Source: Rhodospirillaceae bacterium (GTDB lineage Bacteria; Pseudomonadota; Alphaproteobacteria; Rhodospirillales; Rhodospirillaceae). From it: a stretch of DNA of 64,000 bases. The stretch is from assembly GCA_029245025.1 (NCBI GenBank), contig JAQWQC010000006.1, positions 186,001 through 250,000 of the forward strand. The letters are read 5' to 3'. Of this stretch, positions 1 to 64,000 are shown one piece after another. The notes beneath the pieces were generated by a model. That model was not told the DNA's origin, made no database searches, and saw only the letters and a program-made list of their open reading frames with translations. A program made the position numbers and the translations under genes. Each line of letters opens with the position of its first letter. Within the stretch, counting starts at the first letter, position 1.

Positions 1-791
1 ACAAGAATTTGGCGCTTCATCTTGAGCGCGGCTGCGACCGGTTCGAAATAAACTTCGGTCTTTCCCGAGCCGGTTACACCTTCCAACAACGAAACAGAGA
101 ACCCCTGGCCGACGGCGCCAACGAGGTCTTCCGAGGCAGATTTCTGATCCGGCTCAAGCACAACGCCTGGGTGATCAGGGTCTGGCGGAGAGAACATCGG
201 CGGCGGCGCGGCAAGCACCGCGTCAATCGCGCCCGCATCGACCAATCCTTTGATGACGGAAGCGCTAACCCCAGCGGTTTTTGCAAGTAAGCCCGCGCCA
301 GCAAACGTGCGAGTACCAAGTGTATCCAAAACTTTGCGGCGGGCGTCTGTGAGTTTGAGTTTCGGCGGTAAATCTTTTGCCTGGATCAAGTGGGTTTCAG
401 AAACCTGTGGTTTTAGACCCCGCGAAGATCGCAGTGCCATTCGCAACACCACACCCCTGGGCTGTACTGTGTAATCGGCGACCCAATCTATAAAAGACAG
501 AAGAGCTTTTGGCAGGCGCGGCAGATCAAGGCAGTGAACGACCTCTTTTAATTTTGCGGGGTCGATCCCTCCGTCTCCAGCGCCCCACACCACACCAACG
601 TCAAATCGACGGCCGAGAGGCACTTCCACGAGATCACCAGCGGCGACAGAAACACCCTCCGGGACCAAATAGTCATAGGCGCCCTCGACCGGCAGCGGCA
701 GAAGTACCGCCACACGGTCGCCAGGACCGAATGAGACTGGTATATCCTGTGGCACAGGGGTCGGGTCTAAGGGAGCACTTGATTGTATCAT
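1..791 (-). CDS. priA: Primosomal protein N' (replication restart helicase PriA), N-terminal part; runs off the left edge
   Basis: Reverse-strand translation [46 protein letters not shown]...[22 protein letters not shown]; PriA N-terminal domain plus Walker [13 protein letters not shown]. Confidence 0.9.
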
Positions 792-854
792 GGTGCCCTG
801 GTCATATCACATCGAGCCGCTTTTCGAGACAGAGGGATCACTTCAGGAACTGCC

Positions 855-1514
855 ATGAAATTTTTTATCGACACTGCTGACATTGAAGAAATTAAAGACC
901 TGGCCTCAACCGGTATGGTTGACGGGGTCACAACCAATCCCTCTCTGGCGGCGGCGTCCGGAAAGTCTTTTCTCGATTTGATTAGTGAAATCTGTGCCGT
1001 AGTTGATGGACCGGTCAGCGCCGAAGTGACCGCTACAGACTTCGAAACGATGATGAAAGAAGCCGCAGTGCTGCGGAAGATCGCGCCTAATGTCGCGATT
1101 AAGGTGCCGCTGATTCCAGATGGTCTGAAGTGCTGTAAGGCTTTGTCTGATGACGGCGTAATGGTGAATGTCACTTTGTGCTTCTCGGCCAACCAAGCTT
1201 TGCTTGCCGCCAAAGCGGGGGCCGCATTCATTTCGCCGTTTGTCGGACGATTGGACGACATCGGCACCGACGGCATGAGCCTGATCGACGACATTTGTGA
1301 CATCTATGCCAATTACAATTTCTCAACCGAAGTCCTGGTCGCATCAATCCGTCACCCGATGCATATTCTTGAAGCTGCCCGTCTGGGCGCTCATGTCGCC
1401 ACTATGCCGCCTAAGACGCTACGGCAGCTGTATAAGCACCCTTTGACAGACAAAGGGCTGGACGCCTTTCTCGCTGATTGGGCCAAATCTGGCCAATCGA
1501 TTTTGGACAGCTAA
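855..1514 (+). CDS. fsa: Transaldolase-like / fructose-6-phosphate aldolase (TalC/Fsa family)
   Basis: [31 protein letters not shown]...[18 protein letters not shown]; canonical small transaldolase family; internal ATG at 855 preferred to ORF start 783. Confidence 0.93.
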
Positions 1515-1517
1515 TCG

Positions 1518-2246
1518 GTGACCGATAAAACGTCAGATACAGCGCCACCTGAGAAAGAGGGTCCGACTGAAATTGAGGTGCTGAACTACCTCACAGCGCA
1601 TCCAAAACTGTTACTCGACAATCCTAAGCTGCTTGCAGAAATTGCACCAGACCGTAGATTTGAGTCTGGAACCGTTGTCGACATGCAACGCTTTATCGTG
1701 CAGCGCCTGCGGCGACAAGTCGATGAGCTGAAAGCGTCAAGCAAACACCTTATCACCACCACCCGCGACAATATGTCGATTTTAGAAAAAACGCACGACT
1801 GCGCCCTAGCTATTCTTTTCGCAAAAGACTTTGTAGAGCTCGAACGGGTGTTGGCGGAAGAGATCCCGTTGTTTCTCGGTGTTGATGCGGCTGCTATCGG
1901 CATCGAAGTGAACCCGGAAGACAATGCCATGCTGCCAGAGGGCGCAGACACTACTCTTCGGCTCATGACACCTGGAACCATCGACATGCTGATCGGCACG
2001 GATGCGCCGACGCGTTTGCGAACCAAGGCTGATGGTGGCACAGCGCTCTATGGCGCAGCAGAAGGCCTGGTCACATCTGATGCTTTGGTGCGTCTCGCGC
2101 CAACCGGAAAAATGCCTGTGGGTGTGTTTGCAGTCGGCAGTCGGGATGAAGGCTACTTCTCAGAAGATCAAGGAACGGAGTTGCTCGGCTTCTTGGCCGA
2201 AGTCGTGCGCTACGCCGTGGCGCGCTGGTGGCCGACGCAGGACTAA
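1518..2246 (+). CDS. DUF484 family protein
   Basis: GTG start; EVLNYLTAHPKLLLDNPKLL... and GAF-like C-terminus; immediately upstream of xerC as commonly seen. Confidence 0.88.
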   Translation: MTDKTSDTAPPEKEGPTEIEVLNYLTAHPKLLLDNPKLLAEIAPDRRFESGTVVDMQRFIVQRLRRQVDELKASSKHLITTTRDNMSILEKTHDCALAILFAKDFVELERVLAEEIPLFLGVDAAAIGIEVNPEDNAMLPEGADTTLRLMTPGTIDMLIGTDAPTRLRTKADGGTALYGAAEGLVTSDALVRLAPTGKMPVGVFAVGSRDEGYFSEDQGTELLGFLAEVVRYAVARWWPTQD

Positions 2247-3202
2247 TTACCTTTGCCGTCGCGCAAGACGTGACGAAGGCCATCGCCGACTGGAACCGCT
2301 GGCTGGAAAGCGAACGCCGCGCGAGCACGCATACCTCGGATGCTTACCGACGGGACCTTGCTACCTTTTTTTCTTTTCTCACCGATCACCTAGGCTGTGA
2401 ACCAGCCCTAGAAGATTTGCAGGATCTAACGCCAGCCGACTTTCGGAGTTATTTGGCAAGACGGTCGGCGGAAGGCTTGGCACGATCCTCAATTGCCCGA
2501 TCCATGAGCACCTTGCGCAACTTCTTCCGGTTTCTCGATCGCGCGGGCACCCTACACAACCCAGCGATTGATGCCGTACGCACACCTAAAATACCAAACA
2601 GCATCCCCAAAGCCCTAACGCCGGATGACGCCCTCGCAGCAGTTAAAGCGGCTGGAGAGATGCAAGATGAGCCCTGGCTGGCCAAACGAGATATGGCGAT
2701 CATGCTACTGCTCTATGGCTGTGGCCTACGTATCAGTGAAGCCTTAGGCCTCAATGGCAGCGAAATAAGTAGAGGGGGAACCGCAGGCAACAACAGAGAG
2801 GACACCCTACGCGTGGTCGGCAAAGGCAACAAAGAGCGTATCGTTCCGGTGCTACCTATTGTCTCAGATGCGATTAGGTCCTATCGCGCGAGCTGCCCTC
2901 ATGGCATTGCTGACGAAGACCCACTGTTCGTCGGCAGCCGCGGCGCACGACTCAATCCCGGTGTGGTGCAACGACAAGTGCGCAAAATTCGCGCCCTCCT
3001 CGGCCTTAGTGACAGCGCCACCCCCCATGCCTTTCGGCATAGTTTTGCTACCCACCTTCTGGCAAAGGGCGGTGATTTGCGGACTATTCAAGAACTGCTC
3101 GGACATGCATCTCTATCAACCACGCAGCGCTACACCGCCGTCGATGAAGAAAGACTGCGTGCGGTATATGACGACGCCCACCCGCGGGCGAGAGACAATT
3201 AA
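2228..3202 (+). CDS. xerC: Tyrosine recombinase XerC
   Basis: SAM-like N-terminal domain, LLYGCGLRISEALGL, TPHAFRHSFATHLLAKGGDLRTIQELLGHASLSTTQRYT (R-H-R-H/Y motif). Confidence 0.93.
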   Translation: MADAGLITFAVAQDVTKAIADWNRWLESERRASTHTSDAYRRDLATFFSFLTDHLGCEPALEDLQDLTPADFRSYLARRSAEGLARSSIARSMSTLRNFFRFLDRAGTLHNPAIDAVRTPKIPNSIPKALTPDDALAAVKAAGEMQDEPWLAKRDMAIMLLLYGCGLRISEALGLNGSEISRGGTAGNNREDTLRVVGKGNKERIVPVLPIVSDAIRSYRASCPHGIADEDPLFVGSRGARLNPGVVQRQVRKIRALLGLSDSATPHAFRHSFATHLLAKGGDLRTIQELLGHASLSTTQRYTAVDEERLRAVYDDAHPRARDN

Positions 3203-3203
3203 A

Positions 3204-3572
3204 TTACCCCCCGAAGGCCCAGCTCGTGGGATAGGGGGTAAGTTGTCCTTTCGAGGCGAGCAGCAATCCGCGCAGGGAACGAATAATAAACCACGCCAAG
3301 ACATCTATCATCGCAAACCCCCAGAGCCACAACACTAGTCCACTGGGTGACGCCACCCCCACCACTGCCAGACCGAGCACAAAGAACGCCGGAAACACAA
3401 TTACCACACCGAATAGAACGTAGATCCAGGCGGTGCAGGTTTGAAACCAATAGTGGCTTTAAATTTGAGCTAGCACGAGTTTGTTCTGGTCGTATGCAAT
3501 GGCTAGGCTGGCCAGCAAGATCGGGCCAAAAAATATGCGTAAGAGAAATAGCGCATAGACCAGCTGCACCAT
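3204..3572 (-). pseudogene. DUF4870-like small membrane protein interrupted by an in-frame TAA (3459..3461)
   Basis: Reverse frame reads (PDPR)MVQLVYALFLLRIFFGPILLASLAIAYDQNKLVLAQI*SHYWFQTCTAWIYVLFGVVIVFPAFFVLGL...RSLRGLLLASKGQLTPYPTSWAFGG*; SHYxFQxxTxWI and C-terminal RxxxGL...YPxSWxFG match the DUF4870-like layout on both sides of the stop. Confidence 0.6.
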
Positions 3573-3611
3573 GCGCGGATCAGGCGATACCTTTTCGATC
3601 TCTGATATGGG

Positions 3612-4412
3612 TTAATCCCACGGCCCTTTGGAGCTAGACTTGCTAGACCTCGACGACGGCACGCTGCCGCCACGTCGGCGAGAGACCGCACGCCGGGTTT
3701 CGACTGCAAAAGCACGAGACGCCCGTTTGCTGAACAGGGGCACACCAGGTTTGCGCATCTTGAAGATGAGAACCACGCCGGCAATGAACCCACCGATGTG
3801 CGCAAGGAACGCAACGCCGGGCTCGCCAGGGTTGGTGCCAACTTGGCTGATCAATTGCCCGAGGAACCAAAAACCGAGCACGATCCATGCGGGGACATTA
3901 ACGATGGTGATAAAGATGATCAGCCAAACAAACACTTTGATGTTCGCGCGCGGGTGAAGAATTAGATACGCGCCAAGCACCCCAGCGACAGCACCGGAAG
4001 CTCCAACCATGGGAACCGTTGAATCTGGTGCGGCAATGCTTTGAGATAACGCCGCAGCAAGCCCGCAGGTGAGATAGAAGATAAGGAACTTAAAGCGACC
4101 CATGGATACTTCCACGTTGTCACCGAAAATCCAGAGATAAAGCATGTTGCCACCGAGATGCGCCCAACCACCGTGCAAAAACGTGGACGTGAAAATTGTC
4201 ATCCACGCCGGTAGCGGAGCGATCATGGGATCAATCTGCGCGGTGCCGAACAGATCTGCCGGAATAATGCCGTAGGACAAAATAGCCAACTGAGCGGAAC
4301 GCGGATCAAGCCCCTGCTGCCAGAAAAACACCGCAACGCAGGTGCCAATGAGGCCCCAGGTTACGACAGGTGTGGTGCTGTGGGGATTGTCGTCACGGAT
4401 GGGTAAGAACAT
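3612..4412 (-). CDS. Rhomboid family intramembrane serine protease
   Basis: FLHGGWAHLGGNMLYLWIFG, GASGAVAGVLGAYLILHP, HIGGFIAG: rhomboid HxxxN / GxSG / H motifs. Confidence 0.9.
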   Translation of the reverse strand: MFLPIRDDNPHSTTPVVTWGLIGTCVAVFFWQQGLDPRSAQLAILSYGIIPADLFGTAQIDPMIAPLPAWMTIFTSTFLHGGWAHLGGNMLYLWIFGDNVEVSMGRFKFLIFYLTCGLAAALSQSIAAPDSTVPMVGASGAVAGVLGAYLILHPRANIKVFVWLIIFITIVNVPAWIVLGFWFLGQLISQVGTNPGEPGVAFLAHIGGFIAGVVLIFKMRKPGVPLFSKRASRAFAVETRRAVSRRRGGSVPSSRSSKSSSKGPWD

Positions 4413-4627
4413 AGAGGTAGAATAGAGCACCGGAGTAGGAAAAAGAAGAAAAGTCGATTCCACTTCTTATTCGAATTCAATCCACGAAGAACGAGTCGAT
4501 GCACCACCGGTTTTTCCTCACTTTATATAGCAATTACTAGAGGTTATGAGATTATCAAACGACTATGGATCAGGCTGTGCAGACAACCCTTTGACTCTTC
4601 TCCCAAAATAAGGACGCTGATGAAACC

Positions 4628-5434
4628 ATGCTGTATCGCGCCTACGCCGACGGTCCCTTCGGGCAAATTCATTTTCACGACACCCGAGACGGTGTGCCGC
4701 TAGTTTTATTTCACCAGGCGCCCATGTCGTCGCGCCAGTTTGAAAGCGTCTACGACCTATTGGCAGAGCAAGGCGTGCGCGGCATCGGTATCGATATGCC
4801 TGGTTTCGGTAAATCCGACGCAACCAACTTTTTGCCGCGCATTGAAGACTACGCCCGTGTAGTGCCGGACGTCTTAGATAATCTCAATATTGAGTCTGCA
4901 TTTGTGCTGGGGCATCACACCGGTGCCATGGTGGCGACAGAAGTTGCGTTGCAATTTGGTAGCCGTGTTATTGGCGTCATTCTCAATGGTCCCCTGCCTC
5001 TGACTGCTGAAGAACGAGAGGCAGGCTTGAAATATGTCGAGACTAATGAAAAGGGCTATCACCCAGAAGAAGACGGTAGTCACTTCCTCAAACTGTTTGC
5101 CAACCGCATGGGCTACGCCACAGCAAACACAGATTGGACGCTGGCGACCCGCTATATCGTCGAGCAACTCTCAGGGCTGGGACCTTTTTGGTACGGCCAT
5201 CACGCCGCGTTTCAATACGATCACGGCAAGACCATTCCCCAACTCACCCACCCCACTCTGGTGCTGACGAATACCGGGGACGCTATTTACAAGAATGCAC
5301 TAGATGCCATCGCCCTTCGACCGGATTTTTCCTTCGCCGCCATCAACGGCGGCACGATTGATATTATTGATGAAGAACCGGACCAATGGGTGGCGCATGT
5401 GTCTCAGTTTATTCGAGACACCCTAGCCAACTAG
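4628..5434 (+). CDS. Alpha/beta fold hydrolase
   Basis: VPLVLFHQAPMSSRQFESVYDLLAEQGVRGIGIDMPGFGKSD...LGHHTGAMVATEVALQF. Confidence 0.8.
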   Translation: MLYRAYADGPFGQIHFHDTRDGVPLVLFHQAPMSSRQFESVYDLLAEQGVRGIGIDMPGFGKSDATNFLPRIEDYARVVPDVLDNLNIESAFVLGHHTGAMVATEVALQFGSRVIGVILNGPLPLTAEEREAGLKYVETNEKGYHPEEDGSHFLKLFANRMGYATANTDWTLATRYIVEQLSGLGPFWYGHHAAFQYDHGKTIPQLTHPTLVLTNTGDAIYKNALDAIALRPDFSFAAINGGTIDIIDEEPDQWVAHVSQFIRDTLAN

Positions 5435-5456
5435 CCGCAAGTCTATAAGTGTGCCG

Positions 5457-6389
5457 TCAGGTCTTCGGCACCGGCTTGCGCATCTTTGGATAATCCGTCC
5501 ACAAGCTGTAGCGACCTTCCCACGGCGCGCCAGACTTAAACAAATACGGATGAACCGACTCAATCATCTGACGGGTGGAATCGGAAATCGTATCCAGTGA
5601 CGAGAGTTTTGCCCCATTGGTGTTCCACACCAAGTGACCTGGCGTTTGCCCCATCAGCAACCACGGCCACCACAACATCCCCACACTCATGGAATACGTG
5701 GAGGATGCATTGACCATGGTGGGGTCAGCCATCTCACGAAACAGACCGTTATTGGTGGTCTTCTCCGAATACAGAAGATCAGGCCCCACATATTCCAACG
5801 GCCACTCTTCTGCGTTCAACGGGTGTTTGGCATAAACGCCGGACGAATACCGCGACATCCAAATGCGCTCACCCGCTTGGTGCCAATCAAGTTTGTAGGG
5901 ATTGTCGGGACCATAGCGAGAGACCCATTCGCCATCGTGACGCCGAAAGCTTGGGCCGTCGTCAGTCCATAGAGCCTCACCCCGTCCTTCGCGTTGGTGG
6001 AAGGGACGCACCATCCGGCCGTTCAGGGGGTTCTCAAATTCGTTCAGCGCTTCGGTTTCTCCTGGACGGTGATAGACCGTGCCTTCCCAAATAAGAATGC
6101 GGTGTCCCTCGGGAACCATCTCGACGTCGCGGCGAATGAGAGTCGTGGTTGAGACCAGGTTGACGATTTCCTGGCCCGGCACCATGGCTTCGAGTGTTCC
6201 GGCGTAGGTGTAGTAGACAGTTTCCGTCGCTAGACTGGCATGCAACTTAAGAAACGCGCGGACGTGTTCCGCGGACGTTTTGTATTCCAAAACCGGCAGA
6301 GTGGAATCAGCGCGCGCCTCTCCAGCGGCCAGCGCAGCCGGGACAGCACCCGCGGAGGCTAGAACGTTGCGGCGTGTGAGCTCGGTCAT
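5457..6389 (-). CDS. DUF1838 family protein with Tat-type signal
   Basis: MTELTRRNVLASAGAVPAALAAG signal; YTYAGTLEAMVPGQEIVNLVSTTTLIRRDVEMVPEGHRILIWEGTVYHRP. Confidence 0.75.
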   Translation of the reverse strand: MTELTRRNVLASAGAVPAALAAGEARADSTLPVLEYKTSAEHVRAFLKLHASLATETVYYTYAGTLEAMVPGQEIVNLVSTTTLIRRDVEMVPEGHRILIWEGTVYHRPGETEALNEFENPLNGRMVRPFHQREGRGEALWTDDGPSFRRHDGEWVSRYGPDNPYKLDWHQAGERIWMSRYSSGVYAKHPLNAEEWPLEYVGPDLLYSEKTTNNGLFREMADPTMVNASSTYSMSVGMLWWPWLLMGQTPGHLVWNTNGAKLSSLDTISDSTRQMIESVHPYLFKSGAPWEGRYSLWTDYPKMRKPVPKT

Positions 6390-7228
6390 GGCGTCGCGCC
6401 TCCCCTTTTCACCGCGAGAGGCGGCATATCGCCACACCGCGGATCATGAAAGTTGATGGTGTCGGTTTCATAGCTGCGCTTGCACAGCCAATGATCCAAT
6501 TGCGGCTTCATGGTTGGATCATCGATGATCATAATCTTATTGATGCACGCCTCGTTGCCTGTGCAGCCGATAATCTGATCGATCAGGTCGCCACGCCAGA
6601 TGCCTCCAAAGCTGCTGAGGTCTGTCGACAAATACGACGTCCCCGTACGTAAACCGGAGTCCGGGTCGTCGGGGCCGCCGGGTATCAATGCGCCGATGCG
6701 GATGATGGTATAGGGCACACCGGACCCACGCAGAATATATTCGGCGACCGTCATATTCTTCGCCACCGTGTAAAGCGGTGGACTCAATGGGCACTTTTCG
6801 CGCGGCCGGTCGTTGCAGCCACCCCCCAGGATGAGAAACTGTTTCACACCCATGCGCTTGGCCAACGGTACGAAGTTCTCGTACAGCCGCGTGTAGCTGA
6901 CTTGATCGGTGACATCGAGAATTTGAATGGTGTCGATGATGACACTGAAGTTTTTGCCGTCGAGCGCCACCGCCACTTCATCTTCTTTCATGGCGTCGCC
7001 GACCACATACTCAACAGGGACACCTTCAAGCCTGCGGCGGTTTGTAGAAGGTCTTACAAAGGCTGTGACCTTGTCGCCACGGGCGATAAGAATTTTGGCA
7101 AGGGTTGAACCGGTTTCCCCGGCACCGCCGATGATGAGCACGTTCTCTTGTGCGGTCACCGGATGGGACAGGGAGAGCACTGCAAGAAACACCGAGCTCA
7201 CCAGAATTCGAAAACCAGACCTAAACAT
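6386..7228 (-). CDS. NAD(P)H-binding / NmrA-like SDR protein with signal peptide
   Basis: Signal peptide, then VLIIGGAGETGSTLAKILIARGDKVTAFVRPS, YTIIRIGALIPGG. Confidence 0.75.
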   Translation of the reverse strand: MFRSGFRILVSSVFLAVLSLSHPVTAQENVLIIGGAGETGSTLAKILIARGDKVTAFVRPSTNRRRLEGVPVEYVVGDAMKEDEVAVALDGKNFSVIIDTIQILDVTDQVSYTRLYENFVPLAKRMGVKQFLILGGGCNDRPREKCPLSPPLYTVAKNMTVAEYILRGSGVPYTIIRIGALIPGGPDDPDSGLRTGTSYLSTDLSSFGGIWRGDLIDQIIGCTGNEACINKIMIIDDPTMKPQLDHWLCKRSYETDTINFHDPRCGDMPPLAVKRGGATP

Positions 7229-7337
7229 CGTGATCGCCCCTTATTCTGTTGCATGAAGTAGAGCGGCCCGATGCCAAAGGGTCAAACCTGAGGTCGTTGG
7301 TCATCCATCAGCCGACGCCCTCCGTACACATTGTGAT

Positions 7338-7784
7338 ATGCCCTTACCTCCGGATTGCAATGCAGAATTTAAGCCACAGCTGGCTCCACAAGACATGCTG
7401 GAGCTAGGTGTTTTTGGCGGCTGGTACTTTGAAGATGACACCACCGACCTCCCTGCCGAGTGGTTAAAGACAGCCAAACTCAGTGAATCCGGCTTCGACC
7501 TTTCATTCAATTACTTCAAGGTGGCTGCTGGACAGTCGCGGGACGTCTGGCAAGCGAAAGGGTGGATCACGCCCGAAGACCCTTTGGGTTGGTTTCAGTG
7601 GTATTGCCGATATACCCAGGGACGACGGTTAGACGGCACTGACGATTTCCAGATTCGACGTTGGAAAGCGTTTGGACCACGGCACATTGGGGGCATCACA
7701 GCCAACTGTGAGCCCGGCAACATTTGGTGCCGCCCCCGCCAACGCCAAGCTCTCCTGCAGTGGGCCTATGATCCATTCTTCTAA
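7338..7784 (+). CDS. Conserved hypothetical protein (~148 aa, Trp/Tyr-rich)
   Basis: MLELGVFGGWYFEDDTTDLPAEWLKTAKLSESGFDLSFNYFKVAAGQSRDVWQAKGWITPEDPLGWFQWYCRYTQGRR; coherent soluble-protein composition and no overlapping better ORF. Confidence 0.65.
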   Translation: MPLPPDCNAEFKPQLAPQDMLELGVFGGWYFEDDTTDLPAEWLKTAKLSESGFDLSFNYFKVAAGQSRDVWQAKGWITPEDPLGWFQWYCRYTQGRRLDGTDDFQIRRWKAFGPRHIGGITANCEPGNIWCRPRQRQALLQWAYDPFF

Positions 7785-7803
7785 GATCATCAGACCCCAG
7801 TCA

Positions 7804-8688
7804 TCAGCTCTCTGAGGCACGGTCCGACGTGATTAAATAGATGCCACTGGCAATGATTACGGCCGCGCCGCCGTAAACCAAGAGCCCCGGCACAACACCC
7901 CAAATCAACCAGCCAAGCAGGCTTGCCCACAGCAAAGCTGTATAGTCGTACGGCGCGACCACCGCCGCTGGCGCCATGCGAAAGGCTTGGCTTATCAATG
8001 CCAGGCCCAAAGTGCCGGCCACAGCGGTGCCCAAAAACAAGAAGACATCACTGAAGATTGGCGTCGGCCATTCACCTAAAACCGTAAAGGCTGAGAACAC
8101 AGCTGCGAATGCCGTCATATAGAACATCATGGTCCACAGGCTGTCGCGCTTATCGATCCAGCGGGCGCTCACCATAACCAGGGCATAAAGAACAGACGCT
8201 TCAACCGCGAGCAGAGAGGCCACTTGGAAAGTGACGGCCCCCGGCCGCACGATGATGAGAACGCCAACAAAACCCACGATGATGGCAGCGGCGCGACCCC
8301 AGCCGACGTGTTCTTTTAAGAGGGGCGCAGAAAGCCCCGCGACAACAAGAGGAGACGCAAAGACCAGGGCCGTTGCCTCCGCCAAAGGCAAAGTTCTGAG
8401 ACTAAGGATAAAGGCAAAGGATGCAGCGACACCCAGCACACCCCGGAACGCGTGAACGGGCAAGCGGGCTGAACGCAAGGCGTGGCGGCCGTCGATCACA
8501 CACACCAGAGCGATGGTCAGGGGCAGTGCGATCAGACTGCGCACAAACACGATTTGGAACGGGTCGTAGCGGGCGACCAGCCATTTGACGATGGCGTCGT
8601 TAGTGGCCAGAAACAAAACCCCGGCGCACATGGTCATGATGGCAGCGTACTTTGATGACCCTTCAGCCAGAGACCGGTCGGAACTCAT
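7804..8688 (-). CDS. DMT superfamily transporter (EamA domain)
   Basis: About 10 hydrophobic segments; ATNDAIVKWLVARYDPFQIVFVRSLIALP; start overlaps upstream stop (TAATG). Confidence 0.85.
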   Translation of the reverse strand: MSSDRSLAEGSSKYAAIMTMCAGVLFLATNDAIVKWLVARYDPFQIVFVRSLIALPLTIALVCVIDGRHALRSARLPVHAFRGVLGVAASFAFILSLRTLPLAEATALVFASPLVVAGLSAPLLKEHVGWGRAAAIIVGFVGVLIIVRPGAVTFQVASLLAVEASVLYALVMVSARWIDKRDSLWTMMFYMTAFAAVFSAFTVLGEWPTPIFSDVFLFLGTAVAGTLGLALISQAFRMAPAAVVAPYDYTALLWASLLGWLIWGVVPGLLVYGGAAVIIASGIYLITSDRASES

Positions 8689-9923
8689 TACTCTATCGCT
8701 GCGGCTTCACGCACCATGTTGATCAGCGAGGCATTCATCAGAAAGGCCTTATGGCGTTTTGGGTCGTTTGCGGTTTTGCGCATTTCTTCAAAACGGGCAT
8801 TGGCTTTTGCGGGGTCTTTGGCCTGCAAGGTTTCTTTGTTCTGGATCGATTGAGCCTGCACGTACTTTTCAGCCAGAGGACGGCGCTGGCGATCATACTG
8901 AGCGAACAACGCCTGCTCATCGGTCACCTCACCGCGCCACACCTGACAAACTTTTTCTGCCAGGTTGAGTCCATCAGCAATACCTGAATTCATGCCCATG
9001 CCGCCCAGCGGGTTGTTGATATGCCCAGAATCACCGGCGAGCATGACTCGGTTCTTGTGGAAGCTCTCTGCGACGCGCTGATGAACTGTGTAGAGATTGC
9101 TATGCACCATCTCTAAGTCTTTGGCGTAGGGAAAACAGGTGTTGATCATATTGCGGATGTAGGGCTCAGACGTCACAACCTCTTCCGGGTCATCGGTGAT
9201 AACCGGAAACAAATTGCGCCACATACCGTTCTTATTATCGGGCGCATCTGGGCCAGGAATCTTAAACACGGAACACCATTGCTCCGGATCGGCCAAATAG
9301 TTGCGATAGCGATAATCGTCTGCGGCTTCGTAATCAAAGTAGGAGGCGACGATGATAAAGCGCTCTTCCCACGTAAAGCCGGGGAACCCAATGCCTTGAG
9401 ATTTGCGCACGGTTGACCGTCCACCGTCACAGCCGATAACAAAGCGTCCACGCCAGCTTTGAGTCTCGCCATCCGGGGTTTCGGTCACGACTTCCGCATA
9501 GTCGTCTGCGTTCACCACTTCCGTCACCGTATGTTCGCGGTGGAATTCAAAATGCGGGAATTTTTCAGCCGCCGCCAAGGCAATGGCGACAGTCTTGTGT
9601 TGCTCAAGCTGCACGGCGTAGGGGTGATTGCTCTCATCGGACAGCCGTCCGAAGTCGAATTCAGCGAACACTTCGTTAGTGGTGCGATAGCGGTATTGAA
9701 AGTACCGCGCAGTCAGACCCTGCTCGATGATGGTGTCGGTGATCCCGACCGTATCGAGCAAGTCCAGAGTCGAGGAATGGGTGGTTGCGGCACGGTGGGC
9801 CGTGGGCGTCTCTGCCTGTGCGTCTAGCACAACAACCGGGATATCCAGCTGCGCCAAACGTAAGGCGGTGATCATCCCAACCGGGCCACCCCCAACAACA
9901 ACAACGCGGTCCTGATCAGTCAT
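8688..9923 (-). CDS. FAD-dependent aromatic-type monooxygenase
   Basis: VVVVGGGPVGMITALRLAQLDIPVVVLDA; GCDGGRSTVRKSQGI; VMLAGDSGHINNPLGGMGMNSGIADGLNLAEKV. Confidence 0.88.
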   Translation of the reverse strand: MTDQDRVVVVGGGPVGMITALRLAQLDIPVVVLDAQAETPTAHRAATTHSSTLDLLDTVGITDTIIEQGLTARYFQYRYRTTNEVFAEFDFGRLSDESNHPYAVQLEQHKTVAIALAAAEKFPHFEFHREHTVTEVVNADDYAEVVTETPDGETQSWRGRFVIGCDGGRSTVRKSQGIGFPGFTWEERFIIVASYFDYEAADDYRYRNYLADPEQWCSVFKIPGPDAPDNKNGMWRNLFPVITDDPEEVVTSEPYIRNMINTCFPYAKDLEMVHSNLYTVHQRVAESFHKNRVMLAGDSGHINNPLGGMGMNSGIADGLNLAEKVCQVWRGEVTDEQALFAQYDRQRRPLAEKYVQAQSIQNKETLQAKDPAKANARFEEMRKTANDPKRHKAFLMNASLINMVREAAAIE

Positions 9924-9927
9924 GATG

Positions 9928-11382
9928 TTAGTTCAATAACACGTTGACGGTTTTTGTGCGGGTATAACTGAGCAACTCTTCCAATGATTCCTCGCCCCCC
10001 AGGCCAGAGTTCTTCACACCACCAAAGGGCAAGCCGACATAGTGTTGGGCAACGCCGTTGATCCACACGTAGCCACTTTCGACCTCTTGCGCGGTTTTCA
10101 TGGCGTCTTGCAGGTCGTTGGTGTAGATCGCCGCAGTGAGCCCGTAGGCGGTGGCATTGGCCATCTCGACCGCCTCTTCCCGGGTTGACCACTTGAGCAT
10201 CGACACCACCGGACCAAAGATTTCTTCGTGGGCAACTTCCATATCCATGGTGGCATCGGCAAAGACCGTGGGGCGCAACCAATAGCCCCGCTTGAAGTGT
10301 TCGCCATCAGGACGGGCACCACCAGCGACCAGTTTTGCACCATCGCGCTTTCCGGACTCGACGAATTTCATCACCGCGTTGTAATGCCCTTCGGAATTGA
10401 CCGGACCCATCTCTGAGGCGGGATCAAGAGGGTCGCCGAGTAGAACCGCATCCGTGCGCGCTGCCACACGCTCAACCAACTCGTCGTATACGCTTTCATG
10501 GGCCAAGATGCGACTGGTTGAGCCGCAAGATTGCCCGGCCCAGGAAAAATTCATCCCGGCAATGGATGCGTCTTCGACTTTATCAAGATCAGCATCGGGG
10601 AAAACGATAAGTGGATTCTTACCGCCCAATTCTAACGACACATGCTTGACGCTGACCTCCGCTGCCGCACGCTGAATAGCCAGACCCGTCGGCACAGACC
10701 CGGTGAACCCGATGCGATCAACATCAGGGTGACGGACCAAGGTGTCTCCTGCAGGTAGGCCGAGCCCCGAGACAATATTTACAACGCCGGGCGGCAGCAC
10801 ATCGCGACAACACTCTGCCAACAGCGATCCGGTCAGTGGGCTGGTCTCAGGCGTTTTGACCACAACCGTATTGCCAGCAATAAGCGGCGACGCCAAATGC
10901 GCGCCTGCGAACATGAAGGGATGATTGAAGGGCACGATGCGCGCGACAACACCGAAGGGTTCACGCAATGAGAAGTGAATGTTGCCGGGAGACGCAGGGA
11001 CTGTATCGCCCTTCATCTCGGTTGCCAGGCCCGCAAAATATTCCAAATAGGCGCCGGCGATCTGAACATCGGCATCGAGCTTGGCAATGGTGTTTCCGGT
11101 ATCGGTGGCCTCCATGGTCAGAATCTCTTGCGCTCGCTCTCGAAATGTCGCGGCCAGGGCCCGCAATAGCGCACCGCGCTCGAAGATTGATTTGGCTGCC
11201 CACGCGGGCTGCGCGGTTTTAGCGGCGGCAACGGCCGCGTTGACGTCGTCTACGGTGGCCGCAGGCACACGCCCGATAGGTTCCTCATTGGCTGGGTTGA
11301 CCGTGGTGATCCACTCTCCCCCGCCACTTGCGACCATTTCCCCGTTGATCAGCATCAAGCGATCGCCAAATTTCTCTGTCAT
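9928..11382 (-). CDS. NAD(P)-dependent aldehyde dehydrogenase
   Basis: FGVVARIVPFNHPFMFAGAHLASPLIAGNTVVVK; GFTGSVPTG; VSLELGGKNPLIVFPDAD; NFSWAGQSCGSTSRILAHE. Confidence 0.92.
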   Translation of the reverse strand: MTEKFGDRLMLINGEMVASGGGEWITTVNPANEEPIGRVPAATVDDVNAAVAAAKTAQPAWAAKSIFERGALLRALAATFRERAQEILTMEATDTGNTIAKLDADVQIAGAYLEYFAGLATEMKGDTVPASPGNIHFSLREPFGVVARIVPFNHPFMFAGAHLASPLIAGNTVVVKTPETSPLTGSLLAECCRDVLPPGVVNIVSGLGLPAGDTLVRHPDVDRIGFTGSVPTGLAIQRAAAEVSVKHVSLELGGKNPLIVFPDADLDKVEDASIAGMNFSWAGQSCGSTSRILAHESVYDELVERVAARTDAVLLGDPLDPASEMGPVNSEGHYNAVMKFVESGKRDGAKLVAGGARPDGEHFKRGYWLRPTVFADATMDMEVAHEEIFGPVVSMLKWSTREEAVEMANATAYGLTAAIYTNDLQDAMKTAQEVESGYVWINGVAQHYVGLPFGGVKNSGLGGEESLEELLSYTRTKTVNVLLN

Positions 11383-11429
11383 ACAAAACTCTCCGGTTTA
11401 TCTGGCGGCAGCTTAACGAACGAAACCGG

Positions 11430-12089
11430 TTATGAAAGGTGACGCTTGAGAAAATCCCTTGTGCGGTCATCGGCCAAGGCAGCCGACTATTCATGGAAGT
11501 AGGGACCACCGGTATTGGCGAACGCATGCCCAGCCGGATACCAGTGATTGGTATATCGATCTGCCTTCCCGGCCTTTGCCATCTCTGCTTCAAAACGATC
11601 GACCATTGCTTTGCCAAAATACTCATCTTCCGTGCCGAAATGCCCCAGCACAGACCCTTTGAGTGACGAGAGGTCATTAGCCGTTTTGTCGACATCACCG
11701 TAGTAGACGACTGTGGCCTCAATAGGCGTCGCGATTGAGGTATTTAAAGACCACGTGCCGCCAAGACACCACCCCACAGTGCCACGTTTACTGGAACAGG
11801 CAGCCTGCCCCCGCAACCAATCAGCCCAAGATACAGCGAGATCCTTGCACGCCTGCTGGTCCATGGCCGCCATAAGCTGCCCGGCGACGTCTAAATCTTC
11901 GGATGTTTTTCCACCATACAAATCGACCGCCGCCACGATATATCCCTGCTTCGCATAGGTACCAGCGAAGTCGATAAACTCTTGATTCAAAGCACGGAAG
12001 GCATGGAACAATAGCATGCCGGGAACAGGATTGTCAGCGGACGCAGTCTCCGGCATAGCGACATGCGCGTTTGCCGTTTGCCCCCTCAT
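11430..12089 (-). pseudogene. Dienelactone hydrolase family protein with in-frame TAG (11487..11489) before the last 18 conserved codons
   Basis: VGWCLGG nucleophile, HAFAN His; frame continues past the stop: GGPYFHE*SAALADDRTRDFLKRHLS*, matching the usual DLH C-terminal helix (YxEexxxLAxxRTxxFxxxHL). Confidence 0.75.
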
Positions 12090-12140
12090 GAGAGGTGATG
12101 GTGGTGAGCGGTGGTTGGGTCATCGAGCCATTCTTTCCTG

Positions 12141-12243
12141 CGCGCGCCACGCCCCAAAATCGATTTCGATTTTACTATGCGCGATTTCTTTTCCACACGC
12201 GCCACGTCCTGAAATTGCTAAAGCAATCTCACTATGCGCGTGT
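12141..12243. repeat. Two tandem two-tier hairpin repeats (offset ~55-57 bp) in the intergenic region
   Basis: Unit 1: CGCGC(12141-12145)..AAAATCGA-TT-TCGATTTT(12156-12173)..GCGCG(12179-12183). Unit 2: ACACGCGC(12195-12202)..ATTGCT-AA-AGCAAT(12214-12227)..GCGCGTGT(12236-12243). Shared CGCGCCACG...ACTATGCGCG frame. Confidence 0.8.
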
Positions 12244-13908
12244 TTATCTTACCTGCCACTCTTCCTTGAGGAGGTCTTGAGGGAACTCAGGGAACTTCGT
12301 CATCTTCTTCACACCATCGCCCTCACCGGACAACTCCAACACGCCGGGATTCATAATGCCCTTAGGATCGAGTGCCGCTTTGATGGCGACCGCTGCCGCC
12401 CGCGCCGCTGAGGACAACTGGCTGGCATAGGGGTAGGTGCGGCCCATCTGATGATGACTCGCACCAAAGGCGTCCCATAGACCAGATAGATCGCGGCGCA
12501 GCTTCATCACAACCTCTCGGGTTTCCGGATTGGCCTTTGTTTTGGCGTACGCCTTTCTTTGCTTTTCGGTAACGTGACGCATGTGGAAAGCGTGCAAGCG
12601 ATCTTTCCAATAAAACATCGGCTCAACCAAAAAGGACGTGCCCGACACAGCGGTGAGATAAGAATGAGTGATGTTGTGTTCAGTCATCAGCTCGACATGG
12701 CGGGAAAAATATTCATCGGTGATCGCGGAAACTTCGACCGCGCTCGACAAGGGAAAAATGCCGTGCACCGGCAACCAGTTTTCACCGTTAGGTCCAAGCA
12801 ACGCTTTGATTGGCCGGAAGGGCTTGGAGCGCGTCACCTTCGGTATGACGTTGGGCAGTTCCTTCAAAGCCAGTGGGATACAAATGCGGCGGACACGATC
12901 GGCTTTGGCCTGAGCCTCCTGGGCATCGACCCCCTCGACCACCACATGCAAGGCGTAGCCTGACCGATCGGCGAGGCGTTGTCCCTGAATCAACAACTTG
13001 GTGACATTGGTCACCGCACCGGCGACTTTGTCCGCCGTCGCCACCACGTCTTTGACGACACCCAAACCTTCCAAGAAAGTGAAGCCGTGTTTAGCTAGGT
13101 TCTGGTTCCCAACAGGATCAATGCCCCATTGTTCCGCCACCACGTTCTCACGCGCAAGCGCGGTGTGGGCTTCGGCGATATCCTCAATGGTGTCGAAGGC
13201 AAAAGAGAGGTGTTCTTCTGACGCTGGCATCGCAATCAACGGCATGGTGACACGCGCTTTGATTCCAAACGCGCCGCAATCACCGAGAAACAAGCCTGTG
13301 AGATCGGGACCAAAATGCCGCAGGAATGGCGTGCGGCCTTCCGCGGCAGACGACCCCGTTTCCAACAACGAGCCGTCGGCCAAAATTACATCCAGACCAA
13401 TGACGTTGTCGGCCATGGCGCCATGGGTGCCTGAACCGAAAAAAGTAGAGTTGTTGCTGGCCGCACCACCAACCGTCGATGCAATACCTGACAACGGGCC
13501 AAAGAACGGCGTGCGCAAACCGCGCTCTTTGAGCGCCTCGTACAAGGCGCCCCAGGTGCAGCCTGCTTGCACCGTCACCACCATGTCGGCTTCATTGATA
13601 TCTTCGATGGCCGTGAGACCACTCATGTCAATCATCACGGCGTTCTGACTCTCTGGGAGGTACCCTTTGGTGTAGGACATGCCTGCGCCGCGCGGCACCA
13701 GGGGCAGGCCGAGACCGCCGGCGATGGTCACCGCCTGGCACAGCTGGTCCACAGCGATAGGGCGCAGGACGCACATGGGCAGGACATCGCCTTCGCCGGA
13801 AATGTCCGTAGCGTAATACGTCAGCTCCTCTGTGTCAGCGATAACACCGTCCGGTCCGAGCAGACTTTGAAACATACCAAGCGCTTGGGCATTGTCCTGA
13901 TCAGTCAT
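12244..13908 (-). CDS. FAD-binding (FAD_binding_4/VAO-type) oxidase/dehydrogenase
   Basis: VLRPIAVDQLCQAVTIAGGLGLPLVPRGAGMSYTKGYLPES; FFGPLSGIASTVGGAASNNSTFFGSGTHGAMADNVIGLDVILADG. Confidence 0.85.
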   Translation of the reverse strand: MTDQDNAQALGMFQSLLGPDGVIADTEELTYYATDISGEGDVLPMCVLRPIAVDQLCQAVTIAGGLGLPLVPRGAGMSYTKGYLPESQNAVMIDMSGLTAIEDINEADMVVTVQAGCTWGALYEALKERGLRTPFFGPLSGIASTVGGAASNNSTFFGSGTHGAMADNVIGLDVILADGSLLETGSSAAEGRTPFLRHFGPDLTGLFLGDCGAFGIKARVTMPLIAMPASEEHLSFAFDTIEDIAEAHTALARENVVAEQWGIDPVGNQNLAKHGFTFLEGLGVVKDVVATADKVAGAVTNVTKLLIQGQRLADRSGYALHVVVEGVDAQEAQAKADRVRRICIPLALKELPNVIPKVTRSKPFRPIKALLGPNGENWLPVHGIFPLSSAVEVSAITDEYFSRHVELMTEHNITHSYLTAVSGTSFLVEPMFYWKDRLHAFHMRHVTEKQRKAYAKTKANPETREVVMKLRRDLSGLWDAFGASHHQMGRTYPYASQLSSAARAAAVAIKAALDPKGIMNPGVLELSGEGDGVKKMTKFPEFPQDLLKEEWQVR

Positions 13909-13959
13909 GGTTTTTCCTTATGTCCAAACGCGCGGTTATCGGGTTTTGTGCGGCCGGGA

Positions 13960-15147
13960 TCAAGCCCGCTGCATCGCGTAGGGTTCGCGCAGCCCATTTT
14001 CTGCTTTGGCCCGTGACCATTTGTCCCCATCGATCTTCTGTCTCTGCGCGGCGATGTCTATGTCGTGATAGCGGGCTAGATTGGCACCCATAATCTTCGC
14101 CTTGGACTCTTCGGTCAGCGCGTACGGGGCGTCCTCAGGGGGCTGGTAATCAAAGAAGGCATTGATAATCCAGTAAGGATGCTGATTGACCGCCGTCGAC
14201 GCATAGATCAGGCGGTCCGTATCAACCTGAGTCATGAATACGTTCATCATCTTGTTGAAGGCATCCATATCAAACAGGGGGAACAGCATCGGCCCTTCCA
14301 TAACCGCGGTAATATTCTCACGCGCGCTCATCAGGGCGGCTGTTTCTTCAAAGTTCTGCCATCCCGCATGGACAAGATGAAATGTCAGACCGGGGAACGC
14401 CTCAGCTGCCTTGTATAGATCATCGATACCCAGGGCGGCCGTCTTTGGGCCGACATGCCCGACCAGTTTGTGTACCGCGAGATGTTTCACACCCCTGCTT
14501 TGCAAACGATCAAACACCGGGAACGCCAGCTTCTCATCATCCATCAACCAAGACTCCGGCTCGCGGGTCTCGAAATTGATACGCGTTGGATAGAATTTAA
14601 TGCCGTCGGCCCCTTGGTCGATTAGCTGATCCGCTTTGGCGATGACCGCGTCATAAGGGTCGAACAAATCGAGGGCGCCATACCACAGCACACGGTCTGG
14701 GAAATTTCCCTTCAGGTACGCGCCCTTCTCGTTTGACACCAAGCCGTCGTAGTGAAGGTCAAACATCGGCACCGAATGCATAATCATCATGTCGGTGTGG
14801 CTTTCGAGAAACATGATGTCCATAACTTCGTCGGCCTGCCAATCGCGCTCCCATTGCTCATAGGTCAGGCGGTAAGCGTCGGGCGTGCAGGCTTTGTGAA
14901 AACTGTATGTGGTGTTGATGCTGTTGACGCTGGCCCGTTTGATGCGTCGATTATAGGCCGCATGATTGTAGCAATGAGAGACACCATCAATGACAAAAAT
15001 GCGTTGGGCCATCGGGTGAGGTGCCGATGACCACCCGGCCCTGGCCACTACGGGAGATATCTTGCCGACAGTTGCCCCTGCCCCCATTGCGCCAAGGGTC
15101 TGCAAAACTGTGCGACGGTCGACACCACTCGAAATCGATGAGGTCAT
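13960..15147 (-). CDS. Amidohydrolase family (TIM-barrel) protein with Tat-type leader
   Basis: DRRTVLQTLGAMGAGATVG leader; VIDGVSHCYNHAAYNRR; LAVHKLVGHVGPK; FHLVHAG. Confidence 0.75.
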   Translation of the reverse strand: MTSSISSGVDRRTVLQTLGAMGAGATVGKISPVVARAGWSSAPHPMAQRIFVIDGVSHCYNHAAYNRRIKRASVNSINTTYSFHKACTPDAYRLTYEQWERDWQADEVMDIMFLESHTDMMIMHSVPMFDLHYDGLVSNEKGAYLKGNFPDRVLWYGALDLFDPYDAVIAKADQLIDQGADGIKFYPTRINFETREPESWLMDDEKLAFPVFDRLQSRGVKHLAVHKLVGHVGPKTAALGIDDLYKAAEAFPGLTFHLVHAGWQNFEETAALMSARENITAVMEGPMLFPLFDMDAFNKMMNVFMTQVDTDRLIYASTAVNQHPYWIINAFFDYQPPEDAPYALTEESKAKIMGANLARYHDIDIAAQRQKIDGDKWSRAKAENGLREPYAMQRA

Positions 15148-15521
15148 GTTCTGTGTCCTTCACGGGCAAATCCAAAACGTTGGCGTTTATCAGCAAATAG
15201 ATGACGCGCTTTGTCGCTGAGGCGGTCTTCGGTCCAGAGAGGGTAGGGGTCGGCGGAAACCTTAATATCGGACACACCGTCGAGCGTGGCGGCCAGGTCT
15301 TCTAAATCCATAATGATCTTGTAGGAAAACACGCAACTGGGGTCGGTGAAAGTTACGCTGATGTTCATCGACTCCCCATCGCGGGAAATGCCGTTGATCA
15401 AGCCCAGATCAACAATACTGAGGTCATGGCCTGACAAGGCATGACACGGATCAGGAACAGTATTGAGGAGAGACCAGACGGCGGCGATGGCGGGATCAGA
15501 TTGATCGGGGTCGCCGGTCAC
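15144..15521 (-). CDS. MIP18/DUF59 family metal-sulfur cluster assembly-like protein
   Basis: VWSLLNTVPDPCHALSGHDLSIVDLGLINGI...VTFTDPSCVFSYKIIMDLEDLAATLDGVSDIKV. Confidence 0.75.
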   Translation of the reverse strand: MTGDPDQSDPAIAAVWSLLNTVPDPCHALSGHDLSIVDLGLINGISRDGESMNISVTFTDPSCVFSYKIIMDLEDLAATLDGVSDIKVSADPYPLWTEDRLSDKARHLFADKRQRFGFAREGHRT

Positions 15522-15525
15522 CGTG

Positions 15526-17070
15526 TCATCCCACCTTACGCAGTTCAGTTTTTAGAACTTTGCCATTGGCGTTACGCGGCAGGACATCAATCTCTGCGAC
15601 ATCTTTTGGAACCTTGTAGCTCGACAGCTTGCCATCACAGAACGACACAACGCTCTCGGCAGTAACACTTTCGCCAGTCTTTGGCACCACAAAAGCCTTG
15701 AGCCTCTCACCCCATTTTTCGTCCAGCACTCCAATAACAGCTACATCGGAGATGGCGGGGTGAGTAAACAATAATTCTTCGATCTCGCGTGGATAGATGT
15801 TCACACCACCGCTGATGACCATGTCCTTCTTGCGGTCCACGATGTAGATGAAGCCATCCTCGTCTCGCTTGGCAACATCACCGACGGTCACCCAGCCCTC
15901 TGTAAAAGCTGCCGCCGTCTCCTCTGGGCGGTTCCAATAGCCAGCAAATGCGGACGGTGATTTGACCCACAATTCGCCAGGCTCTTCGGGGCCGACCTCG
16001 TTAAAATCATCGTCAGCGAGTTTAACGAAAGTGTGCGGGAACGGCGTGCCAACACAACCTTCCTTCTCCAATTGGAAAGGTGGGCGCAGGTTGGTGACAA
16101 ACCCCGCCTCTGTGGACCCGTAGGTTTCGTGCAGCAGTCCCTCGCCAAAGTACGGGACGATTTTGTGCTTGAGATGCTGCGGCAACGCCGACGCGTTGGA
16201 GATCACAGCTTTGAGGGGTGCACCTCGGTATTTATCGAGCACCGACTGCTCTAGCTCAAAAATCGCATGGTGCTGTGTCGGCACCGTAAATACACCGGCA
16301 AAGTTGCCTTCCTTCAATTTTCGCAGCAGCAACTCTGGATCAAAGTGATCAAGTATTTCCGTGAAGCCACCGGACATGATGGCGGCCAGAGGAAATGCAA
16401 TCCCTGCACCATGGTTCATGGGTGTGGTGCCGAGAAAACGATCTTCAGGTCCGTAACAGCCAAACTCCTGCGCCATCTGGTAAAACGCCAACAAGCGCGA
16501 TCGTTGCGGGAGCACAACACCCTTAGGCTTACCGGTGGTGCCAGACGTATAGGGAATGGTCCATGGATCCCATTCATGAATTTCAGGATAGGTGTCTGGC
16601 ACTTCGGCTTTTTTGATCAGTGCTTCATATTCAGCACCGAGATGAATGGTGTGTTCGACCGTATCGAAGGACGCGGCTTCGATCGCCTCTGCAGAAGCGT
16701 CGTCATAAAACACAATGCGCGCTTCAGCATCATTGCAGATCGCTTCTACTTCAGCGCCAGTTAAGCGCGGATTGACCGTGGCCACGGCCGCACCAGCTTC
16801 CGGCAAGCCGCACACGACTTCCACGTATTCGATGGAATTCTTAGACACGATGGCGACATTGTCGCCCTTGTTGAGCTTAAGTTTTGAAATCGCCGCAGCT
16901 GTCAGCCTGTCGGTTCGATCCGACAATTCGCGATAGGTCCGGCTCGTATTGTTTTGAGTAATGGCGACCTTGTCGGGATTGCGTTGGGTTGTTGCCCGCA
17001 ACCCCGCCGCGACAGTCATAGATGTATACGACGCTGGCAAGGTGGCCAGCTTGGTCTCCAGCCCACTCAT
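15526..17070 (-). CDS. Class I adenylate-forming acyl-CoA ligase
   Basis: IPYTSGTTGKPKGVVLPQRS; YGSTEAGF; GWVTVGDVAKRDEDGFIYIVDRKKDMVISGGVNIYPREIEE; NANGKVLKTELRK. Confidence 0.93.
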   Translation of the reverse strand: MSGLETKLATLPASYTSMTVAAGLRATTQRNPDKVAITQNNTSRTYRELSDRTDRLTAAAISKLKLNKGDNVAIVSKNSIEYVEVVCGLPEAGAAVATVNPRLTGAEVEAICNDAEARIVFYDDASAEAIEAASFDTVEHTIHLGAEYEALIKKAEVPDTYPEIHEWDPWTIPYTSGTTGKPKGVVLPQRSRLLAFYQMAQEFGCYGPEDRFLGTTPMNHGAGIAFPLAAIMSGGFTEILDHFDPELLLRKLKEGNFAGVFTVPTQHHAIFELEQSVLDKYRGAPLKAVISNASALPQHLKHKIVPYFGEGLLHETYGSTEAGFVTNLRPPFQLEKEGCVGTPFPHTFVKLADDDFNEVGPEEPGELWVKSPSAFAGYWNRPEETAAAFTEGWVTVGDVAKRDEDGFIYIVDRKKDMVISGGVNIYPREIEELLFTHPAISDVAVIGVLDEKWGERLKAFVVPKTGESVTAESVVSFCDGKLSSYKVPKDVAEIDVLPRNANGKVLKTELRKVG

Positions 17071-17931
17071 TTAGCTGGCGATCTTTTTGAATAACCGTAA
17101 CGCATTGTCGCGCATGAGCATCTGGTGGGCCTCAGGTCGCATACCAAATTCACTCACTTCACGCACCGCGCGCTCGGGTCCGACCACCGGCCAATCTGTG
17201 CCAAACATCACCTTATGACGGCCATAGGAATTGGCGTAGTGCACCATCTGTTTTGGCCAGTGCTTCGGTGCGTAGGCGTCACCCGCCATGTACAGGTTCT
17301 CGTGCTTCCAGCACATGGCGATCATTTCATCCGTCCAAGGCACGCCAATATGAATGCCGATCAATGGCAAATCAGGAAAATCGATGGCAACCTGATCTAG
17401 TAAAATGGGTTTGGCGACAGATGGTAGGCGCCGTTCTTTCGAATACACCAAGTTCTGACCGACTTGCATCATGATCGGGATATCGAGCTCACAGCACTTG
17501 GCATAGATGGGATAAATTTGCGGTGCGTCGGGCGGAATGCCAAACCAATGGGGATACCAATGGGCGCCGACAAATCCATAATCGTTGATCGCCACCTCTA
17601 GTTCACGAAGCTGCTCCATACCCTTGGTGGTATCGATACCCGCCAGGCCTGAGAATCGATCAGGATATTTCTCACAAATGTCGCGCACATATTCGTAAGG
17701 GATGTGATGCGAGCCTTTGACGTTGAGATCACCGCAGCGGTGGGCGATCAACAGGGACCGTTCGATCCCTGCGGCATCCATCTTTTTGATGTAGTCCTCA
17801 ATTTCAACGCCGTTGCGCATGTCATCGGACATGCGAACCTGAGTCTTAAAATCTTCGTCCACGCCCATGAGTTTGCGTTCAAGCACCCACGGTGTGTACG
17901 GATTACAAACGATATCGATATAGCCGCTCAT
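17071..17931 (-). CDS. Amidohydrolase 2 (ACMSD-like) family protein
   Basis: KMDAAGIERSLLIAHR; YPDRFSGLAGIDTTKG; LPLIGIHIGVPWTDEMIAMCWKHENLYMAGDAYAPKHWP; HKVMFGTDWPV. Confidence 0.85.
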   Translation of the reverse strand: MSGYIDIVCNPYTPWVLERKLMGVDEDFKTQVRMSDDMRNGVEIEDYIKKMDAAGIERSLLIAHRCGDLNVKGSHHIPYEYVRDICEKYPDRFSGLAGIDTTKGMEQLRELEVAINDYGFVGAHWYPHWFGIPPDAPQIYPIYAKCCELDIPIMMQVGQNLVYSKERRLPSVAKPILLDQVAIDFPDLPLIGIHIGVPWTDEMIAMCWKHENLYMAGDAYAPKHWPKQMVHYANSYGRHKVMFGTDWPVVGPERAVREVSEFGMRPEAHQMLMRDNALRLFKKIAS

Positions 17932-17965
17932 GTTGGGCCGCCTTGTCTTTATTGTTGGTTTAGAA

Positions 17966-18601
17966 TTACTCGGCGGCTTGTGCGATGCTCCAGGCGCCTT
18001 CTACATCAGCGACAGTCACAAGATTCGCAAACAACATTGCCATAGATTTCAACGCCACTTGGTGACGCTCGCCATCCAATTCAGCAACCGCGTCTTGAAC
18101 CACGAATGTTTTGTAATCGCGGTGACTGGCGTCCCGCACCGTAGATTCAACGCAACAGTTGGTAGTCACCCCGCAGACCACAAGACTATCCACGTCTAGG
18201 CCGTTGAGGATGGTTTCTAAGTTAGTTGCGTAGAATGAACTGGGCCGGTTCTTATCGACAATAAAATCGTTGGCCTGGGGCTTTAGTTCAGGAATCACCT
18301 CAATATCCCACGTACCTGCTTGTAGAGCTTTCGTTTCCTTCAACTCGGGCAGGAGGTGCTTAATTAACACACCGCCATCGGCATAGTCAGGCCGGTACAT
18401 GTAACGGGTGTAGATAATTGGGATGCCGGCGGCACGAGCCGAGGCTACCAAGTTGACGCAAGGCTGTATGGCGGCTTGCAGGTTTTGAATAGGCAGTCCG
18501 GTTTTTCCGCAACCGCCGTCGTCGGCACAGAACGAATTCTGCATATCAACAACAATTAGAGCTGTTTTATCGTTCGATAACTCCATCTCAGCCATGAGCA
18601 T
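17966..18601 (-). CDS. Isochorismatase-like cysteine hydrolase
   Basis: KTALIVVDMQNSFCADDGG; ...IVDKNRPSSFYATNLETILNGLDVDSLVVCGVTTNCCVESTVRDASHRDY: D-K-C triad. Confidence 0.9.
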   Translation of the reverse strand: MLMAEMELSNDKTALIVVDMQNSFCADDGGCGKTGLPIQNLQAAIQPCVNLVASARAAGIPIIYTRYMYRPDYADGGVLIKHLLPELKETKALQAGTWDIEVIPELKPQANDFIVDKNRPSSFYATNLETILNGLDVDSLVVCGVTTNCCVESTVRDASHRDYKTFVVQDAVAELDGERHQVALKSMAMLFANLVTVADVEGAWSIAQAAE

Positions 18602-18617
18602 ACCCCCAAAGTTGGTG

Positions 18618-18646
18618 CCCGGCCGGGACACCGTGCCCCGGCCGGG
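18618..18646. promoter_or_regulatory. GC-only hairpin (10-bp arms) between TonB receptor gene and isochorismatase gene; possible attenuator/RNA-processing element
   Basis: CCCGGCCGGG (18618-18627) and CCCGGCCGGG (18637-18646); each copy is itself palindromic and together they form a 10-bp stem with a 9-nt loop. Confidence 0.6.
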
Positions 18647-18658
18647 TAACGCTTAATT

Positions 18659-20836
18659 TTACAGACGAGTCTTAATGGTGAACAGCCACGTCATTGGCTC
18701 ACCGGGGTAGACCGTGAGGAAGCCGAGGCCACTAAAGTCGAGGCTTTGGCTGATGTATTCATCGTCAATACAGTTGCGGCAGGACACACCGACAGACAAT
18801 GACCCGTCTTCACGTTCAAAGTTGATAGCTGCACTGACCAGATCAATGGTTCCAGATTTAGCCGCTGGTGTGTTTTGCAGATTCGTGAAGTGGCTGTCGC
18901 TGTAGTTGTAGTCAGCGTTGATGCGGGCGCTCCAGTCGTCGTTGACCGGCGCCAGGTAACTAAAGCCAAGCTGCGCAGAGAACCCTGGCAAACGCTGTAA
19001 CTCTTCACCGACAACGACACCAGCAAGCGCTGGATCAACGTCGATGTACTTGCCTTCTTGAATGCCGAAGTTGCCGAAGATATCGAGGTTCTCGGTGATA
19101 CGAGCGGTGATTTCACCTTCCAGGCCGTAGACCTCAGCATCGTTGGTGGCAACGATGAAGTTACCGCCTGCACCCGTCGCTGAATTAAACAGGTTGGTGT
19201 AATCGTAATAGAACGCATCCAAGTTGAGGCGCACCTGGCCATCCATCAAGCTGGATTTGAGTCCAACCTCATAGTTGTCGACAATTTCAGGGGCGAACGC
19301 TGTCACCTCTGCGGGATTGTTTGTTCTGGCCGTCCAGCCGCCAGACTTAAAGCCCCGCGTGAACATCGCGAAGACGTTGACGTCTTCGTTGATGTCGTAT
19401 TGAAGACCGACACGTGGGGTGAACTCGTTGAAGTCTTGCTCGGTTGGCGTACCCAAAGACCGCAATGTGTCGCTATCCCAGTCAATGATCGGACCATCAC
19501 TCACCAGACCAACCGTGCCGCCGACTTTGTGGATAATGTCTAGGGTCTTTTCGTCACGGGTGAAGCGACCACCGACGATTAAACGCAAGTCATCGGTCAG
19601 GCTGTATGTGCCTTCCGCAAATGCGGCATAACTTTTTACGCCGACATCATAGTCGCGCGAGAAGAACGGAAGCGGCACACGAATGGTTGGCGCAATGAAC
19701 AAATTAATTTCGTCGCCGATAAACGAGAATGAGTTTTCTTCGAAGTAAAACACACCGGCGTTATATTCGAGACGGTCATCAGCCATGGTGCCGCTGAATT
19801 TAAACTCTTGGCTCAGCTGATCACTGTCATTGATGGTGTAGAGGTTAAAGATCGACACCGGTTGGTCGGTCAGGTCAAGGTTCCAGCTTTGGTAGGTGTT
19901 ACGCCAAGAGGTGATCGACTGAAAATTCGTTGTTTCGTTGATGTCATAAGAGATGTTTGCAGCCATCCCCCAAGCGCGGCCAATGTTCTCGGTATCGATG
20001 CTTGAATCAACACTATAAAGATCGCCATCGAAGGGGCGCGTAAAGCCCAGGATGTCTTTGCCGTAAAGGCCACGGGCCGTGCTTTGGCTCCAATCGAAAG
20101 AGAGATCGACGGTTAGGTCTTCGTTCGGAAGAATGCGCAGTTGCGCCCGTGTACCGTAAATTTCACGGTCATTGACGTCTTTACCGAGCACTTCGTTATC
20201 GGTGTACCCATCGCCGTATTGAGCAATACCGGTCAGCCGGAAAAAGGTGCGATCATTCATGGCACCGTTCACAGAGGCCTTAGCATTCAAACGATTGTAT
20301 CGGCCGTAGGACACTTCACCTGCGAATTCTTTATCTTCGGTCGGCTTCTGCGAAATGATTTTAATGGCACCCGCGTTGGTGTTCCGCCCATAGAGGGTCC
20401 CTTGCGGACCACGCAGCACTTCGACACGTTCAACATCAAACAGGCTGAAGTTGTTGACGCCCTGACGCGCCATGTAAACATCATCGATATAGAAGCCCAT
20501 GCCCGGGTCAACGGTAACGATGGATTCTGTGGTGCCGACACCACGCAAGAACACCGTCGTTGCGGTGTTCTGACCGATGTTATTGTTGCCGATCAGGTTC
20601 GGAACGTTGTTGACGATATCAACCACGTTGAACGACTGACGACGTTCGATTTCATTGGCATCAAAAGCCGAAACGGCGATCGGAGCTTCCAACAACGTAC
20701 TTTCGCGCCGCTGTGCGGTAACCACAATTTCTTCTAAGGCCAAGGTGCTCTGCGCCATAGCGGCACCGCCTGGTGAAAGTAAGGCCAGAGATACAGCAGT
20801 ACCCATTAGGAAAGATGATTTATTGATCGCGCGCAT
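18659..20836 (-). CDS. TonB-dependent outer-membrane receptor
   Basis: Signal peptide; EEIVVTAQRRESTLLEAPIAVSAFDANEIERR (TonB box/plug); RGPQGTLYGRNTNAGAIKIISQKP; C-terminal YPGEPMTWLFTIKTRL. Confidence 0.93.
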   Translation of the reverse strand: MRAINKSSFLMGTAVSLALLSPGGAAMAQSTLALEEIVVTAQRRESTLLEAPIAVSAFDANEIERRQSFNVVDIVNNVPNLIGNNNIGQNTATTVFLRGVGTTESIVTVDPGMGFYIDDVYMARQGVNNFSLFDVERVEVLRGPQGTLYGRNTNAGAIKIISQKPTEDKEFAGEVSYGRYNRLNAKASVNGAMNDRTFFRLTGIAQYGDGYTDNEVLGKDVNDREIYGTRAQLRILPNEDLTVDLSFDWSQSTARGLYGKDILGFTRPFDGDLYSVDSSIDTENIGRAWGMAANISYDINETTNFQSITSWRNTYQSWNLDLTDQPVSIFNLYTINDSDQLSQEFKFSGTMADDRLEYNAGVFYFEENSFSFIGDEINLFIAPTIRVPLPFFSRDYDVGVKSYAAFAEGTYSLTDDLRLIVGGRFTRDEKTLDIIHKVGGTVGLVSDGPIIDWDSDTLRSLGTPTEQDFNEFTPRVGLQYDINEDVNVFAMFTRGFKSGGWTARTNNPAEVTAFAPEIVDNYEVGLKSSLMDGQVRLNLDAFYYDYTNLFNSATGAGGNFIVATNDAEVYGLEGEITARITENLDIFGNFGIQEGKYIDVDPALAGVVVGEELQRLPGFSAQLGFSYLAPVNDDWSARINADYNYSDSHFTNLQNTPAAKSGTIDLVSAAINFEREDGSLSVGVSCRNCIDDEYISQSLDFSGLGFLTVYPGEPMTWLFTIKTRL

Positions 20837-20936
20837 GATGAGGTGTCTCCTCTATTCCTCCCGATGATCCGACTGGGTTAGCCGGATGAATTGGGGTGAG
20901 TATTCTTTTTTTTCTGCCAATCTTGGTAGAGGGTAA

Positions 20937-20971
20937 TCCATATATGTAGATAGTCCATATACATATATGGA
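20937..20971. promoter_or_regulatory. Candidate IclR-type operator between divergent TonB receptor and IclR genes
   Basis: TCCATATATGT (20937-20947) and ACATATATGGA (20961-20971) are a perfect 11-bp inverted repeat; a third half-site TCCATAT at 20954-20960. Confidence 0.55.
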
Positions 20972-21039
20972 AGATTAATTATATTGGTGAGCTCCTGTTG
21001 CATGGCTGCAACCCCACCAAAACCCAGGTATTTTTTGAG

Positions 21040-21804
21040 ATGAACGACAACGCTGAAATATCTCCCGATTCTGGCGGAGTCGTGAAATCCGCCTCTCGAA
21101 CACTCGCCATCCTTGAGTCCTTTCAGAACTGGAAACGACCTGCTGGCGCCCGCGAGATCGCCCGTAATCTTGAGATGCCGCGGTCGAGCGCGAACGCCCT
21201 ACTGGCCAGCTTAGTGACCCTTGGCTACCTCTGGTTCGAGCCCAAAAACGCCACCTATTTTCCAACGCTAAAGGTTGGCTTGTTGGGCGATTGGTTGATC
21301 GGTTCGATCCGTCGTGACCGCACCCTGGGCAGCATTCTTCAAGAGATTAGTTCTGCCACAGGAGAGACTGTTTCAATTGCCATGCGTGCCGGTTTCGACA
21401 TGCAGTTTGTCACTATTTTCCCCAGCACTTTTCCGATCGCTCTCAACATTGAAGAAGGCGCGCTGGCCCCTCTGTTTGATTCCGCCGTCGGCATAGCCTG
21501 GTTGGCGTCGCAAGATTCTGGAGAGGTTGAAGACCTCGTGACGACCTACAACAAGAGACCGCGGTCAAAGCCCGTCATCCTGGTAGACCTAAAAAGAAAG
21601 ATCAGCGAGGTTAGCGCGAAAGGCGCAGCAGTTGCCTACGACAAGGTGCTTCCTTACACAGGAGCCATTGGCCTCGCGTATCCACGCCCAGTTCAAGCGC
21701 AAACCGTTGTGATTGGAGCAGCTGGTCCCTACGACCGTATCCGCAGGTCGGAGAAACAAATTATTACTCTGATCAGACGCTTGGTTCGTCAAACCCTCGG
21801 CTGA
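21040..21804 (+). CDS. IclR family transcriptional regulator
   Basis: KSASRTLAILESFQNWKRPAGAREIARNLEMPRSSANALLASLVTLGYLWFEP...LTLIRRLVRQTLG layout. Confidence 0.88.
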   Translation: MNDNAEISPDSGGVVKSASRTLAILESFQNWKRPAGAREIARNLEMPRSSANALLASLVTLGYLWFEPKNATYFPTLKVGLLGDWLIGSIRRDRTLGSILQEISSATGETVSIAMRAGFDMQFVTIFPSTFPIALNIEEGALAPLFDSAVGIAWLASQDSGEVEDLVTTYNKRPRSKPVILVDLKRKISEVSAKGAAVAYDKVLPYTGAIGLAYPRPVQAQTVVIGAAGPYDRIRRSEKQIITLIRRLVRQTLG

Positions 21805-21861
21805 CCCATTGTAGTGCTTGTGATAAGGAATGGCCCTTCGGCGGACCACCTAGGACGTTCC

Positions 21862-23625
21862 ATGATATTGAGACTGAGTTTTCTAGCAAGTTTAGCCGTA
21901 AGCGTGTTGACCGGCTGCGCGGACCGAGCCGCTACACCTGCTGCTGCTCAAGACATAAATTTTCCTGAGGCTTCCAGTGGTCTTGTCGAACAAAAAGGCG
22001 GCACAGCATCAAACTTCATGGTCGCGGCAGCAAACCCCCTTGCGGTGCAGGCTGGGTATGACGCGATTAAAGCTGGTGGCAACGCCCTTGATGCCGCCTT
22101 TGCCACACAACTGGTGCTCAACTTAGTTGAACCACAATCCTCAGGTATCGGCGGCGGCGCCTTTGTTTTGTATTGGGACAATACCGCGAAACAACTTCAT
22201 GCCTACGATGGCCGGGAAACCGCGCCAGCCACCGCGACTGAAGAGAGATTTCTCACAGACGACGGCACAGCAATGCGTCGTCCGCAAGCCGTTATTGGTG
22301 GCAAATCCGTCGGCGTCCCCGGGCTTGTGAAAGTTATGAAACTGGCGCACGAGCGCCATGGCGCACTTGATTGGGCGAATACATTCACTGCGGCCATCGA
22401 CATTGCAGAAAACGGTTTCGCGATATCGCCGCGATTATTCCGTTTGCTCGGAGTCGACAAGACGTTGTCGCAGATCGAGACGCCCGCTGAGCATTATTAT
22501 CTTAAAGACGGCACACCAAAACCGATTGGCACAGTGCTCAAGAATCCAGAGATGGCGACAACCCTCAAACGCATCGCCACAGAAGGTCCGAGTGCGTTTT
22601 ACAGCGGCAGCTTGGCTGAGGCCATCGTCGCAGAGGTGCAGCAGTCCACGCGCAATCCTGCTGATCTGACCATGGCTGATATGGCTTCCTATCGCGCCAA
22701 AGAGCGCACGCCGTTGTGCGCCCTCTATCGGCGCTTCACGGTGTGCGGCATGCCAGCACCAACCTCTGGCGGGATCGGTGTCATTCAAACGCTAGGACTG
22801 CTCGAGAAACATGACCTGCCAAACATGGAACCCTGGTCCACGGAAGCGGCGCATCTGTTTATAGAGGCGAGCCGGTTGGTCTATGCCGACCGCGCCTCAT
22901 ACATCGCCGACCCAGATTTCTCGCCTGTTCCTGAACAAGGTTTGATTGATCGCGGCTATTTGGCAGATCGCGCCGCCTTAATTGATGTAACGGCGCGCAT
23001 GGCTGACGTGGAGGCCGGTGCACCACGGCAAAAAGGGACTTTTAACTATGGGCCGGGACGTGATTTTGAACGGCCCTCGACCACACACATTTCGGTTGTG
23101 GACAGCGACGGCAATGCTGTGTCCATGACCAGCTCCATCGAAGGAGCGTTTGGGTCTCATTTAATGGTTGGTGGATTTTTACTGAATAATCAGCTGACAG
23201 ACTTTTCCTATGACGCTGTGGCGGATGGGCGAACCGTCGCCAACCGGGTCGAAGGCGGAAAGCGCCCACGCAGTTCCATGGCCCCCATTATTGTATTCGA
23301 CGAGAACAATGAAATTGTTGTTGTTTCTGGGTCACCTGGTGGGATGGCGATCGTCCCACTGGTGAGTAAAACACTCATCGCCATGCTTGATTGGGGCATG
23401 ACACCTCAAGAAGCGACCGATCTGCCAAACATTTTACTGTTTGGACCAACCGTATTTTTGGAAGGCGGCACAGCCCTGGCAAACGGCAAGGAAGCCCTGG
23501 AAGCGCTTGGTCACCGCGTGCGGGTTGGCAACTTTCCCAGTGGAGTGCATGCCATCGGCATACGAGATGGTGTGATTTATGGGGGCGCGGATCCCCGGCG
23601 CGAAGGCACTGTGCTCGGCGAGTAA
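21862..23625 (+). CDS. ggt: Gamma-glutamyltransferase, predicted lipoprotein
   Basis: Lipobox VLTGC; NPLAVQAGYDAIKAGGNALDAAFATQLVLNLVEPQSSGIGGGAF; catalytic region RPSTTHISVVDSDGNAVSMTSSIEGAFGS. Confidence 0.93.
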   Translation: MILRLSFLASLAVSVLTGCADRAATPAAAQDINFPEASSGLVEQKGGTASNFMVAAANPLAVQAGYDAIKAGGNALDAAFATQLVLNLVEPQSSGIGGGAFVLYWDNTAKQLHAYDGRETAPATATEERFLTDDGTAMRRPQAVIGGKSVGVPGLVKVMKLAHERHGALDWANTFTAAIDIAENGFAISPRLFRLLGVDKTLSQIETPAEHYYLKDGTPKPIGTVLKNPEMATTLKRIATEGPSAFYSGSLAEAIVAEVQQSTRNPADLTMADMASYRAKERTPLCALYRRFTVCGMPAPTSGGIGVIQTLGLLEKHDLPNMEPWSTEAAHLFIEASRLVYADRASYIADPDFSPVPEQGLIDRGYLADRAALIDVTARMADVEAGAPRQKGTFNYGPGRDFERPSTTHISVVDSDGNAVSMTSSIEGAFGSHLMVGGFLLNNQLTDFSYDAVADGRTVANRVEGGKRPRSSMAPIIVFDENNEIVVVSGSPGGMAIVPLVSKTLIAMLDWGMTPQEATDLPNILLFGPTVFLEGGTALANGKEALEALGHRVRVGNFPSGVHAIGIRDGVIYGGADPRREGTVLGE

Positions 23626-23644
23626 GTCGCGCGCTCAGCTAACC

Positions 23645-24238
23645 TTATCCCGGGTTCTTCCTGGACGGCTCGGACACTTCAATCAGGTGGCCGTCAGGGT
23701 CATAGACAAACATACGATATCCCGTATCCCGCACAGACCCATCCGGATTGGTAACCTCAAACCGTTCGGGTTGTGTGTGAAATCGAGCACCTGTCTCCTG
23801 TAATCTGTTGTAGACGAAATTGATGTCGTCGGTTTCCACCATAATGATGACATCACCAACACCTATCCCCATAAGGTTGCCCCGCGCGTTGGCCAGAGGC
23901 GGGCGCTCATAGCCAAGCAAACCAATCATGCCAATGCGATCATGATCGCCACGCATGATGACGATGCGACCAAACTTGGGGTCGGCCGTTAAGGGGAGAT
24001 CATTCGACCCGATGACCCCGCCTTCATCTGAGTCACTGCTGGATTTTTCGAACCACGGCGTCAAACCTAGGCGCTGATAGAAATCGATTGAACGTCCTAT
24101 ATCTTCAACCAGCAGTGTTGTCCTACGCACAGCTGTTTCCTGTGCCGATAGAGTCGACGGACCAACGACACAAGACAAACCGAAAACAGCGCACACCATC
24201 ACGGCGATTTGCATACAATGGAGAATGCGATGCGCCAT
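23645..24238 (-). CDS. VOC (glyoxalase/bleomycin-resistance fold) protein with signal peptide
   Basis: RRTTLLVEDIGRSIDFYQRLGLTPWFEK...GYRMFVYDPDGHLIEVSEPS. Confidence 0.85.
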   Translation of the reverse strand: MAHRILHCMQIAVMVCAVFGLSCVVGPSTLSAQETAVRRTTLLVEDIGRSIDFYQRLGLTPWFEKSSSDSDEGGVIGSNDLPLTADPKFGRIVIMRGDHDRIGMIGLLGYERPPLANARGNLMGIGVGDVIIMVETDDINFVYNRLQETGARFHTQPERFEVTNPDGSVRDTGYRMFVYDPDGHLIEVSEPSRKNPG

Positions 24239-24496
24239 TTTTCATCTTGTCCTTTGTGTGACAGGCACGGCAACAGCCGACCTTTGGAAACTAGCTCACT
24301 CTAGAGAACAAAGCCCAGAGAGCAAGTATCGTTGAGTCCTTTTAGCTTCACGATGATGTGTCAGCTGCATTTTGGGGTACCAGGCATGCCAGTGGGAGAC
24401 GCGGTTGGCCGATATCAATAGCCTAGCTCTCAATCCGGCAGAAGCTGTGGCGAAGACAGTTCTTGAGAAACTGGACAACCGAGACCCAAATCCACC

Positions 24497-24952
24497 TCAA
24501 GACTGAGACGCTGCAGCCCGAATGCGAGCGATCATTGCGACCAGGCCATTGCGACGGCTTGGGCTGAGATGTTGATCGAGACCCAACTGCGAAAAAGCAG
24601 CTTCTGCATTCACAGCGGCGACCTGACCCATCTCCTTCCCAGTGTACAATGACGCCAAGACGTGAATGAGCCCCTTCACGATGTGCGCGTCACTATCCGC
24701 CGCGAATGCAAAACGACTTTGGCCCCCATCGACATGCCCCGGAATAATCCAGACCTGGCTCATACACCCGCGAACTTTGTATGTCTCGGTTTTTAGATCG
24801 TCTGGAAAAATAGGAAGTTTTTTACCTAGATCAATGATGTAGCGATAGCGGTCTTCCCAGTCGTCAAGCAGACCAAAATTATCAACCAAGTCGTCAAAAT
24901 TGGCGGCCGGTTCGATCATATGTAAACCTGGGTTATGTGTTACGTCCTGCAT
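24497..24952 (-). CDS. sufE: SufE family Fe-S sulfur acceptor
   Basis: FDDLVDNFGLLDDWEDRYRYIIDLGKKLPIFPDDLKTETYKVRGCMSQVWI; conserved RGCxSxVW cysteine. Confidence 0.92.
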   Translation of the reverse strand: MQDVTHNPGLHMIEPAANFDDLVDNFGLLDDWEDRYRYIIDLGKKLPIFPDDLKTETYKVRGCMSQVWIIPGHVDGGQSRFAFAADSDAHIVKGLIHVLASLYTGKEMGQVAAVNAEAAFSQLGLDQHLSPSRRNGLVAMIARIRAAASQS

Positions 24953-25005
24953 ACCTGTATCTTCTTCACGATGCGCAAACCATAGCGGGCGCCTAGGCCA
25001 CGACA

Positions 25006-25428
25006 ATGATATCGATTACTGACCATATAACCCTAGATCCCGAAGAACTCGAGTTTTCCTTTGTACGGGCGTCAGGCCCTGGCGGACAAAACGTAAATAA
25101 AGTCTCCAGCGCCGTACAACTTCGGTTTAATGCAGCTGAATCTCCCTCCCTCCCGCCTGATGTCCGCAGCCGGGTCATTTCCCTCGCGGGGCGGCGAGCA
25201 AATAGACAGGGCATTATCGTTATTGAAGCCAAACGCTTTCGTCATCAAACACGAAACCGAGAGGATGCACTGAACCGCCTTGTGGCCCTAATCGTCAAGG
25301 CGACTCAGGTAGGTCGCCCACGCCGCCCCGGTAAGCCACCGAAATCATCAAGAACAAAACGCCTGAACGAAAAGAAACGTCGGGGCTCTGTCAAGCAACT
25401 CAGGAAGGGGCCCGGCACCATGGATTAA
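25006..25428 (+). CDS. arfB: Alternative ribosome-rescue factor ArfB (YaeJ-type, GGQ)
   Basis: FSFVRASGPGGQNVNKVSSAVQLRF and basic C-terminal tail KPPKSSRTKRLNEKKRRGSVKQLRKG. Confidence 0.92.
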   Translation: MISITDHITLDPEELEFSFVRASGPGGQNVNKVSSAVQLRFNAAESPSLPPDVRSRVISLAGRRANRQGIIVIEAKRFRHQTRNREDALNRLVALIVKATQVGRPRRPGKPPKSSRTKRLNEKKRRGSVKQLRKGPGTMD

Positions 25429-25494
25429 AGAGCCGGTGGAGTGCACCTATAGCGGTCACCGCTTACCCTTAAGCTCTCGCATCACCTTCCAAAT

Positions 25495-25824
25495 CTAAAA
25501 AACGGGTAATTCGACCCGGAATTCTGTGCCGTGCTGTAGCCCTGGATTAAACCCAATACGGCCGTTCATGTGTTCAATCAGACCCTTTGAGAGCGCCAAA
25601 CCAACCCCCGTCCCTTCTTCACCTGACGCTTCCGCACCCAATCGATTGAAGCTTTGAAAAACCTCATCGCGCCGTTCTTCTGGGATACCTGGCCCAGTAT
25701 CGACAACACCGATGCGACAATAGCCTTCACCAGCGTCCGACGCACTGAAGATCACAGACCCTCCAGCTCGATTGTATTTGATGGCGTTGGAAGTCAAATT
25801 GACCAGCACTTGTGTCAGCCTCAT
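25495..25824 (-). pseudogene. Histidine-kinase ATPase-domain remnant (N-terminus absent)
   Basis: (LRAPVLADS)MRLTQVLVNLTSNAIKYN...GVVDTGPGIPEERRDEVFQSFNRLG...GTGVGLALSKGLIEHMNGRIG; in-frame TAG just upstream and ABC gene abuts; no DHp/His box. Confidence 0.7.
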
Positions 25825-25858
25825 TGAATCAGCCAGAACCGGCGCACGCAGCTAAGGG

Positions 25859-27661
25859 TCAGGCTTCGGAATTGGCAGAAAACTGTAGTTTTGCGAGTCT
25901 GGCGTAGAGCGGATTTGACTCCAGAAGGGCGTCGTGAGGTCCGGTAGCGATCAATTTCCCATCTTCCAGAACAGCGATTCGGTCTGCCTGGACCACTGTT
26001 GCAAGGCGATGCGCGATAGCCATCGTGGTTCGTCCGTCCATCACGACCTCGAGCGCTTTTTGAACAAGTCGCTCGTTCTCAGCATCAAGCGCACTGGTTG
26101 CTTCGTCTAAGAGAAGTACCGCGGGATCACGCAAGATCGCGCGCGCGATGGCGATACGTTGTTTCTGCCCTCCCGACAACCGCATTCCTTTTTCACCGAG
26201 GAATGTGCTGAGTCCGTCGGGCAAGCGATCCAAGAACTCCGTCGCTACTGCTGCCTCAGCAGCTGCCCTGACCTCGTCGTCTGAAGCATCGGGTCGACCG
26301 TAGCGAATGTTTTCCCACGCATCGGCGGCAAAAATAACAGGGTCTTGAGCCACTAAGCCGACACGATTGCGCGCCGCCACCGGATCGGCCTGCGTTAGAT
26401 CAACACCATCGATGGATACGGTTCCACCTTGTGGGTCATAAAACCTCAACAGTAACTGGAAGACTGTCGTCTTACCCGCACCGGAAGGTCCAACCAATGC
26501 GACCGTTTCGCCAGGTTTAACATCTAAACTAAGCCCGTTGAGAGCGGCGACATCGGGCCGCGACGGATAGTGAAACGTGACGGCATCAAAATTCACCGCG
26601 CCGGCGGCTGGTTCTGGCATCGCGACAGGTTGGGCAGGCGGACGAATATCAGGCTCCGTTTCCAGCAATTCGATCAATCGCTCTGTCGCCCCCGCCGCGC
26701 GTTGCAGGTCGCCTATCACTTCGGTCAACGCACCTGTCGCACCAGCAACCAGCACCGCATAGAATACAAACGACGTCAGTTCGCCAGCAGTGATGCGACC
26801 GGAAATAACATCTTGGCCCCCCGCCCAGAGAATGAAACTGATCGCGCCGAAAACCAAAAGGATGACAACACCACCAAGCATGGCCCGGGCAGAAATCCGA
26901 CGGATCGCAACAGTGAAGGCACCTTCGACTTCGTCTGAGAATCGTTTTTCATCGACCTCTTCATGGCTGCAGGATTGCACAGTCCGAATCGCGTTCAGGC
27001 TTTCTTCCGCATAGGATCCAACATCAGCGACACGATCCTGACTGTCCCGTGACAAACGGCGAACGCGACGACCATACCAAATGATTGGAACAACAACGGC
27101 CGGAATCACCAGTGCGACCAAACCTGCAAGTTTTGCGTTGGTGTAAATCAATAGCCCGACCCCACCAATCAACGTAAGTGCGTTGCGCAACGCGATCGAT
27201 AAAGATGAACCAATCACGGTCTGAAGAAGGGAAGTGTCCGTGGTAAGACGCGACAATATTTCTCCGGTCTTGGTGACTTCAAAGAAACCGGGGCTCAATT
27301 TCAAAACCTGGGCATACACAGCTTGTCGCATATCAGCCACAACGCGTTCACCCACCCAAGAGACGAAATAGAACCGGAAGTAGGTGCCGACGGATATGAC
27401 CAGCACAATGGCCATCAACACATAGAGGCCTTGATCTAGAAATTCTGTGTCACCTGCAGACAGACCATTATCGATCAAGAACTTCACACCGAGCCCAATC
27501 GACAACGTCGCACCCGCGGTGACCACAAGAGCGAAAGCCGCCATCGCAAGCGCGCCACCGTAAGGTTTCATAAAACCAAACATGCGATAGAGATAGCGAT
27601 GATCCCGGCCTTTTGGTCGATCCATCATCGCCATGCGCGCCGCACCTCGTTGATCACTCAT
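25859..27661 (-). CDS. MsbA-like ABC exporter (TMD-NBD)
   Basis: ABC_membrane N-terminus; LVGPSGAGKTTVFQLLLRFYDP; LSGGQKQRIAIARAILRDPAVLLLDEATSALD. Confidence 0.93.
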   Translation of the reverse strand: MSDQRGAARMAMMDRPKGRDHRYLYRMFGFMKPYGGALAMAAFALVVTAGATLSIGLGVKFLIDNGLSAGDTEFLDQGLYVLMAIVLVISVGTYFRFYFVSWVGERVVADMRQAVYAQVLKLSPGFFEVTKTGEILSRLTTDTSLLQTVIGSSLSIALRNALTLIGGVGLLIYTNAKLAGLVALVIPAVVVPIIWYGRRVRRLSRDSQDRVADVGSYAEESLNAIRTVQSCSHEEVDEKRFSDEVEGAFTVAIRRISARAMLGGVVILLVFGAISFILWAGGQDVISGRITAGELTSFVFYAVLVAGATGALTEVIGDLQRAAGATERLIELLETEPDIRPPAQPVAMPEPAAGAVNFDAVTFHYPSRPDVAALNGLSLDVKPGETVALVGPSGAGKTTVFQLLLRFYDPQGGTVSIDGVDLTQADPVAARNRVGLVAQDPVIFAADAWENIRYGRPDASDDEVRAAAEAAVATEFLDRLPDGLSTFLGEKGMRLSGGQKQRIAIARAILRDPAVLLLDEATSALDAENERLVQKALEVVMDGRTTMAIAHRLATVVQADRIAVLEDGKLIATGPHDALLESNPLYARLAKLQFSANSEA

Positions 27662-28374
27662 ATTCTTTTTGTCCTTTTGTGTCGACGTCGTACGCGGGTC
27701 GCCAAGTCTTCCAATGGTTTGTCACCCAATCCCAACTCTTGCAAGTGGGTCAACGTGTCGAATAGATATTCAGCGTTGCTGCCAAGAACACCCGATGCTT
27801 GGGTAATAATTTTTGCTGTCTGGACTGGCGTCAAAGATCCTCGATAAGATCGATGTTGGCGATTCATAACGAAGGCCAGCGCAACTTGCGATCCCCTGTG
27901 GTGATGGAGTGTGACCCATTTCGGTGTGTAAGACCCGACAACCATTTCGCGACGCCACAATAGGGACAGCTCTTCCCGTAAACGTGTAGGGTTCACTTTG
28001 AGCGCAACACCCTGACAACTGCCACCAGCGTCCAGCGCCAAGACAAGACCAGGCTGGTCTCGGGTTCCACGACCAGTGGGTGCAACCATACAAAACCGGC
28101 GTCGATAGCCATAAACGGTACCCACCCGTCGCTGTACGACATCTATAATTGGATTCCACAGCAATGACCCATAGCCAAAGACCCACACGTGTTTCTTATG
28201 GGGTCTCAGGCTCAACGTCTGCTCAAGGGACTCCTCAAGCTGTGCATCACTCCATACCGGAATTTGCGGGTTGGCCTCACGGATAGACTGCCGAACTGCG
28301 TCTGCCGACAGGCTTTCGCGGGTTAACGGACTCACAGGGGGAGGCGACGATGGCTGGATCATGATATGGGTCAA
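27658..28374 (-). CDS. Gamma-glutamylcyclotransferase (ChaC-type)
   Basis: WVFGYGSLLWNPIIDVVQRRVGTVYGYRRRFCMVAPTGRGTRDQPGLVLALD. Confidence 0.9.
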   Translation of the reverse strand: MTHIMIQPSSPPPVSPLTRESLSADAVRQSIREANPQIPVWSDAQLEESLEQTLSLRPHKKHVWVFGYGSLLWNPIIDVVQRRVGTVYGYRRRFCMVAPTGRGTRDQPGLVLALDAGGSCQGVALKVNPTRLREELSLLWRREMVVGSYTPKWVTLHHHRGSQVALAFVMNRQHRSYRGSLTPVQTAKIITQASGVLGSNAEYLFDTLTHLQELGLGDKPLEDLATRVRRRHKRTKRI

Positions 28375-28446
28375 GGGGTTTGGAGCCTCATGCCAAAGTC
28401 GTCAAGACCAAACCAAAGTCGCGTCACAATAAGCCGGGTTCGACCT

Positions 28447-29715
28447 ATGGACTCTCCACACTCACACACCACTTTGTGCCGGGATTGCCTTTTTGCAAGC
28501 CGGAACCAGGGTCGTGTGTGCCCGCAGTGCGGATCGGAGCGTGTGACTATTCACGACGAGCTCAGCCAACTGAACATCGCGCACATAGATTGCGATGCAT
28601 TCTACGCTGCTGTGGAAAAACGCGACGACCCGAGTATACGGGATAAGCCCTTGTTGATCGGTGGGGGAAACCGTGGAGTCGTTTCAACCGCCTGCTACAT
28701 CGCTCGCCCATATGGTCCCCGGTCTGCCATGCCGATGTATAAGGCTCTTAAACTTTGCCCCGACGCAGTCGTTATGCGGCCCAATATGGAAAAATACCGC
28801 ATCGCCAGCCGCCAGGTCAGGGACATTCTTGAAACAGCGACGCCATTGGTCGAGCCGGTTTCCATTGATGAAGCTTATCTCGACCTCTCCGGGACCTTCC
28901 GCCTTCACCGTCGCGCGCCCGCCATAACGCTTGCATCCATTGCACGCGACATAGAGCGGCAAGTTGGCATCACCGTATCTATAGGGCTTAGCTACAATAA
29001 GTTCTTGGCCAAGATGGCATCGGAACGTGACAAGCCTAACGGCTTTGCAGTCATTGGCCAGGGCGACGCGGTCGCCTACCTTCACGATCAATCCATTAGC
29101 GCCATTCCCGGTGTGGGCCCAGCACTGGCCAACCGTTTGAAAGTTGACGGGTTGTTTTCCATTGGCGACCTCCAAGCAGTGACCCTACAAGATCTCGAAG
29201 GCCGTTACGGTGACACCGGTCGCCATTTGGCCCGCTTAAGCCGAGGCGAAGATTCACGACGCATCACCACTGGTCGCCCCGCCAAGAGTATTTCGGCTGA
29301 ACGCACTTTTGATCGCGACATCAGAGACCTTGATGCCCTTCTCAAGAGGCTATGGCCATTGTGCGAAGAGGTCTCTGCGCGGTTAAAAACAAAATCCTTA
29401 GCTGGTGGCGCTGTCACGCTGAAACTCAGAACCGCTCGTTTCCGAACCCTCACCCGAACTCAGACGTTGAACTCAGCAACCCAGCTCGCCGAAATTCTTT
29501 ATCGAACCACTAAGCCAATATTGGAACGAGAATTAAAACGCGGACCATTCCGTTTAATTGGCATTGGGGCTGGTACGCTTTCTGAATCAGCCGTCGCCGA
29601 CCTGCCGGATTTGCTCAACTATGATTTGGATAAGGTCAAGGGCGTTGAGCAGGCAATGGATACTGTGCGTGCAAAATTTGGCAAGAAAGCCATTCGCAAA
29701 GGGCGTGGAGACTAA
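28447..29715 (+). CDS. dinB: DNA polymerase IV (Y family) with N-terminal CxxC..CxxC extension
   Basis: CRDCLFASRNQGRVCPQCGS; IAHIDCDAFYAAVEKRDDPSIRDKPLLIGG; VEPVSIDEAYLDLSGT; IGLSYNKFLAKMASERDKP. Confidence 0.93.
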   Translation: MDSPHSHTTLCRDCLFASRNQGRVCPQCGSERVTIHDELSQLNIAHIDCDAFYAAVEKRDDPSIRDKPLLIGGGNRGVVSTACYIARPYGPRSAMPMYKALKLCPDAVVMRPNMEKYRIASRQVRDILETATPLVEPVSIDEAYLDLSGTFRLHRRAPAITLASIARDIERQVGITVSIGLSYNKFLAKMASERDKPNGFAVIGQGDAVAYLHDQSISAIPGVGPALANRLKVDGLFSIGDLQAVTLQDLEGRYGDTGRHLARLSRGEDSRRITTGRPAKSISAERTFDRDIRDLDALLKRLWPLCEEVSARLKTKSLAGGAVTLKLRTARFRTLTRTQTLNSATQLAEILYRTTKPILERELKRGPFRLIGIGAGTLSESAVADLPDLLNYDLDKVKGVEQAMDTVRAKFGKKAIRKGRGD

Positions 29716-29754
29716 AAACAGTTTCTATGGTGTCGCCCCTTTGCTGGATAGGTT

Positions 29755-30033
29755 TTAGGCGACCATATTCCAGCCCCAGAAGTCATCGAGTCGCGCCGCA
29801 TAATGAGGGCGCAACGGTAAACGCGCGTCATGATCCGACTTCAAGCAATGTTCGAACGTGTCGATCAGGCGATGAAGACGGCGACGGCGTAAACCGCTTG
29901 ACGCTTAGATCGGGTCAGACACCAATCCGGCAAGCGCCGTAAGAGCCGCGGCTGGAACGGCGAGACCTGCCAACACACCAGCCGTGAGTAATGATGAAGC
30001 CGCCGGGGGCCAGCCAAGGTGTATTAGACGCTA
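29755..30033 (-). pseudogene. Possible decayed reading frame (unidentified)
   Basis: Reverse frame RLIHLGWPPAASSLLTAGVLAGLAVPAAALTALAGLVSDPI*ASSGLRRRRLHRLIDTFEHCLKSDHDARLPLRPHYAARLDDFWGWNMVA*; protein-like C-terminus broken by TAA at 29905..29907. Confidence 0.35.
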
Positions 30034-30279
30034 CCAGCCGCCGATCCGGCTAAAAAGCCTGAAAGAGCATCCGTGCGGGCCACCGACGCCGCGACGGCTT
30101 TCCGCATACCGGCTGATCGCGTGACCAAGAATGTCAGACACCACCTCGGGCGGAATAGCATCCTGGCCGGTGCGCTGGCAGCTCGGCGGTGTGTTGTTGC
30201 TGAATCGTAGGGCTTTACCTTACCATCACGCCCGGTTGGGGCGAATATTAGGCACGCACATTTATTGTTAGGGGCGATC

Positions 30280-30660
30280 ATGACTGGGGACCAAACGGAC
30301 ACAACATCATCCGTCTTTCATCACGATGACCAGGGAAATCCAATTGGACACACAAGCCATGACAATGAGGCCGTCTCAAAATCCCGTATGTCGGCCTACT
30401 GGCGGGCGAATCTAAAGTTTTTAGGCGCACTTCTTGTGGTGTGGTTTGCCGTGTCATTCGGCGCCGGAATTATATTCGCTGATACCCTTGATCAATATTC
30501 GTTCCTCGGCTTTCCACTTGGTTTTTGGTTTTCTCAACAAGGTGCGATTTATGTGTTTGTCGTTTTGATCTTCATTTACGTGATCGGCATGAACCGCATC
30601 GATAAAATCCACGGTGTCGATGACGATGAATCATCGCCCACCACCGGAGGCAGCGCCTAA
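30280..30660 (+). CDS. DUF4212 domain protein (small subunit of sodium/solute symporter)
   Basis: YWRANLKFLGALLVVWFAVSFGAGIIFADTLDQYSFLGFPLGFWFSQQGAIYVFVVLIFIYVIGMNRID; directly precedes symporter. Confidence 0.88.
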   Translation: MTGDQTDTTSSVFHHDDQGNPIGHTSHDNEAVSKSRMSAYWRANLKFLGALLVVWFAVSFGAGIIFADTLDQYSFLGFPLGFWFSQQGAIYVFVVLIFIYVIGMNRIDKIHGVDDDESSPTTGGSA

Positions 30661-32435
30661 TGGCCGTTCAAACACTGACCTATATATTCGTCGGCCTAAC
30701 CTTCGGGCTTTACATCGCCATAGCACTTTGGTCCCGCGCCCGATCAACCACCGATTTTTACGTCGCGGGTGGCGGCGTTAATCCGGTGATCAATGGCATG
30801 GCGACGGCCGCAGATTGGATGAGCGCCGCCTCCTTTATTTCAATGGCCGGAATTATTGCGTTCATGGGGCGCGATGGTGCGGTGTACTTATTGGGCTGGA
30901 CCGGCGGATACGTATTGCTCGCACTTTTGCTTGCCCCTTATCTGCGAAAGTTTGGGCAATTCACCGTGCCTGATTTTATCGGTGAACGGTATTACTCCAG
31001 AGCCGCGCGGGTGGTTGCCGTTATCTGTCTAGTTTTTATTTCCTTCACCTATATCGCAGGACAAATGCGCGGCGTCGGAATTGTCTTCTCCCGGTTTTTA
31101 GAAGTGCATATCGCGACCGGAGTGTTGATCGGAATGGGTATCGTTTTTATCTATGCTGTGCTGGGCGGCATGAAAGGCATCACCTACACCCAAGCGGCGC
31201 AATATTGCGTGCTGATTTTTGCCTACATGGTCCCTGCAATCTTCATTTCGCTACTCGTTTCAGGTTCACCTATCCCCCAACTTGGGTTTGCCGGCACCAT
31301 GGCGGATGGATCCGGGAGGGCCGTGCTTGAAACTCTAGACGCAACCCTTCTCGATCTCGGGTTTGGTGCTTACACAGACGGCGCTAGGTCCACTATCGAT
31401 ATATTCGCAATTACAGCGGCTCTAATGATCGGCACCGCTGGACTGCCCCACGTTATTGTGCGTTTCTTCACAGTGCCCAAAGTGTCAGACGCACGGCGCT
31501 CAGCAGGGTGGGCATTAATGTTCATCGCCATTTTGTATACGACCGCACCGGCTGTTGCCGTGTTCGCTCGCATCAACTTCGTGGAGTCTGTTAACGGAAA
31601 ACCTTACGACGAAACACCGGCTTGGTTTCGAAACTGGGAAGATATCGGATTGGTGGCTTGGCAGGACAAAAACGACGATGGCCGTTTGCAGTATCGCGCC
31701 GGCGCTCCATTCGCCGGAGCGCCGAGCTTTAGCGACACCCGCGGTGACTCCGGTGAACGCCTGATAACCAATACAACCACCGAAACCGCGAACGAGGTAT
31801 ATGTAGACCGTGACATTATTGTGTTGGCCAATCCTGAAATTGCAGCTCTCCCAAACTGGGTGGTCGCCTTGGTCGCCGCTGGCGGTTTAGCGGCAGCGCT
31901 TTCGACGGCAGCGGGACTACTGTTGGTCATATCGGCCGCTGTTTCACATGACCTCCTTAAGAAAACTTTCTCGCCAAACCTCAGCGAACGACAGGAACTG
32001 CTCTATGCCCGCATTGCTATCGCTGTCGCCCTAGGTCTTGCAGGGCTATTTGGAATTTATCCGCCGGCCTTTGTGGCGCAAGTCGTGGCCTTTGCCTTTG
32101 GGTTGGCGGCGGCCTCTTTGTTCCCAGCTATTTTGCTCGGTGTTTTTTCGAAGCGCATGAACAAAGAAGGGGCTATTGCAGGCATGATCGTCGGGTTAAT
32201 TTTTACGTTCGGCTACATTGTGTACTTCAAGTTTGTCAGCCCCGGCAGCAACACCGCCGCCTATTGGCTATTTGGTATTTCACCGGAGGGAATCGGATTC
32301 ATTGGCGCAGCACTGAATTTTGCAGTCGCAGGTATTGTCGCCCGGTTTACCGCGCCGCCGCCGGATGCAGTACAAGACTTGGTGGACGATATTCGTTTGC
32401 CGTCTGGTGCGGGCGTTGCCCGCGACCACGGATAA
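30660..32435 (+). CDS. Sodium:solute symporter large subunit (ActP/VC_2705-like)
   Basis: TTDFYVAGGGVNPVINGMATAADWMSAASFISMAG...AALSTAAGLLLVISAAVSHDLLKK. Confidence 0.92.
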   Translation: MAVQTLTYIFVGLTFGLYIAIALWSRARSTTDFYVAGGGVNPVINGMATAADWMSAASFISMAGIIAFMGRDGAVYLLGWTGGYVLLALLLAPYLRKFGQFTVPDFIGERYYSRAARVVAVICLVFISFTYIAGQMRGVGIVFSRFLEVHIATGVLIGMGIVFIYAVLGGMKGITYTQAAQYCVLIFAYMVPAIFISLLVSGSPIPQLGFAGTMADGSGRAVLETLDATLLDLGFGAYTDGARSTIDIFAITAALMIGTAGLPHVIVRFFTVPKVSDARRSAGWALMFIAILYTTAPAVAVFARINFVESVNGKPYDETPAWFRNWEDIGLVAWQDKNDDGRLQYRAGAPFAGAPSFSDTRGDSGERLITNTTTETANEVYVDRDIIVLANPEIAALPNWVVALVAAGGLAAALSTAAGLLLVISAAVSHDLLKKTFSPNLSERQELLYARIAIAVALGLAGLFGIYPPAFVAQVVAFAFGLAAASLFPAILLGVFSKRMNKEGAIAGMIVGLIFTFGYIVYFKFVSPGSNTAAYWLFGISPEGIGFIGAALNFAVAGIVARFTAPPPDAVQDLVDDIRLPSGAGVARDHG

Positions 32436-32546
32436 ACCCTACCTAATTAGTTAGCCGACGCGAGGCGCTTTGCCCGCACTGCCCGGTTGCAATTTGGGGC
32501 TGGCCAGGGCAAACCGTGACCATGTTTATTCTCAGGAGACATCAAG

Positions 32547-33164
32547 ATGGACATGAACGGATCATACGACATTGCGGCACCACGAGAAGCCGTGTGGACG
32601 GCCCTAAATGACGTTGATGTCCTGAAATCCTGCATCCCAGGCTGCGAGTCTATCACTAAACATTCCGACACCGAACTTGAAGCGACCGTCTCTGCCAAAG
32701 TAGGGCCGGTGAAAGCCAAATTTACCGGTGCGGTGACCCTCTCAGACATCGACCCCCCCAACGGCTACACGATTTCCGGCGAAGGCAAAGGTGGGGCGGC
32801 TGGTTTCGCCAAGGGTGGCGCCAAAGTCAGCTTGGTCGAGAACGGCACCAGCACGACATTGAGCTACGAGGTTTCCGCCAATGTGGGCGGCAAGCTAGCT
32901 CAAATCGGTAGCCGCTTGATTGATTCCACGGCCAAGAAAATGGCTGATCAGTTTTTCTCTAAATTCAGCGACCAAGCGACCGGCAAAATCGAGTCTGGAA
33001 TCTTTGCAGAACCCAGGCCGCCAACCCCGGTCGCAGAGCCCGTTACCCCGGTGACCCAAAAGCCCGATCCTCTGAATAGTTTTCAGCCAATTTCTTTTGA
33101 CGTTTGGCTGCCAATGGTCCTGAGCATCTTCGCGCTTGTCTTAATTTGGACTATCTTCGGGTAG
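32547..33164 (+). CDS. CoxG-like SRPBCC protein (CO dehydrogenase subunit G family)
   Basis: MDMNGSYDIAAPREAVWTALNDVDVLKSCIPGCESI...GKLAQIGSRLIDSTAKKMADQFFSKF; C-terminal TM anchor. Confidence 0.9.
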   Translation: MDMNGSYDIAAPREAVWTALNDVDVLKSCIPGCESITKHSDTELEATVSAKVGPVKAKFTGAVTLSDIDPPNGYTISGEGKGGAAGFAKGGAKVSLVENGTSTTLSYEVSANVGGKLAQIGSRLIDSTAKKMADQFFSKFSDQATGKIESGIFAEPRPPTPVAEPVTPVTQKPDPLNSFQPISFDVWLPMVLSIFALVLIWTIFG

Positions 33165-33186
33165 GTAAACCAACCAACGCATAAAA

Positions 33187-33681
33187 ATGGACGCAGGTAC
33201 GATGCAAATATCAGTCACGATTAACGGTAAACAGGAAAGCGGGGAGGTAGAGCCCCGGACCTTGTTGGTAGAGTTCATCCGCTATCAGGTTGGGCTGACC
33301 GGAACCCACGTTGGCTGCGATACCAGCCAATGCGGCGCCTGCACCATTCATATGAACGGCAAGTCCGTTAAAGCCTGTACCCTTCTTGCCGCCCAGGCCG
33401 ACGGTCAGGACATTCAAACCATTGAGGGTGTCGCCCCGGTGGACGGACCGCTCCACCCTATGCAGGAAGCCTTTCGCGACAACCACGGTCTACAGTGCGG
33501 GTTCTGCACACCGGGCATGATCATGTCGGCCTTGGCGATGGTCGAGCGCCACAAGGGCGAAGACCTGGACGAACAAACCATTCGCGAAGAACTGGAGGGC
33601 AACCTGTGTCGTTGCACTGGTTATCACGGTATCGTCAAAGCGATCTCTGCCGGAGCCAAAACCATGCAGGGAGGCGCCTGA
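33187..33681 (+). CDS. (2Fe-2S)-binding small subunit of molybdenum hydroxylase (CoxS-like)
   Basis: [56 protein letters not shown]. Confidence 0.95.
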
Positions 33682-34475
33682 TGTACGCGTTTGACTACAA
33701 AAAGGTAGCGTCACTAGAAGACGCCCAAAAGGTATTTGAGTCAGCCGACGACGGCACCTTTATGGCCGGCGGCATGACATTGATACCGACACTCAAGCAG
33801 CGCTTAGCTAGTCCAACAGATGTGATTGATCTGGACGGGATAGACGAATTACGCGGTATTAACGTTGACAGCCATAGCGTGACCATTGGCGCTATGACCT
33901 GTCATGCGGATGTTGCTGCTTCTTCTGACGTCAAAAAGGCTATTCCAGCATTGGCCCATCTCGCATCTCTGATAGGCGATCCTCAGGTTCGCAATCGCGG
34001 CACCATCGGCGGATCCATCGCCAACAATGATCCTGCCGCCGATTACCCTGGCGCCTTGGTCGGTTTGGGGGCGACAGTGCATACAACCAAAAAGACAGTG
34101 TCTGCTGACGACTTTTTCACAGGTATGTTTGAAACGGCGTTGGAAGAGAATGAATTGGTGACCAAGGTCTCCTTCCCTATTCCGGAGAAAGCGGCTTATC
34201 AGAAGTTCCCAAACCCGGCGTCACGCTATGCCGTTGTAGGTGCATTCGTAGCTAAAACAAGCGATGGCATCCGCGTCGCCATCACCGGAGCGGGACCAAC
34301 AGTGTTTCGCGTGCCAGAAATGGAGAAGGAGCTCACCGGTTCCTTCACCGTTGATGCTATCTCTGACATTGCTGTGCCGACGCACGAGCTCAACTCTGAC
34401 CTTCATGCCACGGCGGAATACCGGGCCCACTTGATTGGGGTAATGGCGAAGCGCGCCGTCGCAGACTGCGGCTAG
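33681..34475 (+). CDS. FAD-binding medium subunit of molybdenum hydroxylase (CoxM-like)
   Basis: MAGGMTLIPTLKQRLASPTDVIDLDGIDELRGI; IGDPQVRNRGTIGGSIANNDPAADYPGALVGLGA; overlaps coxS stop (TGATG). Confidence 0.94.
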   Translation: MYAFDYKKVASLEDAQKVFESADDGTFMAGGMTLIPTLKQRLASPTDVIDLDGIDELRGINVDSHSVTIGAMTCHADVAASSDVKKAIPALAHLASLIGDPQVRNRGTIGGSIANNDPAADYPGALVGLGATVHTTKKTVSADDFFTGMFETALEENELVTKVSFPIPEKAAYQKFPNPASRYAVVGAFVAKTSDGIRVAITGAGPTVFRVPEMEKELTGSFTVDAISDIAVPTHELNSDLHATAEYRAHLIGVMAKRAVADCG

Positions 34476-34491
34476 GCCATTACCCCAATCA
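34432..34491. repeat. 16-bp perfect inverted repeat spanning the coxM stop codon, followed by T-run; possible terminator/stabilising hairpin
   Basis: TGATTGGGGTAATGGC (34432-34447) / GCCATTACCCCAATCA (34476-34491), 28-nt loop; TAG stop at 34473-34475; GCTCTTTTT follows. Confidence 0.7.
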
Positions 34492-34626
34492 GCTCTTTTT
34501 CGGCAAATGACTGGGGTTTTTCGAACGAGGGAAGCGCCTTGGTTCGTTCGGGCGTGGGCGGTATAATCGTTCCCAAGCGACGAGCACCATGGGCGCTCAC
34601 AAACAACAGTTGAGGGAAAATTCATT

Positions 34627-35439
34627 ATGGCGAAAGCATACGCAGCAGGAGCAAGATTTACAGAAAAATATGCGGCGAAAGTCTGTTCGATTGGCCTGAC
34701 CATTGTTGGCCTGGGCGCTTTGGTCGCCGCTCTTTCGGGACCGCTTTATCAAGCTGGCATTGTTGGTTTGGTGCCCGCCTTTGACGTTTTGCGCTATGCC
34801 GTATATGCCCTGGGCGCTGGCGCCGCACTGTGCGTGATTGGCTTTGTCTTCGGCCTAATTGCCTTTAAAAGCGACGTACTCAGCAATGCAGCCAACGGCT
34901 TACTCGGTATTATCATCGCCGGTGCGGTGTTCCTCGTACCTTACAGCCAAATGAGCCGCAACGCACCGCCGATCCATGAGATCACAACAGATTTTGATAA
35001 CCCGCCTGCCTTTATCGACATCGTTCCGCTACGCGAGGCAACAAACGCGGCAAACCCGCCGCAGTACGTACCGGTGATTAAAGGGTTTGGTCGCGAGGTA
35101 GACGTTATGCAAATGCAGAAAGATGTCTACGGTGATATCCAACCCTTGCGTTTTAAGGGCACCAACTACGAAGCCGTGTTCGAAAAGGCGCTGCAAGGCG
35201 TGGAAGACATGAATTGGACATTAGTCTCGGCCAATCCACAACTTGGTCGAATTGAGGCATACGACAAGACAGCGTGGTTTGGTTTCATTGATGATGTGGT
35301 CATTCGTGTTGAAGCTCAACCCATGGCCTACGAAATAGATATTCGCTCGAAGTCACGGGTCGGCTTTGGTGATATCGGCGCCAATGCGGAGCGTGTTCGT
35401 AAGTATCTGAGAAGCGTTTCGGGCGTTTCAGCACACTAG
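34627..35439 (+). CDS. DUF1499 domain membrane protein
   Basis: Three N-terminal TM segments; YEAVFEKALQGVEDMNWTLVSANPQLGRIEAYDKTAWFGFIDDVVIRVEAQPMAYEIDIRSKSRVGFGDIGANAERVRKYL. Confidence 0.82.
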   Translation: MAKAYAAGARFTEKYAAKVCSIGLTIVGLGALVAALSGPLYQAGIVGLVPAFDVLRYAVYALGAGAALCVIGFVFGLIAFKSDVLSNAANGLLGIIIAGAVFLVPYSQMSRNAPPIHEITTDFDNPPAFIDIVPLREATNAANPPQYVPVIKGFGREVDVMQMQKDVYGDIQPLRFKGTNYEAVFEKALQGVEDMNWTLVSANPQLGRIEAYDKTAWFGFIDDVVIRVEAQPMAYEIDIRSKSRVGFGDIGANAERVRKYLRSVSGVSAH

Positions 35440-35707
35440 TAGATACGACGCGAACCAAAGCGACGCAGACATGAGGTGATTGTTGCGCCAGATTGGACGG
35501 AAGCGCGTTTATCCGCCTGCGCTCAAGACAACAACTTGCTGCGGGCAGCGGCGAACCCGCGCGGAATGTAAGGGTATGCTGTCGGACGTTAGATTTGCCG
35601 ACTCAATGCGAATGCGCTAAAGGTTCCCTCATTGAGTGATCAAGATCACTCTTCTTGGGTATTGTTCCATTTTCGGTAATGCCCTCACCGTGTTAGCCTC
35701 ACTGATT

Positions 35708-37276
35708 ATGGGAACTGCAAAACGTAAATTGCGCGACCATCTCGGCTGGAATTTAGATCAACTCGGGCGGTCAATTCGGCGGACCGCGGCGGTCTTGGTG
35801 TCGGGCCTTATACTCGTTCAGCCGGTATATGGAGAAACCCTACGCGCCGCAGGTGGTGGAAACATTGTGGCTTTGCTACATCCGTTTTCATCTCTTCCGC
35901 AGGGTGTGATTAACCCGCATGCTATGATCCATGACATGCTGTTCTATGTGTCGACGGATGGCACTTTAGAGCAAGGTCTAGCTCTCAGTTCTGAGCCCAC
36001 ATCAGACACAACATGGCGCATCAACTTACGACCAAACGTTCGTTACTCTAATGGACGACCGTTCACCGCCGCCGCTGTCGTAAAGACGATTGAATATTTG
36101 AAGAGCGACGCTGCCGGTCGTTATGTTATTTCGGCAGAGACGCGAAGTGTAAAATCTGTCCGAGCGGTCGACGATCTCACCGTCGAAATTGAAACCTATG
36201 TTCCCGACGTGCTGTTGCCCAGACGCTTCGGTACGATTGTCATGCCGGAACCTTGGCTATACGAAGAACTCGGGCCAGATGCCTTTAGCCAAGCGCCCGT
36301 CGGAACGGGGTCATACGTGGTGGAAGACTGGCGTCTCGATGCGCAACGGCCTTATCTCGTTGCCAATCCGGACAGCTGGCGTGCGCCAGTCGAATTTGAT
36401 GTTGTTGATATCCGCATTGTGAAGGACCCGCCCTCTCAAGTGCAGGCGCTCATGTCTGGGCTGATTGATGTTGGCTACAACTTTGGTGTGGTCGAAATCG
36501 ATATGCTTGAGAGTCAAGACTTCCGTATTGTCACCAAGCCGGGCGGACAAGTGACCTCTTTGGCGTTGGCGAACCGTGATCCAGAGTCACCCTTTGCCGA
36601 CCAGCGTGTGCGCCAGGCCCTCAATTATGCCGTCGACAAACAAGCCATCGCCGACATCATCATGATGGGGACCACCGAACCGACCGGGCAACCAGGCTTA
36701 CCAGGGATGACCGGATACAACCCCAACATTCGACCCTACCCCTACGACCCAAACCGCGCGCGGCAATTACTGGCTGAAGCGGGTCACAGTTCGGGCTTGT
36801 CGTTCCGCGCTGAAGTTTTGATTACCGGCGTGCTTGAAGCGCCAACCATGTACCAGAAAGTGGCGCAGGATTTAGCGGCGGTTGGTGTCGCGATGGAGAT
36901 CAACCCACTTCAAGGTCAGGAATGGATTCGAAAGTACTTTACTGGCGACTGGGGTAAAGCAGATGCAATTTCCGCGACTTGGAATGCTGCCTCTTATTGG
37001 GATGTGATCCGCGCCATTGAAATTTTCTCATGTAATAAGACCGGCGCATTTTTCTGCGAGCCGGATCTCATGCCAACAATCGATGCGACACATGGAATGT
37101 TTGACGCCGAAGAACGCTCACAGACTTTACAGGATCTGTCGCAAGAGATGCATGATCTCGCTCCATCATTGTTCTTGGTTCACATTGTTGACGTGATCGC
37201 CGCCAGCAACCGTCTGGGGGAATTACCGTTCCGGCACAAGCAATTGGCTGTCGATAAACTTAGATTGGCGCGCTAA
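35708..37276 (+). CDS. ABC transporter solute-binding protein (family 5, peptide/nickel type)
   Basis: WRINLRPNVRYSNGRPFTAAAVVKTIEYL...DQRVRQALNYAVDKQAIADIIMMGTTEPTGQPGLPGMTGYNPNIRPYPYDPNRARQLLAEAG. Confidence 0.88.
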   Translation: MGTAKRKLRDHLGWNLDQLGRSIRRTAAVLVSGLILVQPVYGETLRAAGGGNIVALLHPFSSLPQGVINPHAMIHDMLFYVSTDGTLEQGLALSSEPTSDTTWRINLRPNVRYSNGRPFTAAAVVKTIEYLKSDAAGRYVISAETRSVKSVRAVDDLTVEIETYVPDVLLPRRFGTIVMPEPWLYEELGPDAFSQAPVGTGSYVVEDWRLDAQRPYLVANPDSWRAPVEFDVVDIRIVKDPPSQVQALMSGLIDVGYNFGVVEIDMLESQDFRIVTKPGGQVTSLALANRDPESPFADQRVRQALNYAVDKQAIADIIMMGTTEPTGQPGLPGMTGYNPNIRPYPYDPNRARQLLAEAGHSSGLSFRAEVLITGVLEAPTMYQKVAQDLAAVGVAMEINPLQGQEWIRKYFTGDWGKADAISATWNAASYWDVIRAIEIFSCNKTGAFFCEPDLMPTIDATHGMFDAEERSQTLQDLSQEMHDLAPSLFLVHIVDVIAASNRLGELPFRHKQLAVDKLRLAR

Positions 37277-37281
37277 CGCCC

Positions 37282-38565
37282 ATGACAGAAAAGCAATCAG
37301 ATTTTACTACTGTGCTCGGGCAGATCAGTGGCACACCACTGCTGATTTTTGCAATCTGCATGACCGGTCAGACACTCTCCAATTTCGACCAGTCCCTATT
37401 CAGTTATGCCATACCCGGAATCATGGTGACGTTCGACGTGGGACTGTCCGCTATTGGCGGGATTCTCTCTGTCTCATTTGTGTTTGCCGCTATCACCACA
37501 GTGACCATCGGTGTCGCTGCTGACCGCTTCGGTCGCCGCAGGCTTTTTATTTTCTGTCTGGCAATGTCCGCGCTGTTGGTTGGTGTGCATGCCCTTGCAC
37601 CAACCATCATCACCCTAACGATCGTCCGCGCCTGCGCCTTTGGATTGAGCGCGGGGATTCTCCCGTTGATCAACGCCTATATGGCGGAGGCAGCCCCGGC
37701 GCGTGTGCGCGGAGTTATGACTGGCCTCTTGCAGACGGGATATGCCCTTGGGTGGTTTCTCGCAGCACTCATTGGGGCACCCATTCTAGAAGCATACGGC
37801 TGGCGCTATATTTTTCTACCAGCTTTGGCGGTGATCCCCTTGGCCTTTATCATTGCGCGCGCCCTGCCCGAATCTGCGCGTTTTGTCGCGCAAACCAACG
37901 AGCATGTTGGCGACAAGAGCCGTGTTTGGGATCTTTCGGCCTGGACAGAAAAACCGAAAGTGCTGTGGGAACCGGCCCTACGCAATCGCACAATTTGGTG
38001 CTGGCTTCTGTTTTTCTTTCAAGGCGGGGCCTATGCCGGCACAGCATTCTATTTCCCTACGTTCTTTAGCCAGGTTCATGGCTATACAGAAAGAGAAGCA
38101 GCAGAGATTGTTGGTCTCTCTTATGGCATTGGCGCAATCGGCTATATCACAGTCGCCATTGTCGGAGAATTTATCATGACCCGGCGCAACACGGTGTTGG
38201 TGTGTATGGTTGTGGGAACGGCAGCGCTCGCCGGATTGATTTGGATTCCTCAGACGTACAGCCAGAACGTGCTTTGGTTTGGCGCCATGACCATGACATT
38301 TTATGCCTCGGCCTCAGCGATGTGGGCGCTGGCGGCAGAAATGTTCCCCACCCGGGCTAGGGCCACCGCATCGGGTGTCATGCTCGCGGGTGTGCTTTTG
38401 TCTTTCGCCGTGTTCCCCCTTGGTGTGGCTTACCTGGTTGAATCAATCAGCTGGCAGACAGCCTTCACGTTGGCTGCAGTGCCCGCAGCCGCCATAGCAA
38501 CGCTGGCCGCAGCCATGCTACCGAACCTGAAATCTGGTTTAGATATTGACGAGATTGCGGTTTAG
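37282..38565 (+). CDS. MFS transporter
   Basis: 12-TM profile; GVAADRFGRRRLFIFCLAMSALLVG motif; AEAAPARVRGVMTGLLQTGYALGWFLAALIGAPILEAYGWR. Confidence 0.9.
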   Translation: MTEKQSDFTTVLGQISGTPLLIFAICMTGQTLSNFDQSLFSYAIPGIMVTFDVGLSAIGGILSVSFVFAAITTVTIGVAADRFGRRRLFIFCLAMSALLVGVHALAPTIITLTIVRACAFGLSAGILPLINAYMAEAAPARVRGVMTGLLQTGYALGWFLAALIGAPILEAYGWRYIFLPALAVIPLAFIIARALPESARFVAQTNEHVGDKSRVWDLSAWTEKPKVLWEPALRNRTIWCWLLFFFQGGAYAGTAFYFPTFFSQVHGYTEREAAEIVGLSYGIGAIGYITVAIVGEFIMTRRNTVLVCMVVGTAALAGLIWIPQTYSQNVLWFGAMTMTFYASASAMWALAAEMFPTRARATASGVMLAGVLLSFAVFPLGVAYLVESISWQTAFTLAAVPAAAIATLAAAMLPNLKSGLDIDEIAV

Positions 38566-39857
38566 TCGAGCAGCCCACCGTACAGCGACGCACGCAACGC
38601 CATTTCAAGGTCATCCTGGCCTGGTCCGAGATATTGAGTCATCGCGACAGCAACGAGATCGTTCTCAGGGTCAACGAAGAACGTGGTGTTGGCAAAGCCA
38701 TCCCATTTGAATTCCCCCTGCCCACCACCGACGGTGTGCGCCTGTTCATCAATACGAACCCCGATGCTGAGACCCCAGCCGTAACCGTTCAATCGTGTCC
38801 AGGGATCATTCTCTGTAAACCGTCCCTGAGCATACCAATTGAGTGGCCCCTGCTCCGGTGTCAGATGATTACGCGTCATCAAGGCCACTGTTTCGGGCTT
38901 AAGAATACGCACACCATCAAGTTCACCTCCGTTAAGGAGCATCTGGGCGAAGCGCAAATAATCAATGGCGGTACCGACCAACCCGCCACCGCCCGAGAAG
39001 ATTTTCGAACCGGCAGGATAGTTAGTGCTCAACGGTGCCCGGGCAGTGGCATCGACGAGGCTGCCGTTCTCTCCGGGGGCATAAATCTTGGCAAGGCGGT
39101 GAAACTGATCGTCGGCGACCTGGAATCCCATGTCTTCCAACCCAAGAGGGCCAAAAAGACGTTGTTGTAAAAATTCTTCGTAGGGCTGACCCGACCAGAC
39201 TTCAACTAAACGGCCAAGGACATCGCCAGAAAATCCGTAGTACCAATGAGTCCCTGGCTGAAATAGCAGAGGTCGGGTGGCGAGGTAATCAACGCCCTCT
39301 TCAATCGTGAGGCCAGGTGAGAGAATCTGTTCGAAACCAACCTTGAACGACGGATCATAGTCAAAGGGATAACCCAGACCCGATGTGTATGTCAGTAGAT
39401 GACGGACCGTGAGTGGGGTGCGCTGCGGCTCAGTCGCTGTGGGATCGTTCTGACGATCTTTCAGAACCGGAGTCTCAGCAAAGGCCGGGATGAACTTAGA
39501 TACGGGATCATCTAAATCGAAGGCACCCTCTTCATACAAAGATAAAACCGCCACGGCTGTCATTGCACGGGTCATGGAATGCAAACGAAACAAGGTATCG
39601 GTTTGCATGGGTAGATTATTTTCGATGTCGCGCAGACCACTCGCTTTGTGACGAACGAGCTTGCCGTCCTTGGCGACGGCCCAGACCACACCAGACCGAC
39701 GACCCGTTTCCACCAAAGCGGTCATCGAAGAATCGAGATGGGTCATGACATAGGATGAGAGCCCGACATCAAGCGGGGCAACCTCGTCCATCGCCATCGA
39801 TGGCGACCCAAATACGATGAGAGCTGAAAGTGAAGTGGTTGCGAAACGAATTGTCAT
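38562..39857 (-). CDS. Beta-lactamase-fold serine hydrolase family protein (SMTR motif)
   Basis: DTLFRLHSMTRAMTAVAVLSLYEEGAFDLDDPVSKFIPAF; VRHLLTYTSGLGYPFDYDP; FSGGGGLVGTAIDYLRFAQMLLNGGELDGVRIL. Confidence 0.87.
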   Translation of the reverse strand: MTIRFATTSLSALIVFGSPSMAMDEVAPLDVGLSSYVMTHLDSSMTALVETGRRSGVVWAVAKDGKLVRHKASGLRDIENNLPMQTDTLFRLHSMTRAMTAVAVLSLYEEGAFDLDDPVSKFIPAFAETPVLKDRQNDPTATEPQRTPLTVRHLLTYTSGLGYPFDYDPSFKVGFEQILSPGLTIEEGVDYLATRPLLFQPGTHWYYGFSGDVLGRLVEVWSGQPYEEFLQQRLFGPLGLEDMGFQVADDQFHRLAKIYAPGENGSLVDATARAPLSTNYPAGSKIFSGGGGLVGTAIDYLRFAQMLLNGGELDGVRILKPETVALMTRNHLTPEQGPLNWYAQGRFTENDPWTRLNGYGWGLSIGVRIDEQAHTVGGGQGEFKWDGFANTTFFVDPENDLVAVAMTQYLGPGQDDLEMALRASLYGGLLD

Positions 39858-39861
39858 TGGT

Positions 39862-41148
39862 TTATTCCGCCAACGCACCATAAACCCCTTCACGCAACCG
39901 GAAGACCAGTTCATCTGCGGTGGATCCGAGATACTGGGTCATAGCGACCGCGACAATGTTTTCTGTAGGGTCAAAGAAATACGTAGTGTTGGCCAAACCG
40001 CCCCACACCAAATCTCCAGTCGAGCCGGGAACCGTATGCACCGCGTCGGCCAACCGCACGCCAATGCCGAGCCCCCAGCCATAGCCGCTAAACGGCCGCG
40101 GGGGGTTAAAGCCGTCACCGAAAGAAACCGTGCCTTGCGTAGGCGTCAACGCGTTGGTGCCCATGGCCGCAACCGTCCCAGCCTTCAACACCCGTACACC
40201 ATCTAACTCGCCGCCATTGAGAATCATCTGGCCGAAGCGAAGATAGTCGGGAACGGTCGACACTAAACCACCACCGGCAGAGAACATGGTTCCTGGTTTT
40301 GTATAGGTGCTTGACGCCGGCGCCGATACCGCAGTGAGCGCCCCGCCGTCGCCCGGTCCGTAGACAAGCGCCAAACGATCATTCGATCCGCGCTGCACCC
40401 AGTACCCTGTGTCTCTCATGCCGATGCGTTTGAGCAGTCGGCGATCAAGAAAATCGTTGAACGCGCGACCAGATACCACCTCGGCCAGGGCGCCAAGAAC
40501 ATCAGAATGAAATCCATATATCCAGCGTTCGCCAGGCTGCGCCAACAATGGATACTTTGCGAACTTGTCGATCATGTCGCTGAGATTTCCGTCAAGAGAC
40601 AGGATGTCGCGTTGCTCCATCCCTTCACCGGCCGGCCAATCCCGGGCATAACCAAGACCTGCTGTGTAATTGAACAAGTGGCGGACTGTCATTGGCGGGT
40701 TCTGAGGAACAGTTTTGATAACGCGGTCTCGACTCAGCTCAGCGATCACCGGCATGTCCGCAATTTCCGGGAGATAGTTTGCGACAGGGTCATCGAGCCC
40801 GACCTTGCCGTCGTCGACCAATGTCAGAATAGCAGCGGCAGTAACAGCGCGGGTTTGCGAGTAAAGCCGAAAGACCGTGTCGGTCTCCATCGGTAAACCG
40901 GCCTCTATATTCCGTTGTCCGTAGGCTTCGAGCTGAACCAGTTTTCCGTCTTTTAGAACTCCCCAGACGACACCGGCGCGCAGACCCTCATCGACCAAAC
41001 CACGCATGCTCGCCGACAGCGCTTCAAGTCCCTCGGCGGTCATGCCGACACTCTCTGGCGTCGCCGTTGGTAGCGATTCCTCTGCTACAACGGATAGAGG
41101 CATCCCGACGCAAAGAGATAACAAACCAGCTGCAACAAAGTGTTTCAT
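39862..41148 (-). CDS. Beta-lactamase-fold serine hydrolase family protein (SQTR motif), paralogue of neighbour
   Basis: DTVFRLYSQTRAVTAAAILTLVDDGKVGLDDPVANYLPEI; VRHLFNYTAGLGYARDWP; FSAGGGLVSTVPDYLRFGQMILNGGELDGVRVL. Confidence 0.87.
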   Translation of the reverse strand: MKHFVAAGLLSLCVGMPLSVVAEESLPTATPESVGMTAEGLEALSASMRGLVDEGLRAGVVWGVLKDGKLVQLEAYGQRNIEAGLPMETDTVFRLYSQTRAVTAAAILTLVDDGKVGLDDPVANYLPEIADMPVIAELSRDRVIKTVPQNPPMTVRHLFNYTAGLGYARDWPAGEGMEQRDILSLDGNLSDMIDKFAKYPLLAQPGERWIYGFHSDVLGALAEVVSGRAFNDFLDRRLLKRIGMRDTGYWVQRGSNDRLALVYGPGDGGALTAVSAPASSTYTKPGTMFSAGGGLVSTVPDYLRFGQMILNGGELDGVRVLKAGTVAAMGTNALTPTQGTVSFGDGFNPPRPFSGYGWGLGIGVRLADAVHTVPGSTGDLVWGGLANTTYFFDPTENIVAVAMTQYLGSTADELVFRLREGVYGALAE

Positions 41149-41157
41149 GTCTTGGTC

Positions 41158-42642
41158 CTAGCCAAAGCGTTCCATGATTTCGAAGGCGGCACGTTCGCCA
41201 GATTTGGCGGCGGCTTCCATGCCGTTTTCAATGCTGCGTGTCTGCTCACCGGCGAGGTGGAGGCGGTCATGGGGCTTAGCCATAACATCGGCCCATTCCC
41301 CGACCTGACCTGCCTCAAATACATGGCGACAACATCCAGACGCCGAGTGCTTGGCCCAAGAATGGACCTTGATTACTTTGAGCTTACCTTTCGACGCCGG
41401 GCGAATACGAGCCATGCTATCGACGACAAATTCTCCAACAGACTCTGAAGGTAATTGGTCGAGGCGGAAGGCTGCATTGCCGTTGACCCAGCAATCCATT
41501 CCGATGATCTCGCCTTCTTCGTTGCTGCGGGCAAAGACGCGCTCAATAGCCGTATCCGTGTAAAGGCCGGCTTCGCCGATATCATCTTCCCAGAACGGTT
41601 CTGTGGGTTCCATGAACACCCGTACCGTATTGCCGTGGGCCGACTGCCGGATCGCGTCTTTTTGCCGTCCTTCAAAGTGTGGGAAGACTTCAATATTGCG
41701 CAACACGGAGAACGGAACCGCAGACACCACATACTTGGATTGGAATCGACTCCCGTCGACCGTCTTCACTTCCACATCGTCGCCCGTCATCGATATAGAT
41801 CGCACAGGCTGGTTGAGGCGCACTTCGCCTTTTAACGCGCCGGCCATTGCTTCACACAATCGCTGGGTGCCGCCCACAACTTCACTGAATTCAAAACCGT
41901 CATCTTCAGTGCTCGCACCGTAGGTCGCGCGTGTATTTTGGTTGTTCGTATTGGCGATGCCCCATTGCAGGCGTTTGATATCTCGCAAGTACGCCAAGGC
42001 AGAACCGGTAGAGAGGCTAAACACGTTCATGGTGATGCTGGCGAGGCGTAACGCCTCTTCAGAAGCACCCTTATTTATCATGTACCGCGCAATCGACACG
42101 TCGAGATGCGCTTGTTCAGCTTCTGTCCAACTCTCGACATCCGGAAGCGGATTGTTGTTTGAGAGATAGAAAAACTCCATCGCACCTGGCTGAATATTTC
42201 GTTCAGCGCCAACGGTCTTATTCACTTTGGCATTTGGCCAGTCAGCCGAAGACACCAGCTCACCCCTGACATAGTTGCCCATAGCTATGCGACCCGGCGG
42301 CGACATCAAAGGCACACCCAGACGATCGGCTAAGTCACGCACCCGGGCATAGTAAGGACCAATGGTCTGGCCACCGGCGTTGGTCGGACCCGCAGGAAAA
42401 TCAAAGGTACGTGTTCGACCACCGACGTAGTCCGCAGCCTCGAGAACGATGACGCTGTATCCTTCGGATTCAAGATTTAGAGCCGCATTCAAACCCGCAA
42501 GGCCAGCACCAACAACGATGACGTCTGCCGATTCAAAGGCAAAGGCTTTACGGCCTAATAACGGTAACGACGCTGCTGCACCTAAGGTCGCATTGAAACT
42601 GCGGCGACTGAGCGCGCGTTTAGAAAGTGTAGTGCGTGTCAT
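41158..42642 (-). CDS. Flavin monoamine oxidase family protein (FAD-dependent)
   Basis: DVIVVGAGLAGLNAALNLESEGYSVIVLEAADYVGGRTRTFDFPAGPTNAGGQTIGPYYARVRDLADRLG; C-terminal HLAGEQTRSIENGMEAAAKSGERAAFEI. Confidence 0.92.
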   Translation of the reverse strand: MTRTTLSKRALSRRSFNATLGAAASLPLLGRKAFAFESADVIVVGAGLAGLNAALNLESEGYSVIVLEAADYVGGRTRTFDFPAGPTNAGGQTIGPYYARVRDLADRLGVPLMSPPGRIAMGNYVRGELVSSADWPNAKVNKTVGAERNIQPGAMEFFYLSNNNPLPDVESWTEAEQAHLDVSIARYMINKGASEEALRLASITMNVFSLSTGSALAYLRDIKRLQWGIANTNNQNTRATYGASTEDDGFEFSEVVGGTQRLCEAMAGALKGEVRLNQPVRSISMTGDDVEVKTVDGSRFQSKYVVSAVPFSVLRNIEVFPHFEGRQKDAIRQSAHGNTVRVFMEPTEPFWEDDIGEAGLYTDTAIERVFARSNEEGEIIGMDCWVNGNAAFRLDQLPSESVGEFVVDSMARIRPASKGKLKVIKVHSWAKHSASGCCRHVFEAGQVGEWADVMAKPHDRLHLAGEQTRSIENGMEAAAKSGERAAFEIMERFG

Positions 42643-42656
42643 GGAAGAGAGTCCTT

Positions 42657-44123
42657 TTATGCAGTGCGTTCCAGAATCTCGAAAGCGGCACGCTCTCCAG
42701 ATTCCATTGCAGATTCCATACCGATCTCGAGACGGCGCGTGTGCTCACCAGCAAAGTGTAGACGATGATGCGGCTTAATCATGTCATGAGCAAAGCGCGT
42801 GACCTGCCCTGGCCCATAAGAATGTCGGCAGCCCGAGACAAAATTGTATTGCGGCCATGAGTGTACGCCAGTGACTTCGATCTTGCCCTTGGTTGACGGC
42901 CGAAGACGTTCAATCTCGCTGACAACAAATTCGCCGCGTTCTTTCGGCGGCAACTGATCGAGGCGCTCACCTTTCTTTCCGGTTCCCACCGCAACCAGCC
43001 GATCACGACTGCCGTCGTATCCGAAAGGCTGTCGCACGATATTGAGAGGGCCATCAGACCAGAGGGACGCATCCATACCATCCTGTTCCCAGAACGGCTC
43101 TCCCTTCAAACGCATATGGACCTGGGTGTTGGTGGCATACGGCATGTGGCGCACAGCCGCCGCCTGTTCGCCACCCAAAGACGGTGTAATTGAAACGCGA
43201 CGCAACGGACCAAACGGAATCGCGGAGATGACGAAATCAGATTGGTGGCGCGTTCCATCCAAACACAGGATGTCGGCCCCAGAATCTGACATGTCGATCG
43301 ACGTGACAATTTTATTCAGCAAAACAGCGTCACCGAGGTGTCGGGCCATGGCTTCGGGTAGACGGGATGTCCCGCCAACCACGTGCGCACTGGCTAACGC
43401 ATACTGCTCAAATCGGTCCTTGCCCTGAGTATCACCGGCGCCAGTCATCAAACGTCCACGTGTCGCTTCTTGAAATAGTGTGAGCAGCGACACATTCCAC
43501 GCATCTGGCGCAACTAGCCCCGCGTTTACGATACGCATTCCCTCTTCTGAAATTCCTTTTTCGATCAACCACTCAGCTAGTGGGATATCGAAGCGCGCTG
43601 CGTCGGGCTCGAGCCAATCATCAAACCCTTCGAAGGGATTGTATTTGCCCATGTAGAAGCCTTGCATAGCCGACGGTAAGACGGCTCGCTCCGCGCCGAC
43701 CGTTTTATTGAGATCATGGCCTTCCCAGTCTTCTTTTCGGATGAGCGTATCGCCAATGGCAAACGTAAACGGCGCGTTGATGTTCGACCCTTGTGAGATT
43801 TCGACGCCGAGCCTATGGACCATATCCCTGATGCGGGCATAGTAAGGACCAATCTGGGAGGCACCGAGTTCTGGGGTGCCGTAGATATGATCTGCCGTGA
43901 AGGCGCGCCCACCGACGCGATTGTTAGCCTCAAGAACGGTAACACTCAGCCCCTCGTCCGCCAGCAGGATGGCCGCGTTTAGCCCGGCAAACCCAGCGCC
44001 AATGATTGTCACGTCGCTGCGCTCGGCAGCACGAAGGCGAGGCGACGCCAGCATACTGGCCGAAAAAGCGGTCGCCCCCTGAAGTACGGCGCGACGCGTA
44101 GGCTTACTCCGTGATCTCGTCAT
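42657..44123 (-). CDS. Flavin monoamine oxidase family protein, paralogue of neighbour
   Basis: DVTIIGAGFAGLNAAILLADEGLSVTVLEANNRVGGRAFT...GASQIGPYYARIRDMVHRLG; HFAGEHTRRLEIGMESAMESGERAAFEIL. Confidence 0.92.
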   Translation of the reverse strand: MTRSRSKPTRRAVLQGATAFSASMLASPRLRAAERSDVTIIGAGFAGLNAAILLADEGLSVTVLEANNRVGGRAFTADHIYGTPELGASQIGPYYARIRDMVHRLGVEISQGSNINAPFTFAIGDTLIRKEDWEGHDLNKTVGAERAVLPSAMQGFYMGKYNPFEGFDDWLEPDAARFDIPLAEWLIEKGISEEGMRIVNAGLVAPDAWNVSLLTLFQEATRGRLMTGAGDTQGKDRFEQYALASAHVVGGTSRLPEAMARHLGDAVLLNKIVTSIDMSDSGADILCLDGTRHQSDFVISAIPFGPLRRVSITPSLGGEQAAAVRHMPYATNTQVHMRLKGEPFWEQDGMDASLWSDGPLNIVRQPFGYDGSRDRLVAVGTGKKGERLDQLPPKERGEFVVSEIERLRPSTKGKIEVTGVHSWPQYNFVSGCRHSYGPGQVTRFAHDMIKPHHRLHFAGEHTRRLEIGMESAMESGERAAFEILERTA

Positions 44124-44302
44124 GATGCTCTCTATATCTGGACTTGGTCTTGTGGGATCATGCTTTCTCAGCCCTCACAGTGGCAACAGCGCATGGGGTA
44201 AAACCGTCACCCAGTGGTCGGGCTTTAGATGCCGGTTGGCGGTTCTAGTCTATCAGGGTTCTGTGCCATCGCTAATGTACTTGATATGAAGGCCTTAACC
44301 CT

Positions 44303-45553
44303 GTGACCACAGATGACGATGCTCAATCATCGACCAGCATTTGGTCTCTGTTGCGGCTCCCCCTGTTTCGATGGATTTGGATTGGCATTTGTCTGTCCAA
44401 CCTCGGCTATTGGATGCAAACCATCACGGCCGCTTGGCTGATGAAGGACTGGACCAATGGCGACCCGATCCTCGTGTCCCTGGTGCAAACGGCTTACTTT
44501 TTACCAACGGTCCTGCTGATCGTCGCTTCGGGCACCTTGGCTGATACATTTGATCGACGACGTCTGCTCATTCTAGCCAACACCTGGATGATGATCGCAG
44601 CAGCAGCCCTCGCTGTACTTATTTTCTTGGGCAACACAGACCCGATCATGTTGCTAGCATTGTCTGGTTTGTTGGCCGTTGGTTTTGCCCTCAATCAACC
44701 AACCCAGTCGGCCGTTGTGCCCGAGATCGTCGGAATAAAAAATGTGCCCTACGCCGTTAGTCTATATAGCGTCGCCAATAATGGTGCGCGTGTATTGGGA
44801 CCTGGTATTGCGGGTGTGCTGATTCCTGTCATCGGCGGAGCGGCCGTGATCGGCATAAACGCCACGACCTATGTCTTCTTGCTCGCTGTTCTTATTTGGT
44901 GGCGGCGCACCCCGCGAGCCGCAGATGTATCTGGTGAAACGTTCATGACTGCCATGGCCACCGGCTTCCGGTTTGTGCGCCAGTCCGACCGGTTCCGAAC
45001 CGTCATGCTGCGCGGTGGACTCTTTTTTGCCGTCACTTCAATTATTCTTGCGATGATGCCGATGCTGGTTCCCAATTCAGCAGACTATGGTCTGGTCTTT
45101 GGCTGCTTTGGTATGGGTGCAATTATTGGAGCGCTAAATTATGGGCGCTTATCAAATCGATACTCGCGCAACTCGATTGTACTCGGAGCCATCATTATCC
45201 ATGCGGTCATGCTGGTACTGCTGTCCGCGACTGACAATTCTATTGCCATGGGTGCGATACTGCTTATCGCAGGCACGGCATGGTTTTTTGTAATGTCAGC
45301 TTTACAGATCTCAGCACAGTTGATTCTTCCCAACGAGGTCCGTGGTCGTGGAATCGCTATATTGAATATGACTTTGATGACCGGCTATGCGTTGGGTAGT
45401 CCTGTCTGGGGGACAGTGGCTGCCTTTACTTCGCCTCGTGCCAGCATGTTGATTGCTGGCTGTTTGTCGATGGTGTTTTTGGCGTTGACGTTCAGAATGC
45501 CATTTCCGCAGGATTCGGATTCACCATCTGACAACACGGACTACGTTAAGTAG
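44303..45553 (+). CDS. MFS transporter (DHA3/enterobactin-exporter-like)
   Basis: LFRWIWIGICLSNLGYWMQTITAAWLM; ASGTLADTFDRRRLLILANTWMM; NQPTQSAVVPEIVG. Confidence 0.9.
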   Translation: MTTDDDAQSSTSIWSLLRLPLFRWIWIGICLSNLGYWMQTITAAWLMKDWTNGDPILVSLVQTAYFLPTVLLIVASGTLADTFDRRRLLILANTWMMIAAAALAVLIFLGNTDPIMLLALSGLLAVGFALNQPTQSAVVPEIVGIKNVPYAVSLYSVANNGARVLGPGIAGVLIPVIGGAAVIGINATTYVFLLAVLIWWRRTPRAADVSGETFMTAMATGFRFVRQSDRFRTVMLRGGLFFAVTSIILAMMPMLVPNSADYGLVFGCFGMGAIIGALNYGRLSNRYSRNSIVLGAIIIHAVMLVLLSATDNSIAMGAILLIAGTAWFFVMSALQISAQLILPNEVRGRGIAILNMTLMTGYALGSPVWGTVAAFTSPRASMLIAGCLSMVFLALTFRMPFPQDSDSPSDNTDYVK

Positions 45554-46337
45554 AGTCAGGTAAAGATTTTTTCCAACTCGCGATTTCGCTGCCCATCTTA
45601 TCAGCCGCTTCGCGCATATCGTCGGCATACCGTTCGACAGCTTGCTGCAAGGTCATTGCTGTTGTGTAGAAGCGAGCAGAAATTGTCGCGAAGACTTCGC
45701 CCTGAACCATAATAGGGAAGGCCAGCGCGTTATGGTCAGGGCCGATCACGCGCATACATGCATAGCCCTCATTACGGACTGCCTCGAGTGAACGCCGATA
45801 CAGCTCAATGTTGCTGCCAACACTGGACAACGCTTCTTTATCTTCGGCCAAAGCGAATTCTATCAATTCTTCTCGTTGATGCAGTTCACTAAACGCGAGG
45901 AACGCAGACCCGGACGCCGTGCTTAATAGCGGAATTTGTAGTCCGCCGCGATGCCGGCGAATAGCAAAGGGGCTAATTTCGTCAGTTGTTTCGCGCACCA
46001 GAATATGAGCGCCATTCACTGTTCCGAGCGCCAACGGCCATAGAATTTTCTTGCACAGGTCCACCATTACCGGACGCGCAACTTTTGGAATCCATTCCTC
46101 TTGGTCGTAGCCATGACTCAAAGTACGAACCTGCAGGGTCAGGCGATACTTCTTGTCTTGTTTGTCGCGAAACAGAAAACCGAGAGACTCGAGAGTGCGA
46201 AGTAGTCTAAATGCGGTGGGTCGAGGCAAGTCCGCAAGCTGGCCGACCTGAGTGACAGTCAGTCCGTTGTGACGATTCAGCAACTGAATAATATCCAGAC
46301 CGCGCTCTAAAGCACGCACTGACGATTGTTGTCCCAT
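45546..46337 (-). CDS. IclR family transcriptional regulator
   Basis: SVRALERGLDIIQLLNRHNGLTVTQVGQLADLPRPTAFRLLRTLESLGFL; stop overlaps convergent MFS stop by 8 bp. Confidence 0.9.
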   Translation of the reverse strand: MGQQSSVRALERGLDIIQLLNRHNGLTVTQVGQLADLPRPTAFRLLRTLESLGFLFRDKQDKKYRLTLQVRTLSHGYDQEEWIPKVARPVMVDLCKKILWPLALGTVNGAHILVRETTDEISPFAIRRHRGGLQIPLLSTASGSAFLAFSELHQREELIEFALAEDKEALSSVGSNIELYRRSLEAVRNEGYACMRVIGPDHNALAFPIMVQGEVFATISARFYTTAMTLQQAVERYADDMREAADKMGSEIASWKKSLPDST

Positions 46338-46559
46338 AACTATGTGTCCCTGACGGTCGTTCTACCTGTGGTTCTTATTTGTGCTCACAATGCCGTGGTC
46401 ACCTAGAGACCGCAAGTCCAAGAATGTCCGTATAGTAGCCAGTTAGCGAGCTGGATCACTATGTGAACTTACAAAGAACGGCTTAAACAGGCTGTTTTTG
46501 CCCGCCGTAGCCATAGAGACATGCCATAACACGCCTTAGGTAGTTTAAGGAGGGAACAA

Positions 46560-47393
46560 TTGGGACAGGTTAGAAGAGCGTTTGCGGATTTAGACGAAGG
46601 TCAGGTCCATTACTGGACATCGCGGACACCGGTTGAGAATTCAGTTCCCGTCGTCGTGCTCCATCCTGGCCCCGGGACCGCCCGCATCCAGGTTCCATTG
46701 CTTGAACACTTGAGCGAAACCAGAACTGTAATCGCCCCAGACCTAATGGGCATGGGCGACTCAGCTGCTCCACCTCATCCAGCAAATGACCCACCTGAGA
46801 TCGATTACTACTCAGATGCGGTTAAACGGTTTCTCGATGTATTAGGCATTGAAACCTTTGATCTGTACGGGTCGTCTTTAGGCGGGCGTGTGGCAATTGA
46901 TCTTGCGGTTAATCATCCCGATCGGGTGCGCCGTCTCATGCTTGGCCAAGCTCGTATTTTAAAAGGGCAGAACCACGCCGACTTCGCTACTCGACACGCA
47001 CCAAAGGTTGAGCCCGACCAAAGTGGAGTTTATGTGCAATTTTTGTGGAGCCGGTTGCGCGACCTCTACACATATTTTCCATGGTTTAAACGCAACGCTG
47101 AAAACATGCGTAAAACAAATTTGCCAGACGCCAACCTAATGCACATCGCTTTTATTGAACAAATCAAAATGGCAACCACGCAACACTTGGCGTTCGCCGC
47201 GTACTATCGCTACTCCATCGAAGACAAGCTTAAACAGATCAAAGCGAGATCTTTTGTGAGAGGCGACGAAGTGCTTGCTCTCATACCAGATGCCGTTGAA
47301 TGGGTGCCAGCAATGACCCGCGATCCTCTCACGGCACCCTCTGACGATGTCGCCGCCTATGCGGGTCAGATGGTTAGATTCTTAGACGAATAG
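46560..47393 (+). CDS. Alpha/beta fold hydrolase, TTG start
   Basis: VPVVVLHPGPGTARIQVPLLEHLSETRTVIAPDLMGMGDS...DLYGSSLGGRVAIDLAVNHPDRV; AAGGAGGG Shine-Dalgarno 5 nt before TTG. Confidence 0.85.
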   Translation: MGQVRRAFADLDEGQVHYWTSRTPVENSVPVVVLHPGPGTARIQVPLLEHLSETRTVIAPDLMGMGDSAAPPHPANDPPEIDYYSDAVKRFLDVLGIETFDLYGSSLGGRVAIDLAVNHPDRVRRLMLGQARILKGQNHADFATRHAPKVEPDQSGVYVQFLWSRLRDLYTYFPWFKRNAENMRKTNLPDANLMHIAFIEQIKMATTQHLAFAAYYRYSIEDKLKQIKARSFVRGDEVLALIPDAVEWVPAMTRDPLTAPSDDVAAYAGQMVRFLDE

Positions 47394-47397
47394 CGCC

Positions 47398-48309
47398 CTA
47401 TTGCAGATCGCGCGCTAGGCGAATGCCAAATACCTGAGTGACAAAATCTTCCGTATCACGACCGCGGAACGTTGGTCGTTGCCAGGTGGCCCGAGAGTGC
47501 CAAGCGCCACCACGAACGCCGCGCTTCTCGCACACACCATCGACCAAGTACGCCGAGCCATCGGTCGGCTGAATACCGTATGGCACGTGGTGACAGTCCT
47601 CGACCCATTCCCAAACATTCCCAATCACATCGTGTATGCCGAAATCATTTTTGGCGAGTGACCCAACAGGGGCGACGGTCGGGTGTCCGTCGTCACAGGC
47701 GACGGGATCCCACGGGCGCTGACCGGCAGCAGACTGATCATAATAGTTCGCTTCCGCGCAGCCCGCTTCGGGGTCATCACCCCAGGAGTGAACGGTCTGC
47801 ATACCATCGTGAGCAACATATTCCCATTCTGCTTCCGTCGGCAAGCGGTAGGGCTGTCCCGTTCGATCCGCAAGCCACGACACATAGGCCTTAGCATCGT
47901 ACCAAGACAAACACGCGGCAGGATCATCGTCTCGAGGCGGGCGGCCATATCCTGGATCACGCCAATCTTTACCCGCAACATTTTCGACCGACTCTCCCGT
48001 CCACATCCGGCAATCGGTTCCAGCTTCATGGCCCGTTTCGTCAACGAACTGACGGAACTGAGCCGTTGTCACTTCGAGAAGACCGAAAGCGAAACTGTAA
48101 CGGATGGACACCAAGTGTGGCGGTCCCTCGTACCGCTCCTCATTCACGCCTCCATCAAACCCCATGACGAAATCACCTGGAGGAATCACAACCATCTGAG
48201 GGCAGTCAGCACAGTCAGCAAAAATACTGCCCTGTTGGAGATCGAGAGAAGCGCTTCCGGCCAATGCCGATGAAGTGAACAGTAAAGTAGCTGCGTACAA
48301 AGCGCGCAT
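47398..48309 (-). CDS. Secreted SUMF1/formylglycine-generating-enzyme-like protein
   Basis: MVVIPPGDFVMGFDGG; YRLPTEAEWEYVAHDG; GIHDVIGNVWEWVEDC; RGVRGGAWHSRATWQRPTFRGRD. Confidence 0.9.
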   Translation of the reverse strand: MRALYAATLLFTSSALAGSASLDLQQGSIFADCADCPQMVVIPPGDFVMGFDGGVNEERYEGPPHLVSIRYSFAFGLLEVTTAQFRQFVDETGHEAGTDCRMWTGESVENVAGKDWRDPGYGRPPRDDDPAACLSWYDAKAYVSWLADRTGQPYRLPTEAEWEYVAHDGMQTVHSWGDDPEAGCAEANYYDQSAAGQRPWDPVACDDGHPTVAPVGSLAKNDFGIHDVIGNVWEWVEDCHHVPYGIQPTDGSAYLVDGVCEKRGVRGGAWHSRATWQRPTFRGRDTEDFVTQVFGIRLARDLQ

Positions 48310-48325
48310 AGTGTTTTCCTTCACG

Positions 48326-49273
48326 TCAGTTCATGCTTAGGTCGCGCGCAAGCCGAAACCCAAAGAGGTGACTGATACGATCTTCTGGATCACGGCCCCG
48401 GAATGTCGGACGATCCCAGAACACTGGAGACGACCAACTTCCGCCCTTAACAGCACGATTTTCACATGTCCCCGTGGCTTGCACTGCACTTCCATCTGTC
48501 GGTGCAAGAGGGGCTGGCATGAAGTAACAGTCCTCGACCCATTCCCAGACATTACCAATGACATCGTAAAGACCGAATGCATTGGGCCTTAATGACCCGA
48601 CCGGGGCGACAATGGCATAACCGTCATCGCAATCTACAGGATCGTGTGGTCTTTTGGGGTCAGTGCCTGACTGATCGTAATAGTTAGCAACCTCACAACC
48701 ACCATTAGGGTCATCACCCCAAGTATACTCACCTATGGTGCCAGCGCGGGCTGCGTATTCCCATTCGGCTTCAGTCGGCAGGCGGTAGGCCTGGCCAGTC
48801 TTTTTAGACAACCACTGAGTATATGCTTTGACATCAGTCCACGTAACACAGGCAACCGGTTCGTTGTCTGCCGGGGGCCGTCCGTACCCTGGGTCGCGCC
48901 AATCGGCACCTTCAGTGTGTAACCAAGTCTCGCCATTCCAAATGGCGCATTTGGTGCCGGACACGTGCCCCGTATCCTCCACGAATGCACCGTACTCACC
49001 TTGAGTCACTTCAGTCCGTCCTAATGCAAACGAGTACTCGATAGAGACGGCGCGCACCGGTCCTTCATAGCGTCGCTCCAGCCCTGGCTTATCCAAGTCA
49101 ATACCGCCATCGTACCCCATAGTAAATTGACCCGGGGGCACAACGACCATTTCCGGGCAATCAGAGCAGTCTTGGAAAACGGCACCAGCATTCACGTTTA
49201 CGTCTGCGGCCTGGGCAGACCATGTCAGCGCAACAACACAAATAGAGAGAAAAAGACGAAAGAAATGTTGCAT
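48326..49273 (-). CDS. Secreted SUMF1/formylglycine-generating-enzyme-like protein, paralogue of neighbour
   Basis: MVVVPPGQFTMGYDGG; YRLPTEAEWEYAARAG; GLYDVIGNVWEWVEDC; AVKGGSWSSPVFWDRPTFRGRD. Confidence 0.9.
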   Translation of the reverse strand: MQHFFRLFLSICVVALTWSAQAADVNVNAGAVFQDCSDCPEMVVVPPGQFTMGYDGGIDLDKPGLERRYEGPVRAVSIEYSFALGRTEVTQGEYGAFVEDTGHVSGTKCAIWNGETWLHTEGADWRDPGYGRPPADNEPVACVTWTDVKAYTQWLSKKTGQAYRLPTEAEWEYAARAGTIGEYTWGDDPNGGCEVANYYDQSGTDPKRPHDPVDCDDGYAIVAPVGSLRPNAFGLYDVIGNVWEWVEDCYFMPAPLAPTDGSAVQATGTCENRAVKGGSWSSPVFWDRPTFRGRDPEDRISHLFGFRLARDLSMN

Positions 49274-49370
49274 GAGATAATCCCCTTTTTTGATTGGGTC
49301 TGATCATGGCGACCGCCGACATAAAGGGAAAGGGGTGTCAGGCACTTGTTCCGCCTGTGAACAGTTTGCC

Positions 49371-51323
49371 TTACAACCTGCGAGCAAGCCTCGCGCCCTC
49401 TTGGACCGCAGCCCATATGCCGCGCGGTGCCACACAATCGCCAATGGCATGAACCCCTTCAGGCACTGCCCTGGCCGCCGCACCCATGGATAACGCTATC
49501 GAATCAAATGGCCCGAGAAGGTCACCGTCCGACGCCATAGCAAAGCAGCCATCAACGGACTTGACGTACACATTGTTTACAACAGTCACAGCGGCATCTT
49601 TTAGTCGTGCCGCAAATAGAGGCAATTCTCCAGTGGCTCCAAGATCAGGAAGACCGAGCACGGCGCTGTTTGTCGCGACAGTCACGTGAGTGACAGTTTT
49701 ATGCGAAACCAATGCTTCGATAAAATTCAAAGCGGGCCACCCGCCCTCTTCGTCGATCACCAACACCGACCCTGAGACATCTGCTGTTCCCGCAAGAATC
49801 TGGCGACTGTGCGGTAATGCTTCCGTGCCCGGAATGCCGTTCACCAGAGTTGGCCGAAACCGCAATTGCCAAATGGAAGCGGGCTCAGCGCCAACCGCCC
49901 AAACCACATCATCCGCGCCGAGTGCATTGACATCTTCAACGCGAGCATCGAGTTGCACGTCAACACCAAGATGATTCAACTCAGCCGTCCACCATTCCAA
50001 TGGAAGATTGAATTCTCCTCGATGGGGACAATTTGCCGCTAGTCGAAGGTCTCCACCCAACTGACGAGACGCTTCATAAAGAGTCACATCATGTCCACGC
50101 ACTGCCGCCACGCGCGCGCATTCCAATCCTGCGGGCCCCCCACCCACAATTACGATCCGTTTTTTCTTTGCAGCTTCGGTTATAGGCGGCAATTCATCTT
50201 CACGGCCTGCTTCCGCATTAAAGTTGCAGCCAGCGGGAATAGAACGACCCGCAAAACCGAGGCACGACTGATTACAGCCGGTACATTGGCGAATACGATT
50301 GACTTGTCCACTCTCGGCTTTAGTCATCCAATCCGCATCCGCAATGAAGGCCCGCGCGACAGCGACCAGGTCCGCCTGATCATTGGCGAGAACGTCTTCG
50401 GCCGCGTCTGGTGTTGTGATCCGGCCAGCAACAATGACGGGAACCTCTAAAGCCTGCTTGAACTTTGCAGACAACGCGGCGATTTGGGGTCGCGGATAAG
50501 TCATGGGGGGTATTGTTTCTGCGAAGTTAGCATTCGACCCAGCCATGACGCTGATGTAATCGGTCAAGCCACTTGCTGCGATGTGCTCCATTGCCGGTAA
50601 AGAGTGGTCGATGGTGTATCCATCCATTTCGCCGGGGATCGCGTGATAGACCGACGTACGAATGCCGAGGGCAACATGTGATGGCATTTTTTCACGAATG
50701 GCTTCTAGTATTTCGACAACGAAACGGCACCGGTTCTCGACAGAACCTCCATAGCTATCCGTGCGGTGATTGAGTTGGGGATTTAAGAATGATCCCAGCA
50801 GATAGTCCGACGAAGTCTGCACCTCCAGAACGTCCAGCCCTGCTTTAATGCATCGTTCGGCGGCAGATACGTAATACGGAATGATGTCTTTAATATCCGC
50901 GACCGACATGGCCCGTGGAATTTCTCCAATTTGAACAGAGGGTATGGCTGACGGCGCCAAAGCTGGAGCACCGCGCCGATAAGAAACGTTATGACCGCCG
51001 TGCCAGAGGATAATGGAGAGCTTGGCTCCTGCGGCGTGCACGTCATCCGCGGTGGTAGCTAGAGAGCCTAATATATCGTCCCGCCACAGCTCGACCTGAC
51101 CACTCCACGTTTGAGAGTGGGGATGGATCGGCGCCGACTCAATTCCAATCAGAGCGGCGCCACCCCTCGCCCGTGCCGATAAATACATACGATACTTATC
51201 CGTGATGCCGCCGCTTGAATCTCCATGCACCATGGAGTGCCCGGGAACCACAACCCGATTGCGGAGATCAACTGGTCCCAATGAGACAGGAGATGACAGA
51301 TGGGGAAAGGCCTGCGTCGACAC
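49371..51323 (-). CDS. NADH:flavin oxidoreductase, FMN/4Fe-4S/FAD (2,4-dienoyl-CoA reductase / TMADH-like)
   Basis: OYE barrel; CTGCNQSCLGFAGRSIPAGC (CxxCxxxCx11C); KRIVIVGGGPAGLECARVAAVRGHDVTLYE. Confidence 0.93.
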   Translation of the reverse strand: MSTQAFPHLSSPVSLGPVDLRNRVVVPGHSMVHGDSSGGITDKYRMYLSARARGGAALIGIESAPIHPHSQTWSGQVELWRDDILGSLATTADDVHAAGAKLSIILWHGGHNVSYRRGAPALAPSAIPSVQIGEIPRAMSVADIKDIIPYYVSAAERCIKAGLDVLEVQTSSDYLLGSFLNPQLNHRTDSYGGSVENRCRFVVEILEAIREKMPSHVALGIRTSVYHAIPGEMDGYTIDHSLPAMEHIAASGLTDYISVMAGSNANFAETIPPMTYPRPQIAALSAKFKQALEVPVIVAGRITTPDAAEDVLANDQADLVAVARAFIADADWMTKAESGQVNRIRQCTGCNQSCLGFAGRSIPAGCNFNAEAGREDELPPITEAAKKKRIVIVGGGPAGLECARVAAVRGHDVTLYEASRQLGGDLRLAANCPHRGEFNLPLEWWTAELNHLGVDVQLDARVEDVNALGADDVVWAVGAEPASIWQLRFRPTLVNGIPGTEALPHSRQILAGTADVSGSVLVIDEEGGWPALNFIEALVSHKTVTHVTVATNSAVLGLPDLGATGELPLFAARLKDAAVTVVNNVYVKSVDGCFAMASDGDLLGPFDSIALSMGAAARAVPEGVHAIGDCVAPRGIWAAVQEGARLARRL

Positions 51324-51329
51324 GACCGT

Positions 51330-52085
51330 CTAATCCCCAGGTGGAACAAAATCGACGGGGACAGGTGTCGGCGCGTCTGGGGCTGGCTTGCCCTGGGCTC
51401 TCAACACCTCGGCCACCTTTGATTGGCAATACTCAGCGCTGTCTTCGCCTTCATACTCCTTGTTAAAGTGAGACAGCACTGACGACCGCTGCACGGCTTC
51501 ATCCCACCACGCCGTTAGTGCGGGACGACCATTGCGCCAATTCCAGTCTTTAGGCACTGGGGCGTGCAAACCACGACCTGTTTGACGATCAAGGTACGAT
51601 AGACCATGCAGAGCGGACGCCTGACCGATATCAAATGATGTAAACCCTTTCTCCGCGTCTTCTTCCATCTGATCAACCGCGCGAACCACCTTCGCCCAAT
51701 TCCACTTGAACACCATTTCCCGCGGCGGCTTTTCAAGACTTTCCAAAGCCATAACAACGGTCACCTCAAACAAGGTATCTGCGAGAGCCAATCGCCGTAC
51801 CGTGTCCCACCGGGCTGGACCTTCGGCGGGATACAGCCGATGGCCTGTGGTCGACAAGGAATCCAGATATTCAACGACAGTTTGGCTACCGTACAAAATC
51901 ATGCCGTCATCTAGAGCCAATGTTGGAACTTTGTGCAGCGGATTGATAGCCGCAATAGAATAGCCGTCTTTCACAGGATATACCGGCACAAAGTCCAGTT
52001 GGTCCCAAACCCCCGATTCATGAGCGACAACCAAAACTTTGTGAATAAACCCGTGAATAGGTGAGTAAAATAATTTCATGGCCAT
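51330..52085 (-). CDS. Glutathione S-transferase family protein
   Basis: MKLFYSPIHGFIHKVLVVAHESGV...INPLHKVPTLALDDGMILYGSQTVVEYLDSL. Confidence 0.88.
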   Translation of the reverse strand: MAMKLFYSPIHGFIHKVLVVAHESGVWDQLDFVPVYPVKDGYSIAAINPLHKVPTLALDDGMILYGSQTVVEYLDSLSTTGHRLYPAEGPARWDTVRRLALADTLFEVTVVMALESLEKPPREMVFKWNWAKVVRAVDQMEEDAEKGFTSFDIGQASALHGLSYLDRQTGRGLHAPVPKDWNWRNGRPALTAWWDEAVQRSSVLSHFNKEYEGEDSAEYCQSKVAEVLRAQGKPAPDAPTPVPVDFVPPGD

Positions 52086-52172
52086 GTTGGCGTCCCCCAA
52101 GATTGTTGATTAACTCTAGGATAGCCCGTCACCCCCGTATTTATGCAAGATGAAACCTGAGAGGACCTTCCT

Positions 52173-53372
52173 GTGACCAATGAAGAAAGCGGCCCTAGTC
52201 CATTCCTAAAGGGCAAATCACCAGAAATCTTTGGTCACTACGACCCGAAATTTCAGGGGGTGGCGGACATATTTGACCAAAACCTCACTGACCGCGGCCT
52301 CAATGGCGATGTCGGCGCAAGCTGTGCATTGGTGATTGATGGAGAACCAGTTGTCGATCTTTGGGGCGGATACGCCGATGTGGAACACGACCGGACTTGG
52401 CAAGAAGACACGTTATGCTGTTGTTGGTCGGTTTCAAAAACGGCGGGTACGCTTTTAACTTTGAGAATGATCGACCAAGGCTTGCTTGATTTAGACACAG
52501 CTGTCGCCGAGTACTGGCCTGCTTTTGCCACCAGCGGAAAAGACGGCGTTCTTGTGCGACATCTCTTAAACCACACGGCGGGACTATCCTTCGTCGATGC
52601 GGATTTGGCGCCCGGGCAGGTCAATGATTGGGATGTCATGATTGAGGCCATAGAGCAGACGTCCCTTAACTGGGGTACCGGGTCTCGACTCGGCTACCTC
52701 AATATGACCCAAGGGTACTTGCTGGCTGGCCTGTGCTCCAAAGTGAATGGCGGACGACGTCTCGCCCAATTCTGGCAAGATGAGGTTGCCGTTCCTCTCG
52801 ACATCGATTGGCATTTTTCTGTGCCCGATGACATCACGCCCCGGCTGGCAACGGTCTACCAAAGTGACCCAGCCCAATTCGGCAAAATGATTGACGCAAA
52901 CCCGGACAGCATTTTTGCCAAAAGCATGAAGGGACGTGACCCCGACGAGACCTACAACACCAAAACATGGCGCAAAGCTGAAAACGGTGCCGGTACAGGA
53001 CACACAAACGCACGCGCAATGGCCAAATTGTATGGGGCGTTTGCGAATGACGGATCACTCAATGGCATCACAATTCTATCAGCTGAAACTCTGGAGTTAG
53101 CAAGCACTGAAACTGTTCGGGAGACGTGTGCCGTCAACACGCTCGAGCTAAGGTTTTCGCATGGATTTGAATTGAACTGCCCGCCGGTTACACCGATGGG
53201 ACAGGGAGACCGCTGTTTCGGCTATGCAGGGGCTGGCGGCTCATACGCGTTTGCAGATCCCGATATCAAACTGGGCTTCGGATTTAGTCATAACGTCATG
53301 CATACGGGCGTCGGACCAGGTCCGTGCGGACTGCCTTTGGTTGAAGCCGCATTGGAACAGGCCTACGCGTAA
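52173..53372 (+). CDS. EstB-like serine hydrolase (beta-lactamase fold) with canonical SxxK
   Basis: GTG start; DTLCCCWSVSKTAGTLLTLRMIDQGLLDLDTAVAEYWPAF; VRHLLNHTAGLS; GYAGAGGSYAFADP. Confidence 0.88.
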   Translation: MTNEESGPSPFLKGKSPEIFGHYDPKFQGVADIFDQNLTDRGLNGDVGASCALVIDGEPVVDLWGGYADVEHDRTWQEDTLCCCWSVSKTAGTLLTLRMIDQGLLDLDTAVAEYWPAFATSGKDGVLVRHLLNHTAGLSFVDADLAPGQVNDWDVMIEAIEQTSLNWGTGSRLGYLNMTQGYLLAGLCSKVNGGRRLAQFWQDEVAVPLDIDWHFSVPDDITPRLATVYQSDPAQFGKMIDANPDSIFAKSMKGRDPDETYNTKTWRKAENGAGTGHTNARAMAKLYGAFANDGSLNGITILSAETLELASTETVRETCAVNTLELRFSHGFELNCPPVTPMGQGDRCFGYAGAGGSYAFADPDIKLGFGFSHNVMHTGVGPGPCGLPLVEAALEQAYA

Positions 53373-53384
53373 AGTTGTACTTCA

Positions 53385-54569
53385 CTACTTCCAACCACCA
53401 AAGGTGAACCACTTTAGACCACCTTGCAGTTTGCCCACATTACCTTCAACCGCGTCAGCACTTTCCGAGGCCGCATCTTTTACGGCATCTGCACCGAATC
53501 CGTGCTGGCTTGGAATTACGAAGCGTACAAAATTCTCCGCATCAAATCCGGCATCCGTAACAGCCTTTTGCACATCCGTATCGCGCAAAGATTTGTAGAA
53601 CGGCTCTTTGTTGTAGTACGCGTCCCAGTCCATATAGAACTGGTCGTAAGGCTCCATGTCTGCGTTCAATGGCAGCTCCATATGAATCATTAAACCACCT
53701 GGCTTTAGCACGCGATAACTCTCAGCCAGCACCTTAGCAACATCCGCCGGTGGTATCTCGTGCAACACCATCGCCGACCAAACAATATCAACACTGTTAT
53801 CCTCAAACTTCAGGTCCGTGCCATTCATTTGATGAAAGTGGATCGGCTGCCCCATAGCCTTGCAGCGGGCATGCCCATACCTGACATTAGGCGCAGCCGG
53901 ATCAATGGCATGAACCTCTAAATCAGGCCAGGCTTCAAGCCAAGGCAACGTGTTGAATCCAATTGTCGCTCCGATATCGATCATCGTATCGGGGGTGAAA
54001 TCTGGGTACCGGGCTTTGATGAATTGAGATACAGATCGCCCAGTGTCATCCATCTCCGGACCGAGATACCCCATGAGAAAAACAGACAGGCCGTTGTCAT
54101 ACAGCGCCCCTTGGGCGACATCGCCGTCAAACCGTTCTGTGTGATAACAGCCGGGCATAAGGTGAACATCAAGCTCACTGATATAGCGTGGCACTTCGAG
54201 CGTGGGATCAAGATGAAGGGTAGCGTCATCGGCATTTTGCTTGGCAGCCTTTTCGGCTATCTCTGCAGATGACCGTGCGATTGCCGGCAGGACGGATCGC
54301 CAAACCAATTCTTGCGTTCCGTTGCGCACGGCAGAATAAAACTTGAATATGGAGTCCGGCTTTATCGCCTTGTGGATTTCCGGTCCGTCTCTCGGGCCTC
54401 TGCCATTTTTCTTCTCAAAGGACGGTTGAACCCGGTGGTCGTACACTGTGCGCATATGCCCAGCAAGATTGCCCAGAACATACTGTCGCATTCCTGTCGC
54501 AAACCCCTGACGGGCCGCTTCATCCCGCGTGGATTCTATTGCCAAGTGGTGGCTTAAGCGTGTGGGCAT
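53385..54569 (-). CDS. Class I SAM-dependent methyltransferase
   Basis: TMIDIGATIGFNTLPWLEAWPDLEVHAIDPAAPNVRYGHARCKAMG; DLKFEDNSVDIVWSAMVLHEIPPADVAKVLAESYRVLKPGGLMIHME. Confidence 0.88.
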   Translation of the reverse strand: MPTRLSHHLAIESTRDEAARQGFATGMRQYVLGNLAGHMRTVYDHRVQPSFEKKNGRGPRDGPEIHKAIKPDSIFKFYSAVRNGTQELVWRSVLPAIARSSAEIAEKAAKQNADDATLHLDPTLEVPRYISELDVHLMPGCYHTERFDGDVAQGALYDNGLSVFLMGYLGPEMDDTGRSVSQFIKARYPDFTPDTMIDIGATIGFNTLPWLEAWPDLEVHAIDPAAPNVRYGHARCKAMGQPIHFHQMNGTDLKFEDNSVDIVWSAMVLHEIPPADVAKVLAESYRVLKPGGLMIHMELPLNADMEPYDQFYMDWDAYYNKEPFYKSLRDTDVQKAVTDAGFDAENFVRFVIPSQHGFGADAVKDAASESADAVEGNVGKLQGGLKWFTFGGWK

Positions 54570-54732
54570 ACCCCGTCTCCTTGGTGCTCACATAAAAATA
54601 GAGCAATAAGACTACAGCGAATGGAAAATCTCGACAATTGTGCTGTTCGTCGCCCCTTAGTGAGCGATCAAGACCCGCAGCTTCGCATGCTTGACCGTTG
54701 GGACCGCTATAAGAATCGCTGGAAAACAGGCC

Positions 54733-55923
54733 TTAAATGGCCACAGACATAGCGTCATACCCGAGCTCATCCTCAACACCGGCGCTGGGGGATTGCTTCC
54801 GGTCTTCAGGCGTCGCACTCATATATGTCTGCCCTCGCTCGAGTGAGGCAACGTGGAACTTGTTGGCTCGGGTCAAGCGCGCACGCTCATACCGACGCAA
54901 CGCATCCTGCCAATCATCCCCCGATGCCTCAAAACAGCGGGCCAGGACGGCGGCATCTTCAATGGCCATGCCGGCGCCCATGCCATGGAACGGGGTCATC
55001 GGATGGGCCGCATCTCCAAGCAGACTGACTCGGCCCTTGATCCAACTGTCGAGGGGTTTGCGACTGTGCAATGCCCAGCGATTGCAACGCCCCTCAGGGG
55101 TAGCGCGAATAATGCTCACCACATCATCACACCAACCCTCAAATTCTTCCAAGACCTCGGTGATATCAGTTTGGTCTTTCCAACTTTCGGAGGTGTAGCC
55201 AGACCGGCGGGCATTGGCGACATAGTTAATCAGGGTGCCATGTCGTACGGGATATCGCGCAAACATTTTGTTTTCAGCAGGATAAGCCGCAAAGTGTGGA
55301 TCAACGCTTACATTCGGAACACCCGACCGATCCACCAATCCACGCCAGGCCATATAGCCGGTAAACACCGGCGGTTCAGTTTGGAAGAGCTTATCTCTAA
55401 TGATCGACTTCAGACCATCGCAAGCGATAGCGACATCAACACGGTCTGTTTCACCGTTGGCAAACTGCAAAGTCACACCGTCATCGTCTTGCGAAATATC
55501 GGTAAGCCTGTAGTTCAGCTTAAGCGAATCTTCATCGGCGTTGAACGCTCGTTCCAGAGCAACATGCACATCTGCTCGGTGCATCAACCGTGAAACCGCG
55601 CCGTGTTCCTTCATATAAGCATCGCGGCCGCGTGGGAGGTAATTGAGCCGTTCGCCTGTCTCGTAATGCAATATGCCAACGTTCGGTGTCGCGCTGGCCA
55701 GGACTTCGAATTCGTCTTCCAGTCCTAGCCCATTAATAACCCGGTTCGCGTTGGGTCCGACTGTAATGCCAGCGCCGATCTCACCGAGTTCTGGGGACTG
55801 CTCATAAACAACGACGTTGATCCCGCGCTGTTGCATAGCCACTGCCGCTGTCATGCCGCCGAGCCCAGCGCCAATCAACCCAATCCTAAAATTATTGTCC
55901 ACGGTGTGCGTCCTATGAGTCAT
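54733..55923 (-). CDS. FAD-dependent monooxygenase (salicylate-hydroxylase-like)
   Basis: FRIGLIGAGLGGMTAAVAMQQRGINVVVYEQSPELGEIGAGITVGPNANRVINGLGL; VSLLGDAAHPMTPFHGMGAGMAIEDAAVLARC. Confidence 0.9.
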   Translation of the reverse strand: MTHRTHTVDNNFRIGLIGAGLGGMTAAVAMQQRGINVVVYEQSPELGEIGAGITVGPNANRVINGLGLEDEFEVLASATPNVGILHYETGERLNYLPRGRDAYMKEHGAVSRLMHRADVHVALERAFNADEDSLKLNYRLTDISQDDDGVTLQFANGETDRVDVAIACDGLKSIIRDKLFQTEPPVFTGYMAWRGLVDRSGVPNVSVDPHFAAYPAENKMFARYPVRHGTLINYVANARRSGYTSESWKDQTDITEVLEEFEGWCDDVVSIIRATPEGRCNRWALHSRKPLDSWIKGRVSLLGDAAHPMTPFHGMGAGMAIEDAAVLARCFEASGDDWQDALRRYERARLTRANKFHVASLERGQTYMSATPEDRKQSPSAGVEDELGYDAMSVAI

Positions 55924-56090
55924 CCTGAATGGCGCATACTACTGATGTGCCCCCCTAGGTATAATAGGGAAATACTACCGATTCATCTCGTGAAATGACT
56001 ACGGGCCAGGGAAGGATAAGTATTTATTTTCTTAAGAAGGCCAAATTAGAATCGGTGCTTACGTGCAACTTTAATCGGGCTGTCTGATTG

Positions 56091-56666
56091 TCACAACGAC
56101 TTCAACCAGCCCTTCTCTTTCACATATTTTTCGACACGGGATTTAAGATCGTCGAAGGGTAATTTTTGCGATACCCATTCAGCGCGACTTGCACCCAAAT
56201 CATCGACCCGTTTTGCCCATTCCGGGCCAAACATCTTATCTCCCAGAAAATCACGGAGAATGCGGGACAATCCAGCCACCTTTCCATCCGTAGACACTGT
56301 CACTTGCAGGTGACCACGACGTAGGATAGCTGGCATATGAAAATCGCACTGGTCTTGACGATCATGCACATTGGTGAAGGCACCAATCTCGTGGGCCCAT
56401 GAAACAATTTTCTGCGTTGCTTCTTCGTCAATGTCACAGACATATACAATACGAAATTTCGTAGCCTCAAAATCTTTTTGCGCCGGCAGACGGTCGTATA
56501 ATTGCCCGCCAGAAAGTTCTGACACTCGAGACTCAGGGGCGGTAGCAAACGTAGTGATGTTCTGCGCACCGCTCGAACGTAAAGTGTTCAGCCGCTGGGC
56601 TGCGGCAAATCCGTTCCCGATCACCGCAATGGGCGTCTGCGTGACATCCAGCATAAGTGGCAGCAT
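56091..56666 (-). CDS. Precorrin-2 dehydrogenase / sirohaem synthase N-terminal-type protein
   Basis: MLPLMLDVTQTPIAVIGNGFAAAQRLNTLRSSGAQ...TNVHDRQDQCDFHMPAILRRGHLQVTVSTDGKVAGLSRILRDFL. Confidence 0.85.
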   Translation of the reverse strand: MLPLMLDVTQTPIAVIGNGFAAAQRLNTLRSSGAQNITTFATAPESRVSELSGGQLYDRLPAQKDFEATKFRIVYVCDIDEEATQKIVSWAHEIGAFTNVHDRQDQCDFHMPAILRRGHLQVTVSTDGKVAGLSRILRDFLGDKMFGPEWAKRVDDLGASRAEWVSQKLPFDDLKSRVEKYVKEKGWLKSL

Positions 56667-57682
56667 TACGAAGGCTCAGTAAGTGCGGTGGCAATATCAA
56701 TGGCCGCATAGGTGAAGATACCGCGCGCACCTGCCCGCTTGAACGCAAGCAGGGATTCCATGAATGCCGTTGTTCTATCAAACAAGCCGTTTTCAGCACC
56801 GAGGCTCAACATGGCGTACTCACCACTGACCTGATAGGCAAAGACCGGCACATCAAATGATCGCGACAGATCGCGAATAACATCTAAGTACGGCAAGCCG
56901 GGCTTAACCATGACCATGTCTGCTCCTTCAATGATATCGAGGTCAACTTCACGCAACGCTTCAGCCGCGTTGGCAGGGTCCATCTGATACGTGGATTTGT
57001 CTGCCCCGCCGAGCGCTCGACTTGACCCAACGGCATCCCGAAACGGTCCGTAAAAACACGAGGCATATTTTGCTGCATAAGACAGGATCAACGTGTCGAT
57101 GAAGCCCCGGGCTTCCAGCGCCGCGCGGATCGCACCGACGCGCCCGTCCATCATGTCCGAGGGAGCAACAATATCGCAGCCTGCTTCCGCTAACGTCAGA
57201 GCCTGTTTGACAAGAACGGCGACCGTTTCATCATTGATCACTTTGCCCGCGCGCAACAGACCATCGTGCCCATGGCTTGTGTACGGGTCGAGCGCCACAT
57301 CACAAATAACACCAATATCAGGAACCGCTGCTTTGATGGTGCGGATCGCGCGACACACCAAGGAGTTTGGATTATACGCCTCGGCACCATCTTCGGTCTT
57401 TAATACGGACTCAACGGCAGTAAAAAGAGCGATTGCGGGAATACCTAATTCGGCGGCTTGGGCGGCAGTTTTAACCGCAAGGTCGATGCTTAATCGATCA
57501 ATGCCAGGCAAGGTGCCCACTGGTTCTCGGTGTGCATTCCCTTCGATAAGAAATAATGGCAACACCAAGTCCGCCGGCTGGAGCGTTGCTTCGCGAACGA
57601 GACGTCTAATCCAAGGTGCTTGGCGCGTCCGGCGAAGACGTGTAGCAGGATAAGCCGCGTGAGAATCACCAGAACGAGACAT
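56666..57682 (-). CDS. hemB: Porphobilinogen synthase (5-aminolevulinate dehydratase)
   Basis: RLRRTRQAPWIRRLVREATLQPADLVLPLFLIEG; VICDVALDPYTSHGHDG; APSDMMDGRVGAIR; VKPGLPYLDVIRDL. Confidence 0.96.
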   Translation of the reverse strand: MSRSGDSHAAYPATRLRRTRQAPWIRRLVREATLQPADLVLPLFLIEGNAHREPVGTLPGIDRLSIDLAVKTAAQAAELGIPAIALFTAVESVLKTEDGAEAYNPNSLVCRAIRTIKAAVPDIGVICDVALDPYTSHGHDGLLRAGKVINDETVAVLVKQALTLAEAGCDIVAPSDMMDGRVGAIRAALEARGFIDTLILSYAAKYASCFYGPFRDAVGSSRALGGADKSTYQMDPANAAEALREVDLDIIEGADMVMVKPGLPYLDVIRDLSRSFDVPVFAYQVSGEYAMLSLGAENGLFDRTTAFMESLLAFKRAGARGIFTYAAIDIATALTEPS

Positions 57683-57686
57683 GTTG

Positions 57687-58367
57687 TTATGCCGCCGTCT
57701 TGAGAGCTTCAATCATTCCCTCACCGTCTGGAGCGGCAGCAACATGAATCTGCCCCCATGACAACGTCTGTGCTTCGAAAATCCTATGATGAATAGCGAT
57801 TGCCGTCGCCTGCGAAATATGTGCACCAAGGCCGTGGTGCGCAATTAAAGATTCGAACACCTGAAACGCCCGCGGCGAATAGAACGGCACCACCACCCGT
57901 TGACCCGATGTGATCATGTTTATGACAAGGTCGGGCAAAGATTGTGCTGGCGTCATGTCATAGATGATCTGCCGCTTGATACGGGAAGGCCGATCATGGG
58001 CAAGATCGCGAGAGACCTGGCGTGCGGAGAGGTAGAGACCCCTTTTGAAAGCGGCCGTATCAATCGTATGCAGTAGTTTTTCGGCCGTGCCGCCGCCATT
58101 CGTTACCTCGTTAAATCCAGCTTCTAGCGACGCAGCTGCAGTAGAAGGACCAACAGCAAAAACGGGCAGGTCTCGCGACACAGGAAATTGCTCGAGACAT
58201 TTAACGGCAACCTGACTTGTCACGACGAGTGCATCGATGCCATCTAATGCCGACACAGGCCAGGGTACCGGCCGTGGGGTTAGCGTTGGCGCTGTTACTA
58301 CGTCATGGCCAAACAATTTAAGTTGCATAGCTGGCTCAAAAAGCAATGGACGGGTGTTGATAATCAT
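57687..58367 (-). CDS. hemD: Uroporphyrinogen-III synthase
   Basis: [29 protein letters not shown]...DALVVTSQVAVKCLEQF; PVFAVGPSTAAASLEAGF; position between hemC and hemB. Confidence 0.88.
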   Translation of the reverse strand: MIINTRPLLFEPAMQLKLFGHDVVTAPTLTPRPVPWPVSALDGIDALVVTSQVAVKCLEQFPVSRDLPVFAVGPSTAAASLEAGFNEVTNGGGTAEKLLHTIDTAAFKRGLYLSARQVSRDLAHDRPSRIKRQIIYDMTPAQSLPDLVINMITSGQRVVVPFYSPRAFQVFESLIAHHGLGAHISQATAIAIHHRIFEAQTLSWGQIHVAAAPDGEGMIEALKTAA

Positions 58368-59284
58368 GCGGATAGCAAGCGCTGCGCTGGCTCCTGCAGC
58401 GTCATGCCGAGCCGATGACCAAGAGCTGCGGAATCATCAACAGCGCCTTCTATACGTTCCGACCATTCCTGCGTCCCGTCCCCAGACACCAACAAGGCAG
58501 TAAAACTTAAGTGCGAACCGCTAGCACGGGCAACTGCGCCAATCGCGAGGGCATCTGGCGTGGGCAACGCTCGCAGCAAGGCGCGCTCAGCCGAGACTTC
58601 TGCAAAAGTGGATGCATGATTGACCATTTGCAGCATGCGACGGGCCATGAAGTTGTCTTTATGGCTGACAACGCCTATAGCCCCTTGCGCGGGATCAGGG
58701 GGGAGCACATTCAATACAAAAGTCTGTCGGGCATGAGACAACAAATTGAGGCGCGCGAGACCGGCATAAGCCAGGATAGTGCCATCGCAAGACCCCGCCT
58801 CCACCTGGGCAATACGTTCCTCTACATTACCGCGCAAGAGGGTAAACCGCAGGTCGGGACGTAGACGTCTGAGCAAAGCGCGACGGCGAATAGATGATGA
58901 CCCGAATACGGCTCCTTGAGGCATAGCATCCATATTTGTGTAGCGTGGCGCGACCAAAACCTCACGCGGATCTTCTCGTTCGAGCGTAGCCCCGATGACG
59001 AGATTGGTCGGTAAATCAGGAGCCATGTCCTTCATGGCATGAACGACACAATCGATCTCACCAGCAGCCACGCGGGCATCAAGGTCGTCGGTGAAGACAC
59101 CGCGCCCTCCAAGGTCCTCTAAATGAGCCGTTCGATCACGGTCACCCGGCGTGTCATAAATCACGATATCGATACTGTCTTGAAGATCGGGAACATGGCG
59201 GCACAACGCCTCGCGCACCAATTCAACTTGGATACGGGCGAGACGGCTCGGTCGTGTACCGATGCGCAACCTAGGCCACGCCAT
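58364..59284 (-). CDS. hemC: Hydroxymethylbilane synthase
   Basis: [88 protein letters not shown]. Confidence 0.95.
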
Positions 59285-60566
59285 GATTGACCTCTTTTAT
59301 TTGCCACGCGCGGACCAACACTTCGGCTAGCGCATCAGCCAAATTATCGATCATGGCGTCTGTGTGATGTGGCGTAGGCGTAAGCCGCAGGCGTTCTGTG
59401 CCCGGCGCTACGGTTGGCGCAAAAATGGGCTGTACGTAGAGACCATGGTGACCAAGCAGCAGCCGTGCCGCTTCTCGAGTCACAAATGGATCACCAATAA
59501 TGACAGGCAAGATGTGCGACGGCTCCTCTCTGAAGGCGATGCCGCGCTCACGTAGAGCTCTTTTTAGATTCGCAACTTGTTGCTTATGTTTAACTCTCAA
59601 CTCGACTGCGTTTCGGACGTGACGGATAGACTCCAGCGCAGCGTTAACCAACACCGGCGATAAGGAAGTGGTGAAAATAAATCCAGGCGCAAAACTGCGA
59701 ATATAGTCAATCGATCGGCGTGACCCAGCGACATACCCACCCATAACACCAAAGCCCTTGGCCAGCGTGCCTTGAATAAAATCTATATGCTGAGCTACGC
59801 CCTGCTCCGCTGAAATTCCCGCGCCTTCTGTCCCGTAAAGCCCTACCGCATGGACTTCATCTACATAGGTCAATGCGTTGTAACGCTGGGCAAGGTCAGC
59901 GATCTCGGCAAGCGGTGCAATAGTGCCGTCCATAGAATAAACGGATTCACACGCGATGATTTTAGGGCGCGTGCGGTCCAGTGATTTGAGAATCGTCTCT
60001 AGATGATCTGTGTCGTTATGACGGAAAATATGTTTTTCAGCCTTACTATGCCGGATACCCGAAATCATCGAGGCGTGGTTCATTTCGTCGGATAACAACA
60101 CTGCATTGGGCAGATGGGCCGCTAAGGTGCTGAGCGCCGCTTCATTGGCGACATAGCCGGAGGTAAACAGCAGCGCCGCTTCTTTGCCGTGTAAGGATGC
60201 AATTTCGTCTTCCAATACGGCATGAACGTTATGAGTTCCGGCAATATTACGGGTGCCGCCAGCGCCAGCGCCAAAGCGTGTCGCCGCGTCATGCAACGCT
60301 GCCTCAACAACAGGGTGCTGCCCCATGCCGAGATAGTCATTGGAACACCAGACTGTAACAGACCGCGTTTCATCGCGTTCGTGGAGCAGCGCTTTTGGAA
60401 AAGCACCTGGTAGCCGCTCGAGGCGAGCAAATGAACGATAAAAACCCGCGGCTTTGAGATCGTTGAGGCCAGAGTCAAAAGCAGCGTCATAATTAAAGAC
60501 ACCATCCGTCTGCAACGACGACGTCTCTAGATAGGGTTGTGGATTGCTTGAGAATTGACTGGTCAT
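59271..60566 (-). CDS. hemA: 5-aminolevulinate synthase (C4 pathway)
   Basis: [105 protein letters not shown]. Confidence 0.95.
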
Positions 60567-60576
60567 ATCGCTAACC

Positions 60577-61275
60577 TCACGCCGCAGGGCGCAGCGACGG
60601 ACGATGGATGCCGCATTCAGTTTTTGCTTGGCCCTGCCAACGACCGGATCTTTGCCCATTACCTCTGCGAACGTCTGCAGTACACGTGAAGCAACCTACG
60701 GACGGGTACCCCATATCCTCCAGCGGATGCGGGGGTAGACAGTGAGTTATAAAATAGGCGTCGAGATCGGACTTCTCCCATTGCAGTAATGGGCTGAGAA
60801 CGACGCGACCATCCTGAATTTCAGTTTGCTTTGCGCGGCCTCGGTCGGTGGTCTGGAACTTTTTTCGACCGGTGATCCATGCGCCAAACCCCTGCAACGC
60901 TCGGGCCAACGGCCAAACCTTGCGCACAGCGCAGCAGCGATCGGGGTCATCACGCCAAAGTTTGCTCATAGGGTCTTCATCTTCAACCGCTTCAGCCTCT
61001 GGGCGAATGGTGTGGACATTTCTCAAGCCAAGATGTTCTGACAGCCGTCGCTGATACCCATATGTAGGTGCGAACAGCTTACCTGTATCGAGGAAGATGA
61101 TGGGGATATCCGCATCGACCTCTGCTACCATGTGCAACAGCACAGCCGACTCCGTACCGAACGACGAAACCACCGCAAGGCGATTTTCACAAACCCCCAC
61201 CGCCCTCTCGATCATAGCCGCGCCCGACAAGCCTGCGAGACGGTCTTCGATAGTGTCTGAGGACAACGAAGTCAT
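60577..61275 (-). CDS. cysH: Assimilatory (phospho)adenylyl-sulfate reductase
   Basis: [95 protein letters not shown] (CC...CxxC = 4Fe-4S type). Confidence 0.94.
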
Positions 61276-61790
61276 TCTGCAGCCACGTCGGGTGTGGACC
61301 GTCGCAGTTCATCGATCAAAGACAGGTGGCTGTCATACGCCGATTGATAGGCAACGGAATAGGCCATAAGGGACTTCTTGAATTCTTGTGCCGTAAATTG
61401 ATCAGGGACGTCGACGGAACTAAAGCCGCTGCGAATTAGAAAGATCGCCTGATCAGGAAGCACATCGCCAGAGGCTCGTAGCTCGTGTGTGAATTTGTAA
61501 TCCCGCCTTATAGTCGTTGCCGCAGAGTATGGCCGGCCGTCCTTGAAATGGGCAAAAACCAACTCGATGAGACCAAGGTGTGGAACATAAGCAGCAATCT
61601 CACTCACATCGTCATCGACAGTTAGTCGCACACCAACCTGAGACAAAGCAGCGCTATCAGACTCGTCGAAACTGTCCTGTAATATAGCAGGTGATACGAT
61701 TATGCCGTGATGCGGGCCAGAGCTCTCGACACTTTCGACAGTACGCCAACCCTGTTCGACCGCATCGCCTGAGGTATTAACGATTGTCAT
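61272..61790 (-). CDS. DUF934 family protein (sulfite-reductase-associated)
   Basis: LSQVGVRLTVDDDVSEIAAYVPHLGLIELVFAHFKDGRPYSAATTIRRDYKFTHELRASGDVLPDQAIFLIRSGFSSVDV. Confidence 0.9.
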   Translation of the reverse strand: MTIVNTSGDAVEQGWRTVESVESSGPHHGIIVSPAILQDSFDESDSAALSQVGVRLTVDDDVSEIAAYVPHLGLIELVFAHFKDGRPYSAATTIRRDYKFTHELRASGDVLPDQAIFLIRSGFSSVDVPDQFTAQEFKKSLMAYSVAYQSAYDSHLSLIDELRRSTPDVAAE

Positions 61791-63432
61791 ACAGGCGCTC
61801 CTTAAAAGGGCCTTGTCCGGTACGGGCCAGAGTCTGGGAAAATTCTTCACCTTTAGTGCGCAAGGTTAAGTAAGTTGAGACAACAGTCTCGACAGCATCC
61901 ACAATCCCATCTTCATCGAAGCCGGGGCCGACAATCTTGCCGACTTCAGACTCGCCGTTACCCTGACCACCGAGCGTCAACTGGTATCGCTCTTCGCCTT
62001 TCTTATCGACGCCCAGAATACCGATATGACCAGCATGATGATGGCCACAAGCGTTGATGCACCCAGAAATGCGGATGTCCAGTGGACCGACGTCATGCTG
62101 CGCGTTCAGATCCGCAAAGCGGTCACTAATGCGTTGAGAAATAGGAATCGACCGCGCATTAGCGAGAGAGCAGTAGTCCAGCCCTGGACAAGCGATGATG
62201 TCACTTGCCAAACCCACATTCGGAGTGGCCAGATTGAGACGTTCCAACTCTTGCCATAGCACAAACAAATCAGCCTGACGCACGTGAGGCAAAATTAGAT
62301 TTTGGGTATAGGTGACCCGAATCTCTCCGAGGCTAAAGCGGTCGGCCAAGTCAGCGACGGCGAACATTTGCTCTGCCGTGGCATCACCGGGAATGCCGCC
62401 GATTGGCTTAAGTGAAATGGTAACGATCGAATAGCCAGGTGTCTTATGCGGATGGGTATTAGATTTGAACCATAGACCGAGCCGAGGTGATTTTTTTACA
62501 AGGTCCTCAAGGCTAGATGAGGCGTCGGGATCTGGCCGCAAAAAGGGCTGAGCGAACATGTCACGCAGGCGGCTAACGTCTTCGTCCCGCACACTGAGAA
62601 GCTCTGGGTCGAGACGGTCGAATTCGGCGGCGACCTCGGCAGCAAAAGAGTCAGCCCCCATGCTATCGACCAAGATTTTGATGCGCGCTTTATAAATGTT
62701 GTCGCGACGACCGTGCCGGTTGTATACGCGCAATACCGCATCCAGGTATCTCAATAGGTCCTGTGCCGGAAGGAATGATTTAATGAGAGGCGCCACAATC
62801 GGGGTGCGACCCTGCCCGCCACCGACATAAACGGCGAAACCGAGCACGCCTTCATTGTTGCGGACAATTTTTAATCCGATGTCATGAAACTTAATGGCAG
62901 CCCGATCCGCCTTAGACCCAGTAACGGCGATTTTAAATTTACGCGGTAAGAATGAGAACTCAGGGTGTAACGTCGACCACTGCCGGATGACTTCCGACCA
63001 GATACGAGGGTCGTCTAGCTCATCAGCGGCCGCTCCTGCATATGGATCCGCCGTGACGTTGCGAATGCAATTGCCACTGGTTTGAATCGCGTGTAAATCG
63101 ACCTCGGACAGATCGTAAAGAAGGTCAGGTGCTGTGCTCAGCTCAATCCAATTAAATTGGATGTTTTGGCGCGTTGTGAAATGGCCATAACCGCGGTCGT
63201 AAGTTTTGGCTATGTAAGCGAGTTTTCGCATCTGGTCAGACGACAACGTGCCGTAAGGTATAGCGACACGCAGCATGTAGGCGTGCAACTGCAAATACAA
63301 ACCGTTCATCAGCCTTAGCGGCTTGAACTGATCTTCGGTCAAATCGCCGTCGAGACGTCGCTTAACCTGGTCGCGAAACTCTGCGACGCGCTGATTTAGC
63401 AACGTTTTGTCTAGGGAATCATAAACATACAT
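61777..63432 (-). CDS. cysI: Nitrite/sulfite reductase (sirohaem/4Fe-4S), sulfite reductase hemoprotein
   Basis: KLAYIAKTYDRGYGHFTTRQNIQFNWIEL; TSGNCIRNVTADPYAGAAADE; ACPGLDYCSLANARSIPISQRI; ISGCINACGHHHAGHIGILGVDKKGEERYQLTLGG. Confidence 0.95.
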   Translation of the reverse strand: MYVYDSLDKTLLNQRVAEFRDQVKRRLDGDLTEDQFKPLRLMNGLYLQLHAYMLRVAIPYGTLSSDQMRKLAYIAKTYDRGYGHFTTRQNIQFNWIELSTAPDLLYDLSEVDLHAIQTSGNCIRNVTADPYAGAAADELDDPRIWSEVIRQWSTLHPEFSFLPRKFKIAVTGSKADRAAIKFHDIGLKIVRNNEGVLGFAVYVGGGQGRTPIVAPLIKSFLPAQDLLRYLDAVLRVYNRHGRRDNIYKARIKILVDSMGADSFAAEVAAEFDRLDPELLSVRDEDVSRLRDMFAQPFLRPDPDASSSLEDLVKKSPRLGLWFKSNTHPHKTPGYSIVTISLKPIGGIPGDATAEQMFAVADLADRFSLGEIRVTYTQNLILPHVRQADLFVLWQELERLNLATPNVGLASDIIACPGLDYCSLANARSIPISQRISDRFADLNAQHDVGPLDIRISGCINACGHHHAGHIGILGVDKKGEERYQLTLGGQGNGESEVGKIVGPGFDEDGIVDAVETVVSTYLTLRTKGEEFSQTLARTGQGPFKERLYDNR

Positions 63433-63435
63433 AAC

Positions 63436-63759
63436 TTAACCCTCAGGACCGCCCATAGGACGTGATTGGTGGTCTTCGACAGCGGCCCGCTTCTGCAGGT
63501 CACCTACGGTGGGGCCGTGACTGCGAATACGTTCGCGCAAGCGCGTAGAATAAGGAGGTGAGACCGCCGCAACCTCTATCGCGTAGCTGCCGACAACATA
63601 GTTACGCTCCTCAGCATCCAGACCCACTTTTTCCAGTTCAAGAACCTGGTCTTCGGGTACAGCAGCTGCGTCTTCAATACGCTCTGACCAAAAATCGTCT
63701 TGCGCAAAATAAACAACTGCCCCGTCACGCAGCCGGTTTGCAGAGAGAATAAATGGCAT
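63436..63759 (-). CDS. DUF2849 domain protein
   Basis: MPFILSANRLRDGAVVYFAQDDFWSERIEDAAAVPEDQVLELEKVGLDAEERNYVVGSYAIEVA; located between cobA and cysI. Confidence 0.85.
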   Translation of the reverse strand: MPFILSANRLRDGAVVYFAQDDFWSERIEDAAAVPEDQVLELEKVGLDAEERNYVVGSYAIEVAAVSPPYSTRLRERIRSHGPTVGDLQKRAAVEDHQSRPMGGPEG

Positions 63760-63763
63760 AACT

Positions 63764-64000
63764 TTATCCCAGAGGATGATGAACCCATTCGAAGGGCTCT
63801 TGATTAGGTGTTGTAACAGGTTGAGTCGCGGGTATCGGTCGAACCGGAACAGTGGGTGATGGTTCGTCAGCGCTATCATCAGTATCCGTGTCCGTACCGG
63901 TTTGAGCGAATGCCGCCACGTCACCAATCACCAATAGAGCTGGGGTTCTAATGTCCTCCAGCGTTTTGCTTTGGGCTAACGCCTCGAGGTTGGTGCAAAT
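63764..64000 (-). CDS. cobA: Uroporphyrinogen-III C-methyltransferase (SUMT), C-terminal end, truncated by window
   Basis: Reverse frame ICTNLEALAQSKTLEDIRTPALLVIGDVAAFAQTG...PFEWVHHPLG*; PALLVIGDV is the SUMT C-terminal motif; gene neighbourhood. Confidence 0.7.
   Translation of the reverse strand: MCTNLEALAQSKTLEDIRTPALLVIGDVAAFAQTGTDTDTDDSADEPSPTVPVRPIPATQPVTTPNQEPFEWVHHPLG

Follow-up and report, generated by a model that had tools for sequence, protein, structure and literature searches.

In a 64,000-nt stretch of a Rhodospirillaceae genome (the window), a two-tier hairpin of about 50 nt occurs twice, head to tail, directly behind the stop codon of an FAD-binding oxidase gene. The base-paired structure of this element is conserved, as compensatory changes among its copies exceed those of both shuffled and slid controls. 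We infer that the element is a genus-restricted repeat of the REP/BIME kind that forms part of the mRNA as an intercistronic hairpin and influences termination or message stability, a reading that we hold with about as much confidence as doubt.

Anatomy of the element in the window

The upstream gene encodes an FAD-binding oxidase of 554 aa (PF01565; positions 12244-13908, minus strand), whose TAA abuts the element, and the downstream gene, in the same direction, encodes a dienelactone hydrolase (PF01738; 11487-12089, minus strand). Positions 12137-12243 between them contain the two copies, w1 and w2, just where the initial annotation had placed an adjacent pair. The natural reading strand of the element is the minus strand, as for the flanking genes. 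Copy w2 (12192-12243) reads ACACGCGC-ATAG-TGAGATTGC-TTTA-GCAATTTCA-GGACGTG-GCGCGTGT, that is, an outer stem ACACGCGC/GCGCGTGT, an internal loop ATAG / GGACGTG, an inner stem TGAGATTGC/GCAATTTCA and a TTTA loop; its outer stem starts at 12243, the first base past the FAD-oxidase TAA. Copy w1 (within 12137-12187, same strand) has the order CGCGC-ATAG-TAAAATCGA-AA-TCGATTTTG-GGGCGTG-GCGCG, with an outer stem of only about five pairs, an internal loop ATAG / GGGCGTG, an inner stem TAAAATCGA/TCGATTTTG and a short loop. Both were delimited on the sequence and matched by a covariance model (CM R2; 71.2 bits for w2, 56.4 bits for w1). On the minus strand w2 folds at -24.7 kcal/mol (z -5.4), better than 200 of 200 shuffles, and the fold of w1 by itself is weaker (z -1.2).

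The general build is thus a GC-rich outer clamp of 5-8 pairs, an asymmetric internal loop and an inner hairpin that stays paired although its letters change. Counting T-A and G-T pairs on the minus strand, the inner stem comprises about nine pairs. The enclosed length had been given as 33 nt in both copies, which holds for one of them (the lengths are 31 and 33 nt). Likewise, the inner stems had been described as completely different yet pairing: they do pair, but an A-rich foot is common to both once they are aligned. The two model matches are separated by a spacer (12188-12191, minus strand). Because the purine-rich GGAAAAGAA after w2 is similar to AGGAAAGAA after w1, element plus spacer looks like a tandemly duplicated unit. 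Intercistronic comparison assigns positions 12124-12136 (minus strand) to the rest of the gap, which overlaps an SD-like AGGAAAG and reaches the ATG at 12123, corresponding to the dienelactone hydrolase start in relatives.

The pattern GCGCCACG-N(10-35)-CTATGCGC had exactly two matches in the 64 kb and none in 100 dinucleotide shuffles. The genome-wide search that the initial annotation had proposed returned the same two matches, both in the window, from the whole 3.09 Mb. Two further observations concern other parts of the window. The dienelactone hydrolase gene itself (11487-12123, minus strand) looks damaged, since a G run with one surplus G shifts the start codon used by relatives out of frame and an in-frame TAG cuts the last residues (GGPYFHE*SAALADD), which may reflect either decay or an assembly error. 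The segment 47558-48799 contains several stretches that recur about 937 bp apart with 76-80% identity, as expected for what would be tandem paralogous genes.

Copies, remnants and covariation among relatives

When 73 genomes of the family were searched with the exact pattern, a single additional true copy came to light, in G070, a member of the same genus; another match, in G006, was rejected because it forms no hairpin. The G070 copy belongs to an array of four tandem copies directly 3' of a gene ending in TAG (contig C7). A covariance model built from three copies then led to a fifth G070 copy (g5, contig C11), which starts two bases past the stop codon of a DUF1838 gene, and a second model, from seven copies, to a single copy in G066 at the site orthologous to that in the window. 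Good copies therefore occur in two of the six other genomes of the genus (one in G066, five in G070) besides the two in the window genome, no good copy being found in the others; true copies score 45.7-71.5 bits and their number per genome ranges from 0 to 6. Outside the genus, no copy was found in the order (317 genomes including the genus, 310 others) or in a class sample of 385 genomes, under stricter filters, through which weak matches may be missed. G067 (contig C52) has remnants, and so has G070 behind the orthologous FAD-oxidase gene. The best reading of this distribution is that the element is probably restricted to this alphaproteobacterial genus. Because its copies are few and absent from close relatives, it can be regarded as dispensable.

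Comparison of the orthologous gap between the FAD-oxidase and dienelactone hydrolase genes illustrates how the element comes and goes. The gap measures 120 nt with two copies in the window and 64 nt with one in G066; without the element it measures 17 nt in G069 and 19 nt in G067. Insertion of the element accounts for the gap length. G069, whose upstream protein is 95% identical, keeps only CGCGCGCAGG after the stop codon. Since CGCGCGCAGG resembles the 3' foot of w1, it is likely that the element was lost from G069 by deletion.

Evidence for the structure came from the alignment of eight copies, in which 94.1% of cells are paired under the two-helix structure and 9 of the 17 pairs show changes on both sides. 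The covariation score was 0.468, compared with 0.195 +/- 0.031 in shuffles (0 of 500 reached it) and at most 0.10 when the partners were slid. As the eight good copies represent three independent loci, and four of them come from one array, the double changes are not all independent. The inner stem is paired in 100% of cells in all eight copies despite differing letters; a comparison of the window with G066, which have the element at one and the same locus, shows as many as four inner pairs changed in both partners and none broken. The ATAG side of the internal loop is invariant (8/8), the other side is GGRCGTG in all copies except for the last base of one, and the loops can accommodate insertions longer than 20 nt. 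The proposal that selection acts on pairing is thus borne out by clear covariation in the relatives' copies. On the sense strand, G-U pairs outnumber A-C mismatches by 5 to 2 in our own reading of the pair table, a difference that is not significant and too small in number to prove selection at the RNA level.

The element starts 0 nt behind the stop codon in the window, 1 nt in G066, 0 nt in G070 C7 and 2 nt in G070 C11, which represent three independent places; the junctions read TAA|ACACGCGC, TAA|CGCGCGAGC, TAG|GCACGCGC and TAA|CA|GCGCACGC, respectively. At every intact locus the element is oriented like the gene, and its ATAG side comes first. The downstream genes vary by locus: a dienelactone hydrolase in the window and G066, and at the G070 loci genes that by eye encode a TonB-receptor-like and a SUMF1-like protein. 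The idea of a structured operon leader was not supported, as the element is a trailer directly 3' of a stop codon, inside an operon.

Three further observations come from G070. At about 1740-1870 of L113, the four-copy array of contig C7 is directly followed by a CGTC-type REP (CGTCATGCTCGGATTTAGTCCGAGCATCC) and by another, degenerate copy (GTGCGTGCGTTATG...GACGTGGCGTACGCC), whose loop seemingly contains another palindrome. The orthologous gap 3' of the FAD-oxidase gene on contig C12 (L133) contains many palindromes, including a duplicated AAAGTGCGTTAGCACTAAAA together with the 3' half of the element, and the gene after the FAD-oxidase also differs. On contig C11 (L112, 1-2004), two tandem similar DUF1838-type genes precede the solitary copy g5.

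Other candidate matches were rejected. The exact pattern picked out 96 stretches in 85,000 genomes, none with a comparable inner hairpin having an A-rich foot, and the 94 that were rescored reached at most 27 bits, compared with 45.7-71.5 bits for true copies; the E-values of these stretches are biased by their preselection with the pattern. With 19 fixed bases and 26 spacings, dozens of chance matches are expected, by our estimate, in 257 Gb. Viral matches were chance-like (the best two about 14 bits), and BLAST against phages and plasmids gave none. Weak matches in the family (G047, G060) and the genus (G069 C1, G068 C8) are without the element's letters and also chance-like, and those to half of the motif in G068, G071, G067 C66 and, twice, in G070 have no other half. 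No match in the window passed the gathering threshold of an Rfam family; below it, the element's best match had an E-value of 5.3.

Relation to known repeat families

REPs are generally defined as extragenic, short, palindromic sequences with a shared consensus and several copies per genome (PMC12306157). The element resembles a REP in being extragenic, about 50 nt long, hairpin-forming and endowed with a consensus; its copies, however, number only two here, five good ones in G070, one in G066 and no good one in the other genomes of the genus. The tandem or mosaic clustering that characterises BIMEs is also present, as two units in the window and as four, with a CGTC REP behind them, in G070. 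The REP/BIME-like reading of the initial annotation was supported, the element being dispersed and tandem-forming in relatives.

The element shares with the RAYT-associated GTAG REPs and BIMEs the short intergenic palindromes, the tandem or mosaic clusters, the complementary stem changes and a tetranucleotide at the foot of the inner stem. In contrast to them, it has an extra outer clamp, 0-6 copies per genome instead of a high copy number, and a foot that is ATAG in 8/8 copies, so that neither the GTAG tag nor a GYRG-type variant is found; published GTAG variants retain the first G (PMC3733652). Its tandem head-to-tail arrangement is rare among GTAG dimers (PMC3733652). No RAYT gene (Y1_Tnp, PF01797) was detected in the seven genomes of the genus by a search that was positive in E. 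coli and Caulobacter, but some species have REPs without a RAYT gene and this absence is by itself not decisive. The CGTC REPs of alphaproteobacteria come from the same class and are likewise small hairpins that carry an unpaired tag and lack a dedicated transposase; on the plus strand, 4/8 copies of the element have CGTC close to the inner stem. However, the other 4/8 copies have CGCC, the tag lies a base or two off the stem instead of at it with AT pairs first, no CCA-like tail follows, and the outer clamp and ATAG side are absent from the published CGTC description (PMC3733652). True CGTC-like REPs exist separately in G070, one of them about 20 nt behind the array. Within the families of the GTAG/CGTC catalogue, complementary stem changes also occur and G-T pairs were taken as a hint of RNA function (PMC3733652). 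Thus, the element apparently forms a small, uncatalogued REP-like family of its own, of unusual two-tier form and outside both named classes. The RIME, Bru-RS and RPE elements of alphaproteobacteria, which are also lineage-specific palindromic intergenic repeats, are set apart by a length of about 100-150 bp and probably also by sequence.

Possible roles of the element

The placement behind stop codons suggests how a transcribed hairpin might act. A ribosome on a stop codon covers roughly the next 12-15 nt. The terminating ribosome would therefore melt the 5' arm of the outer clamp, leaving the inner hairpin at the ribosome entry, and because that arm is covered, the clamp could form only between terminating ribosomes. 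When no ribosome is terminating, the whole structure would re-form and could block 3'-to-5' exonucleases. In E. coli, REPs that lie no more than 15 nt from a stop codon have been reported to lower translation and stall ribosomes (PMC12306157); they share with the element a hairpin next to the stop codon on the transcribed strand, and differ from it in sequence and in lacking the two-tier form, the effect of the element being only predicted. The likely net effect would be slower termination or ribosome recycling, with segmental stabilisation favouring the upstream message over the next gene, as described for these E. coli REPs (PMC12306157). In a more specialised version, which seems unlikely, the terminating ribosome would open the outer clamp but leave the fixed internal loop and variable inner hairpin in place; the clamp would thereby act as a sensor of termination, linking it to the decay of the mRNA or to next-gene translation, and copies would be placed or kept specifically at stop codons.

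The main rival is a selfish, mobile DNA hairpin of MITE/REP type without host function or benefit, whose folding would matter solely to a transposase or recombinase acting on single-stranded DNA and whose pairing would be renewed by hairpin-templated copying. This is a serious possibility, although we lean against it. Presence and absence at one site between close relatives, tandem arrays, the scar-like CGCGCGCAGG of G069 and paired changes in the inner arms next to a spacer that remains similar from copy to copy would all be expected of it, but neither the lack of a Y1/RAYT transposase in seven genomes (with positive controls) nor the very low copy numbers nor the common orientation at all intact loci fits well. 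A cis-regulatory RNA, a riboswitch or leader for the downstream gene, is quite improbable: the nearly invariant asymmetric internal loop recalls such RNAs, as does the position of the element, in G066 and the window, beside an SD-like sequence of the dienelactone hydrolase gene, but the downstream genes differ between loci, no Rfam family matches and the position tracks the upstream stop codon.

Still less probable is an intrinsic terminator or attenuator. A GC-rich hairpin right behind a stop codon has the right appearance, but there are no terminator-like sites on either strand, no U tract follows the stem, the sense-strand sequence after the element being purine-rich and not U-rich, and the next gene continues in the same direction. 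The partial symmetry and constant flanks had also suggested a palindrome pair serving as the operator of a DNA-binding protein, for which no positive evidence was obtained and to which we give very little credence. The inner half-sites share little past the A-rich foot and yet always pair, insertions of more than 20 nt in the loop would alter half-site spacing in duplex DNA, and both the strict pairing with changing letters and the codirectional post-stop placement speak against it. A coincidental local duplication without significance, to which the presence of only two copies in this genome might have pointed, deserves next to none: the initial annotation had tied this outcome to a lack of copies elsewhere and of covariation, and relatives have already refuted it with homologous, covarying copies at other loci and in other species.

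In conclusion, the element represents an additional, compact family of repeats that strictly maintains its pairing as the letters change, has no RAYT gene in its genus and lies directly behind a stop codon at every intact locus. It provides a small natural experiment on how stop-adjacent hairpins arise, amplify, erode and affect operons.
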